In this document: positions 1 to 64,000 of the stretch, in pieces | How the letters are laid out: each line of letters begins with the position of its first letter | Numbering within the stretch: the first letter of the stretch is position 1 | Origin: Lotus japonicus | Lineage: Eukaryota; Streptophyta; Magnoliopsida; Fabales; Fabaceae | Assembly (NCBI RefSeq): GCF_012489685.1 | Contig: NC_080045.1 | Coordinates: forward strand, 66,424,722 to 66,488,721 | Reading direction: 5' to 3' | DNA length: 64,000 nucleotides | The notes under the pieces: model-generated | Seen by the model: the letters and a program-made list of their open reading frames with translations, nothing else | Databases searched by the model: none | Told to the model about the DNA's origin: nothing | Made by a program: the position numbers and the translations under genes

Positions 1-129
1 ATGGCGAGATCGCTTTCTCGGATGTGGGCTGAGGGAAGGGGAAGGGGAAGGTTATGGAAGCATAAATTTCTGGGTTTTGCGAAAAAGCTGGTTGGGAATA
101 AGAAGGTTGAAGATATGATACGACGGTGA
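1..129 (+). CDS. Short unrecognised open frame at the window edge
   Basis: An open frame of 42 codons runs from base 1 to a TGA at 127-129. The predicted end is rich in Lys and Arg. It could be the last exon of a gene starting left of the window or a chance frame. I recognise no family, and the frame may be open further upstream. Confidence 0.2.
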   Translation: MARSLSRMWAEGRGRGRLWKHKFLGFAKKLVGNKKVEDMIRR

Positions 130-758
130 ATTGTTAAAGGGAAGAAGTTAAAAATGAAAAAATCATTAATGGGACAAGTGTCGTTTTTTTTATTGGAAAA
201 CAGTACCAACGGTATGAATGGTACTGTATCTAAGTTTTCCCCAAACATAAAATACACATTTTCAAGTTAATTTCCAAATATATCACTTAAAATTATTTGA
301 TATTAATTTTTTATGACATATTTGGTATTATTTTGAACATAAGATATTTAATTCATTTTTTATATAAAAATAATCATAATCATTAACATAAAAAATTTCT
401 CAGCATACATCTTAATGAAAGATTTTTGTTAATTATTCTAATGTTATTAAAAACCATTAAATGTCAAATTAATAGAATAGTTATTTTTTGAAAAAGTCCA
501 CATTTGACTTTTGTTAGTTTATGAAGAAAGACATAAAATGAAGAGATGAGACTTGCTAGAGTTGCCACTTTTTAAGTTCGAAAATAATATATAGTATATG
601 ATACGATTGTCGGTTTACCTAAAATTTTTTTTATCACCATCAAGTATCAGCCAGAGCCACCAACAATATTATCCATTAACGAGAGGCCCAAAGTGTTACC
701 CTGATCATCTCTTATCTGAAATCCCATAGCCATCACCATCAAACATTGTAAGGTCAAG
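130..758. other. AT-rich intergenic DNA, upstream region of HPR1
   Basis: No coding signal is visible. The stretch is AT-rich up to about 600 and then becomes more mixed, consistent with the promoter and 5' leader of the HPR1 gene that follows. I could not fix a TATA box or transcription start. Confidence 0.5.
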
Positions 759-911
759 TTGTCACCAGTCAAAGTCTTAACCATGCATGCAGCAATGTCA
801 TTGGTCAGAAAACTCTATGGTCCTGTGCTACGCCGCTACACCATATCATCATCACCAATCTCTTACAATAATAAAACCAGACATCATCATTTTTCAGAGC
901 TAGTTCACTCC
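759..911 (+). other. In-frame N-terminal extension of HPR1 resembling an organelle presequence
   Basis: Fifty-one codons upstream of the usual HPR1 start are open and in frame, with ATG codons at 759, 783 and 795. The encoded stretch is rich in Ser, Arg, Lys, Tyr and His and has no Asp or Glu until shortly before the MAKPVS start. That composition is typical of mitochondrial or plastid presequences. It may simply be 5' UTR that happens to be open. If translated, the protein would carry a presequence at one end and a peroxisomal signal at the other. Confidence 0.4.
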
Positions 912-3900
912 ATGGCGAAGCCAGTGTCCATTGAGGTGTGGAACCCAAGTGGCAAATACAGAGTTGTCAGCACTAAACCAATGCCTGGTACTCGTTGGAT
1001 CAACCTTCTCATCCAGCAAGATTGTCGCCTTGAAGTAATCAACTATCTTTATCTATTATTATCATTTTTTTTCTGGTTGATGATGAAGAGAATTTGATTT
1101 TTTCAACTTTGTCTCATTTTTACTATGCTCAGATATGTACTGAGAAGAAAACAATACTGTCAGTTGAAGATATCATTGCTTTGATTGGTGAAAAGTGTGA
1201 TGGAGTTATAGGACAGGTAATTATTGATGACTTGAATTGCATGATGATGATGATGATTATGATCAATTAGCACCCACAATGAAATAATTGATTAGAGCAT
1301 CATCAAATTACAATTTGACAAACAAAATCTAGACTTTTTTTGGGTTACCATGTGGGTTTTTAGGGTGGTTTTTTTCTTGCTTGTGGTGTGTGATTGAGTT
1401 TTTAATCCTATTACAGCTGACTGAAGACTGGGGAGAAGAGTTGTTCTCTGCCTTGAGCAGGGCAGGAGGGAAAGCTTTCAGTAATATGGCTGTTGGTTAC
1501 AATAATGTGGATGTCAATGCTGCAAATAAGTATGGTGTTGCTGTTGGAAATACCCCTGTAAGCTATCTCTTTCCCCCTTTCTGTTTGTAAAAATGTTTAG
1601 CAAATACTGTAGACACCCAATATTACAAGGATAAATGATAGATATGATATATGGTGTAGTGTGACAGGAAGAAAGATATAGAGAAAATTGGAGGGGGTCT
1701 ATAGGAGGTGGATTGACCATTTGATTGTTCAAAAATCATGATTGTTTTATTTAACACAATTGTGACAAACTTTACATCTTAAATTTTTCCTGTGGTTTTT
1801 CCTATTGTATATTGTAAAGTTAACATTTATGCTTGGAAGATTTTCTTTTAGAACATAAAAGGTACTGCAAAGACTACTAGCAGTATATGCATGCTCTCAG
1901 GTTTGATGCTTAAGTGGTTTTAGTTATGTTGTGTGTGTTGTACGAGAAATAGTGATGGACTTGAATAGTCAGTATTAACTCTAACAATAGTTTCATTACT
2001 TATTTGGTAGGGAGTTCTCACAGAGACAACAGCAGAACTGGCAGCTTCACTGACTTTGGCAGCTGCGAGAAGGATAGTTGAGGCAGATGAGTTCATGAGG
2101 GCAGGATTATATGATGGATGGCTACCTCATCTGTATGAAAACTACTGCATATTCTTTTCATTTTTTTTCTGCTATGAGTAATGTTAAATGCTATGGATAT
2201 GAAAGTTTTTCTTTCTAAGAGTAGTCATATACTCACTTTTGTCTTTTGAGTACCATCATCTTCTGAAGGCTGGAATAACTGCTTTAGTTTTGTTTCTCTG
2301 GCAGATTTGTTGGAAACTTGCTCAAGGGACAAACAGTTGGTGTTATTGGAGCTGGCCGCATTGGATCAGCTTATGCAAGAATGATGGTAATTTTCCATTA
2401 AATATCTGTCTCAGATTGAATGTCTCTCCAATGTTTACTTCGTTGAGTAGAATTTGTTAAGTACTTGGTTTCTGACTACTTAGCATAAAAAGGGTCTTTG
2501 ACTCTTTGTCCTTCTCAAAAGTTCTCTTAATCAGAGTTAGAGTCTTAGAGATCTAAGACAAGTTCAAATAAAATCTTAACTTGAGTCTTTCTTATATATT
2601 TCACTTTGAAAGAACATGTCAGCTGTGATTTATTTAGTTGGTGATAACTGAATATATGTGATTATCCATATGATCTTCAGATTCTTACTTTGCTGATGTA
2701 AATGACTTAAAGTTGATTATTCATATGATGAAAGAGAAACAAAATTCTTTTTGTGCTGTATCAGGTTGAAGGGTTCAAGATGAATCTAATTTACTACGAC
2801 CTCTACCAGTCTACACGACTAGAAAAGTTTGTGACAGGCATGTTCCTACCAAGTCATATTCATAAATCAAATTACTGTGAGGTGTGAACTAATGGTTCTC
2901 TTATCCTTATTGCAGCTTATGCTGCATTCTTGAAAGCAAACGGTGAAACACCGGTGACTTGGAAAAGGGCATCAAGCATGGATGAGGTCCTCCAGGAGGC
3001 TGATATAGTAAGAAGATGATGCAGAGAATTTAATTTACTACCCATAACTTAACAGGATTTGATTATTCCAAAATAATTCGGATTATTATGGGTGCTTTTG
3101 TAGATTAGTCTTCATCCTATCTTGGATAAAACCACCTATCATCTAGTCAACAAGGAAAGGCTAGCTAAGATGAAGAAGGTGAGAGTTTAAGGAACAAAGT
3201 TTCACTGTAAACTATCCATGGTACCAATTGATGCAAATTGCTCTGTGGTAGTGATAATATCTCTATTACAGGAAGCAATTCTTGTGAACTGCAGTAGAGG
3301 GCCTGTTATTGACGAAGCTGCACTTGTAGAGCATTTAAGGCAGAACCCAATGTTTCGAGTAGGACTTGATGTGTTTGAGGTAATTGAACGTTCTAATTTC
3401 TTATGCAGTTTGAGTTGGTCTTGCATGCCTTCTCTGTTTATGAAATTTCGGACTTGTCATTACAAAACGACATTTGTGAACTTTTATTAGGAAGAGCCCT
3501 ACATGAAACCTGGGCTTGCAGAGTTGAAGAATGCTATTGTGGTACCTCACATTGCATCTGCTTCCAAGGTAATCCTGACCTGCACTTTATGCTAAATGTT
3601 TTCAATATTAAAAGTCTTTTATGGGTGACTCTCCTTCAAAAGTAATCAATTATTTCATATGCATGTTTTTTGCAGTGGACCCGTGAAGGAATGGCTACAC
3701 TAGCTGCTCTAAATGTGCTGGTATATCTCTATCCATCTTGTATTTTATTTTGATAGAAATATAAATCCATTCATGTGTCTTCTTCTAACAGTGTAAGCTT
3801 TTGGATTATTTGGTTGGTATTAACCAAATCATTTGAATTTGGATCCATATTGCCCATTATCTAATGAAAAAAGTTGAATTTAAGCACAAATGTAGATGGC

Positions 3901-4505
3901 TTGTGCATTGTACATGCAAGAGTCAACTGGGCCGGTGCCAGAGCTTACACTAGTGAACTCTTGCGTGAGCCGTGAGGGGGCTTGATAGAAGTCTAGTATA
4001 GAATCACTTATGTCTTCTCCTAATAACTTAAGCTTTTGGGATAGTTAACTCGTTAATATAATATAACGCCATTCATATTTCTATGATCACTGTGAATTCT
4101 CAGTGACTTGTAAAACTGATGATAATCATTGCAAAATACAGGGAAAGATTAAGGGCTACCCAGTTTGGTTTGATGCTAATAAGGTGGAACCCTTCCTTGA
4201 TGAGAATGCTCAACCTCCGGCTGCAAGCCCAAGCATTGTTAACGCAAAAGCTCTGGGTAATAACATCTTAAAGGGAACTACTATTCATTCCGCGGATTTC
4301 TCTCCCAGCACGAGCCACATGCTTCTGGTACGGAAATTAATTTCCGGAAGCATGTAATCTATAGGTGCGGGAGAGAAAGACGCGGTTTAAGTAGTAATCT
4401 CTCATCTTGAAAACTAAGGTTAAATATTGTTGTAAACCTAAACAAATTCACTAACATGTTTTCTTTCTAATGCCAGGTTTGCCAGTTTCAACTTCAAAGC
4501 TATAG
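912..4505 (+). CDS. HPR1: Peroxisomal NADH-dependent hydroxypyruvate reductase (glycerate dehydrogenase)
   Basis: The enzyme reduces hydroxypyruvate to glycerate in leaf peroxisomes, a step of photorespiration. Coding exons: 912-1034, 1133-1216, 1417-1557, 2011-2132, 2305-2386, 2765-2837, 2916-3007, 3104-3178, 3272-3379, 3491-3568, 3676-3720, 4142-4256, 4477-4505. Together they give 388 residues, the usual length for plant HPR1. Visible landmarks are the start MAKPVSIEVWNPSGKYRVVS, the Rossmann motif GVIGAGRIGSAYARMM, the NCSRGPVIDEAALV segment with the conserved Arg, and the catalytic His in VVPHIASASK. The last exon encodes LPVSTSKL, ending in the PTS1 tripeptide SKL. Intron 6 has a GC donor (CAG|GCATGT at 2838) and all other introns are GT-AG. 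If intron 12 is retained, translation ends at 4357 without SKL. An in-frame upstream extension begins at 759; I chose 912 because it matches the family start. Confidence 0.95.
4276..4396. other. Long imperfect hairpin inside the last HPR1 intron
   Basis: The middle of intron 12 (4257-4476) folds back on itself. Matching arm blocks, from outside in, are ACTACT/AGTAGT, CCGCG/CGCGG, TTTCTCTCCC/GGGAGAGAAA, GCAC/GTGC, ACATGCTTC/GAAGCATGT and CGGAAATT/AATTTCCG. The arms cover about 55 bases each. The intron-retention reading frame passes through the 5' arm and stops in the 3' arm at 4355-4357. It could be a small MITE, a miRNA-like foldback or a structured splicing element; nothing in the sequence decides between them. 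Confidence 0.7.
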
Positions 4506-5962
4506 GCATACTTGCTTGTATCCTACACAAGGGCCTTCAATTGCAAAAGTACCTATTTTTGTGTGTTGAGTTGGGCTCTGTTGGCATGGAAATGTGGAGT
4601 ATACCTGAGCTATATGGCTAGTCCATGCTTTTGTATATGTAGAGTGCTGGTGGAAGCATGAATAATATAGTCTTTAGATACTGTCTCGTTAATATTAGCA
4701 TCATGTGAATTTAATTAAACATGTGGTTTGAATTTTTATTCAAAATTAATGAACTTATACCTGAGGATTCATCTCAATTTACTTAGACCGCTTAAAAACA
4801 AGAGGTGAAATTTTGCCTTGTTTCATAAAAAGTCTTTTTTTTTTTAATATCTGAAAACCTGTTTGCTTCTAACATTTTCCTCCTTTTATTAGAGCTAAGC
4901 TTTCTAATTAAATTAAGCACCATAATATATTCAGCATTGTAATTATTATCATTAGTAAGGAAACATACAGTGATATGGGCAAATTGATCATTACCTTCTC
5001 TTGGCTCTTGGGAGCTTCCATCGGTAGAAGTTTGCCTTAGCTACTTCCTTTGGGCTTGACTCTGTTTGGGAAGGATGCGCACTTTATGCTCTTTGGAATA
5101 GTAAAGTGGCTAGGTTTGAGACTGGATCTTCAATGCTTTGAATCTCTCCTCAGGTTTGGTTATGCTTTGAATCATGAGATTCTACAAACGTGGTCTCCAC
5201 TCTTCTTACCATTGGCCCTAATTTTGCATGTGAGGGGCATGTAGGAAGGAGAAGCCTTCTATTGTTTTTCACTCCAAGAGAAGTTTGGGTGATTCCTACA
5301 TCTAGGATTATAAGTGTTAGGGAAAGGATGAAGGATCTCCCTAAGTCTTGTTTTGAGTTCCCACAAAGTTTATCTCATTAACAAATTTAGAAAAGAACGG
5401 TTCATATGAAAATTCTTGTTCTCATGTCAACCCCTCCCCATACTAATCACAAACTAGTGTAAGAGATGGTTGCGTTTCAACTACACACACGCAAATAAGA
5501 ATAAGTGCATTTGATTGCAAATGTAATATACGAAAGAAGTCTTAACTATCGAACCCAACTGACGACTAACTCTTGAGATGAACTCATTGTCTAAGAATTG
5601 TTTGTTGTGATCATGCAAGTGAAATAAGAATGAAAATTAGATAAAAGAGTTCTGAGATTGCTTAGTATTCCTATCCTTGGAATTTATATATTGTACCTAA
5701 AAATCATGTATGAGCCAACTCTACTTCTCAAGTGTCAAATGCGTCGCCAAGATATACTAAACTACTACCAAAGGACACTACCTAGTCGCGACCGTCATGC
5801 AAGTATGATTGCTTGAATAGGAGTTAAAACACAGAACTACTTGGGAGACATCTCAAGATCCAAAATATCTATGTTTGTTGAAAGCATACGGAACTAATCC
5901 TAAAACCTCTATCAGAGTTATTATTAATTCCCTAAATATCTTTCTGATTACATAGTAAAAAT
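4506..5962. other. HPR1 3' flank and intergenic DNA without a recognisable gene
   Basis: The first 200 bases are the likely 3' UTR and polyadenylation region of HPR1 (AATAATATAG near 4660). The rest is AT-rich with only short open frames, at 5050-5244 and 5190-5381, that match nothing I know. No RNA gene seen. Confidence 0.5.
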
Positions 5963-6016
5963 CATGCAAACTAAACGTGCATAAGAGGTACTGCTTTCAT
6001 TATGTCGTGCATTAAC

Positions 6017-6082
6017 AAGAGTTTCCAGTTATTAAGTTGTGTTGTCAATAAGAGTTTCCAGTTATTAAGTTGTGTTGTCAAT
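6017..6082. repeat. Perfect 33 bp tandem duplication
   Basis: Two adjacent identical units, 6017-6049 and 6050-6082, each starting AAGAGTTTCCAGTTATTAAG and ending TTGTCAAT. Copy B of the segment has a single diverged unit at the matching place, so the tandem arose in copy A after the segment duplicated. Confidence 0.9.
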
Positions 6083-7308
6083 GTTGCATTAGCCTAGACA
6101 TGATAAACAATTGTAGGCTTCTTCAAAATCTATGCTCCAGCAATAGCAGCCTAGTAATTGTTGGAAGTCATGTATTGTATGATGATACACTAGTCTTTTA
6201 ATGCAGTCTTCTTCAACATTGTTCATCCGTAGCCAGCATCAACATTGGACATGTTGTGATGAGATAAGCAACAATAGAACATTTGCACTTGCTTGCCTTC
6301 ACTATACCCATGGCGACGACACCACCTCAGAGCCTTCAAAAATCTCTCTCAAGCCCCATAAAGTGACTTTTGCTCCAACTGAGCAAAGTTCATGATATTC
6401 TTTTGTAGCTTATTGGACTTGGAAGTGGAAAGTACTTCATCAAGAATCTTTTGGTACACTCCTCCCATATGGTGATGCATCCTTTAGGCAAGGAGGTCAA
6501 CCAATCCGACGTCCTGGCCATAAAAGAGAATGAGAACAATCCTAAACGAATAGCGTTGGTAGACATGTTTCATCATTTTCAAGTCCTTTATCATGGTCGG
6601 ATGTCTGATATTTTGAATTTTATTTTCAAATATAGTATATAACTTACTATAATGATCATCCTTTAAACAAAATTCCTCATGGCCGGTGATCAAATTTTTT
6701 TCTCATGGAATGTAGCATTTGGATTTTTTTAAGGAATATAGCATTTAACTTTAAATAAATAAATATACTAAATGAGCAATTATTACGAGTTCATTTTCAA
6801 CGACTTTTCATACTCTTATTAACGAGAGTCAAACATATACAATTTATAAATATTTAATATATTTTAAAATATTCAAAATGCAAGTAGTAAACATTGAGTG
6901 AAATAAATTTTCAAAACGTATTTTCAGTCTCTTATTAACGAGAGTCAAACATATATAAATTATAAATAGTTAATATATTTTAAAATATTAACATGCAAGT
7001 AGTAACCGTTGAATGAAATAATTTTCGATTTCTTTTCATACTCTTATTAACGAGTCGTCAAACATATATAATTTATAAATACGTAAAATATTTTAAAATA
7101 TGCAAAAGGAAACTAGTAAATGTTGAATGAAATAATTTTTAAATAATTTTTTATTATTTCTTTGACCAAATATATTATTCATTTGTAATTTTATTTAATA
7201 AAAATATATATTTATTATTCAAGTAACATACCAACTGCATACTGGATGAGTATAAATATGATAAGAGTATCAAGTATGGGATCACAATTTTCATTCAAGT
7301 GTCCAGCA

Positions 7309-7896
7309 ATGGCTTCATCGTCTTCAACGAAAGTGATCTTGATGTGTTATGGAGGTGAGGTTATGGAGGTGCATGAGGCTTTGGTGAATGCATCTCCAAC
7401 TCTGAAGAGCTTGATACGAGAAAAGGGTGTTGATGGTGACAACAAGATCAACTTGCCAAACATCTCTATTGAAACTATGTGCAAGATCAATGAGTATGTG
7501 AAAAAGCATGCAGAGGCTGTTGATCCTGCAAAAAATCTTGATGCCTGGGATGAAGAGTTTATTAAGGTTGACTTAAACACTCTCTTCAACCTAATTGAGG
7601 TTAGTTTCATCTCTTTCACATTTTCTTGTATCATTATAAATTCCTTTTCCAATTAAAAATGATGTTTGATTTTATTCCTTCCTTTCTTGATTCTCTGTTG
7701 ATTGGTTCATATGGTTTTCCAGGCAACACATTACCTGAAAATTCAAAACCTTATAGATTTGGGATGTAAGACTGTAGCCAACATGATGAGGGGGAAGACC
7801 ACAGAACAAATGCGCCAAACTTTCAATATCAAGAATGATTTTACCCCAGAGGAAGAGGAGAAGGTGAAAGAAAAGTTTGCATGGGCCTTTGAATGA
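7309..7896 (+). CDS. SKP1-like SCF ubiquitin-ligase adaptor, copy A
   Basis: SKP1 proteins bridge cullin 1 and F-box proteins in SCF E3 ligases, in cytosol and nucleus. Two exons, 7309-7599 and 7723-7896, give 154 residues, the usual SKP1 length. The N-terminal half is the BTB/POZ-like fold ([18 protein letters not shown], then a loop, then [20 protein letters not shown]). The second exon begins [20 protein letters not shown] and ends in [15 protein letters not shown], the F-box-binding tail of the family. The intron lies just before the A-x-YL motif, the usual place in plant ASK genes. An in-frame ATG at 7246 would add 21 residues; I chose 7309 because known members start close to it. The cysteine-containing MCYGGE replaces the common SSDGE, so this is a divergent member. 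A near-twin lies at 13388. Confidence 0.88.
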
Positions 7897-8097
7897 AATA
7901 AACAAGTCATGTTCAAATATCCATATTTCTTCTATGAAAAGAAATATGGAGAATTATGATAGTTTTTTGGTGAATAAACCGGGCTAAACCACCCGAGAAT
8001 GTGTCAGTTTTAATTTGTTATTTTGTGATGAATAAAATGGGCTAAGGCATCTTGAAAATATGTCAGTTTTAGTTAGTTTTTTTTTATTGGTTATTCT

Positions 8098-8635
8098 TGT
8101 TGGAAAATTAGGGAAGAAGACATGCGCCGTGGACGAACTACGGCCTTGAAAGCAAAAATTATGGCAGACCTCCGATGCAATCCTTTGCCGGATTTGCTCC
8201 TCAAGGTTAACACAGCCGCATGTAAGGCACTGTGCACTCAGAACCTAAACATGCTGGAATCTCTACAACAATGCTCAGAATACACAAAAAGAGAAGAACA
8301 CACATTTTGTATTTTCTATATCTATCCATCTTATTCTCACTTGTGTCCACATATAAACCAATGGACATCACCTATGTTCCTCTTCACTTGACCAAGTGAA
8401 ACCATTCTTATATAACAGCTATGGAATAGCCATACTCGTCCCTCTCTATTCAACGGCCATCAGCCATGATGGTCATATTAAAGGGTGATTCAAAACCATT
8501 AAAAAAGAGTTTTAAGACAATAAAACACAAAACTGTAACTGATATAAAACTGAATTAAGCTATTCAATATTTGATAGAGTAACGGAAAAGAAGAATAAAG
8601 ATGAATTGAATTTTTTGAATGTCATTATTCCAACA
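8098..8635. mobile_element. Solo LTR (538 bp) in copy A, TSD ATTCT
   Basis: The insertion starts TGTTGGAAAATTA and ends TTATTCCAACA, so it has the TG...CA ends and short terminal inverted repeats of a Copia-type LTR. It is flanked by the 5 bp duplication ATTCT at 8093-8097 and 8636-8640. The duplicate segment at about 14180 lacks the insertion and reads GGTTATTATCTTATT, a near match to the inferred empty site. No internal retroelement sequence is left. A TATA-like CTTATATAAC lies at about 8407. Confidence 0.88.
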
Positions 8636-9004
8636 ATTCTCTTATTGATGATATCTTACTAGAATGCATTAGACGCAATTTGCTTAATTATCATGGTTTC
8701 TTTCATATTGCTTTCTTGTGTTTCCAACTTTCACATTGACGCCTTTGTAACTCAAGTTGCTCATAGAGGAATAGGTTTTTGCTTTGGAAAAAAGTATGAT
8801 TCGGTTTGTGGTAATAAGATTTTAAATTGCACAAATCTAAAAAAGACGTGATTGTGAATTTTTCTAACACGGTTATGCAAAAAAAAAAAAAAGCTACGTC
8901 AGTATATTAAGATAGAAATATATTTATGCATGGACTCTTAGCTAATGATATGCCTAGCAAGTGTAAATATAATCACAGATATATTAAAAAATTGAGGGTT
9001 TCTT

Positions 9005-9140
9005 TTTTATAGGAAAATGTTAGTTGTTAGTATTGTTAGTAAATTAATCATTCTCAGGGTTCGAACCTTGAACCCTTCACCTTTCATCTCATCTAACCCT
9101 TACGTCCCTAGCTCTTACCACTTGAACTATCATTTGAACA
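9005..9140 (-). mobile_element. tRNA-derived SINE in copy A
   Basis: Read on the minus strand, the element has an internal RNA polymerase III A box TAGTTCAAGTGG and a B box GGTTCGAACCC, spaced as in tRNA-derived SINEs. A T/A-rich tail ends near CTATAAAAAAG. Copy B lacks it at the matching position (about 14540), so it inserted after the duplication. Exact ends and target-site duplication are not certain. Confidence 0.6.
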
Positions 9141-9380
9141 AATTAGAGGTAAAATAGTTGGGAGAAGAAATGTTCCTAATATCTCTCATAGCAAAAAACT
9201 TACATCAAGCTCCTTGTGTCTTTTTTATCAAGAGACCATTCAAATTATGAAAAGTGGACTTAGGTAGAGTTTTACCTTAAAAAAATTATAATTTATATAA
9301 AATTGAGAAGTGTTCATCTAAATTGAGAGATAATTGTGTGAGTAACTTATTCTAATGGGGTTTTTTTTTCTCTTTATATA

Positions 9381-9433
9381 CAATGGTTGGAATGAGATTT
9401 GAACCTATGACCTCATGCAAGCTACCTAACCAC
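9381..9433 (-). repeat. SINE-like remnant at the duplication edge
   Basis: On the minus strand a B-box-like GGTTCAAATCTC is followed by an A-rich tail near 9360-9375. The same remnant forms the right edge of copy B (about 14780-14836). The A box is weak, so this may be only tRNA-like low-complexity sequence. Confidence 0.3.
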
Positions 9434-9855
9434 ACTAATTTAAGGCCTTCATGCAACGCTGCAGCTTCCGCCCTGAAAGATTTTCCACCCTGATCTCATC
9501 TGAGGATTGCCTTCAGCCAATTCCCCTCGTGATCTCGTAACAAACTACCACATCCCATACTGTTTACAGAATCTCTGTAGCTGTCATATGAATTTAGTTG
9601 GATCCATCCCACCTGTGGTACCGCCCACACTGCAGACAAACGACTTGATGCATCACTTTCATGCTTACCCAAAATTGAGACAAACTCATCATGTTCATGG
9701 GTAATCTTTCTCCACGCAACCTCCAACGGCCATGGCTCCTCATCCAAAACTATGTTGCATCGCCACTTCCAATTCCCCCATAACCCAGCAAGGAATTTCG
9801 AAGACTGCATACTCTTATGTGTATAAAATCCTCGTTTTAGATAACTTACCAACAA
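9427..9855 (-). pseudogene. LINE RNase H domain remnant
   Basis: The minus strand encodes about 140 codons resembling the C-terminal RNase H region of plant non-LTR retrotransposons. Landmarks are a linker with WGNWKWRCNIV, then VPQVGWIQLNS, GCGSLLRDHEGNWLKA, and past an in-frame stop FRAEAAALHEGLKL. The Asp of the first active-site motif appears changed (LNSYDS in place of the usual NxDGS) and the frame is broken. The upstream reverse transcriptase and the rest of RNase H are missing. It starts exactly where duplication copy A ends. Confidence 0.75.
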
Positions 9856-9917
9856 ATCATTTCAAAAAGACATCATACTCTTCAATTAATAAATCATTCT
9901 CTAAATCCTAACTCTAG

Positions 9918-10330
9918 ATCTGGATCCTTTGAGAACCTCTAACTCTAAGTCTTTGTTTTTGGCCAAGCTTTACGCTCCAATTATCCTACTCTAAATTCCA
10001 ACTCTAGATCTTTACCCTTTGAGAACCTCTAACTTTGAATATTTGTCTCTGTCCAACCTTTACGTGTATCGTGTGTGTGTGATCTCGATCCTTTGAGAAC
10101 CTCTAACTCTAAATCTTTGTCTCTGTCCAAGATTTAAGTGTATCGTGTGTGTGTGATCTCGATCCTTTGAGAACCTCTAACTCTGAATCTTTGTCTCTAT
10201 CCAAGCTTTACGCTTCAATTATCATACTCTAAATCCCAACTCTAGATCTTGATCCTTTGAGAACCTATAACTTTGAATCTTTGTCTTTGTCCGAGTTTTA
10301 CACGTATCGTGTGTTTGTGTCATTAGTTTT
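9918..10330. repeat. Tandem repeat with alternating 90 bp and 74 bp units
   Basis: The phrase GAGAACCT recurs at 9931, 10021, 10095, 10169 and 10259, giving spacings of 90, 74, 74 and 90. The 90 bp form carries an AAGCTTTACGCT-CAATTAT block. The 74 bp form carries TGTATCGTGTGTGTGTGATC instead. The array therefore reads long, short, short, long, then a final partial unit. Confidence 0.88.
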
Positions 10331-10407
10331 AGCCTCAGTCCCCCTTTATTACGAAGTATTTCGGGCTTGTTTGTGATTTTGGTCACACCAACATGCACGG
10401 TCGTGAC

Positions 10408-11106
10408 TAGAGCTGTCAATATGGGTCAGCCTGACCCATATGGGTCAGCCCGTATGGGTTAGGTTGAAAACGGGTTGGGTTGTGTCAACCCGGAGTCTTA
10501 ACGAGTCAGAAAAATATGAACTCAACCCGACTCGCTACGAGCTCGCGGGCTGGCTCGCGGGTTGAGTGAAATAAATATAAAAAATTACGAAATTGGATTA
10601 GAAATTATTTAAAATGTTATAAAAAATAATTTCAAAAAAATACTTATAGAAATTGGTATCAACTCATAAAAAGAGGTTTATCAACACAATTATTTTTATC
10701 TCACATTTGAAATATAGAAAAAGAATTTAGTTTACAGGATTTAAGAACACAATTATTTTACTGTCACATTTAAAATGAGATAAATAATATAATAAAAATA
10801 AATAAAACATAAAAAATTGACTCAAATTAAAAGAAATGAAAATTTCCATTTTTCTATCTAAAATTAATCCATAAAACTAACTTGGAATTAAAGAGAAATA
10901 AAACAATTTTTTTTAATAAAAAATAACTCTAACCCGACGGGTTGGCTCGCTTGACCCGCAGGTTGACCCGTCTAACCCGCGGGTTAAACGAGCCGGGTTG
11001 CATTAACCCAAGTTCTTTTCGAGCTGGAATTTAACCAACCCAACCCGGCTCATTTAGCCAACCCGTCGAGCTGGCCCACGGGTTGGAACCCATATTGACA
11101 GATCTA
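10408..11106. mobile_element. Non-autonomous hAT-type MITE (699 bp) with 8 bp TSD
   Basis: The ends are TAGAGCTGTCAATATGGGT and, inverted, TAGATCTGTCAATATGGGT: 19 bp with one mismatch. The element is bounded by GTCGTGAC at 10400-10407 and 11107-11114, the 8 bp duplication size of the hAT superfamily. Subterminal regions are packed with GGGTTG/CAACCC motifs, and the centre is AT-rich without coding capacity. It must have been mobilised by a transposase encoded elsewhere. Confidence 0.92.
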
Positions 11107-11457
11107 GTCGTGACCTTCAAAACAACAAGCATCATGTTAAGGGCATGATATAGTCGTGGTTTCTACTTTTGATAGAGCATGGTCGTGCCTTTTGGGTGTC
11201 TAGGGTCGTGCCTCCTCTTCAGTATGAGAAACTTCAAAAATTTCTTCATTTCACTTGATTTTATTCTCTTTACACTTTTTCACATTCGACTTGCCTATTG
11301 CACATTTGAGATAAAACATGTCAGTCATGAAAAGGCAATTCAATATTTATGCACAAAACAGTATGCAAACTAAACGTGCATCAGATGTATTCCTTTCATT
11401 ATGTTTGCTTGTGCATCTACAAGATTTTCCGGTTATCAAGTTGTGCATGTTGTCAAT

Positions 11458-12325
11458 TGTTGTTACTTTGTTGTCTTGCATTTTGTTAAAAACAACTGGA
11501 TGTCGAAATCGATGTTGTGGCAGTTGTCTCTATGTAGCTAGGACATCGGTCCTCTGCTTGGAATGTTTTGTGGGCCCTTGAAGATCTTATGAAGATATGT
11601 TTTTAATAAGTTACTTGCGGTTCAAGTAGCTTTTCCAGAAGGGTTTTAATTGTTGATTGTTATTTGTTGAAACAATCTTTGATAAAAGATTGATTTCTAT
11701 CTTTACTTGGGAAAAACGCAACAATATCTTGGAGATTCAATTTTGATTTGTTTTGTTGTTACAATATGTTACTTCAGCCCAAGCAAACCCTAGTGCCTAT
11801 GCTGCCGCTGCTGAAGTGTATAAAAGGATGAAGACCTAAAGCATGAAGACCACCGAAGCTAATTAAGAGAGATCAAGTGTTTTAGGATTGTTCTTTGTCC
11901 TTGTTACTTGTGAACAAACTTTGCTCCCTGATTCTATAAAGCAAAGTTGTGTTATGTATGGTTTGATTCTTCAAACTCTGAGTTGATTGTTTATTACCAA
12001 TCCATGTGGCAGTGGTTGAGAGAAAGTGAGAGAGACTCTCATACTTAGGTTGAGATACCAAGTAGAAATACACTGGGTAGATTAGGAAGTGAACTATGAA
12101 CTGTGGTGTTTATGAGTGTCTGTAATTCCTGAATCTTAAGATAGTGGATTTCCTTTCTTTTGGTGCAAACCCTCCAGACGTAGGTGAAGTTTCACCGAAC
12201 TGGGTTACCAATCCTTTGGGTTCTTCTTTATTATTTTGCTGGTTTTGTTACTGTTAGTCAGTTGTCGAACTCGGTTGTCCCAGCATCGCGTAGAACATCT
12301 GTCCTGTGCGTGAACCAGAATTTCA
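11458..12325. mobile_element. Solo LTR (868 bp) in copy B, TSD TCAAT
   Basis: The insertion begins TGTTGTTACTTTG and ends CCAGAATTTCA, giving TG...CA ends. TCAAT is duplicated at 11453-11457 and 12326-12330. Copy A has the uninterrupted site TTGTCAATGTTGCATTAG at about 6074-6092. The family differs from the LTR in copy A, and no internal sequence remains. Confidence 0.9.
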
Positions 12326-13387
12326 TCAATGTTGCATTAGCCTAAACATGAAAAACAACCGTAGGCTTCTTCCTAGATCTATCTTCCAACAATAGAAGCC
12401 TAGTAACTGTTGGAAGTCATGTCTTGTATGATTTACTAGTCTTTTAATGCGGCCTTCTTCAACATTGTTCCTCCGTAGCCAACATCAATATTGGACATGT
12501 TGTGATGAGATAAGCAACAATATAACATTTGCACTTGCTTGCCTTCACTATACCAATGATGAGGACACCGTGTGAAAGCCTTCAAAAATCTCTATCAAGC
12601 CCCATAATGTGACTCTTTGCTCCAACTGTCCCATCCGCGAGGGAGAATAAGAACAATCCTAAACGAATAACGTTGGTAGACACATTTCATCATTTTCAAG
12701 TTCTTTATCATGGTCGGATGTCTAATGCTTTTAATTTTATTTTTAAATATAGTATAACTTACTATAGTGATCCTCCTTAAAACAAAATTCCTCATGGTCA
12801 TCAAATTTTTCCTCATGGAATGTAGCATTTAGATTTTTTTAAAGTAAACAAATATACTAAATGAGCAAGTTCATTTTCAATGACTTTTCAGATTCTTATT
12901 AACGAGAGTCAAACATATATAATTTATAAATATTTAATATATTTATAATATTAAAAATGTAAGTAGTAAATGTTTAATGAAATAAAGTTTCAACGACTTT
13001 TCAGCCACTTATTAAAGAGCGTCAAACATATATAATTTATAAATATTAAATATTATAAAATATTCACATGCAAGTAGTAACCGTTGAATGAAATAAATTT
13101 TTGATTTCTTTTCATACTCTTATTAACGAGTCGTCAAACATATATAATTTATAAATAATTAATATATTTTAAAATATTCAAAATGCAACTAGTAAACGTT
13201 GAATGAATTAATTTTTTAATAAATAATTTTTATTATTTCTTTGACCAAATATTTTATTAATTTGTAATTTTATTTAGTAAAAAAATATATTTATTATTCA
13301 AGTAACATACCAAGTGCATACTGGATGAGTATAAATATGATAAGAGTATCAAGTATGGGATCACAATTTTCATTCAAGTGTCCAACA

Positions 13388-13981
13388 ATGGCTTCATCGT
13401 CTTCAACGAAAGTGATCTTGATGTGTTATGGAGGGGAGGTTATGGAGGTGCATGAGGCTTTGGTGAATGCATCTCCAACTCTGAAGAGCTTGATACGAGA
13501 AAAGGGTGTTGATGGTGACAACAAGATCAACTTGCCAAACATCTCTATTGAAACTATGTGCAAGATCAATGAGTATGTGAAAAAGCATGCAGAGGCTGTT
13601 GATCCTGCAAAAAATCTTGATGCCTGGGATGAAGAGTTTATTAAGGTTGGCTTAGACACTCTCTATGACCTACTCCAGGTTAGTTTCATCTCTTACACAT
13701 TTTCTTGTATCATTATAAATTCCTTTTCCAATTAAAAATGATGTTTGATTTTATTCCTTCCTATCTTGATTCTGTGTTGATTGGTTCATATGGTTTTCCA
13801 GGCATCATGTTACCTGAAAATTCAAAACCTTAATGATTTGGGATGTAAGACTGTAGCCAACATAATAGCGGGAAAGACCCCAGAACAAATTCGCCAAACT
13901 TTCAATATCAAGAATGATTTTACCCGAGAGGAAGAAGAGGAGGTGAAAGAAGAGTTCGCATGGGCCTTTGAAAAGAAATAA
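13388..13981 (+). CDS. SKP1-like SCF ubiquitin-ligase adaptor, copy B
   Basis: Two exons, 13388-13678 and 13802-13981, encode 156 residues. The first 85 or so residues are identical to copy A. The final dozen of exon 1 differ sharply (here [11 protein letters not shown], there [11 protein letters not shown]), and exon 2 has scattered changes. The C-terminus is WAFEKK, two residues longer than WAFE in copy A, because of a small change at the stop. The intron position and the in-frame upstream ATG (13325) are shared with copy A. Both reading frames are intact, so both may function as F-box-protein adaptors. Confidence 0.88.
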
Positions 13982-14836
13982 ACAAGTCATGTTCAAATAT
14001 CCATATTTCTTCTATGAAAAGAAATATGGACAGTTATGATAGTTTTTTGGTGAATAAACCGGGTGGCTTAGCCACCCGAGAAGGTGTCAGTTTTAATTTG
14101 TTATTTTGTTTTCGATGAATAAAAGGGGTAAGGCACCTTGAAAATATGTCAGTTTTGGTTTGTTATTTTGTGATTGGTTATTATCTTATTCATGATATCT
14201 TACTAGAATGCATTAGACGCAATTTGCTTAATTTTCGTTGGTATTGCTTTCTTGTGTTTCCAACTTTCACATTGACACCTTTGTAACTCAAGTTGTTCAT
14301 AGAGGAATAGGTTTTTGCTTTGGAAACAAGTATGATTCGGATTGTGGTAATAAGATTTTAAATTGCACAACTCTAAAAAGACGTGATCGTCAATTTTTCT
14401 AACACGGTTATGCAAAGAAAGTTATGTCAATATATTAAGATACAAATATATTTATGCATGGACTCTTAGCTAATTGTATGCCTAGCAAGTGTAAATATAA
14501 TCACAGAAATATTAAAATATTGAGGATATTAAGGCCAGTTTGGTGAACAAATTAGAGGTAAAATAGTTGGGAGAAGAAATGTTCCTAATATCTCTCAAGG
14601 TGAAAAGAATAAAACATAGCAAAAAACTTACATCAAGTTCCTTGTGTCTTTTTTATCAAGTACTCCATTCAAATTATGAAAAGTGGACTTAGGTAGACTT
14701 TTAACTTAAAAAATATATAATTTATATAAAATTGAGAGATAATTGTGTGAGTAACTTATTATAATGGGTTTCTTTTCTCTTTATATACAATGGTTGGAAT
14801 GAGATTTGAACCTATGACCTCATGCAAGCTACCTAC

Positions 14837-15780
14837 CCCTCCCCACCCCACCAGAAGTCCAATCTTTGTGGCTTAGATAAGTAATGAATTTGTCCAAGTT
14901 AGAATTACAAGTCACTAAGTCTCTTCCTCTACATTCTGTAGGCACACACCTTGAGCAAAACAGCAACAGAGAACTGTCGCAACATCCCTCCCCAGCCATT
15001 GGAGAGAGGGGGCGGGGGGGTTCGATTAGCATTTTAAGTTAGGGACTATTTTGTCCAAAAACCTGTTAATGTTAGGCACTAATTTATCCAAACACTCTTT
15101 AATGTTGGGGACTAATTTGATGGGCGTGGGAAAATGTTAGCAATGAAATTGAGGGTTTAGTCAATAAAACTCAACATCTAACAATCTCAACATAAGCTAC
15201 TCAGAAACTGGCAGACAACAGAATTTGGTGGATCCCTGGAGATGGCCATCATTGGCTCATTACCAACTATGAAGGGGTGTGATTTCTTCTCTTTATCCAT
15301 TTAAGTGCAAGTGCCAGTACAAGAGAAAAGAGGGACTCAGTGACCCCAAAAAATAAGATAACAAGCGCACAACTTTAAAGGCCCTGCATAAAGGGATGTA
15401 TTCATACTCTGGTCAAGATAAGAAATTAACCTTAGATTAGATGCACAAGATTGTCATCCCACCAAAAAAGGAAAAAATGCCAAACCAAAACTAATCTCAG
15501 GCTTAGATCAAAGTAGGAAGGTATAAACTTCCTTGGAAAAATTACCAGTCAATGATTAGAAATAATGCTGTTGAGTAAAACAGTATTCACAAATCACAAG
15601 CAAGCATGTAGTATTTGAAGTTCAAAATGACTCCACTATGTTCCATATGTGCCTTGCAAAATATTCAGCTATAATAATACATCTGATCAAAATAGTCTCC
15701 AAAAAAAGCAATCCACCATTTAAACATATCAGTATCAGGATAATATTACAAAATGACTCACCACAGTCTATGCAATTGCC
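14837..15780. other. Intergenic DNA and SYF2 3' region
   Basis: No gene is visible. A short G-rich run lies near 15010-15020. The right part, from about 15500, is the likely 3' UTR side of SYF2. The short plus-strand frame at 15638-15913 is antisense to SYF2 and not taken as a gene. Confidence 0.5.
15039..15126. repeat. 33 bp tandem repeat, 2.7 units
   Basis: Units at 15039-15071, 15072-15104 and a partial unit from 15105 share TTAGG-ACTA-TTT-TCCAAA-ACC-TTAATG with about 20 percent divergence. Confidence 0.75.
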
Positions 15781-17606
15781 TCAGTCAGGCAATGCAGTTC
15801 CTCGCTCAAGATTATTTTTAATCTCCAGTGTGTATTTACCAAAGGCTCGCTCAATCTTCTTGTTGAAATGCTCATTACGGTCATTGATCGAGTCAATATC
15901 TTTCTCTTCATGAAATCGTCTTCTCCTACTAAATGACTTGCGCTTGTCATCCCTATCCTTTAGCTCTTGTACCATCCTGTCAATCTTGTCCTCTGAGATT
16001 TTTGGTGCCTATAATGAAAGAAAAGACAACTTGTCACAAATATCCAATGCAATGCAGAATATGAAAGAGATCATTGATGCTGTGGTAGTATACCTTTCCA
16101 TACTGGAGACTTGAAGCATCACGGTAGAACTCAGGATCAGCTTCTTTCATTCTATTGTATTCTTCTATATCAACCTCAACATTCTTGGTCCTCTTTTTGT
16201 ATGCATTGTATAAAGTCTTCTGATTAAAAACTGATAAAATTATTAAAGCATCAGTCCAGTTGGAACAACTCCACACAAGCAATCACATACTCAGCAAAAG
16301 GAGGGCACTAACTTATTTCTCATAGGATAAAAATCTCCAAGATTTCAAAGCACAAAAAGGAAATCTCCAAAATCATTTTATGAGCAGGACTAGACAACAT
16401 TTTGAGGTACTTTTCTGTGTATAAAACCTCGTTATAGATAATTCGCCAACAAATCATTTCAAAAAGACACCATACACTTCAATTAATAAATCACGGTAGG
16501 ACATTATGGTATAGTTTGATCCATGTAGCGGACTTCAACTAATGGACAGACTTCTTAGTTCTTTGGTTGTATAAGATGATTTCGGGAACTATGTTAAACT
16601 TTACACACATAAAGAACAAAGTACAACTATATTTTACGCCTGCATGTATAGACATATATGCAAGAACGTAGATAACCATGCCAGCCAGAAAGATAACGCA
16701 CTGATTGTGCAAGAAGATTTGTTCGATAAATAGAAAACGTACCGTCCCAGCCGAATGGAGCAGGATCCTTATCCCATTTCTTGTATTTGACTTCTGCTGC
16801 CTCTTGTGTGTCAAGCATATATGCCTTGGTCATATCCAGTCCATTTGCATCGAGAAGCTTTCCAATTTTCTTCTTCCTATCCTCGAGCCATTTCTGTTTA
16901 GAAACACCCCTAGACTCTGTTGGACCTTCCATCCTCTTTTTTTCAGCAGCTATTTCAATTTGATTACGTTTCTTCGCTTCTTGCTGCCAGAGAAACAAGA
17001 AAGGATCTAAGTTTTTCTTTTTCTTTTATCAAATCAATAAACGAAGTTATAAAGCAAGACAGGTCTCATCAGTTTACCATCTTGGCTCTCAACTCCATCC
17101 ACTTTTTCTGTCTGCCAGAAAGGTTCTCATAACCTCCCTCCATTTCCTCCGCAACAGGTCGGTCAGGATCACTATCAGAATTTTCATCAGGTTTCGGTCC
17201 GTCATCATGTGTTCCCTCATCCGGATACGACTCATCAGGGACGGCTTGCTCACGGCTACTTCCTCCACTAGCTTGCGCAACTTCTGATATATGTAAAAAC
17301 CAGCATTTAAATATAAATTGCTAAACTCAGTAAGTAGCATTAGCATATAACAAGAAAAATACAACCAAATTTTTTTTATAGGCGAAAAAATCCCTTATGA
17401 ACTAAGTTGAGAATTGAAATGAACATTTTCAATAGGACAGATTTATCGAATCACTTGATAAAACTAGAAAACATGCATTAACCTGATTGCAGTTGTTGCA
17501 TCCTGAGTTTGGCTACAGCAATCACTCTAAAGCAGTAATCACTGCATTCATGAAAAGGATTACCGGCATTCCGGCAATCGGGATGCACTGCTCGTTCGTC
17601 AGACAT
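15781..17606 (-). CDS. SYF2: Pre-mRNA splicing factor SYF2
   Basis: SYF2 is part of the Prp19/NTC spliceosome complex in the nucleus. Exons on the minus strand: 17483-17606, 17078-17283, 16743-16983, 16094-16230, 15781-16008. They give 311 residues; plant homologues are close to 300. An acidic middle (DDGPKPDENSDSDPDRPVAE) precedes the SYF2 domain. That domain runs from SGRQKKWMELRAKM through KKRNQIEIAAEKKR, WLEDRKKKIGKLLDANGLDM and DPAPFGWDVFNQKTLYNAYK to the basic C-terminus with RRRRFHEEKDIDSINDRN. The first exon carries a plant-type N-terminal motif C11-x2-A-x-N-P-F-H19-x-C21-x3-C25 that recurs in the neighbouring PEARLI 4 gene. All splice sites are GT-AG and phases are consistent. Confidence 0.95.
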
Positions 17607-17960
17607 GTTGCTGCACGAAAAACGTGGTATAAGATTGTGCAAATTACATCGGAACGAAAAGTACAAAAACCCTAAAAATCTAGCAAGTAAATAATTCACA
17701 ATTTGATTCCATTATTTGAAAATTGAAAGTAATTAGTGCATACAGAACCCTAATAATCGGGTGAATGTTACCCTTTCTCGTTGGTGCGCAACGAAGATGA
17801 GAGAAGCGAAGGAAAAGCACAAGAGAATGAGGTGAGAGACACGAACCTGAAGCTGAAGCAGCACCGATTTCTGAACAAGCAAGGAGATTGGGAATCGGAT
17901 TTGGGAATCTGATTTCCCGCAGAGAGATGAGTTTCTTTGTTGGGGTTAGGGTTTGTGTGA
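17607..17960 (-). other. SYF2 5' leader and promoter-proximal region
   Basis: Upstream of the SYF2 ATG there is a GC-richer stretch up to about 17955 with GAGAGA-like and AG-rich sequence, as expected for a 5' UTR of a housekeeping gene. An intron between about 17607 and 17850 is possible. Confidence 0.45.
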
Positions 17961-18521
17961 ACCGTTTGATTTCATAAAATTATATCCTTCAACTTTTTTT
18001 TTTTATTTAAAAAAACCTTTAAATTTTTTTTGGTTTAAATAATTTATGTTAAAAGCAGATTAAAATACAAAGTTATTTCTAGTCCATGACTCAGATTTGA
18101 TTGAGTAGTTTCTTTGTAGTTTAATTTTTCAAATTCAAATGTAAATAAAATTGATATTTTTGATGGATTTTAAAGGTATCAATTTTTTAACTCCAGATTA
18201 AATTTGATATGTTTTTTTGAAAAAAAATGGTGGAATGGATAATAAACACTCCTAAACTACTATAGTCACATGCGGGTGAGACCAGCATAGACTAACTTAG
18301 GTAGGTGCGCTAGGGGATCTCTCTTATGATTTGAGAAGAGTTGTTCACCAATTGAGAATTTTATAGACGCAAAGGCACTCAAATTCAAATTCTCAACCTA
18401 TGAGGAAGTGAGAGTTAAATTCGAACCCTGTGATCAGAGGTGTCAGTCCAAGTTAACATAAATTTGATATTTTAACTAATAAATTTTGAGTATCTTTTTG
18501 TCTTAGCCAATCCCCAATGAG
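17961..18521. other. AT-rich intergenic DNA
   Basis: No gene is visible. A tRNA-like phrase, TTAAATTCGAACCCTG, near 18417 may be a decayed SINE, but its A box cannot be identified. Confidence 0.4.
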
Positions 18522-18612
18522 TTTTTTTTTTTTTCATTTATAGGAGTTGAGATTTGAACACCCAATCATTTCTTAAGGGTCAAACTTCTAAACGCCTAAA
18601 CCACTACTTGCA
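18522..18612 (-). mobile_element. Short SINE with A box, B box and poly(A)
   Basis: Reading the minus strand gives an A box TGGTTTAGGCG (exact match to TRGYNNANNNG), a B box GTTCAAATC (exact match to GWTCRANNC) and a tail of 13 A residues at 18522-18534. It ends a few bases left of the Helitron terminus. Confidence 0.65.
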
Positions 18613-18640
18613 CTCACTTGGTTATGAACTAGTGATTATA

Positions 18641-18657
18641 CCCGTGCGATGCACGGG
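18641..18657 (-). terminator. Helitron 3' terminal hairpin
   Basis: Perfect 7 bp stem CCCGTGC/GCACGGG with a 3-base loop, eight bases before the terminal CTAG on the minus strand. In Helitrons this hairpin is thought to act as the rolling-circle termination signal. Confidence 0.8.
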
Positions 18658-19179
18658 CTCTAAATCATTAATTTTGTTGAAATAATTGCGATTAATTTAA
18701 TCCAACAACGGTTCATTATTTTATTATCATTTATCAGATCTCAACTACTCATATATTCACATTAATTATTTTTTCACAATGTCAAAACTAATATAAGTAC
18801 ACAAATAGGAAACATCAACACATACAATACGCTAAGAAACATTATATCAAAGTTATTACATACTTCAATTGAAACTATTAAACCGCCACTCACTCAAGGG
18901 TTTCGAACAACTGCAACTTGAAAAGTATCAGACGCTTGCAACTTGAAAAATCTCAATTGATCGGTGAAATTGAACCTGCTTGCTCTGCATTCAAAAATCA
19001 TTCAGTAACATAGCCGTTTGGCAACACCATGTTAATCAAGGTAGGGCGGTGTACAAAATGATCATCTAGTACTCCAGCTGGGATATGATGTTAAGGGAAA
19101 ATTAAAACTAACAATACTGAAGGTTAAAACAATTTTAGGAATAAGATGGAAGAATGAAGAACATACCAATCGTTTATCG

Positions 19180-19524
19180 TCCTTGCAAAGTTCACGCGTT
19201 AGATCTGTTGTCCATATGAGGTCATGACAAGCAGGCTCTCCATATGATTAGGGTCAACATAATGTATCTCAATCTCATCATCACCAAATATTCATATGTC
19301 ATAATGATTATCATGAATATGACATAGGTGAATTATAGATGTTCCTTCCAAGTTGTACTTGTGGCAGATTCTATCAAATACTTCCTCAAACTGAATTCAT
19401 GTTCCACAACTTGTAACCAAGCAATGGAAAACATTCTCAATAGGGTCAAATAAAACCGTCATTTCACTATGCAGAACATCTACATGCGATTCTGTAAACT
19501 GCCTAGGTAGGTCCATGAAATTCT
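19180..19524 (-). pseudogene. Degenerate coding remnant inside the Helitron
   Basis: After an acceptor-like TTTGTTAG, the minus strand reads about 110 codons with protein-like composition. Segments include MDLPRQFTESHVDVL, FDPIENVFHCLVTSCG, FEEVFDRICHKYNLEGTS and DDEIEIHYVDPNHMES, interrupted by at least three stops. The pattern LP-x2-F near the start and the length recall a plant B3-like fold, but this is a weak impression. I cannot name the family with confidence. Confidence 0.3.
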
Positions 19525-20492
19525 AACAAAAAAAATATCAACCAAATAAATTCATATTCGGGTTACTGAATAATGAAAATAATACAACCGTATTCTTGAA
19601 AGAAAAGCATACACTGTTCGCATGTAGTAGCATGTGGAAGGATTCTGCATAGAGTAAAATAAACTCCTAAATTTTTATTTTCACTTCAAATAAATTCGAT
19701 GGTTACAATCAATCAATCTACTATTTACTATTTTATAAAAAAAATCCCCAATTATACAGTATCTCCTCTTTATATTCATTTTCATGCCAAGGTTCTAACT
19801 TTTTGAGTAATTTACTCAATAATATTTAAATATAAAAAATACTGAACATGTATCTTTATACTTTTATAAATATAATATTAATTAACACGACCCACTGACG
19901 TATGATTAGTAAAAATTATTACAATGACAAACACATGCATCATTACAGTTTTATTATGTATGGTCAATAAATTTTTTATAACATATAATTTAAAAGAAAA
20001 CTAAGAAAATTTCATAAAGAAATTACGCAACTGGAAACTAAGTAAAATATATTAATCTTTACCATTTTCCTTAGTGAAAATGGGAAAAAATATTTTAATT
20101 CGTTAGAAGAAAGAAATTATGCACTATACAATAGTTTCTTATATTATTTCTAATATCTTACACTTAATATTTATTATTAGTTATTTCTGAAGTCTGGATA
20201 ACTTTGATGATTAAAGATAATAACATAGTATAAACTATTGGTGGGTGGACATTGGTAAGATCTTTTAGGTGATTCTAGTGAATATTGGTGAGCATTGATC
20301 TACGTAAAAAATTATCCTCCACAGTCCACACCATCCGTATTTATTTCATGCTTTTTTTTATAAGCATATTTATTTCATACTACATAACCAACTGTCGACA
20401 ACTAAACAAAGAGAAAATCATTCACTTTTTTTTTTTTTGAAATTAAATCATTCAATTATTGAAAAATCTGTAATTGGATTAGTTTTTGTTCT

Positions 20493-20729
20493 TCAGATGA
20501 AATAAACTTTTAAAGATTGGAGAAAGGGGTGGCCGAACATTAAGGGTGTAGATTTTTTAGGGGAAAATCGGTTACAATTAAGTAATTTAGGAGAAAATAG
20601 TGGAATTTGGGAGAGCATTAAAAGGAGTGTGTCAAAATTATAACAGATTAAGGTTTGATCGTTAATGATGGATTTGGAGAAGGCAAAAAAACTGACCAAG
20701 TGATGGAAATTAACAGAAAAATTAGACAA
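20493..20729. other. Repeated low-coding motif region within the Helitron
   Basis: The phrase TTGGGAGAGCATTAA occurs at about 20606 and again, with similar surroundings, at about 22630. This suggests internal duplication within the Helitron body. No convincing gene lies in 19525-24240 apart from the MITE listed separately. Confidence 0.35.
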
Positions 20730-21196
20730 TCGTTAAATTAGATTTCTATATATTTCTTCCCCTCATCGAAGGAATTTACTTCCTAAATTGAAGACAATTG
20801 TTACACTATTCAACATTCTTCAATATCAAAACCCCAAAGCTTTCTGATCATGCCAAGATGAAGACCCACTGGAAATCTTTCTATTAATACCATAAGCTCT
20901 CTAAAGCATGACACTGCACCGTGCAAAAAGATCACGTTTTCTATACTGATATCATCGATTTTAAATTACATTACATTACATGTATACCATATCATAGAAT
21001 AATTCTACTAAAAGCATTCAGCAATGGAGGTAATCAATTGGCGAGCGATGTTGGATTGGGGTAGACATTAGTTGCAATAGATAAAATGGACAGCAACAAA
21101 AACACACACACATATATATATGAATAAAGATATATAGTCTCAATTAATTGTAAACACCTTTTATGTATGTTTTTAGAAAAGTATTAAGGTGTCATT

Positions 21197-21493
21197 TACT
21201 CTCCCTCCGTTTCAAAACAATTGTTGTTTTAGCTTTTCACATATTTTTTAAAATGGTTGTTGTTTTAGAAATCCAAGACTATTTGTCACATCTTCTTCCA
21301 TATACACCCTCATTTAATATTGTATCTCTCATCTACAATGTCCATCAATCACTTAACCTATAATTATCATTCTCTCTGTTTATATAACTCAACTTTAAAT
21401 ATGAGTGTTTTAGTCAAATATTATATCAATTAATGAACTCTTAAATTATGTGCATTACCTTAAACAACAACTATTTTGGAAAAGAGGGAATAC
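21197..21493. mobile_element. Stowaway-like MITE
   Basis: The left end CTCCCTCCGTTTCAAAAC and the right end TTTTGGAAAAGAGGGAATAC are imperfect inverted repeats of the Stowaway type (CTCCCTCCGTTTC). The flanking TA is partly degraded. About 297 bp, non-coding. Confidence 0.6.
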
Positions 21494-24242
21494 TAATTAG
21501 GATGAATTTTTTTAAGAGTTGTATTATATGTGAAAGTATATCTCACACAGACATACACACTCAAACATGGTAAATTTAATTAACACCATACAGTAGATGT
21601 CTGGTGTGATATAAAAGTAGTGGGGTTTTGGTTCAGGACTTCAAGTGTTACTTAAAGCGCATAGGACAATACATGTATACTATTAAGGACACATACATTA
21701 GTTCCAACCTATCTTTGTAACCTATTGAGTGGAGCACAAAGGACCTTCAATCACAAACCCAGTTCCACTGCTGCCTCTACCCCCTATGTTTCTTTCTCGT
21801 ACCTTACATCAATCCAACACATAAACAACTTCCGCTTGGTGCCCACTCAAAGATGCTTTTTTTCATGCTTTCCACCATCCATATATGAAAATGATTGCCG
21901 GAGATTAATGATTTCCTGATTGTTGTCTCAATCCTCTGGCCCTGTAGGTTAACGGAAATGACATGTTGTAAGCTATATGATAGATCATACCACATCACAA
22001 CAAATACATTCAATGATTTAGTGCTATTCATATATGAGAAAGTAACTTAAATTATCTATTATATAAACTAATCAACAAATAACACCCCGGGATTGAACGA
22101 CAGTAAAACTATAAGAGTTACAGTGATTTGTTAAGAACTCTTCTTAGAACATACTGATAATAGATACACAGACAATTTCAAGAACAACCCAATTAAAATG
22201 TCAATATTGAGGCACATGAAAGCAATTGGTGAAATTAAACATAGAGATAGTAAAATATATTGTCTATTATATGTGCAGAAATATAGATCATTGTATATAA
22301 ACCAAATGTCTAGCAAAGGGATAATTAGTTCCATATCGCAGCAGAAACAGAAGGGGAAATGCAATTCAAACCCAAACGTTAAGATACTAATGACCTCAAA
22401 ATAAAAGGAAAGGAAAAAATAGGTTCAATAAGTGGGAACCCTATTAGTTAAGCATAAATTCAAGGTTGTTCACACTGATTCCTCGTCACAACTGATAGTG
22501 TAAGCTTTAAAAAACATCATTTTGAATACCAAATATATATTAAAATAATAGAAGACCAGAAATTGTGAATCCATGTACCTCCAAAGAAAAAGGTTGAAAT
22601 TAAGTAATAATTGATATAGTTAAAGGATTTGGGAGAGCATTAAGTGACTGTCGAAAATTAATATAGCTGAAGTTGAAGAATTGGGAAAAATGACACACTT
22701 TAGAGAGTTCAGGCATGATGATGAGATTGTTGTGACTTGTGAAAGACCAAAAATGAATATAGCTCAGAATGACTTGGCTTCTTATGGAACAGAATAGTCA
22801 GTAGAATCCTTAGGGAGTACTGTTGCATATTCTTCCTCGGCTTTTAATGCCTATACAATCATTCATGTATGTGTGTGAGGGAGCTTACTCATTTTTATTG
22901 AGGTTGACTACCTCCACAGTTATCATGTCAAAGTCAGTTTCCTGAGTTTGTCAATATGTATTGTTTCAATTGATTTACTTGAATATTGTTTACATTTCAG
23001 TAAAATGTAGAACTCTAATCCACTTCTAATCCAATACTCAGTATAGTAAATTTAACTATTCCCCTTAGATTTCAACTGCAGAAGTTAAATTCCACTGAGG
23101 TAGGTAAAGCCAATTGTTTTGTGCAAATATTAAAATTATACCATTACCCCTCTCAAAATACAAAACAGAAAGGGAAAAAGAAGGAACTTCTTGTATGAAC
23201 GTTCCATGTGGGGCATGCAGATTATATGGGAAGGATTTGGCTATTCCTTTTCCACAAAACACTGAAGCATGTCTTCCCCTATAATGCTTCTAGCACATGA
23301 TTTCTATACCCGACTTAGGTATTCATTATTTCCTTTTTCATTTAAGACCAAAAATATTTGTCAATTTTATGTTCCTTACCCAGTCTTCTTTTTCATTAGC
23401 CCTCACCATAGCACCATCAGGAAAGATTTGACAGAGAAAAAAAACTACCAACATGGTGCGCATAAAAAGAAAAATAGGCAGGACATTCAATGAGGTAAAA
23501 AATTCTAAATATAAACAGACCTAATCTCACCTTTGCTTGGTAAATTGTTTAACTTGTTCTGTGTCTGGAACATCTTATTCACTTCCCTGAAATACATATC
23601 AACATACAATAGCATACTCATCATACTTCAAGTAAAAAATAGTTAAAACAAAATACTGCTCATCTTTAATACTAAATAAAGTTCAAAGAGAAATGCAAGG
23701 CGTGAAAGAAATGCAAAAAAGAAGAGACATTATGCAGTTGAAAGAGAAGAAGAAGCAAGACAAAGACTACCTAAGCACGACTGCAATGACGGAGCTCTGG
23801 GGCAAGAGTGACACAGTGAGGCTGCAAGGAAGATAAACATATAAGATGAGATGTATGATGTTGAAATTAGGGACTGATGAGAACAGACAACTTTAAAGCC
23901 CAAAACACTTTAATTCTTTGCACCAATGGTTAGCATCTTTTCAGAAAAATAAACATAAACCAAACTTTAATTAGGGATTGAATATTGATTTGGTAATTTT
24001 CCTCCTGAATCCTGATAAAGTCAAAAATAAAGCTACATTATTCAGTTAAGATGAGAAAGCAAAAGCAGTCTATTACTAAACTATAATGTCTGCATTTAGT
24101 TTCATGCTCCCATCCGAGGATGAAAAAGATTTATCTTCTCCGATTCATCTTCGGATCGTTGTTTTCATAATAGATGCTTCAATCTTCCACCCATGAAAAA
24201 TATAGAAGTTAAGGTTGTAAGTTAACAATCATAAGTAAATAA

Positions 24243-24636
24243 AGCAGTTGGTGTGATGAAAGCTGGACAGATCTTTAGAATTGAACCAATGATCAATGCA
24301 AGTGTCTGGCGTGATCGAATGTGGCCTGATGGATGGACCGTTGTCACAACAGATGGTAAACGAAGTGCTCAATTTGAACACACTCTTTTGGTGACAGAGA
24401 CCGGTATTGAGGTTTTAACAGGACGGTTGCAGACATCACCCTAAGTTTTTCCTTGGCTAAAAGTCATAATTGGGTGAATCTGGCATTTTCTAAATAGTAT
24501 ACAATTTGATAGGCAACCACATTTAATGGTTTCTACTCCATCTGATTGCCTCTCTTTTTGGGTATCATGTTTGTAACTCAAAACATAATTAAGGAGAAAA
24601 GTAAGGTTACTGATATATTGTCTGTATCAAAAAAAA
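24243..24636 (+). pseudogene. 5'-truncated processed retrocopy of methionine aminopeptidase 1A
   Basis: The insertion opens with GCAGTTGGTGTGATGAAAGC and encodes the C-terminus of MetAP1A, which removes initiator Met from nascent proteins. Segments include [57 protein letters not shown] and GRLQTSP. The family His/Glu metal ligands are partly here (IEP, QFEH). A small frame change after TSP gives an early stop at 24442-24444, and about 185 bases of 3' UTR follow. It ends in a run of eight or more A. A 19 bp direct repeat, AACAATCATAAGTAAATAA, flanks it at 24224-24242 and 24637-24655. Together these are the marks of LINE-mediated retroposition. No introns remain. It is not a working gene. Confidence 0.92.
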
Positions 24637-24831
24637 AACAATCATAAGTAAATAATCAATGAATTGATGAGAAAATGAACACAAATATATTATATTATGC
24701 AAATCATTCAAGGAAATTAGTATTCAAAGTTAAAAAAAACACACACATAGACACAACGAACTTGCCTTAAACTTCTCCTTTTCAGCTGCTGCAAACATAT
24801 TATCCCTTTGAGCTGCTGCAAACGTATCAAC

Positions 24832-24903
24832 CTGAATCCTCCATGTATCTCTCCCATGGGACAGGCTGGAAACAAAATTGATTGAACCGTTCAGAGAAGC
24901 CAT
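24832..24903 (-). pseudogene. First exon of an RPA-like gene, copy 1
   Basis: Twenty-four codons, MASLNGSINFVSSLSHGRDT then WRIQ, end at a GT donor (CAG|GTTGAT). Plant RPA70-like (DUF223 OB-fold) genes, often carried by Helitrons, begin with a comparable short exon ending in TW-x-IxVRV. No later OB-fold exon is recognisable downstream, so this is a remnant or captured fragment. Confidence 0.35.
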
Positions 24904-25014
24904 CGTTTGTAACAGGAAAAGGAATTACAATGATACAACCAACAGATAGCGTCACACAAAAGATTGGGTGTGTAACGGAATCAAAACACCCAGCACTATT
25001 TATAGGTAACGTGA

Positions 25015-25433
25015 TGTTAGAAGTCCCACATTGGCTAGAGATAAGGCCAATCAAGTGTTTATAAGGGTTGTGCAAACCTCAACTCTTGAGCTAGCTTTTG
25101 TGGTTGAGTATAGGCATCCCAATTTCTAATATGGTATCAGAGCTCTCTTAGAGAGAGCTCTGCTGCGCATCAATGGCGGCTGCACAAGAAGTCGCGTATC
25201 CCTACTCTGTTCAAGATGCACAAACCGCTTCCCACACATTCTACATTCATCCCAACGAGAGCCCCTCCACCGTTCTGGTTTCACCACCGCTCTCGGAAGG
25301 GAATTACCACAATTGGGCGAGGGCCATGAAGATGAGTCTTCTGACGAAGAACAAGTTAGGGTTCGTGGATGGGTCGATTCCAGAACCTCCTCAAGATCAT
25401 CCAATTTCATCGTTCTGGCAGAGATGCAACTAA
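25015..25433 (+). mobile_element. Copia 5' end: very short LTR, PBS and gag start
   Basis: LTR 25015-25131 (117 bp) starts TGTTAGAAGTCCCACATTGG and ends CCAATTTCTAATA. It is followed at once by the primer-binding site TGGTATCAGAGC (25132-25143), complementary to the 3' end of initiator-Met tRNA. An ATG at 25173 opens 86 codons with the gag features FYIHPNESPSTVLVSPPL, EGNYHNWARAMKMSLL and NKLGFVDGSIPEP, ending at a stop at 25431-25433. Protease, integrase, RT and the 3' LTR are absent, so this is a 3'-truncated copy. The LTR is unusually short for Copia. Confidence 0.85.
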
Positions 25434-25678
25434 CCAACCATAACAAACTAACTAACTAGTATTTACAACAGTCAGTGACTAATGCAGTGATAAATCTACC
25501 ATTTATTTTCACTAAGGTAATACGTGAACTACCAATTTCATATCAGTAAAATATTGGAGGAATGGAAGATAGGAAATCTAAACAAAATCAAAAGAAAATC
25601 CATGGATGTACCTATTATTTTGTTAGAATTACAACCTTCAGGAACCATCACTTCCTTCACTTCCCTGGGGGATCTCAA

Positions 25679-25750
25679 CCCAATACTCCATGTGTCTCTT
25701 CCATTACAAAGGCTGGCAACAGAATTCAAACTTCCAGACAACGAAGCCAT
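25679..25750 (-). pseudogene. First exon of an RPA-like gene, copy 2
   Basis: MASLSGSLNSVASLCNGRDT then WSIG matches the exon at 24832-24903 in about two thirds of residues. A one-base deletion lies next to the donor. The Copia fragment lies between the two copies. No downstream exons seen. Confidence 0.35.
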
Positions 25751-26092
25751 GACAGCAAGACCTCAACAACAAATGGGTATTTCGAGAAGACTATCGGAGG
25801 GATTACTCGATGACTCAAGTGGTGCCAATGGCTGATCACCGTTTGGTTTCTTATAGCTGGCATGGTAAGCATTTGAGAGAGAAAGAAGATGAGAAAGGGG
25901 GGCAAATGGGGAAGAGGTGAAGATTACAGCAGATTTGCAATCTGAAGTGCAATCCGTACCCTGCAGCTACCGTTATCGGGCCTCCAGCATAGGTCTCGGA
26001 AAAACCGACCCATAACCCTACCTTGACCCGGCTCTGGTGGGTTTTTTCTTATGAACAGTGGCCAAATCCCTCTAGCTTTAGTAAGTTATAGA

Positions 26093-27265
26093 TGTTTAGT
26101 ATAAAAAAGATTTTAGATATCTTAATTAATTTAAATTATAGAGATCTTAGGAAGAAAATTATAGAAAATGAGTCTCAAGTAGCTTTTTTGGTATAAACAT
26201 TCAATACCCGGTCACCATTTGAATGTTGTCAGATTATTTCTCCCCCATATTGTGTTTATGTGAGCATTGAATTCGAGAGCTCTTCTCACACACTCATCAT
26301 GTATTGCCAACTGAATTACTCCTCATGTGTAGTCAGTCTCAAGAACCTTGAATGTGCCAATATAAATTTAAGAAACTAAAAAATTAAGAAATGCTTCAAA
26401 ATAAAATGAGTACGAAATGAATGTGACACCACACAATTATATTATTACTACCCACCCACATATTATTTGGTTATCAAACGATCTCATTGTAAGACCAATG
26501 GATTTCGGATTCTATGGATATATCTTCACAACTGAAAGTCTTGATCCAATTAGAGTAGTTAGAAGTGCGTAGACTTGGACTATTCTTTCTCTTGATCCAA
26601 CTGAAAAAGGACCAAACTTGTAATTGTTGTAGAATGACTACAATATCTTGACAAAGAAATATAAGACTACAATGACTTTGACAAAAAAAAAATGAACTCT
26701 TGCCTTTAGAAGAATTAATTTAAATTTATTTTATAGCATAAACATTTGTGTAAGTGTTTGAGACTTTGAGAAAATTTATATAAATAGCTCGTTTATTAAA
26801 CAACTCTATTTCAGTCAAATAGTTCATTATAAAATAACCAAATAAACTTTAACTAATTAAAATGAAGAATGGGTACTTGGCTCAACAAAACTAAATAAAT
26901 TAATGAAGGTCCAGTGAGGGGTTCACATAACCAGTTCTAAGACCAAAACAGACCAAAATGTTGATGGGACAGTATAATCAATATAAATAAAAAATTGCAG
27001 TGCATTTGTGTCGGGTTGTAATATGTATTCTTACCACATTACCTATACCTCCCATGCGTTTATTCAGCAGCAAACTCTACTTGTTAAGTAACTATTACAA
27101 CCACATTCTAAAGACATACCAATTAGCCAAACATAAATTTAAAAGTCCTTCTACAATTGATTATAAAATCATAATTAATTCTGACCAGGAGAAGCTTCAA
27201 TGCCTAGTTTCCAGGTTTCATAATTAATTATGAGAAAAATGAAGCAGCTGATCGATCGAATAATA
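26093..27265. other. AT-rich intergenic DNA and PEARLI 4 gene 3' flank
   Basis: No coding signal or clear repeat. The short plus-strand frame at 27000-27227 shows no family resemblance. The right end should hold the 3' UTR of the PEARLI 4 gene. Confidence 0.5.
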
Positions 27266-30021
27266 TCACAGTAGATCATCTAGCAAGGACTTGCTATCCA
27301 AATTCTGAACCTTGGACTTGATAGACAACAAGTTCTTATCCAAATCAGAAGCCTTCACCTCAAGCTCACTCAAATGCTCTTTGATATCTTCAATCTTTGT
27401 TTTAATATCACTCACCTCTTTCTCTTTCTGCACCAAAATTTCATTTTCTGACTCCAGCTCTTTCCTCAACTTCTCCATTTCAAGATCATAGTTCGCCTTC
27501 GCCGCCTCGACGTCGCGGTGCTCACTGAAGAGCTCAATGTTCTCAGCAATTTCATCCACTATGGTACGCAACCACGCCACACGAAGCTGAGCAGATTCAA
27601 TGTCCTTAAGAATAGCTAACAATTCCTTGATTTTGGACTTTGTTAATTGCATGATTGTGGTGGATTGCAACTCTTGAACCACAAAGCACACACACTCAAT
27701 GTAATAGGACCTCATAACAAGTGATTCCAAGTGACAACTTGCTCCTATGTCTTTATATTTCTCAAAGATGGATCTCAGAATTGGAGCAAAGCTTTCTTTG
27801 ACATGATATCTTCCAACTGGGACACGTGTCTCAGAAACCACAGACTCAGTCTCCTCTCCATCATTATCATCATCACTGTCTTGATCATCAATGTCATCAG
27901 AAGAACAGAAATGTTTGGAGGACCCACAAAGGGACTTTGTGGTGACAGCTTCTGATCCTGTGTCATCAACAGAAGTTGTGATTGGAACAACTTTGGGTGA
28001 AGAATTTTTGTCCCCTTCTTGCTTTGTTTTCACTGGGACGGCAAGATGCTCACAACCATTCTCTGATTCTGCTTTGTGATTGGCAGGCTTGGTCAAAGAA
28101 AACAAGGGAAAGAGACAAGTCAGCAATATTTTTGTTTGGGTTTGTAAAGTCTAAACCACTCCAAGTGAATATGAGGTAAATTAACCACAACCTTAGGTGG
28201 TCCGGAAATATTTTGACATGAGTCTTCAAAAATTTCAGTTTATAACATGTATCAAAATATTACTGATCACCCAAGATAATAGTGATTTTAATTTTTACAT
28301 GATTTATACAACTCATTGGTTTATAAAACCAAATCTAACTAGAAAATGAGTGACTAAAAACTTATTTATGAACATCACAAAATTTTGAAAAAGAAATATT
28401 GTCTAAAGAGAATGTGAGGAAAGAGATGGCACTACCTTGTGTAATTCTCCAGAAACTGGTATTAGTTCATTGCTTTTTGGCTTTACCTTTTTCTTTTCAT
28501 AGTAATTTGATATTGGTGATGTAGCATCAGAGAGGTATATAGCTCCAATTTTTGAGGCTGGAATATTGTCAAGAACAGGAAGTTCTGGCTTAGAACCCAG
28601 CTTCTTTTTACTGCCAAACTTCAATGGAATCACACCTGCAATTTGAGAGAGTTCAGTCAGAAACATATTCATTGTGACTGAAAGTTAAGCTCACTCGGTA
28701 TATCAATGATCTCTTTATCATCTTAAAGAAAAATTGGTAAACTAGTCAAACAGATTAGCAGACAAAACTTGCTAGCAACTTTATTAACAGTGCATCTTTG
28801 GATACATTGTGAAAAATCACATCAACCAAATGACAGTGGATAAAACCAACTTCTTTCAACTTTTGTGACTGTTCATCATGATTTTAAATCTACTGTAATG
28901 TTTTAGGTTCTACCCTGTATCCAAACATGCACTACATAGATATTGCAGATTTATGGGATGGACAGTCAAATGTTTTTTTGTCGTAGACGAAATCACAGTT
29001 TCAATGCAGTTTACATTATTTGTACGCAACCTATTGAAGTCTGAATCATATCAAAAGAGACCACCGTTTATATTTTCAGTCTCCAAATGGATATGTTTCT
29101 AGATTAAATTGTAGATAAACAACAAACATAGTTTCATACTTTCATTTGAATCAAAAGAGTGGATAAGATGACATATCTAAAACGGAAGAAACACTGAAAT
29201 TCACTGAATGATTGGTTTCTCAATTTACACAAAATCAATGTGCATACTTTTAAAAAACTAGTACTAAACTTAGTTTCTTCTAACTAGATGCGATCCTTTC
29301 ACATTTCACTATGAAACCTAACATGACATCAGTAAAAATTGATTCTATAGGTGTATTTCTGTAAGAACAGGTTGGACCTGAGGAGAAATCTTACCCAAAA
29401 ATTGATTCAATCCAAGAAAACACACTGTATAACCAGTTAAATTGGGTAAAAGAAAAAAGTAAATTATTTTTACTGTTCATATAAACCTGAATCAGCTCCT
29501 GACATTGTTTTGGGACAAGTATGACCACACACATGGTAAGGATTAGAAGCTTTAGGACAACCTGAGTTGGTGCGTTTTTCTTCATTCATCTTTTTCCCTA
29601 GCTCACCATCTGTAACACTTCTGCGATAATCTTTCATAGAAAGAAAAAAACACACAGATCTTCAAGTGTTCAGAGATTCACAGCTAGCAAGTTATTTAAC
29701 ATCAATTAGGAGTTATTCACAAATCATCTTATGAAATCAACATCTAATTGATTCTCATTAGTAACTAAATTCCAGAAAGAAGGAAAAAAAAAATTCAGGA
29801 TAGGCCAAAAACAGTGAAAATTGAATTTTCTGTCAGACAATAAATCAAATACACAGAGTGCATAAACAGGGAAAAGTCAGAAAATAAAACTAACCAGAAG
29901 TCTTCTTAGTTTTAGGTGGCAGCTTGGTTTCCTTGATCTTATGCAAGCATGCCTCAGTGCATTCATGGTAGGGATTAGCTGCATATAAACAATTTGGCAT
30001 AACTCTTCCAGTTTGAGCCAT
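27266..30021 (-). CDS. PEARLI 4 (phospholipase-like) family protein with two N-terminal Cys/His motifs
   Basis: Exons on the minus strand: 29895-30021, 29487-29609, 28436-28635, 27266-28087, giving 423 residues. Residues 1-75 carry two copies of C-x2-A-x-N-P-Y-H-x-C-x3-C: C11/H19/C21/C25 in exon 1 and C60/H68/C70/C74 in exon 2. The middle is low complexity with an acidic run (SSDDIDDQDSDDDNDGEETE). The last 180 residues form the PEARLI 4 domain: a helical part with RSYYIECVCFVVQELQSTTI and KIKELLAILKDIESAQLRVA, then a long coiled coil rich in E/K/L. The biochemical role is unknown; 'phospholipase-like' is a historical name. I placed the exon 2 acceptor at TTACAG|ATGG because it keeps the frame, whereas the nearby TCGCAG|AAG would not. 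The start ATG at 30021 aligns with the SYF2 N-terminus. A 5' UTR intron is likely upstream. Confidence 0.82.
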
Positions 30022-33000
30022 CCTTTTCTCTTTCCAAGTCTCACCAACTGAACCTACTGTACCTGTTTCATCCAATACACACAAGAAACTTCAATTAAAT
30101 CACAATATATGATAACACAAAGAAAAAGGGAACACACAAATCCCAAGCCAAATCTGAGCAAGACACAAAATTTTATTAAAAAGATATAAAACAAAAAGTA
30201 TAGGGAGCCTAACAAAATCAATATTTTCTGTGAAACTTTTCATCTCCTATTCTATCCAATCAAATTCACTCCCTTCCAAGAGAAGGGGGATAAAACAAAG
30301 AAGAAGAAACAGGGTTTAACTTTTTTCTGTACTTCCACTCACACTTGTCAGAAGTTATCATTGGAAACATAAAACACTTTCCAGAAAGTTTTGTTTTACA
30401 TTTACAATGCATATTTCTTAAAACCTTAGTATTATCAAAACAAATCTCAGAAAATCAAACACGAAAACTTGAACACACACAAATCCAGTAGAAACTGAAA
30501 CTAGACACATACAGCAGCCCATGAAACAAAGAAACCAGAACACCAAATGAGGAAAAATCAACACAAGAAAAAGGATTCAAAAAGCAGCAACCTAAGAAGT
30601 CAAAGAAGATGGTGATGCAAGGTTGAAGAGGTAGGTGTTGTTGTTGTAGGCAAGCCAGCCACAAGTTGCAAATCAAAGAGTATCAGGTTTGTTGAGAAAT
30701 ATGTGGTTTTGTTTGTTATTAATTTTCTTTTTCTCAGCATACAATCAAGGAATGAGAAAAAAAATGAGAAGATGTAGGAGGAAGCGTTTGTTTTTTGACC
30801 AAAGCTGTTGTGTGTGATTAGAAATTTAGAATTTTGCACACACTTTGACCAATGAACCATTAAAATACTCCCATGAAACAAAGAAAGAAAGAAGACTGAA
30901 GCAGATTTCACCGCTTTTCAAAGTTTCACAATAAAAAAATAGAAGGCTCGATAGTAACACACTCTTTTAAAAATACCCACCGGCACAACAGCCATAATTG
31001 ATTTATTTCATTTCTCTTGATTATAACAAGGAGCATACTATATAAAAGAAATAAATCAATCACAATGAGTGTAATTAAACGTACCGAGTGAGTTGCTGGT
31101 ATTTTTAGAGAGGATAATTTTTTAGGATCTAGAAAGTCACGCGCGGCGAGTGCAAATTGCTGAATTTGGTTATTGTGTGAACATGACAACCTCCGTAAGT
31201 AACTGTACTATGCTGTTCCTCCAGCTCCTATTTCTTGTTCTTAGCACAGTTTGGTTCATTATTGCATCAGAATATGAGTTTTTTTTTTTAAAGATTCGAT
31301 TCGCGTATGCTATACAGAATTGAGCTGAATGTGATTTAACTCTACTTTAATGGGCGGTTGGTGACATATGATTTTAATATTTCTATATTTATTAAACTAA
31401 TATTTTTGTACTATGCTATTTAATGGCTCCAATAAATGTGGTCTTCATATGAAAATAAAAGAATGATATAAAATGATAAAGTATTCATCATTCATGAATT
31501 TAAATTAAAATAATATATTTTATTATTTGAATACTATAGACTTTCTAGATGATTCAACTGAATTTGACTAAACTCTATTTTAATGGACAGGGGTATATAG
31601 AAAGTTTTATATTCATATTTAAAACATTTCAAAAAATATTCATATTTAAAAAAATTAATTACTATCCACTAATTGTGTAATTTTTTATCATTCAATTAAA
31701 ATTTATGAATTTTCCATATCATATTTAATTTTAAATTAAAAAATATTTTAAAATTAAAAATTAAAAGATTTTTGGATATACTATCTTATTAAAAATGTAA
31801 TAGTGTGTTTCATATTTATATTTTATAATATAATAATATTTTATAAAAAAAAATAATACGTGGGGGTATTAATATAAAATGCAAAATGTATAAAATATTG
31901 TGAAAAGATTAGGCACTAATCATCTAATCACTGGACTTTTTAATTTAGCGAGTAATTAACCACTAACATTTGCCTATCAAAAAAGAAAAAGTAGCATTGA
32001 AAATAATATTATTTTTTTAAAAAAAATTAACTAAGTTTTAATCCATTCATATCACCTAATATCTTTCATTTCTTTATATTCAATTTCTATCTCCCATATT
32101 TTTTAAAGGAAAATATCATTAATCAGATGCCAAAAGACAAAAAAGCTACGACACTAGATTAGAGTCCACAAAAGGGACAACTGCCACCGAAACCTCTTCC
32201 ACTCAAACTGAGTCAGCATAAATAGAAGCATTCATACTTTATAGCAAGAAAGTTCACTGCAAAATTACCATAACTTGTAACAAAAGAGAAAGCGAAATAA
32301 AATCAAAAACAAAATTATTATGGTGTAAGTGGAGTTGTTGTGAATAAATTATTATTGCTATTTAGGACAATTTTTACATGTTATATATATATATATTGTT
32401 AAGAAAATTTAATTTTTTTTTTCATAAACACATATTAGTTGGTAATAAAATAATACAAATGATCCCTCATAAGGATTCGAACGGTAACTCTTCACCTACT
32501 ATCACTTTTAATTTAAGTATGTGAGCTACCCATCTTTGAAAAATTAAAATGTTTAGTGAAGGCACTTGTCCGCTAACTAACAACATGGAGCCGTTTTTAT
32601 GTAAAAGATTAGTATACAACTATCGGTATATGTACTTATGTAAATACTTTTGGCCTATAAAAAAATGTAAATACTTTGGGAAAAAAATAATATATATGTA
32701 ATCCATGACATCAATAGACATAACACGTGCCCGTTCTTTCTGGTTTTCAAAATCATGCTGCTGTGAACAAGTTACTTTCTCTCCCACTATGGCGTACCGA
32801 AATTTGTGGCAAGGATGGACTTTAAAATTTTCAACCTTGAATTCTTTATCTTTCTTTTCAATCTAGAAACTTATCTTCATTTTTCGTTTTAAGAAAATTA
32901 AGTTAAACTAACAATGAGCGATTAATTGATTTAAGTTACACATATTTCATTTTTCTCAAATAATATATTGGGTGCTGTCCTGAGTATTAGCTCCACCGGA

Positions 33001-33990
33001 CATGGTCGAACATTATTGCTTATAGGAGCAACCATTGATCGTGGCTATGGAACAGACCGAAGAGGAATCATTTCATTTTTTTTTTCTTTTCTTAATCAAA
33101 ATCACATGCATAAGCATTAGATTATGAGACTAAACAGTATATTTAAGCTTTAATTTGTTATATAATAGTAATGTTAATTAGCGTGGATAGATCAAGCAGC
33201 TGGTGTTTGTTTAATTTGTATGTACGTACGGTGTGAATGCAAGGAACTAGTTTCTCTTCTTTTTCTTTTGTTATTTTGTTGACTCAATTTGGTCCAGCAG
33301 TACTCCTGCACCGATTACAACCTTCAACGACTTTTGCAACCTTTTGCAGCATATTTTAATAAAGAGCTAGAAACGTCTCAGGATTTATTATAACCACCAC
33401 ATGTTATTTCTCGTACGTACGCAATGGTAGGAGGAGTTCCCATGAGCAACGTTTTCAAAAGACATATAAATGAATGTTGTTAAACCATTCAATTCCATAA
33501 CAAGTTCCATGAATGTTGCATGCGTAAAATCATCAATGTCTGCATCATAAGCGACTTCATTATGTGGCTCAGAATCTTTCGGAATATTATATATGCTAAT
33601 GACTTTCTTAGAAGTTTGTTAATTTAGTAGTAGTATTGTGCCAACCCTTTCTTCCTTCTAGAAATTGCTATTACCCTCTCCTTAATTTATCATAAAATAT
33701 TACATCAACATTCACCCTTACTAGACATTTAATACACATATAGTTTAATGATAATTTTTAACCGCCATAAATATTAACAACACTTAAAAACCATCTTATA
33801 AAATGTATATCCATTAAACGTTTTTTGAAAAATGGATATACACCTATCGTTATCCTTGATATATTGATAAGTACAGGGAACTCTTTGGATTTGGTATTAC
33901 ATAAAATGGAATATATGCTATTTCTTAAATGAATACAGGTGTTAGGAAATAAAGTATGACATGTGCATGCATGTTTTAAAAAGTGGGTGT
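30022..33990. other. PEARLI 4 leader and long AT-rich intergenic region
   Basis: 30022 to about 30900 is likely 5' UTR and promoter of the PEARLI 4 gene, possibly with a leader intron and a splice acceptor-like CAG near 30062. From 31300 to 33990 the sequence is very AT-rich with microsatellites such as (TA)n near 32378 and CGTACGTACG near 33224. No gene seen. Confidence 0.5.
32415..32545 (-). mobile_element. SINE-like element
   Basis: On the minus strand a near-A box GGTAGCTCACATAC precedes a B box CGTTCGAATCC. An A-rich tail (TTATGAAAAAAAA) lies at about 32413-32425. The A box misses one base of the consensus. Confidence 0.45.
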
Positions 33991-34028
33991 TGTGGGCCAG
34001 GAAGTTAGGATAAATCAAATGGTTAGTT

Positions 34029-36281
34029 TTGGGCCTGTTCGTGTGGAACTCAGCCCAATCCCAATTGACTACAAAAAAGCCTCTTGTATACTATAACCGT
34101 CTTCATTCCTATGGGTGTCTTTGTTTTCCTTGGTTGAAACCGTACACCACAAATAAATTGCAGCCCACCTCTCAACCTTGTGTCTTCCTTGGCTACTCTG
34201 ACTCACAGTATGCATATATTTGTCATGAACCAGTGTCTAATAAAACCTTTATATCCAGACATGTCACATTCATGGAAAATAAATTCCCTTATTCCCAACT
34301 ACAACAAATCCCACCTCAAGCTCCACCTGTACCTAACTATTCCACCCCACCCCAAATTCTTCTCCCTAATCCTCTCTCGCGCTCACCCATGTCAAATTCA
34401 CACCCAATCACCCAACCACCTAATATCACCCCACTTTCAACTCAATCAGAATTTCCACCACCGCACACCACCTTAGTACCAGCCAACATTAGCTCCACTA
34501 TCAATTCTCATGAGGCCGCCCACAGTTCAACAGCTCACATGGATCCCACTCCTGCGCTTCAAACGGCTTCAGGTAACACACCTTCACCTTCACACTCTCC
34601 TACTGCAGCCCCACCATCTCTATCTCTACCCACAAGAACACACACCATGATCACCAGATCTCAAAATAATATTTTCAAACCAAAAACTGCCTTTTCTGTT
34701 AGCAAGCATCCCTTGCAGGAAAATCTTGAGCCCTCCAATGTGACTGAAGCTGCAAAATATTCCCATTGGCGGAACGCTATGTCTGAAGAGTTTAATGCAC
34801 TTATGCGTAATGGCACTTGGCAACTGGTTCCTGCCCCAAAGGGTCATAATGTGGTTCAATGTAAATGGCTATTTCGGATTAAGCGGAATTCGGATGGTTC
34901 TATCTCTCGTTACAAAGCTCGACTTGTAGCTAAGGGGTTCACTCAAACACCGGGCATTGATTTTAAGGAAACTTTCTCTCCTGTCATTAAACCACAAACC
35001 ATCAAGGTGGTTCTCACTTTGGCCTTGGCTCATTCTTGGCAACTTCATCAACTTGATGTTAACAATGCCTTCCTTCAAGGTGACTTGTCAGAGACAGTTT
35101 ACATGCAACAACCTCGTGGATTTGTTGACCAGCAATATCCGGGCCATGTTTGCAAGCTTCGAAAAGCGATTTATGGATTGCGCCAAGCCCCACGGGCCTG
35201 GCATGAAGCTCTAAAGCATTATGTGCTGTCATATGGGTTCCATGCAAGTCATAGTGATGCCTCTCTGTTCATTTACTCCACTAATTCAGTCCAAGCTTAC
35301 TTCCTTGTTTATGTCGATGACATTTTGATAACAGGAAATTCAAGTGGCTTTGTGCAGCGGTTCATTCAAGACTTGTCCAATCGATTCTCTCTTAAGAATC
35401 TTGGCACACCACATTATTTTCTTGGCATTGAAATTATTCCTAACTCTGCTGGTTTACTCCTCTCACAGCACAAATACATTCGAGATTTATTGGAGCGGCA
35501 TAACATGACGGGGGCGAAACCATGTTCTACTCCTCTATGCACCACTACCTCTCTTAAATTGAATGATGGTTCAGCCGCTGTAGACGCGTCTGAGTTTCGC
35601 AGCATAGTTGGTGCACTTCAATATATCACTCATACAAGGCCTGATGTCTCCTTTGCTATTAATAAGTTGTCTCAATTCATGCATAAGCCCACTGAAATTC
35701 ATCTGCAACAGCTCAAACGCATTCTGCGTTACCTAAAAGGAACTCTAAACTATGGTCTTCAATTGCGCAGAACATCTACTTTATCATTGGAAGGGTACAG
35801 TGATGCCGATTGGGCTGGAAATGTTGATGATTTCACCTCCACATCAGCCTATCTCATTTTCCTTGGTGGCAATCTAGTCTCTTGGTCATCAAAAAGACAA
35901 CACATTGTCGCTCGATCATCCACTGAGGCTGAATATCGCAGTGTTGCTAATACTGCAGCAGAGATAACTTGGCTTACCACTCTTCTCTCAGAACTTGGTC
36001 ACCCTTTGCCCTCTATGCCTAGAATTCATTGTGATAATATTGGGACCACGTATCTATGTGCCAACCCAGTTTTTCACTCAAGAATGAAACACTTAGCCAT
36101 TGATTTTCACTTTGTCAGGGAACTAGTTCAACAAGGTAAGCTCACTGTCTCTCACATATCAACTAAAGACCAACCAGCTGATGCCTTGACTAAACCTTTA
36201 TCTGCTGCCAAGTTCTGCACATTTAGAGACAAGATGCATGTCATTGATGGTGACATCATCTTGCGGGGGCGTAAAAGATAA
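34029..36281 (+). pseudogene. 5'-truncated Copia polyprotein (integrase tail, reverse transcriptase, RNase H)
   Basis: A 750-codon frame without a stop starts at a non-ATG codon (TTG at 34029) after an upstream stop. It begins in the integrase C-terminal linker (YGCLCFPWLKPY, CVFLGYSDSQYAY, FISRHVTF). It continues through a Pro/Ser/Thr-rich spacer to the RT domain (WRNAMSEEFNALMRNGTWQL, VARLVAKGF-like region, QLDVNNAFLQGDL, catalytic YVDD in FLVYVDDILITG) and RNase H (SDADWAGN, SSTEAEYRSV, HCDN, DALTKPL). Gag, protease and most of integrase are absent. It is flanked on the right by a putative LTR. The long open frame suggests recent arrival. Confidence 0.9.
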
Positions 36282-36328
36282 CCAGTTACCAATCAGTTAC
36301 CACAAGAAGAGGAGCAGCAAATATTTTC

Positions 36329-36551
36329 TGTTAGCACGTGAAGAATTGATATATTGATACATTATGTATCTATATCAAGTTGCTATTTTATCTCCAGTTT
36401 AAATTCAAATGTAGAGCTTATATCTCTTGAGTTGTTAGTCACTATGTGTATATATAGAGATACATGTAATGTTGAATTGACAATGAAATACAGCTCTGCT
36501 ATATACTTTTTTAGGCCTCAATTGCCTGCTCCAAGTTTTCAATGCACTACA
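36329..36551 (+). repeat. Putative 3' LTR of the truncated Copia
   Basis: After a purine-rich tract (AAGAAGAGGAGCAGCAAA at about 36303-36320), sequence starting TGTTAGCACGTGAAG runs to about ATGCACTACA. It includes a TATA-like GTATATATAGAG at about 36448. No second LTR is present for comparison, so both ends are estimates. Confidence 0.5.
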
Positions 36552-38331
36552 TTGACCCAAAAAAACAAAATGCAAACTACATAAACACCACTCACATCTC
36601 TAAATATACCACCCCACTTTTGGAGAAAGTAAAAAATATGTCTTTTAGGTTCTTGTTTGTTTGCGATTTTTAAAAACAGTTTTCTATTTTTAAAACCGGA
36701 AAATTTATTGAGAGAACCAGTGGTGGGGCTTATGCTAGTGGTCTCTCACGACCCTATTCACCGTTTGCATTCATTCAAAGAGAGCGTGCATTATTGTTCA
36801 ATTACAACCACTAGAGTAACCACTATCAGAATACCAGAAGCCGGACCCTCCGACTTCATACCTAGGAGGGCTTGAAGACTTATATGTCATGATGAGTGGT
36901 TTCACCATGGCCATAGACATATGGAACAACACAATATTAAAAACTCATTTGAATTGCTTTAGTTTGATTGGTATATATAATTGACGTTAATGGCTTATTA
37001 GGTTTTGAAATCTTTTGCAAGGAGTCAAGGACCATAGAGAAATTAAGTGCATCAATCATGAGAAGAAATTGAAGTAGCTTCTCATTAGACACATATTTAT
37101 GCGAGAGGTGGTGGCGAGGTTAGGCCTCACCTCACTTTTGAATTGCTCTTACAAGATGTTGGATAATGACTTGTTGTCAGCTTTTGGTTAGAGGTGATAT
37201 AAGGAGGCATCATCATTTCACCTTCTATTCGGGGAGATGACTATCATATTATATGATGTGTCATCTATTTTGCGCATCCCCATTACTGATTTTTTGTTGT
37301 TGTTCTCGCATCCCACTATGTATCGACGGGATGCAACCTAGTGCTTAAGTGATCTGATCAACTTTAAATCTTAGCCATCCATATATTTGGATGATCTCAT
37401 GATCAAGAAAGAGATTAGTATAGACTTATATATGTAGAGACAGCTTCCATTTGTGGTTAAAATAGAGTGATGTAGTGGAGTAGTTGAAGTTTGAGAGATA
37501 TTACTATCCAAAACGAATGAAAAACTTAAACTTGAGCAAGGTAGTTAAGGTTTTGTACGCCATCTTGGATCATGCAATATGCTCCTGCCATCATTAATAT
37601 CTTTCTATGCACCTTTCTTTCCTCATTTCTCGTTTCTCTTCCCTAACTGAAAGCAAAATAATTATTTCACAACAAAATTCTCTCTCATTCACCCTTTGCA
37701 GTTCACCTACCATAGTAACAGACACTCACGCCCCAATATATATACTCACAAAATCATATTCAAGTTAGCTGAGATGAGAATTTCGGCTTAAGTGCGTGTT
37801 TGGAAATTCTTACACAATTAATATTAAAGATAAAATCAATTCTTCGTATAAGATTCTGTGAGTAACTTCTAGGCATCATTATGATGAATGAAAAGCTGAT
37901 TCATGATCCAAATTTTGGGATGACATAGCTGTCAACTGAGTTTGTTGTATGGATCACAGTTTTTGTTTCTTCTGCTTCTGGTCTGTTTGTTCTTCAATTT
38001 TGTTCTTGCTTTTCTTGCTTTTAGTCAAAGGAAGTAGCCTTAGCCATCTTGCTCTTGGGAGATCAAAGAGGAAGTTCTACTATCATCTATCAGGTCTACA
38101 TCTAATTTGTTTTATTCTGTATGTGGAGTATTTGTGTGAATGCAAGTGAGAATTTCAACAATGCAAGAAATAGTAACAATATCTGATATGTTATGTTTAT
38201 GACACTACATTCTTATTTTGTTTTTTCTCTACAAACAAATATAAGACATACACATATGAATTTGGTATGTGACAAATTCTTTATGGCTAATTGGTTTCTA
38301 TACTTGGCATTTATCAATTATTGCAGGTGAC
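36552..38331. other. Upstream region of AMS
   Basis: Mixed intergenic DNA without a recognisable gene. A 5' UTR exon of AMS probably lies before the acceptor TTGCAG|GTGAC at about 38321-38326, so a leader intron is likely; a candidate donor is CTATCAG|GTCTAC near 38092. The promoter itself could not be delimited. Confidence 0.45.
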
Positions 38332-41300
38332 ATGAACAACATCATCACCATGCAAAGCTTAACTGAAAGACTAAGACCCCTTGTGGGTTTGAATGGCTGG
38401 GACTACTGTGTCTGCTGGAAATTGAGTGAAGACCAAAGGTTATATAAATTAACATAATTAATCATCCATTCATCCCAATTTTTCTCTCCTTTTCTATTTA
38501 TTTTTCTTGTCTAATTGTGATGTTCTTTAGGTTTCTTGAGTGGTTTGGATGCTGTTGTGCTGGCACTGATAACAATCAAAATGCTGGGGAAGAACACATT
38601 TTTCCTGTCTCTTCAGCTGCTTCATGCAGGGATACCATGATTCCACACCCTAGAACAAAAACCTGTGATCTTCTTTCCCAACTTACCACTTCCATACCCA
38701 CAGATTCAGGGTATGTATTCTTCATTACCTACATATATTTCCTTGCCAATGTAACACTAGTTTATCTTTAATATGAGATCAAGTCATCCAAATAACCAAC
38801 TTCACTTAGTGGGATAAACTTTTTTGTATTGTTTCTGTTGATTATATGTCTAGTAATCTAACCTTGCTAGCCAATGAACAGGATTCATGCACAGACCCTA
38901 TTAACAAACCAACCCAATTGGTTGAACTATTCCAATAGTTTGGATCCAAACACTTTGGAAGTAAGCTAATTTCTCTACTTTAAATCCGATTTTCTTACTT
39001 CATCTATGGGATGCAGAATGAATCTCACCTTTTTTCAGCTAATTTAATAATAGGTTGAGTACTAATTTTGCAGGAAACAATTAATGGGACCCAGGTTTTG
39101 ATTCCTGTACCAGGTGGACTAGTAGAGCTGTTTGTAACAAAACAAGTACTGCCATGTCCTAAGTTCTTATTCACTCTTTTAGAGTAGGTAGCATTTATAA
39201 TCTATGCATATGTTGAACTTTCTCTGGTACATTTTTGTAACAGGTCCCTGAAGATCATCATGTGATAGATTTTGTCACAGCACAGTGCATTGTGTTGATG
39301 GATCAGGAAGCAGTGAACCTCTCAGCCAGCATCAACATTGATGTAAATTCAATGAGCAACATGCAATCAAATCCACTTCTAGGGGATGAAAATGAAGGGA
39401 ACAACAATAACAACAGGAACCATATTCATTTCCAGCCATCAGAAACTTCAAGTCTCCCACATGACATCTCTATGAACCGCATTGGCCTCTGCAATTCCCC
39501 ACTGAACTTCATGCAGCATTTCAATTACGACCAGAACAACAGAATGAAAAACAATACCTTTTCTGAAGAATACCAAGGTTCTGTAAGAAATAAATAGTTT
39601 GTGTAATTCCCTTAATGGTATTATATTATGGACTTTAAAACTATTATCAAAAAACAACTTTTAAAACCTGTTTCTCAGAAGATGAAAAGAAAAAAAAAAT
39701 CATCTAAGCAATATGTGTTTCAGGCTGATATGTTCTGAGATTTAAGTTCTAAAAGTTGAAATTAACAACTGTTTTACATTACTGATTTTGAAAATTGTGG
39801 ATACTAAAGATTTTTTTTTCTGTTTTTAAAATCCAAAAACTGATTGACAAAAAATAATCATCAAACTAGCTCAAATTAGTAGTAATTAGAAAATAGGATC
39901 AAACCATATAGTATTTTAGGAAAATAATAGAATATTCTCATTTTCTATAGTTTTCATTTTTTTTGAACAGGTTCATTCCTTTATGACAAGCAAGGTAACT
40001 TACTGAATTCCAAAGCAGAGGAGGAACATGACACATATCAGAAATGCTTGATGAGTACTGATACTCAATATGTGGATCCCTTGGACAACAAGGAGAAGCA
40101 AGAACACAAGGACTTGATGAAACATGTTGTTGGCCGTTCAGATTCAATGTCAGATTGCAGTGACCAGAATGAAGAAGAGGATGATGGGAAATACAGGAGA
40201 AGAAATGGGAAAGGAAACCAGTCCAAAAACCTTGTAGCTGAGAGGAAGAGAAGGAAGAAGCTGAATGACAGACTGTATAACCTTCGTTCTCTGGTTCCAA
40301 GAATTTCCAAGCTGGATAGAGCATCCATTCTTGGGGATGCCATTGAGTTTGTGAAGGATTTGCAGAAGCAAGTGAAAGAGCTCCAGGATGAGCTTGAGGA
40401 AAATTCAGACACAGGAGCTGAAAGCAACTGCATCAATGGAAATAATGGCCAACCAGATATTCCAAAAGCAGAACATGGTAAGAATCAAAATGGATTTCAT
40501 GTGGGGGCACCAGGGAATGGCTATGTGTCAAAACAAAAGCAGGAAGATGCTTCTGCCACTGACAAGCAAACACAGCAAATGGAGGTACTTTTATTTCAAT
40601 GCATGTTTGATTTCATGATTAGCACAAAAGTTACTATTATTTTTGTATAAAAGTTACTTTTATAGTAAACGTATCGGTCATATCCAAACATAAATCATAT
40701 TACTTTCAAGTCACTTATATCATAATCAATTTTGTTGGATTCAATTCTATGTGAAGTTACTTCTCCAAACACTAAACCAACCATGCACTTAGTTTTTGGA
40801 TGAGTAGTGTTGTCTTTTGTTTGTGAACTGTGCTTTGGTGACTTTAATTAAGTGAACTTCATGAATATTGCAGCCTCAAGTGGAAGTGGCTCTCATAGAT
40901 GGGAATGAGTACTTTGTGAAGGTGTTCTGTGAGCACAGGCCTGGAGGGTTTGGGAAATTGATGGAGGCTTTGAACACCCTTGGCATGGATGTAGTACATG
41001 CCACAGTGACCAGCCACAAGGGGCTGGTGTCAAATGTTTTTAAAGTGGAGGTAAGATAACTTGTATTACTACTAATAGCACACTTTAATCAACTTCTATT
41101 TCCTCAGAATCAATTCTGACACTAGAAGCTACTCACATTAGCTTATCCCTGGATTGGTTTTGGTTTTAGAATCAATTGTAGTGTAGTGATATCATGTCAA
41201 TACATGTATTTGAATCAGTTAGACTTACAAGCATGATGATGATTGTTCTCTTTTTATTTTTTGGGGGTGCTTAACAGAAAAAGGACAGTGAAATGGTTGA

Positions 41301-41466
41301 GGCTGAGGATGTAAGAGACTCACTACTAGAGCTTACAAGGAACAGAACAAGAGGGTGGAGTCATGAGATGACAGCAACATCAGAAAATGGTGTGGGCAGC
41401 AGGGAACAGCATCACCTCAACAACCACCAGATGGGTGCTTATCATCCGCACCAATTTCATAGTTAA
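38332..41466 (+). CDS. AMS: bHLH transcription factor ABORTED MICROSPORES (tapetum and pollen-wall regulator)
   Basis: AMS is a nuclear bHLH factor that drives tapetal gene expression for pollen wall formation. Exons: 38332-38438, 38531-38710, 38882-38960, 39074-39145, 39244-39577, 39971-40584, 40874-41050, 41278-41466. They give 583 residues, against about 570 in Arabidopsis. The N-terminal bHLH-MYC domain shows [53 protein letters not shown] and [20 protein letters not shown]. The bHLH lies at residues 344-392 ([40 protein letters not shown]) with the E-box-contacting His position read as V-A-E-R-K-R-R. The ACT-like tail starts [20 protein letters not shown]. The exon 5 donor is CCAAG|GTTCTG; using the nearby TCT|GTAAG would give a stop. 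All phases agree. Confidence 0.93.
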
Positions 41467-42280
41467 AATTTCAATATGTCCTCTCACAAGCTTTGTCATT
41501 AGCTAAACATTTTTCAAAATGTTGAATTTATACATTGGATAAGCTGAATACAAGCATTCATTAGTAGAAAATATTGATACAACTTTCAAAGACAGGTTAA
41601 TTAAATAATCCACAACTAACAATGCAAAATGAGGTTCTGGATCCCAATTTGTTTGATTTGGGGTAGAGACTGCAATACTGTAACCATTGATTGAAATAAA
41701 TCAACATATGAAGAAACAATGAAGTAATTTTTCAGAATAAAATACATAGACATGAAATCTTAAATCAGAAAATAGTATCTCAAGAGCCACATGAAATTTT
41801 TTTTGTTCTCATTTACTTCGAGCTTTTAACTTGCACTCTTACTCGGAAAAAAAAATATAATATAGCTAAAAAAACACAAGATATAATGTGTAACTTATGA
41901 AATAATTTACGCCTCATGAACATCTAATGACACTCTCAAATTAATTATCCCTTAAAATTTGAGATAAAAATATACATATGAACTACATATCGACTTTTGT
42001 ATATCGTCCATGCTCATTCTTCCATGAGATATCTACTCACTAATTTCAAAAAAAGCTTCCCCATAAATTCTTTCTTATCCTTATACTTTTTTTCCTGTTT
42101 CTTTTCTTTTTCTGTTTTTAAAATTTAAATAAATCTAAATATTAGTTTTTTTATCAATTACCTAACCTACTAGTAGCATGTGAAATTCAAACCAATAATC
42201 TTCTTAATATTAATATATTAAATTATTTATTTTCAAACTAAAAATACAAATTAAATCTCTTCTTTGCCTAATTTAAAAAA
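41467..42280. other. AMS 3' flank and AT-rich intergenic DNA
   Basis: Likely 3' UTR of AMS for the first 200-300 bases, then AT-rich sequence. No gene or clear repeat seen. Confidence 0.5.
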
Positions 42281-42472
42281 GGGTTAAGGGTCATATTAGT
42301 CCCTGTATTTGTAAAAGTGTTTGATTTTGGTCCCTTAGCTAAAAAATGACGATTAGTGGCGGTTGTTTTTACAATTACTGGCGGTTTATAATGCAGTTAC
42401 TGTCGGTTTTTTGACTGAGGGATCAAAATCAAATATTTTTACAAACACAGAGACTAATATGACCCTTAACCC
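42281..42472. mobile_element. Mutator-like foldback MITE (192 bp) with 9 bp TSD
   Basis: Terminal inverted repeats of nearly 60 bp begin GGGTTAAGGGTCATATTAGT and differ at only a handful of positions between arms. A 9 bp direct repeat, TTTAAAAAA, lies at 42272-42280 and 42473-42481. The 9 bp duplication size and long arms fit Mutator-like elements. No coding capacity. Confidence 0.85.
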
Positions 42473-42946
42473 TTTAAAAAAATAATTTCCAATAAACTAT
42501 AATTTAATTAATCTATAACATAAGTTCAAAAAAATTAATCTAAACTCCCAATAACCAAAAAAAAAATAATCTAAACCATTAACGCACACAAAAGAAGATT
42601 TATTTCACAGGCCACTAACAAGTTGACTTAGTACCCTCTCCTTGTTATCGATGTTTTTAATCCAAAAACTCCAGCAATTAAATCTTAGAAAATTCTATTG
42701 TTTTCCTTCATATTATATAATAATTAATTTTTCATCATTATGATATGATATTGTACATAATTTAATTGCTTGTAATGGATTAAGATAATTAACCAAACCC
42801 TGCGCCTAATAAGTGAACCCCTAGCGTATATGAAGAATCCCTCACAATTTTGCATTGAAGTCTTATGAATGGTAAATGCACACATATCAAAGAACAATGT
42901 GAAGAGAAATAAATAATCAAATCCACATATCCAAGCAAACTCTCCA

Positions 42947-43808
42947 TCAAAAATTCAAGTTGAACAAGAGTAATCCAAAAGGAAGAAAGTTCCCAATCAC
43001 TCTCCATCTTTCAGAGATATAACTTGTACAAGAATTGTGAGAGGGACTTGGTTCAATTTGTGGGTTCAATGCATCACCATCAGTGGAATTAATAGAGGTA
43101 ACAACAATGTTGCTATGTTTCACCTTAATTCCAAACCTCATGCCCCCAAGGCAGTGCCCTGCTATGTTGCAAATGAACCAATATCTCTTCACCTCATTGA
43201 GAACCACATGATCTTCTCCACTCTCGTACTTGGCCAACACTCCACTACTTGCATCACATGATCGGAAAGTGTTCTCTTGTACTTCATACACATTATGTTG
43301 CCCTTTCAAGTACTTGAAAACTACACCACAATAGTACACAAAATACGCAAAAGATAAAAAATTAAGGCATCATTTGGAAGAGCTTATCTCATAGCATAAA
43401 CACTTATTCAAGTGGTTGAGCAAGCTTACAAAAATAAGCACAAGATAACAAATATTTTTGAGTTTATGAGCTCTTATAGGCTGGCTATTCTAAATTATCA
43501 TGAATATGAACTTATGTTCAGAATCACGGGAATTGAAATTGCATGAAGTACCAAGAACATCACCAAAAGCTAAAATTGTAACTGATGAAAACAATAACTA
43601 AGAAGAGATTGAATGAAGTACCAAGAACATCGCCAAGGCTAAAATTGTACCCCTCTGCCCATAAAGCATAGTTTGTCTGACTGCTCCATTCTTCTTGGTC
43701 ACCAACAGTGTAAACTTTAGCCATGACAGAACTCAAGAGAAAACTAGAGAGCAAAGTAAGAGCTGCCAGAAGGAAGGTGCAGTTTTTTGAAAAAATTCCA
43801 TCACCCAT
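42947..43808 (-). CDS. GPI-anchored phytocyanin (blue copper protein, uclacyanin/plantacyanin type)
   Basis: Phytocyanins are small extracellular or membrane-anchored type I copper proteins, probably redox-active in the cell wall. Exons 43622-43808 and 42947-43320 encode 186 residues. A signal peptide (residues 1-30, hydrophobic FLLAALTLLSSFLLSSVMA) precedes the cupredoxin domain, which starts KVYTVGDQEEWSSQTNYALW. Copper ligands are visible as H71, C113, H118 and M123, so the axial ligand is Met, not the Gln of stellacyanins. C84 and C119 would form the usual disulfide. A Ser/Pro-containing stretch and a hydrophobic tail (VIGNFLPFGLLLFNLNF) indicate a GPI signal. The intron splits the codon before VFKYLKGQHN, the usual phytocyanin position. 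An in-frame ATG at 43865 exists, but 43808 gives the better signal peptide. Confidence 0.9.
43370..43500. repeat. MITE-like repeat in the phytocyanin intron
   Basis: A block with GCATCATTTGGAAGAGCTTA, then CATAAACACTTATTCAAGTG and AATAAGCACAAGATAAC, resembles sequence at 45735-45985 in a UBC23 intron. Both look like members of one short AT-rich repeat family; the ends are not defined. Confidence 0.45.
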
Positions 43809-43879
43809 TTCTCTGAAAATATAAGATGTGATGGAGCAGTGGCTGAAATAAAGGTTTGTTGCCACCTGCCAAGGATTAG

Positions 43880-44940
43880 CTTGTGTTTGAAGAAGACACT
43901 CAAATATGGAAGTCTAGTTCATGTTATGATTTTGTCAACATTGGGATGTTTGTGAAATCATGAGTTTGGTTTAAATGATGCTTAAAGATTGCTATAGACA
44001 CGCTTGGCATTCAAACTAACTGAAAGATGCTATTATAAAGTGTGCATAACAAAATACTAAAAGGGCCTAATGGACCCAAAACAAACTTAAACTACAATAT
44101 CTTGAAGGTTGACAGGCTTGGAGGAAATGATTATTAACTTCACACCCAAGATATTGTGATTGGCTGGCAATGCTATTCAAATAGGGTTTGCCAAATACTA
44201 GTTCACAATCAATGGTGTACTTTGTTTCTCGTTTATACTCTTCCCCTTCTTGCATTAAGTAACATAGTAATCTTATTTGATCATTTTAACTATGTTGCCG
44301 CAGCTAGACACACCAAATCCCGACAGTTGATTTTTAATAAGAACAACTTTACAAGTGTCTTTTCTCTTTACCAGTGATTAATGATATTTGAGTATTTCCT
44401 GACAGCTTTAGCTTACACACAGTAATTCCATAGGAAAGAGCGTAATTAAAATTTTAACACGTTAGTTCTCCGCGCAAAAACACTGCCTTAAGAAATACAA
44501 CAATAACCAAATCAGTCCAAGATCATATCAAGTTCACATGGTCAATTCACCTCTATTTCTTCAATGATTTCATCTTTTTTTTGGGGGGGGGGGGGGTAAA
44601 CATTTCACCTGAAAGATGTTTAAAAAAATGAATATAATAAAAGAAGTAAACAGCATACAACTGATACAGGTCAGTAACCATGCCTCCCCTCTACAGGTGA
44701 CCAAAATGAAAAGAATATCCACCTGCTCTATTAGGGGTTGTTTTCTTTCAATGTAATCGTAAATTAAGTTCCACCACTTTGTTCCTTCAAGCTCCTAAAA
44801 GTGATTTTGTCATTTAATTGTAAGGAAGGTTTTAATTGTAGAAATCAAAACACTGACAGCAACACATAACAACCTTTACACTTGTGGGCAGAGTCAGCAA
44901 GACCCTCTTGGTTTCAAGTCGATGTATCTTCATAATTTTG
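43880..44940. other. Intergenic DNA with a T/G homopolymer junction
   Basis: No gene visible between the phytocyanin and UBC23. At about 44574-44595 a run of T is followed directly by 13 G residues. The right end is the UBC23 3' UTR. Confidence 0.5.
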
Positions 44941-47900
44941 CTACAACTCTTTCAGATGCTTAAATTCGTCGCAATCAGCTCCAACCTCACTTAGTGACAA
45001 GAAAAGCTTTGGCACTATCTTGGCCAGCATCAGCTTGAAACCCACAGAGGTTGAATTCTGGCAGCTCTTGTCACTCACAGATGCATCTCTAGTCAGTGTG
45101 CCAATCAAGTAACCTTTCATATATGCATCACATGCCTTGAGGATGTTATGACCGCGCCTCCTAAAATGTTCTTTGATGAGCACTTCAAAATCCTAGAGTA
45201 GTCAAATACAGATATCAGTCACAACAATATACTTTGCTCAATTAAAAGAAACATCAGTAGTCACAACAAAAAAGATTGAAAACATTAGCATGCAGATGTG
45301 GCATGGTAGAGATACTTTGCTATGAACATTATTACAATCACCTTGGGAGGTTTCCGCATAAGATACATCATGGTCTTGCAGTTCAGTAAAAATGTATTCT
45401 CATTGTATGACAATGAATTCTTCTCTCCTTCAGCTGTTCCAACTTGCTTATCATACCCAGCTTCATTGAAGTAAGGCTTCGAGTTGAGTACTAACCCTTG
45501 CAGTGAAACAAGGACCTGAAGGATGCTAGAAGATTTTGGATCCCAAACTTCATTCCCTCTGCCAGTCCAAGTATTTAAAAGGCTAAGGCAAACCTTTCCT
45601 TCCTCATACAAATTTGGGTTAATACGCCAACCACCAGAATGATAGTATGCTGACTGCATCATTTGAGAGAGACAAAACAAACATGAGATGCACCCCTTTA
45701 GGCCAATGATGCATTAGGCTAAACAGTTCAATTAAGCGTTTGATGTCAATAAGCACTAATCATATAAACACTTATTCATAAGCTAATTTGAAAAGCCTAA
45801 TGAAATAAGCTCAAGATAGTTTATAGATAAGTATAAACACTTATTCGTAAGCTAATTAAAAAGTTAATTAAAATAAGCTCAAAAGACAAGAGCTTATATA
45901 AGCTATTTTCATAAACACAACCAAACATCTGTTTGAGCGCTTATATTATAAGATAACCTTGAAAAACTCTTTCAAACGCACACTAAATTTATACAAATTG
46001 CATGTGTTATTTACATCTATCAATATTTTTTTCTTTCTAGCAGGGGCATAATAAATTGGACAGCAGTGAAGCTTCAAATTGGTGTGGTTGGTTAGTTTAT
46101 TGGTTTTTTGGGAGATTTTTTGCATACTAATTTTTGGGTTCTCTATTATGATTTATGGCCTATGGATGTTTCTAAATGGTTAAGATGTAATGGTTTCAGT
46201 TCCTACTTGAGAAGGGTTGTTCTCAAGATCTCTATTTTTATTGAAAGGAAATTTTTGCTTCCAAAAAAAAGCTTCAAATAATATTCCTTACCGGTGGAAC
46301 ATCAGGGTACTCTGGTGGAAGGTGAAAATCAAAGAAAAACAGCCCATCTTGGTATGGTGTCCCATATGGCCCTAAAATAACTGCTCTCAGGAGATCCATT
46401 CTATCTTCATAAACTCGTACATAGATTTCCTCTGTCAAAATGTATCTATTGTTTAGACTAATTGAAATGGGTGCATAGCGCACTACACAACTTAAATGGC
46501 ATCAAATAAAATTATCACCAACCAGGAAGGTTATTCTGTAGTATACTCCAATCTTGTTGCACCTTCTTAAACCATTTCCGGTTGTTACTCTGAAAGCGGA
46601 GTGAAAATCATTTGTGATCTCAGTACAATATAATAAAAGGATGTTACATTTGAAAGAAACAAGGCAAGTATTTGAGTGTATCTGTGTGAATAGTGACAAG
46701 TTAGAGGCACTGCCACGCATACCTGTCCATTTGCACCAATAAAATAATGGTCAGAAGGATCTGTTGTAATGTCAAAATGTTTCACACCGCAAGCATCATT
46801 GTCACAAATTGCAGGAGCATCTTCATTCCTCAAGCTACACAGTGTCTTAGATGCTTCCAAAATTTCAGTTTCTGGAACAACTTGCTCATTTCCCCCACTC
46901 TTACTGTCTGAGTCGTCACCATCAATGCTAATGCAATTCTGGGAACTAGACTCATCACTAACTAGTGATTGACATTCATTTTCACCCTTGGACTTCAAGT
47001 GACCAGGATCGAAGTCCCTTTGGCCCCTTGAGAATATTCCACTGGCAAGTCTGGTGAAGAAATGAAATGCTGCAAGGGGAACAGAGAGTGCTGCAGCCCT
47101 ACCAGACTCGCTCTCTTCTGCCTCAGAAGTGACACTGCTTGAATTTTCCCTCTCAATACCCTGCATGTCATAATGTGGCATGATTGAAAAATGGGCTAAT
47201 AATAACTCCAACAAAAATAGTTTCTTGACTAACACTCTACCAAAGACAAAGCATTTCCCCAAGTGAGGAACTGACTCAAAGACCTTTAGAATGAGGAAAT
47301 AGTAATTTCTTTTTTTTGTAAGTTTAACCACTTCATCCATCAGATATTATTAACCATTTACACTTAGATGCACAGCAGAGAAGATTTGTATATAAAGAAA
47401 GGTAGACCAAAAAAACGAAAGAGCAAGGCAGCCATACAACAGCCAGATTTTGCAAGATTGGGATCTCTAGATTTCCAGATCCCGGATTCTTGTTAATGAG
47501 TAGAAGCAACTTATAGACAAGCATCATCAAATGGCAGCTTTTGTCCTTAGGCCTCAGAAAGAAACATGTTTCAGACTTACTAATAACCACAGCACAGCAG
47601 GAAAAAGAAACAAACCTCTCTGGAATCCTCTGGGACTTCCATTTCATCATCATTAACAGTTTCCCAGCTTGCAGCATCACTTACTTCACTCCCAGCAGCA
47701 ATCGATTCATCATCATCGTCTCGACCAACAACATAGATTGCTTGGGGTCCAACCTGGAAGTACAGTATACTATCAATAGTTGAAGTGGAAATTTTGTGGA
47801 AAACTTGTGTCATCAGACACAAACGTGTTCTTAAAAAGACACTCCACATATACAAGTATACTAACCTCAATCTTTCAAAATTTGCATCCAAGAGACTTTA

Positions 47901-50586
47901 GAACAGAAGGATAGATTTTAAAGAGTCTAATACAATTGTCATTCGAAGTTGTGAATTAGAATGGACCAAAAAACCAAAATTCTTAACCTATTTTGCCTCA
48001 AATATTCTGTTCAACTTACTACTAAAGGATACATACTAAAATAGCACAGAATCACATTCACTTTGAATCCCCCCCCCCCCAACACACAGATTCTACCTCA
48101 ACATGCCTAGGTGTGTGTACCAGGCTACCAGCCATTGTTCCAAAAGACGTTACAATGTAGGTGGTCTAAAACCTTACAACCAACTATATTAAGAAAAACA
48201 AAGAGTTCATCCTCTCCCCTGATTATAAGATCAACGTAAAAAGGAAAAAGATAATTGGCATTGTTCTGCCTTCGCTCAATGTAACAGAAAGGAACCTACC
48301 CTATAATTTATAAAATTCTTGCAACACTAGGACACAACGTCAGATATTTAACAGCCTTAATATGTAATACTACAAATTGTACAGCCTTGAAATTTCCACC
48401 AGACACTAATATAATAGAAGCATTTCTTCAGTTTCCATCAACAAAAATAAGATGTAATGAAGATGCTAGTGTTGCACCAATGGTGTGAACTTCAAAGCAG
48501 TAGATATGCAGCATTTATCTTTTATGCACAGAAAAAAAAAACGAAATTAGCATACCGTTGACACCATCCCATCAGCCCAAGTAACTTCAATATCACCATT
48601 CTTAAGACCAGTAATATTTCCAACCCACGAGAGGTCTGAGAACTCCCCACAAGTTTCACCAGAAGATACACTTTGTACTTTAGTGGTACCTGTTTGGTTT
48701 TTCACTTCTTTTTTAATCCCATTTTCATCATTTTTCTGCTTTGATTTGTCCATGGACTGTCCAACAGAAGCTGTTTCTAAAGAGACGGACACAGGTGAAA
48801 GTCGAACAACCACATCTCCATAACAGTAATCATAATCAGGATGGCCCTCTAGCTCATACACACTTACAACTTCCTCATTATCAAACTCCCGTGGATCTTC
48901 TGCTCTTTCAACTGGTTTTAACCACCTCACACAAGCTGTCCGCTCCTTGGCATCAACACTTCTGACCACTCCAACTCGTCTAGTTTCACTAGTATCCTCA
49001 CCAACATCAGAGGTCTTCTCTACCACATATTGTTCTGAAACAAATTCATGATCACCAGGATTATCTATAGGAATTAAACTCGTAGAATTAAGTTCCCGCT
49101 CTATAGTTCCATCTTGCCATGCAACATCAACTCTTGACCTAGTGTTAGCAATCAAAAGAGCTTTCTCAAAACTTTCTTCTTTCTTACGGGTCCTTTTTTC
49201 TTTCCTAATGACAACTTTCCTTATTTTCTTGCGGTGAAGAGGCCAAGTTTCATGGACAGGGTCCTTTGATACTGAGACAGAACTACCACACGAGCTAGAA
49301 TCGCGTGAAGGATTACTTCTATCATTACCTTCCAAAGCACCAACAGGATCAAGGTCCATTGCATCCTTATTCCCATTTGATTCTTCAACAGTAGCTTCTT
49401 CTGAATCACACCCGCTTCTTGTCTGATTAGAATATAATTCAGTATTACCAGAATTGGTAAGTTCTGATTTAGAAATGCTTTTGCCCATGGAAACTGAGGA
49501 TGGAAGTGCTGAAGATGGCAAGAGACACCAGTCACCCAATTGCCAATTTGTATGAGCGAAACAAGACAATAATTTTAAGTCTTTTGGACTCTGCTCCTCC
49601 GCTGGGGAAGTAGAAGAATATGGCCCATAACCTGCAGATGCTATCCAATAAACAAACACAGATGCAACTGTAACCTTAGTTACAGTTCCTTCTAACCTAT
49701 TAGCTTTCCACAAGCCGGACAGCCATCTTGAATTCTTGAAGACTGATGAAGAGCTAGCCCTAACACGTTGCCCAGGGTAATAAGGGAAATGCCCATCTTC
49801 AATAAAATTCTTAGAAATTGGTTTAAGATTCAATGGATCAGCTTTGGAGACTTTACAAACTGAACCATCATCAAATAAGATAGTCACATTATCCATAACA
49901 TCATCAATTCTGCCTAGCCAGGGCCCATGCACCACATAATCACCAACAGTGAAATCCCTAATACGCTTTAAGTTTTTTGATGAGACATCTTTTATTATCG
50001 ATCCATCTTGGGCGAACAAATCCACACTTATGTTGACATCAACCACTACACCCAATTGCCCAGTAGGATTTGAAGCAGCAGCAACAAAATCCCCATGTAA
50101 GAATCCACGATCAATAACTTCTACATCACTGAAATTCTGCGTGGATTCAGATTCATCCATCCAGAGTACACGCAGCTGGTCAGCCAGAAGAGCACCAGTT
50201 TTAGCATTTCCAGAACCATCATTCCTACCAGAATTTCTACTACCATTATTACTATCATTTCTCCCCTCCCCATCACCATCCTCATCCTCACTATCATCCT
50301 CATCGTCAGTGATTCCACTATCTGAATCCGAATCCGAATCACCAGCAACTTCTGTCACAATCCCAATCATGCTACTAGTATTCTTCTTCACAACATCTTG
50401 TCTATAGATATGTTGGGCACTACTTTTCTTAACAGGCTCACCCACTTCCCTGCTTTCAGTATTTACACTTTGATTGATGTTTGCAGACACACACCCATTA
50501 TCTCCATGGTTCAAAGAGCTACTAGCACAGGCATTTTCAGCAGGCTCATTGTCTTCAGAAACTCCTTCAAGTCGTTGAACTCCCAT
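44941..50586 (-). CDS. UBC23: Large ubiquitin-conjugating enzyme E2 23 (UBE2O / PHO2 family)
   Basis: This family combines a long N-terminal region with a C-terminal UBC fold and can act as an E2/E3 hybrid. Exons on the minus strand: 48556-50586, 47616-47753, 46723-47160, 46523-46589, 46292-46431, 45342-45653, 44941-45192, giving 1125 residues; the Arabidopsis protein is about 1100. The N-terminal exon has an acidic run (DSDSDSGITDDEDDSEDEDG) and SH3-like repeats such as DFTVGDYVVHGPWLGRIDDV, WLSGLWKANRLEGTVTKVTV and DYDYCYGDVVVRLSPVS. The UBC domain spans about residues 870-1000: RKWFKKVQQDWSILQNNLP, LRAVILGPYGTPYQDGLFFF, DFHLPPEYPDVPPS, then NPNLYEEGKVCLSLLNTWTG with catalytic C960. The start ATG follows an acceptor (GATTTAG|ATGG), so the 5' UTR is spliced. 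All phases agree. Confidence 0.93.
45735..45985. repeat. AT-rich repeat in the flank of UBC23 intron 5
   Basis: Contains two similar passages with AAACACTTATTC-TAAGCTAATT and AATAAGCTCAA, about 60 bp apart, plus AGCTTATATAAGCT. It resembles the block in the phytocyanin intron at 43370-43500. Boundaries are uncertain. Confidence 0.45.
46080..46268 (+). mobile_element. Short retroposed insertion in UBC23 intron 5
   Basis: A 189 bp insert ends in eight A residues and is bracketed by the 11 bp direct repeat AAGCTTCAAAT (46069-46079 and 46269-46279). These are the marks of LINE-mediated retroposition. The insert itself looks like a LINE 3' tail with no intact frame. It lies opposite to the direction of UBC23 transcription. 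Confidence 0.75.
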
Positions 50587-51530
50587 CTAAATCATAATAT
50601 ATCAATGTCATTAGATAGTCATTCTAATCTTGTAATTCAGCTAACAAAAAAAGAGTTACCAGAATTGATTTTGAGGAAAGCGAAGCTGATCCAAAAAATG
50701 CTAGAGGGCACGGGAAAAATCCAACGTTTAACTAAATAACAATAAATGGAATACTCAAAGCACATTTGAATAAATTGGTTCAGGGCTAAACATGAAACAA
50801 ATTTGACATGAAAAGAAAAAGACGCAGAAAGCCACCGACTTTCAAGTATAGTTCAAAAAGCAAAAGCCAAGCTCATTGTGGATCTATAAGCACAATACAT
50901 AACCAGACAAAAACATGGTTTTTAGCTGCCAATCGCAACCCATTTTGCAGAATTCAAATTCACACGCAATCAAAACATCAACAACAAACCGCTAAAGTTC
51001 AATCACAAAACATCAAAATCAACATCAACCTCAACAAAAGTGAAAATCTACAGCAGAACAAGGATTCAAACAACCTAAAGCAGCTCAAACATTCAAACAA
51101 ATTGACCTGATTTTTCAAACCAAAACCAAATCAACGAATGAGCTGATTTTACATGTTTCACCACCGCCACAAAGGGTTAATCATATCGGAACAAAATTTT
51201 GAATTTGAGTATGCGAATAAAAACCAATATTAGCAATTAAATTCAATAAAAAAATTGAAGTGTAATAGAAAACCCAGCAATGAGAACAAGAGAACCAGAT
51301 TCTCAGTATACCTTGCGAAAAAGTGGAACAAATTCCGATATCAGATGAAGACGACGACCATGAAGATGAACAACAACAACAAAAACTACGAAACTTTCTG
51401 CAAACAAATGTATATGTTCCAGAGAGTGAGGGTAGTATGGTAATTCTACATTCTGCTTTGAAATCCAGCCATTCAGCTATGTGTGCAAAACCCTATCACC
51501 ACCGTTGGTTTTGAAGACTTTTGTCTAGAT
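50587..51530 (-). other. UBC23 5' leader region
   Basis: Upstream of the UBC23 ATG an acceptor-like sequence indicates a leader intron. A GA/CA-rich stretch at about 51290-51430 is a plausible first non-coding exon and promoter. Plus-strand frames in 50808-51514 are low-complexity and not taken as genes. Confidence 0.4.
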
Positions 51531-53400
51531 GGAAAAAAAAAATTTGTTGTTTTTGAAGATGGGCTTTTTAAAAATAAATTAGGGTGTTTTACATTTTTTT
51601 TGTCATTAAATTTGTTTTTTTTACTTTAATTAATGTCTTTATTTTAAGATAGGATTTGGATTTTTCAGCCACAAAAATAGGTGGAAGCAAATAAAATAGA
51701 AATTTTATATAAGATGTTTAGTTCCCAAGTAAAGTAATGAAAATGCTTTTTTAGGTGATGCAAGTTTCAGATTGTTTAGAATTCATTTAGAATTAGAAGT
51801 AGTCTTTCCTCCCAAGACAATGCCTAATTTTATCAGCAAACGTAAGGTATAAATGGATTTAGGTGAAGTGATGCCTATGACTTCATTGTTAAATTGAATT
51901 ATAATAAAAAGGAGGCCCTTAATAAAAACTCTTTCTTTTCTCCTCCTCAAATCCATTTATTTTGTCTTTTAAATCACAATTAGTCTTAAGTTAGCTATAT
52001 TTTTTTATATGTCGAGTAGTTGGTTCAAGTGGTACATGATAGTTAATTTCCTTTAAGCAATGTCTCGGATTTAAATCTTGTGAATGAAAAAAATTAAGCT
52101 GGAAAATGTAGATATTTTCAACTCGAACATGATTGCATTCGAAGGAGAATATCTGTAAGCTTAAAAAAACTATATTTTTTTCATAATAAATTCTTTTATT
52201 ATTACAATTATATTAATTGATTCTTTCGTCCATAGTTTTTTTTTTAAATAGTCCATAGTTATATATGAATGGATGAAGATATAAAATAAAATGGAATGTT
52301 AATATTAAATTCTATTATCTCGTTAATAATAAAATAGAATGAAGTCGTTTAAATCTATTTCATCCTCCACCCATTTTTTCTTTTTCATAATTTGTAAAGT
52401 TTTGAATGTTGGACTAATCATTAAATTAATAAATAAATGGCTTTCAATTCAATCGTTCCATAGTAATTTAATCGGGGTTGAACTGATGTTAAGGTCTTCC
52501 CTATTAAGGTTTTATCTCCGACTTTAGCGGAAGCTCTTGCGTTTAGGTGGGCTTTGTGGTTGCTATAGAGCTTTGTTTCCACCTCTTTTGCAAATTAGTT
52601 TGAATTGAAGAGGGTCTCCCCTCATTTCTACTTTGTTATTTGTGATATAAAGGTTGTCTTTGTGTCTATTTCTTCTTAGTGGTATGAATGATAGAAATAA
52701 AAGACATTGATCCTCATTTGATCTAACCCTTATTTCATAATCGTAGCCTCCAATATCACTTGAAGAATTAGGGTTCGTGTTAGAAAAGAGAAAGAACTCC
52801 TGAAGATTTCCCCTCTTTTTTTTTTGGTCAAAGGCTTTTTCATAAAAGAAAGCCCACAAGAGGTAGTACAAAGCAAGTGTTTCCAATGTAGGCCCGGGAG
52901 TGGTACAAAATGTCTTCTTCTTGCTCCTACACCTAACATCCAATCCAGGCCCAAGCCCATGAAAAAATGATGAAAATTAAAAAGTGTGACAGCGCAAGCC
53001 TAATAATGCAGACATGTTTAGCCACCACTTGATCATAATAATTAGAATACTCTCTCAAGTAATTCTTATTCTAACTTTTAAACTTCGATTATCTGTTAAG
53101 AATGTGATTCATTAGCTGCTATGTCTAACTTTTATCCTGTGTTTGGTTGGATAGAAAATAAGAGAAAGGAAATTGGATGTAGAGAAAACCATAATAGTTA
53201 GCAAGGTACCAATTCAGCAAGGTACCAAAGTGAGTAACTTAATTGATGGCAGCTTGCCATGCCTACATTGAACATTCCCTTATTTGCAACTTCATCAATC
53301 AATGTCAAATAATAGTGGGGAGATAAAATCTTTATTTTGGCACAAAGGCTAAAACAGACCTCAGTGATCCCTCTCACTTTTCTAGAAATTTAATTCATTA
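51531..53400. other. AT-rich intergenic DNA
   Basis: No gene recognised. The minus-strand frame 52563-52943 is 126 codons long but shows no family features and is probably repeat-derived. Poly(T)/poly(A) runs are frequent. Confidence 0.4.
52013..52100 (+). mobile_element. Decayed SINE-like element
   Basis: An exact A box TGGTTCAAGTG (about 52021) is followed about 50 bases later by a degraded B box GGATTTAAATCTTG and an A-rich stretch. Ends are not defined. Confidence 0.35.
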
Positions 53401-54310
53401 AAACAAGGATCATAGATCATTTTATTTGGTTAACATTGCTCCATCGCTGAGCTATGTTCCCCACAAACAAAATCTGACTTCTTCAAAAGCAGACCAGTTG
53501 AAATGCAGCCAAAAATATCTTCTAGTTCAGTGTATTCTATTATGGATCTGATTTTACTTGGGGATCTTCAAGCTTACTCAACACAAGTTGCTTCATGTAG
53601 CTGGGTTCTTTGCTAGCTCCTTCTCTGCAAGATAAGCAAAGCTGGTGAGTAAATATTGTGATAATGAAATAGTCATATTGTTAGAAATGATTAAGGTGTG
53701 ATTGAAACAACTTTATCCCAATTGATTTTGGTAAAATTTATTATGGTAAACATGAGTTGAAGTAGAAGTCATCTGTGTTCGGGTATATTTATGAAAAAAG
53801 GGATTTATATATGGTGATGTTGTGAAATACAATTGTAAATCTTACATTTGATTATATTCAATGCAGAAACTACTTTTTCAGTCTTTCTAGCTTCTATGTT
53901 GAATTAAGTTTGGGACTAAAATTAACTATGATTTTCAAACACATACATTAACATCCAAAAGTTGATTAAACTCTATGAGAATTAATTATGAAACAGATAA
54001 TAAGCGCTATTTTGAAATCCGTATAGAATTGATTCTAAAGCCAAAATTAATTATGTGGGAAAACTTAAGTGAGTAGCTTTGAGGTGTAACTTCTATGTGT
54101 CATAAACTCATAATTAATTGAGGAAACTGAAATGCATGAGCACTAAAACTACACCACTTTAGAACTGATTCTAATGCCCAAAATCAACATAAGTTATTCA
54201 CTCCTGCAACATGTTCAAAATATTTTTTCTAACAAGAGAATCTAGACCATTTTCTTGATTTTATTTTACATGAAAATTACTTGTGTCTTTGAAAAAAAAA
54301 AACTCTCAAT

Positions 54311-54384
54311 CATGCTAGCTCCAAATCCACAATAGCAAGGCATCTGCATTATCTTGATGTTAGCTCATAGTCATGTCAGCTCCT
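54311..54384 (-). pseudogene. Remnant of a SET-gene last exon (post-SET region)
   Basis: The minus strand contains a broken copy of the post-SET exon seen intact at 63920-64000. The stretch IMQMPCYCGFG corresponds to IVQMPCYCGAP there, but the following NCRKRLY end is lost and a stop precedes it. Flanking sequence with TCCTGCAAC-ATGTTCAAAAT and AACAAGAGAATCTA (about 54200-54245) also recurs near 63500-63545, so a larger piece of that gene's 3' region was duplicated. Confidence 0.6.
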
Positions 54385-54499
54385 ACAAGGAAACAAATAT
54401 ATAACAGATCCATATTATATCAACACACAATTGTATATTTATTAGTATTTTTTTCAGAGAAGGAAGTAAATAATAGCTAACCTTTAATTATTAGAAGTT

Positions 54500-55299
54500 A
54501 TCTCCTCCCCTTTTTGGAATTGGACTTGCCTTTGGCATTTGATTTCCCTTTGCGCTTCTTCTTAGACTTGACCTTCGACGTGCCACCAGAATTGCCACCA
54601 AACTTGCACTTAAACCATTTGCCAATTGCCTCATTTTCTATTTTCTTGTGAACCCGTGACAGGAGGGGGTGAAGTCAGAATTACTAAGAACTTCTCTTGT
54701 GCGCGACCTGATTTCGCCAAACGATCTCCACACTGGTTTGCTTCACGCGAACATATATGCGTCACAATCTGAGGAGCTCATAAATTTTTGTATGTCCAAC
54801 AAGTACTTTGAATAGGTATGGGCGGCAGCAAACTCTGGTTATTTATTGATTAAGTTGTAGGCGTCTTCAGAATCGGTTTCGATTATGACGTGCTTCAGTG
54901 TATGTGCAAGGTAACAAGCAATAGAAAAGCCTGCCAACTCACCGGAAAGAGCGCATCCCCCGTTCTTCATATCCGTAAAAAACACAACATTGCATCACCC
55001 GTATAATTTCTAAACACTCATCCGAAACCTACCCTCCCATTCTCATCGCGGAAACTTCTGTCAACAGTTATGGTAATGAAAGGGTTGTTATGCTTCGAAC
55101 ATCTCACCCAAGTGTCTCCATTATATAACTTTGCGATCGAACCAAACGAAGAGGAATTCACCCATTGTCTTAAGGTTTCGTGGTGAATGTGTGTGGATAG
55201 TGTCCTAGACCACTTATGCTCCTAGCCTCTTAACCCAGTGTGTGGATGGTAAAGTCCCAACCCCCTCATGAGCCGTAAGGCTGTGAAGAGTCTAGCGTT
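54500..55299 (-). pseudogene. RNase H-like retroelement remnant interrupted by the Copia
   Basis: The minus strand reads, across frameshifts and stops: HNNPFITITVDRSFRDENGR (the NxDGS-like active-site Asp region), CALSGELAGFSIACYLAH, ETDSEDAYNLINK, ICSREANQCGDRLAKSG and a basic Lys-rich end (VKSKKKRKGKSNAKGKSNS) with a stop near 54495. This matches the RNase H domain found at the end of plant LINEs and in domesticated RNase H-like genes. The 5' continuation is cut by the Copia inserted at 55300. Confidence 0.6.
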
Positions 55300-55304
55300 C
55301 CGCT

Positions 55305-55548
55305 TGAGAAATATATTGAAGCAAACTGACAATTTTATTGAATTTCAATAACAGAATAAATAGCCACATGCTAAACAAACATTCCACAAGAATAGGCTGA
55401 TCCTAACTGACCACTAGCCCACTCCTAAAACATGCTGCAAGCACAAACAAACAGACTTTGACTAATTCTAATTAAAGGGAAATAATAGACTCTGTTAATT
55501 AATTAATAAACTAATGCATAATAACTTGTAGCTGAAAATATTTTAACA
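55305..55548 (-). repeat. 3' LTR of the complete Copia (left on the plus strand)
   Basis: On the plus strand it starts TGAGAAATATATTGAAGCAA and ends GAAAATATTTTAACA. Nearly identical to 60870-61113. Confidence 0.93.
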
Positions 55549-55584
55549 TCCTCCCTTGAACTGAAGCCTCTCCATCCAAGATCT

Positions 55585-57123
55585 TCAGTTCACTTCCTCA
55601 TGATCTAATTCTGCTAAGTCACACATGCCGAGCTTTCCTCTGAGTCTCAGAAAAGTATCCAACTTGACTACCTTAGTCATCACATCAGCAATTTGTTCAT
55701 GTGTTCCACAGTGCTCCAATTCTATTATGCCATCTCTGACCAAGTCTCTTAGATAGTGAAACCTTACATCAATATGTTTACTCCTTCCATAGAGAACATG
55801 ATTCTTAGAAAGCTTAATTGTGGAACTGTTGTCACAACAGATCTTTGTACCTTCCTTCACACTTGATGTCCATCCCATCACCTCCAAAATTCTCTTCAAC
55901 CACACACACTGAGTAGCACATTGAGATGCTGCAACGAACTCTGCCTCTGTTGTAGAAAGAGTGACGACAGGCTGCTTCTTAGAAGCCCATGAAATAGCTC
56001 CTCCTGCTAGAAAGAACACATACGCACTTGTACTTTTCCTATCATCCACATCCCCTGCATAATCACCATCTGTGTAACCCAATAGACACTCATTCCCTTC
56101 ATTTTTCTTGTACCATATACCATAAGTGAGTGTCCCCTTCAGATACCTGAGAACTCTCTTTGCTGCTAACATGTGTTGTCTTGTTGGGGCTTGCATATAT
56201 CTGCTTAGCAAGCAAACTGTATACATTATATCAGGCCTTGTGGCTGTGATATACAACAGACTGCCAATGAGCTGCTTGTATTGAGTTGCATCAACAGAGA
56301 CACCATCACCTTTTACAGATAACTTAACACCAGGTACCATCGGATTATGAACAAAATTGCAGTCCAACAACTGAAATCTTTTCAGAATCTCCTTTGCATA
56401 CTTCTGTTGACTGATAAATATTCCCTCCTTACTTTGAAATACCTCCACACCCAGAAAATACCTCATTTTTCCTAAGTCTGTCATTTCAAACTCAGCATTC
56501 ATTGATGACTTAAACTCTTCCAATAATGAAGTAGTATTGCTGGTGTACATCACATCATCCACATATACACTTACCAGCAACACATGAGCTCCTTTCCTTT
56601 TGATAAATAGTGTGTGCTCGTATGTGCACCTTTCAAAACCAGCCTTGAGAAAGTATTTCTCGATTCTACTGTACCAAGCTCTTGGAGCTTGTTTTAACCC
56701 ATAAAGTGCTTTCTTAAGCTTATAAGCCTTTGATTCCTCCCCAACAACCACAAACCCTTGTGGTTGCTCCACATATACATCCTCGGTAAGCTCACCGTAT
56801 AAGAAAACACTCTTTACGTCCAGCTGACAAACAGGATAGCCATGGTATGCGGCAAAAGCTAGAAAGACTCTAATTGTGTCCCACCTAGCCACAGGAGCAA
56901 AGACTTCAGTGTAGTCTATACCTTCCTTCTGAGCGTACCCTTTCACAACCAATCGTGCTTTGTATTTATCAACACTCCCCTTCTCCTTCAACTTTGTTTT
57001 AAACACCCACTTTACCCCAATCTGCTTCACACCTGATGGAAGCTCAGTAAGATACCATGTATTGTTCTTCTCAATTGCTTGAATTTCTTGCTTCATAGAA
57101 ATTCTCCATTTCTCCTCCTTCAT
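55585..57123 (-). pseudogene. Copia reverse transcriptase and RNase H
   Basis: A 512-codon open stretch covers RT (MKQEIQAIEKNNTWYLTELP, ARLVVKGYAQKEGIDYTEVF, QLDVKSVFLYGELTEDVYVE, catalytic YVDD in VSVYVDDVMYTS) and RNase H (GYTDGDYAGDVDDRKSTSAY, STTEAEFVAASQ, CCDNSSTIKLSKN, HEQIADVMTK). Some conserved positions are changed, for example SVFL where NAFL is usual. It is the best preserved part of the element, but it is disconnected from the upstream frame by stops near 57124-57130. Confidence 0.9.
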
Positions 57124-60100
57124 TGCATCTTAAAAAAATAAAGGATCCTCTTCTGAAGCTAGCATAACACAGATCTGTTTGACTGAAACTGAGATCATAG
57201 TCTTCCAAATACGCTGGAAGTCTCCTTTTCCTCGGTTCCAAATCTGTAGCAGTCACATTTGGCTCATTCTGCACAAGGTGATCCTCCACTTCATTTGTAG
57301 GATTCTGATTATTTTCCTCCTCACTGTCATCTGCATCTGAATCACAAACTTCATCATCACATCCTTCCCATATCAATGTTGCTGATGCAGAACTACATTC
57401 AGGCTCACTATCCCATCCCTTTTGCTCATCAAAGCTAACATCTCGACTAACAACCACCTTTTTAATGTTGGGATTGTACAGTCTGTATGCCTTTGATTCT
57501 TGAGACATTCCAAGAAAGAAACCTCTCCAACTCTTATCATCAAGTTTCTTCCTTTGCTGGTCTGGAACATGCACAAAAGCAACACATCCAAAAACTTTAA
57601 AAATGCTCGACTGAAGCTGGATTGCCTGTCCAAAGTTCTTGAGGAGTTTTATCCTTGTTAGCAACTGTGGGACTTCTATTGAGAATGTAGGCTGTCCAGG
57701 CAACTGCTTCAGGCCAGAAAGTAGTAGGTACCTTGGTATCTTTCATCATGCATCTGACCATATTCATAATGGTCCTATTCTTCCTTTCTGCTACTCCATT
57801 CTGTTGTGGAGTGAGAGCTGTAGTGAGCTGCCTTCTGATTCCCTCTTCAGCACACATGTCTTGAAATTCTGTAAGAGTAAACTCTCCTCCTCTATCTGTC
57901 CTAAGACATGTAATGGCAGACCCCGATTCCTTCTCAATTTGAGCCTTGAATTTCTTGGAAACAGCAAATGTTTCTGATTTTTCTTTGGCTTAAAAGCGCT
58001 TTTGGTCCCCCCACGAATTCGAGTTGTGCAAAAGGAGTCCCTAAACTTCAAAAATAGCATTCTTAATCCCCAACGTTATACTCCGTCAACAATTATGGTC
58101 TCTTTACCCTTTTCCGTTAGAAAACTAACGGTTTTCTGAAAACCCAGGAAAAATTCATCATCTTCATTTATTCAGCCACCATCTACCAAACCCACATGTC
58201 AGCAATCGAACCAGATGCAAGAGAGAAATAGCCACAGTGCCACACGAGGAAAAGTAAACAACCGAACAAAGGAATACAATTTATATGGTGTAATTGAAGA
58301 TGCTTAATAGTCAAAACAAAAGAATGCAAGTGGTGGGCTAGTATAAAGCTCCAATTGCACATATATAGGGTTTGCCGTCACCTAATCCTTTCTATTTTCC
58401 TACGATTCCCCCTTTGAAATGTATCAAGTGCTTTACTTCGTTTTTCCAGAAAATTAATTCATAAACACATCATCTCACCCACAATTAAACTAGGTGCACC
58501 TTTTCTCAACCAAACCCCACAACCCAGTAATGCTACCACCAACAGAACCCACCCAGATGAAGTGATTCAGAGTGAGAGTGAGAGAGAGACACCCTTAGAC
58601 TCTCCCAACCCAGATCTGACCCCAACGAAACAACAATAATCGATTGGGTTTGCTCCTTCGCACCTTGCCTTCTAAATCTCTCTATTGCTTATTTCGTCTC
58701 CAAATCTATCACATGATCTAATTCTTTTGATTGGAGATTGGTTAGCTTTGATGGGGAATAGAAGAATGAAAGCCATTGAAGGAAAAGAGAGAACTGGAAA
58801 AGGGATAGGAGATGAAGATTGAATTGTTTTATTTTCTGGATTTTATGTTTTTAATGATGGAGAAGATGCTTAACATGAAGGAGGAAGGAGATGAAGATTG
58901 AAGGGGTTTTTATCTTTAATTAATTTTATCAATTTAAATTCTATTTAAAAATTCCACATAGGCAGAAAACGTTAGTTTTCTAACAGAAAATGGTAAAGGA
59001 CCAAAACCGTTGACGGAGTATAACGCTGGGATTAAAAATGCTATTTTTAAAAATGCTATTTTTGAAGTTAAGGGACTCCTTTTGCACAACTCGAATTTGT
59101 GGGGACCAAAAGTGCTTTTAAGCCTTTTTCTTTCAAGAAAAAAACCCATAGTTTTCGACTAAAATCATCAATCACTGTAAGAACGTACCTCTTCCCGCTG
59201 TGCTTGATTGAGGAGTGATAGGGCCACACAGATCTGCATGAAGCAATTGCAACCTCTGAGTGGATTTCCACTTGCTTTGCTTTGGAAAAGCTTTTCTCTG
59301 TTGCTTCCCTACCATACAAGTAGAGCAAATTTCACCATTTCCCGTTAGCTTGGGCAGACCTGTAACCAGCTTTTGCTTCTCTAACTTCATTAAATTTTGA
59401 TAGCTCAAGTGTCCAAATCGACGATGCCACAGAGTCAACACATCTTCCTTGACACTGGTAATTTGCAAACATTGATCTAAGCTGCTTTGCTCACTTTTCT
59501 TTGGCATAGTGTGAAGCACAAACATTCTGTTTGTCTTCATTTTGATTTGCAATAAAAGTCCTTTCTCCTCATGAAAGACTTTGCATACATTGTTCTTGAT
59601 AAGAAAGGTGAGTCCTTTACCCTGCATTTGGCCAACACTAAGCAAATTTGTTGTCAAACCAGGTCATAGAAAACATCCTGAACCACAAGCACCTTTTGTT
59701 CTGTTACCAGCCTTACACTACCTTTGCCTACAACTTCAAGTTTGTTGCCATTTCCCAACTTGACAGAGCGCCTAAATTTCTGATCAAGAGTGACAAACCA
59801 TTCCTTGCTTCCACTCATGTGATTGCTGCACCCAGAATCCAGGAACCACCAGCTCTGCTGACTCTCAAAGCTTTGATCTCCATAAGCCATTAAGCTCACT
59901 TCTTCATTCTTGCTTTGCACTTCTTCAATAGTCGCCATAAGGAGCACTTCCTCTGTCATATCATCATGATGATATCCTGCATTGGAATAATTTGCTTGAG
60001 CATTCCAATCAGGACATTCATTTTTAAAGTGTCTGAGTTTGTGGCAATGGAAAAACTCCACTGTATCACGATTCCAGGGCCTTCCTCCTCTACCTCTTCC

Positions 60101-60807
60101 TCTGCCCCGAAAATTTCCTCTACCTCTTCCACCTCTGCCACCATAGTCATGAGTAGCTTTTAAGGCCTGGTCATCTTCATCACTCTTCCTGTTGAATTTC
60201 TGTTCATGTACCAACAATGAACTCTGAAGTGCATCAACCGTGAGGTGTCAATGTCTTTTGATTCTTCTATTGAGCAAACAATATAATTGAATCTCTCTGT
60301 TAGGGTGCGAAGAATCTTCTCAACCACCTTCACATCATCCATTGTTTCACCACAATTCCTCATAGCATTTGCCACCACCATGACTCTTCCAAAATAGTCA
60401 TTCACTGACTCAACATCTTTCATTTCCAACACTTCAAAATCTCTCCTATGAGTCTGCAGTTGTGCTCTCTTGACTATTGCATTGCCTTGATATTTGTTCT
60501 TCATAGAGTCCCACAATCACAATTCATTGGCAGTACTCTTCTTGGTGATAGTCTTCAGAATAGTCTTGTCGATTGAATTATAAAGATAATTCTTTGCTTT
60601 GAAATCCTTAAACCTTTGATCCTCTAGCGCCTTTATTTGGGCAGGAGTAAGTGTATCTCCCTGCGCCGGCTCAGTAAACCCATCAGTAACAACTCCCCAA
60701 AACTCTTTAGATCTGAGCAAGTTCTCCATCAACAAGCTATAGTGATCGTAATCACCGTCGAACTTAGGTAGGCATACTTGTGCAAAATGACTATTCTCAG
60801 TCATCAT
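57124..60807 (-). pseudogene. Copia gag, protease and integrase, broken
   Basis: Starting at ATG 60807: gag (LPKFDGDYDHYSLLMENLLR, stop at 60517-60519, then MWDSMKNKYQG and the ADYFGRV-like region), then a Gly/Arg-rich run and a zinc knuckle. The knuckle's first Cys and conserved Gly are changed (FFHCHKLRHFKNEC). Next come protease WFLDSGCSNHMSG, the GAG-pre-integrase motif (LWHRRFGHLSYQNL), integrase zinc-binding CSTCMVGKQQR and the catalytic-core start LTVIDDFSRK. The element at 57987-59124 interrupts here. After it follow NGVAERKNRTIMNMVR and PTTFWPEAVAWTAYILNRSP. Frameshifts occur at about 60220, 59655, 59200 and 57650. Non-functional. Confidence 0.88.
57987..59124. mobile_element. Mutator-like element (1138 bp) nested in the Copia integrase
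   Basis: Long terminal inverted repeats of about 155 bp begin GGCTTAAAAGC on both ends. They include TTTGGTCCCC, GAGTTGTGCAAAAGGAGTCC and ATACTCCGTCAAC. A perfect 9 bp direct repeat, TTTTTCTTT, lies at 57978-57986 and 59125-59133. The right arm has an internal tandem duplication of AAAAATGCTATTTTT (about 59034-59063). The 800 bp core has no transposase frame, so it is non-autonomous. The core could include captured genomic sequence. Confidence 0.92.
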
Positions 60808-60854
60808 GAAACCGCCTCTCAGTCACTACTATTTTAGGTTACAGTTTGTTCCTA

Positions 60855-60866
60855 GCTCTGATACCA
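60855..60866 (-). other. Copia primer-binding site
   Basis: TGGTATCAGAGC on the minus strand, complementary to initiator-Met tRNA and three bases inside the 5' LTR. It fixes the element's orientation. Confidence 0.92.
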
Positions 60867-60869
60867 CAA

Positions 60870-61113
60870 TGAGAAATATATTGAAGCAAACTGACAATTT
60901 TATTGAATTTCAATAACAGAATAAATAGCCACATGCTAAACAAACATTCCACAATAATAGGCTGATCCTAACTGACCACTAGCCCACTCCTTAAACGTGC
61001 TGCAAGCACAAACAAACAGACTTTGACTAATTCTAATTAAAGGGAAATAATAGACTGTATTAATTAATTAATAAACTAATGCATAATAACTTGCAGCTGA
61101 AAATATTTTAACA
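60870..61113 (-). repeat. 5' LTR of the complete Copia (right on the plus strand)
   Basis: Nearly identical to 55305-55548, with about six substitutions over 244 bases. Confidence 0.93.
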
Positions 61114-61118
61114 CCGCT

Positions 61119-61499
61119 ATGCCACTCCAACACTCAAATCCTTTTTCTTTAATCAATCTGACCATTGTAACACGAGCCGCTAGCTCCAGAAAAAACTTAT
61201 GTGAATTTGCTGCAGACTAGTAGTTTCTTAACTAAAAGAACAAATTGAATAATGATTATATGAGCAGTAAAACTAATATCATAAAAGTCAAGTTATGGGG
61301 GAACATATATAAGTTTGTAGTATTAAAATAAACAAATTTTTGTCCATCCACCTATTTGTAGGGCTAAATTAATAAAAGATTCATATGTTAAGGACTATTA
61401 GAGTTTTTCTCTAAATTTGAGAATACAAAAAAACAAGTCAATGAAATAAATACCTAATACATTTTCTTTTGTCATTATGTTAAGAAAATGTAAAAAACA
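61119..61499. other. Continuation of the sequence that the Copia interrupted
   Basis: This resumes the host DNA right of the CCGCT duplication. No intact frame; probably the 5' continuation of the RNase H remnant on the minus strand, then AT-rich DNA. Confidence 0.4.
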
Positions 61500-61769
61500 T
61501 TATAAAATTTGGTTTGCTTCATGTAATATTTTGAACATATATGGGTCATAATCTGGGGAGCCCATAATTTTTTGTATGTCTAATAGATACTTTGAATAGG
61601 TATAGGCGGCAACAAACTCAGGTGATTTATTGATTAAGTTGTAGGCCTCTTCGGAATCGGTACCAAAGAAAGCCATATCTATAGCCTGAAGAAAACCACC
61701 CGAAGTATGTAAATCAAACACGTAATACATATCATCACTTAAAATAAACAAACAAAACTTCAAACTCAT
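61500..61769 (-). pseudogene. Second RNase H-like fragment
   Basis: Eighty-nine codons include TDSEEAYNLINKSPEFVAAY, TYSKYLLDIQKIMGSPDYDP and YMFKILHEANQIL. About 105 bp align with 54770-54870 at roughly 85 percent. It holds only the middle of an RNase H domain (the D-S-E and H-E-A-N motifs) and ends early. Although open, it is most likely a retroelement remnant. Confidence 0.5.
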
Positions 61770-62109
61770 ATCTCCAATCTTGTTTTTGAAATCTTACAAT
61801 CACCGACGACTTAGAAAACAAAAAGAGAGAGTTTACCTGCGCGCGTCTCCTCTCCAAGCCAAGCCGGTGTGTAGAACTGAAACCTTTTTTTTGTCAATAT
61901 ACAACTGAAACCCTAACCAAGATATTTCAGTGATGGGAATGGGTTTTTTTAAGAGAGTGGCCTAACAGGCTAAGCCTAATTTTTGTCATGTTTAGGCCCG
62001 GCTCGTGAGAAACTAGTAGCAAGGAAAATCAATAATTGGTGTCTGCCAAATCACTATCTTTCGTTTCGAACTCACTTATTCGTTTTGCAATAAACTAATA
62101 CATGTATAC
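61770..62109. other. Intergenic DNA
   Basis: No gene seen. TTTTTTT runs and a TAAGCCTAATTTTTGTCATGT phrase only. Confidence 0.35.
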
Positions 62110-63005
62110 TTTTTTGGCACAGAAGCCAATGAAAAAAAAAACTACAGTCTCAAGGTTGGAACACCAACAATATCGATGGCCAAAATGTCATGCATGCTAG
62201 AGAAGTGAATCAAGAGGCCAACTATAAAAGAAACCCGCAACTTTGCTAGAAAATCTGATGTCATGTTCTCCTAATGAGGCAAATGCTCTAAGGGAATCTC
62301 TCACTGAACTGCAACAACCCTTTGATAGCAGTAATGATTGATGCAAAGTGATGTCAAGATGAAACTGCAACTCTGACAAGCTGGATCGCCAACAAGGAGT
62401 ATGAAGAAACTGCCAATATCCCCGCTACCAACAAAAGGTGCAAGCCATGGAAAATGGCAAAAAATTCAGCCTTCAAAATCCGAGAAACCCCATAGGAGAC
62501 CGAAAAACCAAGGATCTATCCACTGCGTTACCAAGGGAAATTTCGTCCACATTCAACACAACTCAACCCAACGATGGTCTCAGCCCAGCCCAGCGATCCA
62601 CCGAGGTGAAGAGGACCGAAAAGGATGGGATAATGTGTTACGAATGAAGGAGAGACTGCTACTCATCGTATGCACCAATAGGACGATCTTGCCCTTGAAA
62701 CACCACCTCACACCGGTTCTTCCACGGCTCTCACACCATCAGCGCAAAAGGATCTTGAGGTAGCTTGGTGTGGAACAGTCATGGCTAGTGCCCAAAAGTT
62801 TGTGGCAATGCCAAACCCAATCCCACAAACAACGTAATAAGGACTCCGGCAATGATTTGCACAAGCTGCACACCGCCGAGCTAAGTAAACCCTGATGGTG
62901 AAGTAGCTCTGCACAATGGATGGCATCATGGCAAGCTTGCCAAAGGAAGACGCAATCACGCTTCAAAACCTGCAATTCCAAATAACCTTGATGTTTGTTC
63001 ACCTG
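62110..63005 (-). pseudogene. LINE 3' end: zinc-binding region and RNase H remnants
   Basis: On the minus strand a zf-RVT-like motif CVFLWQACHDAIHCAELLHH, then SSAVCSLCKSLPESLLRCLW and WHCHKLLG, is followed by broken RNase H sequence. That sequence includes a HENMTSDFLAKL-like passage near 62250 and an ADx-like end near 62170. A T-run at 62136-62144 (A-tail on the minus strand) may mark the 3' end. Many frameshifts. The reverse transcriptase is absent, so it is 5'-truncated. Confidence 0.6.
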
Positions 63006-63731
63006 TTGTAATCAATGAAGTAGTGACATTCCTGCACTCCAATTCCGATACTTGAGTTTCAGGCTCTAATTACTATTTATTACAAGCCAAATAACTTTCC
63101 ATCTCTTAAATTAAAAAAATCCGAAGACCTGATGATTTGGGAAGATCAGAATCCAGTTGCAAAGGAAGCCGTTATTATTTTGAAACTAGAATCATTCAAT
63201 GTTACTTTAATGATTTGATTTAAGCATGGGAGCTTAAAAGATCTAACAGAAAATATTGAAGTGATTTCAAAACGTTTTCTCATTTCAAAAAAAAAGAAGA
63301 TGAAATCAATTTAATTCATGAAAAAGTGTCATCATCTTTAATTCTCTAAAGAGACATTTATATTAATTTAATGCCTCTATCATATAAAAAAACGATCCAG
63401 TAATTAATACAGTATAAGAAAAGACATCAATTTAATTACTCAATCATGCAAAGTTGAGATTAAGTTTATCGAAAAAAAATCAATTTTAGTTCTTCAATCC
63501 TGCAACGCATGTTCAAAATGTTTTTTCTAGCAAGAGAATCTATACCATTATCTTGATTTTACATTAAAAATCCAATGTCATTTAGCTACCGTTATACTAA
63601 TAGAGCGCTTGCTATTGAATAAAACAACAGCTATGTATGTTAACTAAGCAGGTTATATAAACTCATACTTCTGTAATCAATTCATCAATGTAGCTTCTTC
63701 ATTCCTTTATTTGCACCTCAAGTTTAAGGTG
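63006..63731. other. AT-rich 3' flank of the SET-domain gene
   Basis: No gene visible. 63480-63550 is similar to 54195-54270. The right end is the probable 3' UTR of the SET gene. Confidence 0.45.
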
Positions 63732-63912
63732 ACCCAAAGTTTTGATGAACAACAAAAAATATGCAAAGCTGCAATCTAGCTTTGCATGAAGTCCACAACT
63801 TATATCAAAAAAGGGGAAATGAGACCCAAAGTTTTGATGAGCAACAAAAAATATGCAAAGCTGCAACCTAGCTTTGCATCAAGTACACAACTTATATCAA
63901 AAAAAGAGAAAA
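63732..63912. repeat. Two 92 bp tandem units, each with a perfect 10 bp hairpin
   Basis: Units start at 63732 and 63824 with ACCCAAAGTTTTGATGA. Each contains ATGCAAAGCT, a 7-base loop and AGCTTTGCAT (63761-63787 and 63853-63879). The two units differ at a few positions, including one in the loop (GCAATCT and GCAACCT), but the stems are identical. They lie directly downstream of the SET-gene stop, in its 3' UTR. Confidence 0.88.
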
Positions 63913-63919
63913 TTGAGAT

Positions 63920-64000
63920 TTAATACAATCGCTTCCTGCAGTTTGGGGCTCCACAATAGCATGGCATCTGCACTATCTTGCCGTCAGGGCCCATGACACT
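63920..64000 (-). CDS. C-terminus of a SET-domain histone methyltransferase (partial)
   Basis: The last 26 codons of a minus-strand gene that continues beyond the right edge: SVMGPDGKIVQMPCYCGAPN then CRKRLY and a stop at 63920-63922. The CxCx4C pattern (C-Y-C-G-A-P-N-C) is the post-SET zinc-binding motif of lysine methyltransferases, close to the end of the protein as expected. The subfamily (SUVH, SUVR or other) cannot be read from so few residues. Base 64000 is in frame. Confidence 0.65.
   Translation of the reverse strand, partial: SVMGPDGKIVQMPCYCGAPNCRKRLY

What the first reader, a model, noticed from the sequence alone, without database searches (positions are those of the whole stretch)
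17483..30021. Neighbouring SYF2 and PEARLI 4 genes share the same N-terminal Cys/His motif at the same residue positions
SYF2 residues 11-25 and PEARLI 4 residues 11-25 both read C-x2-A-x-N-P-[FY]-H-x-C-x3-C, with C11, H19, C21 and C25 in both. A second copy sits at residues 60-74 of PEARLI 4. In both genes exon 1 carries the motif and ends in phase 1 (124 and 127 nt). PEARLI 4 exon 2 is a symmetric phase 1-1 exon of 123 nt carrying the second copy. Four regularly spaced ligand-type residues suggest a small zinc-binding module. Symmetric phases and linkage suggest the module spread by local exon duplication between a spliceosome gene and an unrelated coiled-coil gene.
Basis: partly seen in the sequence, partly recalled or inferred. 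Interest (0 to 1): 0.78.

Follow-up and report, generated by a model that had tools for sequence, protein, structure and literature searches.

The report
Shared Cys/His module in plant genes
Two neighbouring plant genes, one for a splicing-machine part and one for a poorly understood protein, carry the same small and highly conserved Cys/His protein module, which other plant proteins carry in strings of several copies.

Summary
Confirmed, with one correction. In this Lotus japonicus window, SYF2 exon 1 and PEARLI-4 exons 1 and 2 encode the same module, C-x7-H-x-C-x3-C in a NASNPYH core, found nowhere else in the window. The two families' modules are homologous: profile hits 35 of 35 one way and 73 of 73 the other, none on 108 shuffled proteins. 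PEARLI-4 module 1 still matches with the four Cys/His columns deleted. The annotated protein uses a 144-nt exon 2, so the second copy is at residues 67-81, not 60-74.

The module reaches beyond these genes: fern SYF2, two-copy SYF2s, four-copy PEARLI-4s, and 25 proteins with 3-6 copies. No Pfam model matched the window's copies, and no solved SYF2 chain was hit. One Salix SYF2 record begins with a PEARLI-4-type module.

Most likely it is a small metal-binding loop-helix docking module that moves as a phase-1 exon. Homology and conservation are shown. Metal binding, function and direction of spread are inferred.

The parts
17483..17606 (-). SYF2 coding exon 1 (124 nt, ends in phase 1), carries the module; motif codons 17532-17576 (residues 11-25)
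17078..17283 (-). SYF2 exon 2 (206 nt): poorly conserved linker and start of the conserved part
   Evidence: conservation
16743..16983 (-). SYF2 exon 3 (241 nt)
16094..16230 (-). SYF2 exon 4 (137 nt)
15781..16008 (-). SYF2 exon 5 (228 nt incl. stop); protein 311 aa, Pfam SYF2 PF08231 at residues 157-304 (E 2.9e-38)
29895..30021 (-). PEARLI-4 coding exon 1 (127 nt, ends in phase 1), module copy 1; motif codons 29947-29991 (residues 11-25)
29487..29630 (-). PEARLI-4 exon 2 (144 nt, phase 1-1), module copy 2; motif codons 29515-29559 (residues 67-81).
28436..28635 (-). PEARLI-4 exon 3 (200 nt)
27266..28087 (-). PEARLI-4 exon 4 (822 nt incl. stop); holds the PEARLI-4 domain PF05278 (E 1.9e-59)

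Best explanation
The 15-residue match is the core of a plant module of about 27-30 residues, consensus V-x-P-x-C-x-N-A-S-N-P-[YF]-H-x-C-x-[ED]-[YN]-C followed by a short helix. I read it as a compact metal-binding (most likely zinc) loop-helix unit: C11, H19 and C21 on the loop up to the helix start, C25 in the first helical turn, with exposed residues docking a partner protein or RNA. It sits on a phase-1 exon, so it can be added, doubled or strung into arrays without breaking the frame. In SYF2 it is an N-terminal handle joined to the spliceosomal part by a poorly conserved linker. In PEARLI-4 proteins two to four handles precede the PEARLI-4 domain. In 25 further proteins (monocots in all 19 with a named source) three to six copies are spread along the chain. 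I infer that these proteins share a binding partner and that the arrays bind it multivalently. SHOWN: homology, conservation, copy-number differences. INFERRED: metal binding, the loop-helix fold (weak models), docking, shared partner, spread by exon duplication, and which gene had the module first.
Against: Both AlphaFold2 models are weak overall (mean pLDDT 53.4 and 61.0; pTM 0.18 and 0.21), so fold and metal site are not demonstrated. No zinc-finger family passes its cut-off: zf-C6H2 E 0.011 in 1 of 21 modules, DNA_ligase_ZBD 19.4 bits against 25.8 in 1 of 10 proteins. With ligands deleted, the SYF2 profile matches only 4 of 31 module-2 sequences and the module-2 profile 32 of 52 SYF2s; with the whole 15-mer removed, flanks match in 1 of 30 and 3 of 52, so the signal is short. 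Some array copies look decayed by eye, with two or more ligands lost (in P0067 and P0077). The Salix case is one record and may be a gene model that ran two neighbours together. No partner or function of the module was found in the papers searched. The protein searches were built on the module, so SYF2 or PEARLI-4 proteins without it could not be seen.
Confidence: 0.6

Rival explanations
1. The module is a disulfide or redox unit: C11 and C21 form a C-x9-C pair with an aromatic-His-x-Cys end, as recalled for twin CX9C (CHCH) proteins, and C25 is a spare or redox-active Cys.
For: C-x9-C spacing with [YF]-H-x-C is present in all 310 copies counted (the count required the three Cys and the His).
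Against: One C-x9-C per module plus C-x3-C, not two C-x9-C pairs; the models put no helix between C11 and C21; AtSYF2 is listed as catalytic step 2 spliceosome and nuclear (PMC10951710, passage).
Confidence: 0.15
2. The module is an RNA-binding zinc element that lets SYF2 and the array proteins touch RNA.
For: SYF2 works in the spliceosome; some array linkers are Ser/Arg-rich by eye (P0065, P0066).
Against: No conserved basic residue in the 15-residue core; no RNA-binding family matched above cut-off.
Confidence: 0.15
3. The likeness is convergence between two unrelated short metal sites.
For: The region is short, and flanks alone seldom match (1 of 30 and 3 of 52).
Against: Non-ligand positions are shared (N16 in 309 and P17 in 305 of 310 copies), and module 1 and SYF2 match after the ligands are deleted.
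Confidence: 0.03
4. A single old transfer between the two genes was followed only by duplication within each gene; the present linkage is incidental.
For: In the module tree PEARLI-4 later modules are one group (support 94) and SYF2 modules sit together, with two array first-modules among them and one Salix module outside. Mean module identity is 0.51 between SYF2 and PEARLI-4 module 1, but 0.40 between PEARLI-4 modules 1 and 2. Fern SYF2 has the module.
Against: Salix P0089 looks like a PEARLI-4 first module joined to SYF2, though on one record. The tree is poorly resolved: 30 columns, 4 of 100 inner branches starred.
Confidence: 0.5

Closest known systems
SYF2 splicing factor (PF08231; solved SYF2 chains)
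   Same: The C-terminal part is ordinary SYF2
   Different: The N-terminal module and linker have no counterpart in the solved chains: chain 5mqf_N aligns from plant residue 89 on, 8xi2_M from residue 38 on, and the module profile hits no SYF2 chain at E<=10
PEARLI-4 family (PF05278), 'phospholipase-like'
   Same: C-terminal domain E 1.9e-59
   Different: The Pfam match covers residues 211-421 of the 423-aa model scanned; the N-terminal module pair lies outside it
Small zinc modules (CCHC knuckle C-x2-C-x4-H-x4-C; U11-48K CHHC; spacings recalled)
   Same: Cys/His ligands within about 30 residues, helix beside the ligands (weak model)
   Different: C-x7-H-x-C-x3-C spacing and the NASNPYH core; no zinc-finger profile above cut-off
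Twin CX9C (CHCH) proteins (pattern recalled)
   Same: C-x9-C ending in aromatic-His-x-Cys
   Different: Only one C-x9-C per module, no helix predicted between the pair

Membership tests
SYF2 (PF08231) | SYF2 domain above Pfam cut-off | tested here: met
   132.1 bits against cut-off 23.5
PEARLI-4 (PF05278) | PEARLI-4 domain above Pfam cut-off | tested here: met
   201.6 bits against cut-off 29.9
Shared CHCC module (this report) | C-x7-H-x-C-x3-C in a NASNPYH-type core, profile E<1e-10 | tested here: met
   Three window copies, E 4e-18 to 3e-14
A Pfam zinc-finger family | Match above the curated cut-off | tested here: not met
   zf-C6H2 E 0.011 in 1 of 21 modules. DNA_ligase_ZBD 19.4 bits against 25.8 in 1 of 10 proteins
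Zinc-binding module in general | Metal bound by the four conserved residues | not testable with these tools
   Needs a metal assay or structure; models are weak
Zinc-binding module in general | Ligand residues co-conserved across copies | tested here: met
   310 copies with all four, 1 with one lost and core kept; copies that lost two or more were not counted by that script, and at least two are visible by eye
Twin CX9C (CHCH), pattern recalled | Two C-x9-C pairs in a helical hairpin | tested here: not met
   One C-x9-C in the SYF2 module; no helix between C11 and C21 in a weak model

The most novel reading that the evidence does not exclude
A new class of plant zinc module, carried on a phase-1 exon, is a common docking tag: the plant spliceosome (through SYF2), PEARLI-4 proteins and multivalent array proteins bind the same partner through it, so the latter two can compete for or cluster the splicing complex. 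Tandem and neighbour-to-neighbour exon duplication still changes the copy number.
Probability: 0.25. Interest if true: 0.78.

Novelty: new variant of a known kind. Interest (0 to 1): 0.6.

Why it matters
A spliceosome subunit of flowering plants and a fern carries a module about as conserved as its core domain, yet no Pfam model matched it in this window and no solved SYF2 chain was hit. It links SYF2 to a poorly understood family and to array proteins with no precomputed Pfam domain (25 of 25), so a partner of one module is a candidate partner of all. It is also a readable case of module spread by exons. Public labels already cross over: a clover SYF2 is named 'PEARLI 4 family' and a sedge array protein 'GCIP-interacting'.

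Tried and rejected
Chance match: rejected. Further degraded copies in the window: none found. Prokaryotic relatives: one locus (L001, Lacibacter) passed among 17 pattern matches; the match lies in a stretch of about 70 codons with stops on either side and repeated stops beyond, so I take it as chance. Viral contigs: no match. PDB profile search: 36 sequences at E 0.23-1.3, 35 of them one viral glycoprotein over 13-15 residues and one a PARP3 chain, judged chance. Pfam matches above cut-off over the repeat of one Hibiscus protein (Mrx7 31.1 bits, DUF3149 25.5 bits) cover 25 and 13 residues with no stretch passing on its own; I judged them spurious. A fold search was not run because the models are weak. 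Gene order outside legumes rests on Arabidopsis gene numbers in papers. The third search listed proteins of 42-381 aa, so longer module carriers, PEARLI-4 proteins of monocots among them, were not covered, and only the best 120 of its 252 hits were shown. A count of module genes in the window's own genome is missing because the genome search did not complete.
Full report
THE OBSERVATION. The spliced PEARLI-4 model from the window is letter-identical to the annotated Lotus japonicus protein P0027, so I take the window as L. japonicus. Both genes lie on the minus strand, PEARLI-4 upstream of SYF2 in the same orientation. A strict six-frame pattern search finds three copies only: 17532-17576, 29947-29991 and 29515-29559. 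A module profile run on 3403 ORF fragments finds the same three at E 4e-18, 4e-16 and 3e-14, then nothing better than E 1.4. About 9e-7 copies of the full pattern would be expected by composition.

GENE MODELS. SYF2 has five exons (17606-17483, 17283-17078, 16983-16743, 16230-16094, 16008-15781) giving 311 aa; the Pfam SYF2 domain covers residues 157-304. PEARLI-4 has four coding exons (30021-29895, 29630-29487, 28635-28436, 28087-27266) giving 430 aa, the annotated form. Coding exon 1 ends in phase 1 in both genes and PEARLI-4 exon 2 is phase 1-1. Of 35 PEARLI-4 hits, 17 have the first Cys at residue 11; most others have an N-terminal extension, and 34 of 35 keep a Met 10 or 12 residues before that Cys. 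The first module exon may therefore be internal in some isoforms.

HOMOLOGY. Profiles built from one family find the other in every protein tested: SYF2 modules against the 35 PEARLI-4 hits (34 of them with a precomputed PF05278 domain), 35 of 35; PEARLI-4 module 1 against 73 full-length SYF2s, 73 of 73; module 2, 73 of 73. None of the three profiles hit 108 shuffled proteins. After deleting the four Cys/His columns, SYF2 and module 1 still recognise each other (28 of 30 and 52 of 52 at E<0.01; SYF2 profile on 1640 shuffles, 0). For module 2 the signal is weaker (4 of 31 and 32 of 52), module 1 against module 2 gives 6 of 31, and flanks outside the 15-mer give almost nothing (1 of 30 and 3 of 52). 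So shared ancestry rests on the core. Mean module identity is 0.51 between SYF2 and PEARLI-4 module 1, 0.41 between SYF2 and module 2, and 0.40 between PEARLI-4 modules 1 and 2: the first PEARLI-4 copy is nearer to SYF2's than to its own neighbour.

DISTRIBUTION. All 161 fetched proteins have at least one copy, which the module-based queries make likely; these sets say nothing about how many orthologues lack it. SYF2 carriers include legumes, other eudicots, grasses and the fern Ceratopteris (P0144). Of 73 full-length SYF2s, 64 have one copy and 9 have two (three Oryza, two Zizania, Rhynchospora, Paulownia, Salix and one unnamed source); a truncated Hibiscus cannabinus SYF2 has five. Of 35 PEARLI-4 hits, 33 have two copies and 2 (Durio, Pterospermum) have four. 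Twenty-five further proteins, grouped by hand, have three to six copies; 22 of 25 end within 11 residues of the last copy and 3 have tails of 46-126 residues. All 19 with a named source are monocots (taxonomy recalled) and 6 have no name; none of the 25 has a precomputed Pfam domain. I scanned eight of them against Pfam: nothing passed a cut-off. Two more proteins in that scan: a grass SYF2 fragment (P0082) with nothing above cut-off, and the Hibiscus protein, where Mrx7 and DUF3149 pass over short parts of the repeat, which I judge spurious.

OUTSIDE PLANTS. The module profile against the PDB gives nothing better than E 0.23 and no SYF2 chain, although the PDB holds several: 5mqf, 6qdv, 8ro0, 9esh, 9l5r and 8xi2 (recalled as animal, fungal and, for 8xi2, Chlamydomonas). 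The prokaryote scan gave one match judged chance and the viral scan none.

LINKAGE. In the two searches, 13 legume species appear in both lists. In 9 the SYF2 and PEARLI-4 proteins are on contigs of the same length, which I take as the same contig: Canavalia, Gastrolobium, Abrus, Flemingia, Sesbania, Phaseolus, Trifolium pratense, Sphenostylis, Cicer. In 4 they are not: Glycine max, Lathyrus, Trifolium repens, Lupinus angustifolius. Most of these contigs are chromosome-sized, so a shared contig alone is weak; Gastrolobium (362 kb) and Sesbania (3.1 Mb) are tighter, and three have adjacent or near-adjacent tags: Canavalia 12006/12007, Phaseolus 013575/013576, Flemingia 023057/023059. At2g16860 is listed as SYF2 (PMC545797, passage) and AT2G16900 as PEARLI 4 family (PMC5073745, passage); the numbers lie close together. 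So the neighbourhood is probably old, which makes a local origin possible without proving it.

WITHIN-GENE DUPLICATION AND ONE CHIMAERA. A module tree (104 modules, 30 columns, 4 of 100 inner branches starred, 56 open) puts PEARLI-4 later modules in one group (94). SYF2 modules sit together in an open group (85) with two array first-modules inside, and PEARLI-4 first modules lie elsewhere. So most duplication seems to be inside a gene. The exception is Salix P0089: its first module is 89% identical to Ricinus PEARLI-4 module 1, against 59% to the best-scoring first module of another SYF2, while its second is 96% identical to a SYF2 module. Its first 39 residues read like a PEARLI-4 exon 1 joined to SYF2. 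This is a single record: a real exon capture, or a gene model that ran two neighbours together.

CONSTRAINT AND FOLD. In 46 SYF2s the module has mean majority identity 0.90, the domain 0.91 and the linker between them 0.47; C11, H19, C21 and C25 are invariant. Over the 161 proteins, 310 copies have the four ligands (the count requires them) and one copy with the core kept has lost one; N16 is kept in 309 and P17 in 305 of the 310. That script does not count copies that lost two or more, and by eye at least two such exist (P0067, P0077). Structure prediction (26 and 46 sequences) is poor: mean pLDDT 53.4 and 61.0. Ten-residue blocks over motifs score 52-74, linker blocks 31-52. In five of five modules the helix begins two residues after the third ligand. 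This fits a loop-helix metal site but does not show one.

WHAT IS KNOWN. No Pfam model matched the window's modules. Full-text searches for ten motif strings found one paper, which prints a bean protein containing it as 'unknown' (PMC4039509, passage). A search for papers with both 'PEARLI 4' and SYF2 found none. Searches on PEARLI 4, PEARLI4, SYF2 with zinc, GCIP-interacting, At2g16860, AT2G16900 and PEARLI-4 (listings, plus passages of ten papers) showed no description of the module. Most subscription journals are outside that library, so I can only say that these searches did not find it.

VERDICT. Zinc binding is the best guess; local spread is possible and unproven.

Noticed in passing
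window 25152-25433 (+): Copia-type gag fragment (PF14244, E 1.2e-18), with a primer-binding-like stretch just upstream by eye: a retrotransposon remnant between the two genes.
   Followed up: partly
window 24235-24444 (+): ORF resembling the C-terminal part of a methionine aminopeptidase (Peptidase_M24 E 0.00028, just below cut-off): perhaps a pseudogene fragment.
   Followed up: partly
window 13268-13735 (+): SKP1-like ORF (Skp1_POZ, E 9.2e-07) about 2 kb beyond the end of SYF2.
   Followed up: partly
window 24730-24924 and 25538-25762 (-): Two short ORFs that start with nearly the same 23 residues (16 of 23 identical), without a Pfam match: perhaps a duplicated first exon.
   Followed up: partly
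P0009 and P0066: Public labels cross between the families: a Trifolium repens SYF2 is named PEARLI 4 family, and a Rhynchospora array protein is named GCIP-interacting.
   Followed up: no
P0089 (Salix suchowensis): SYF2 protein with a PEARLI-4-type first module: exon capture or annotation read-through.
   Followed up: partly
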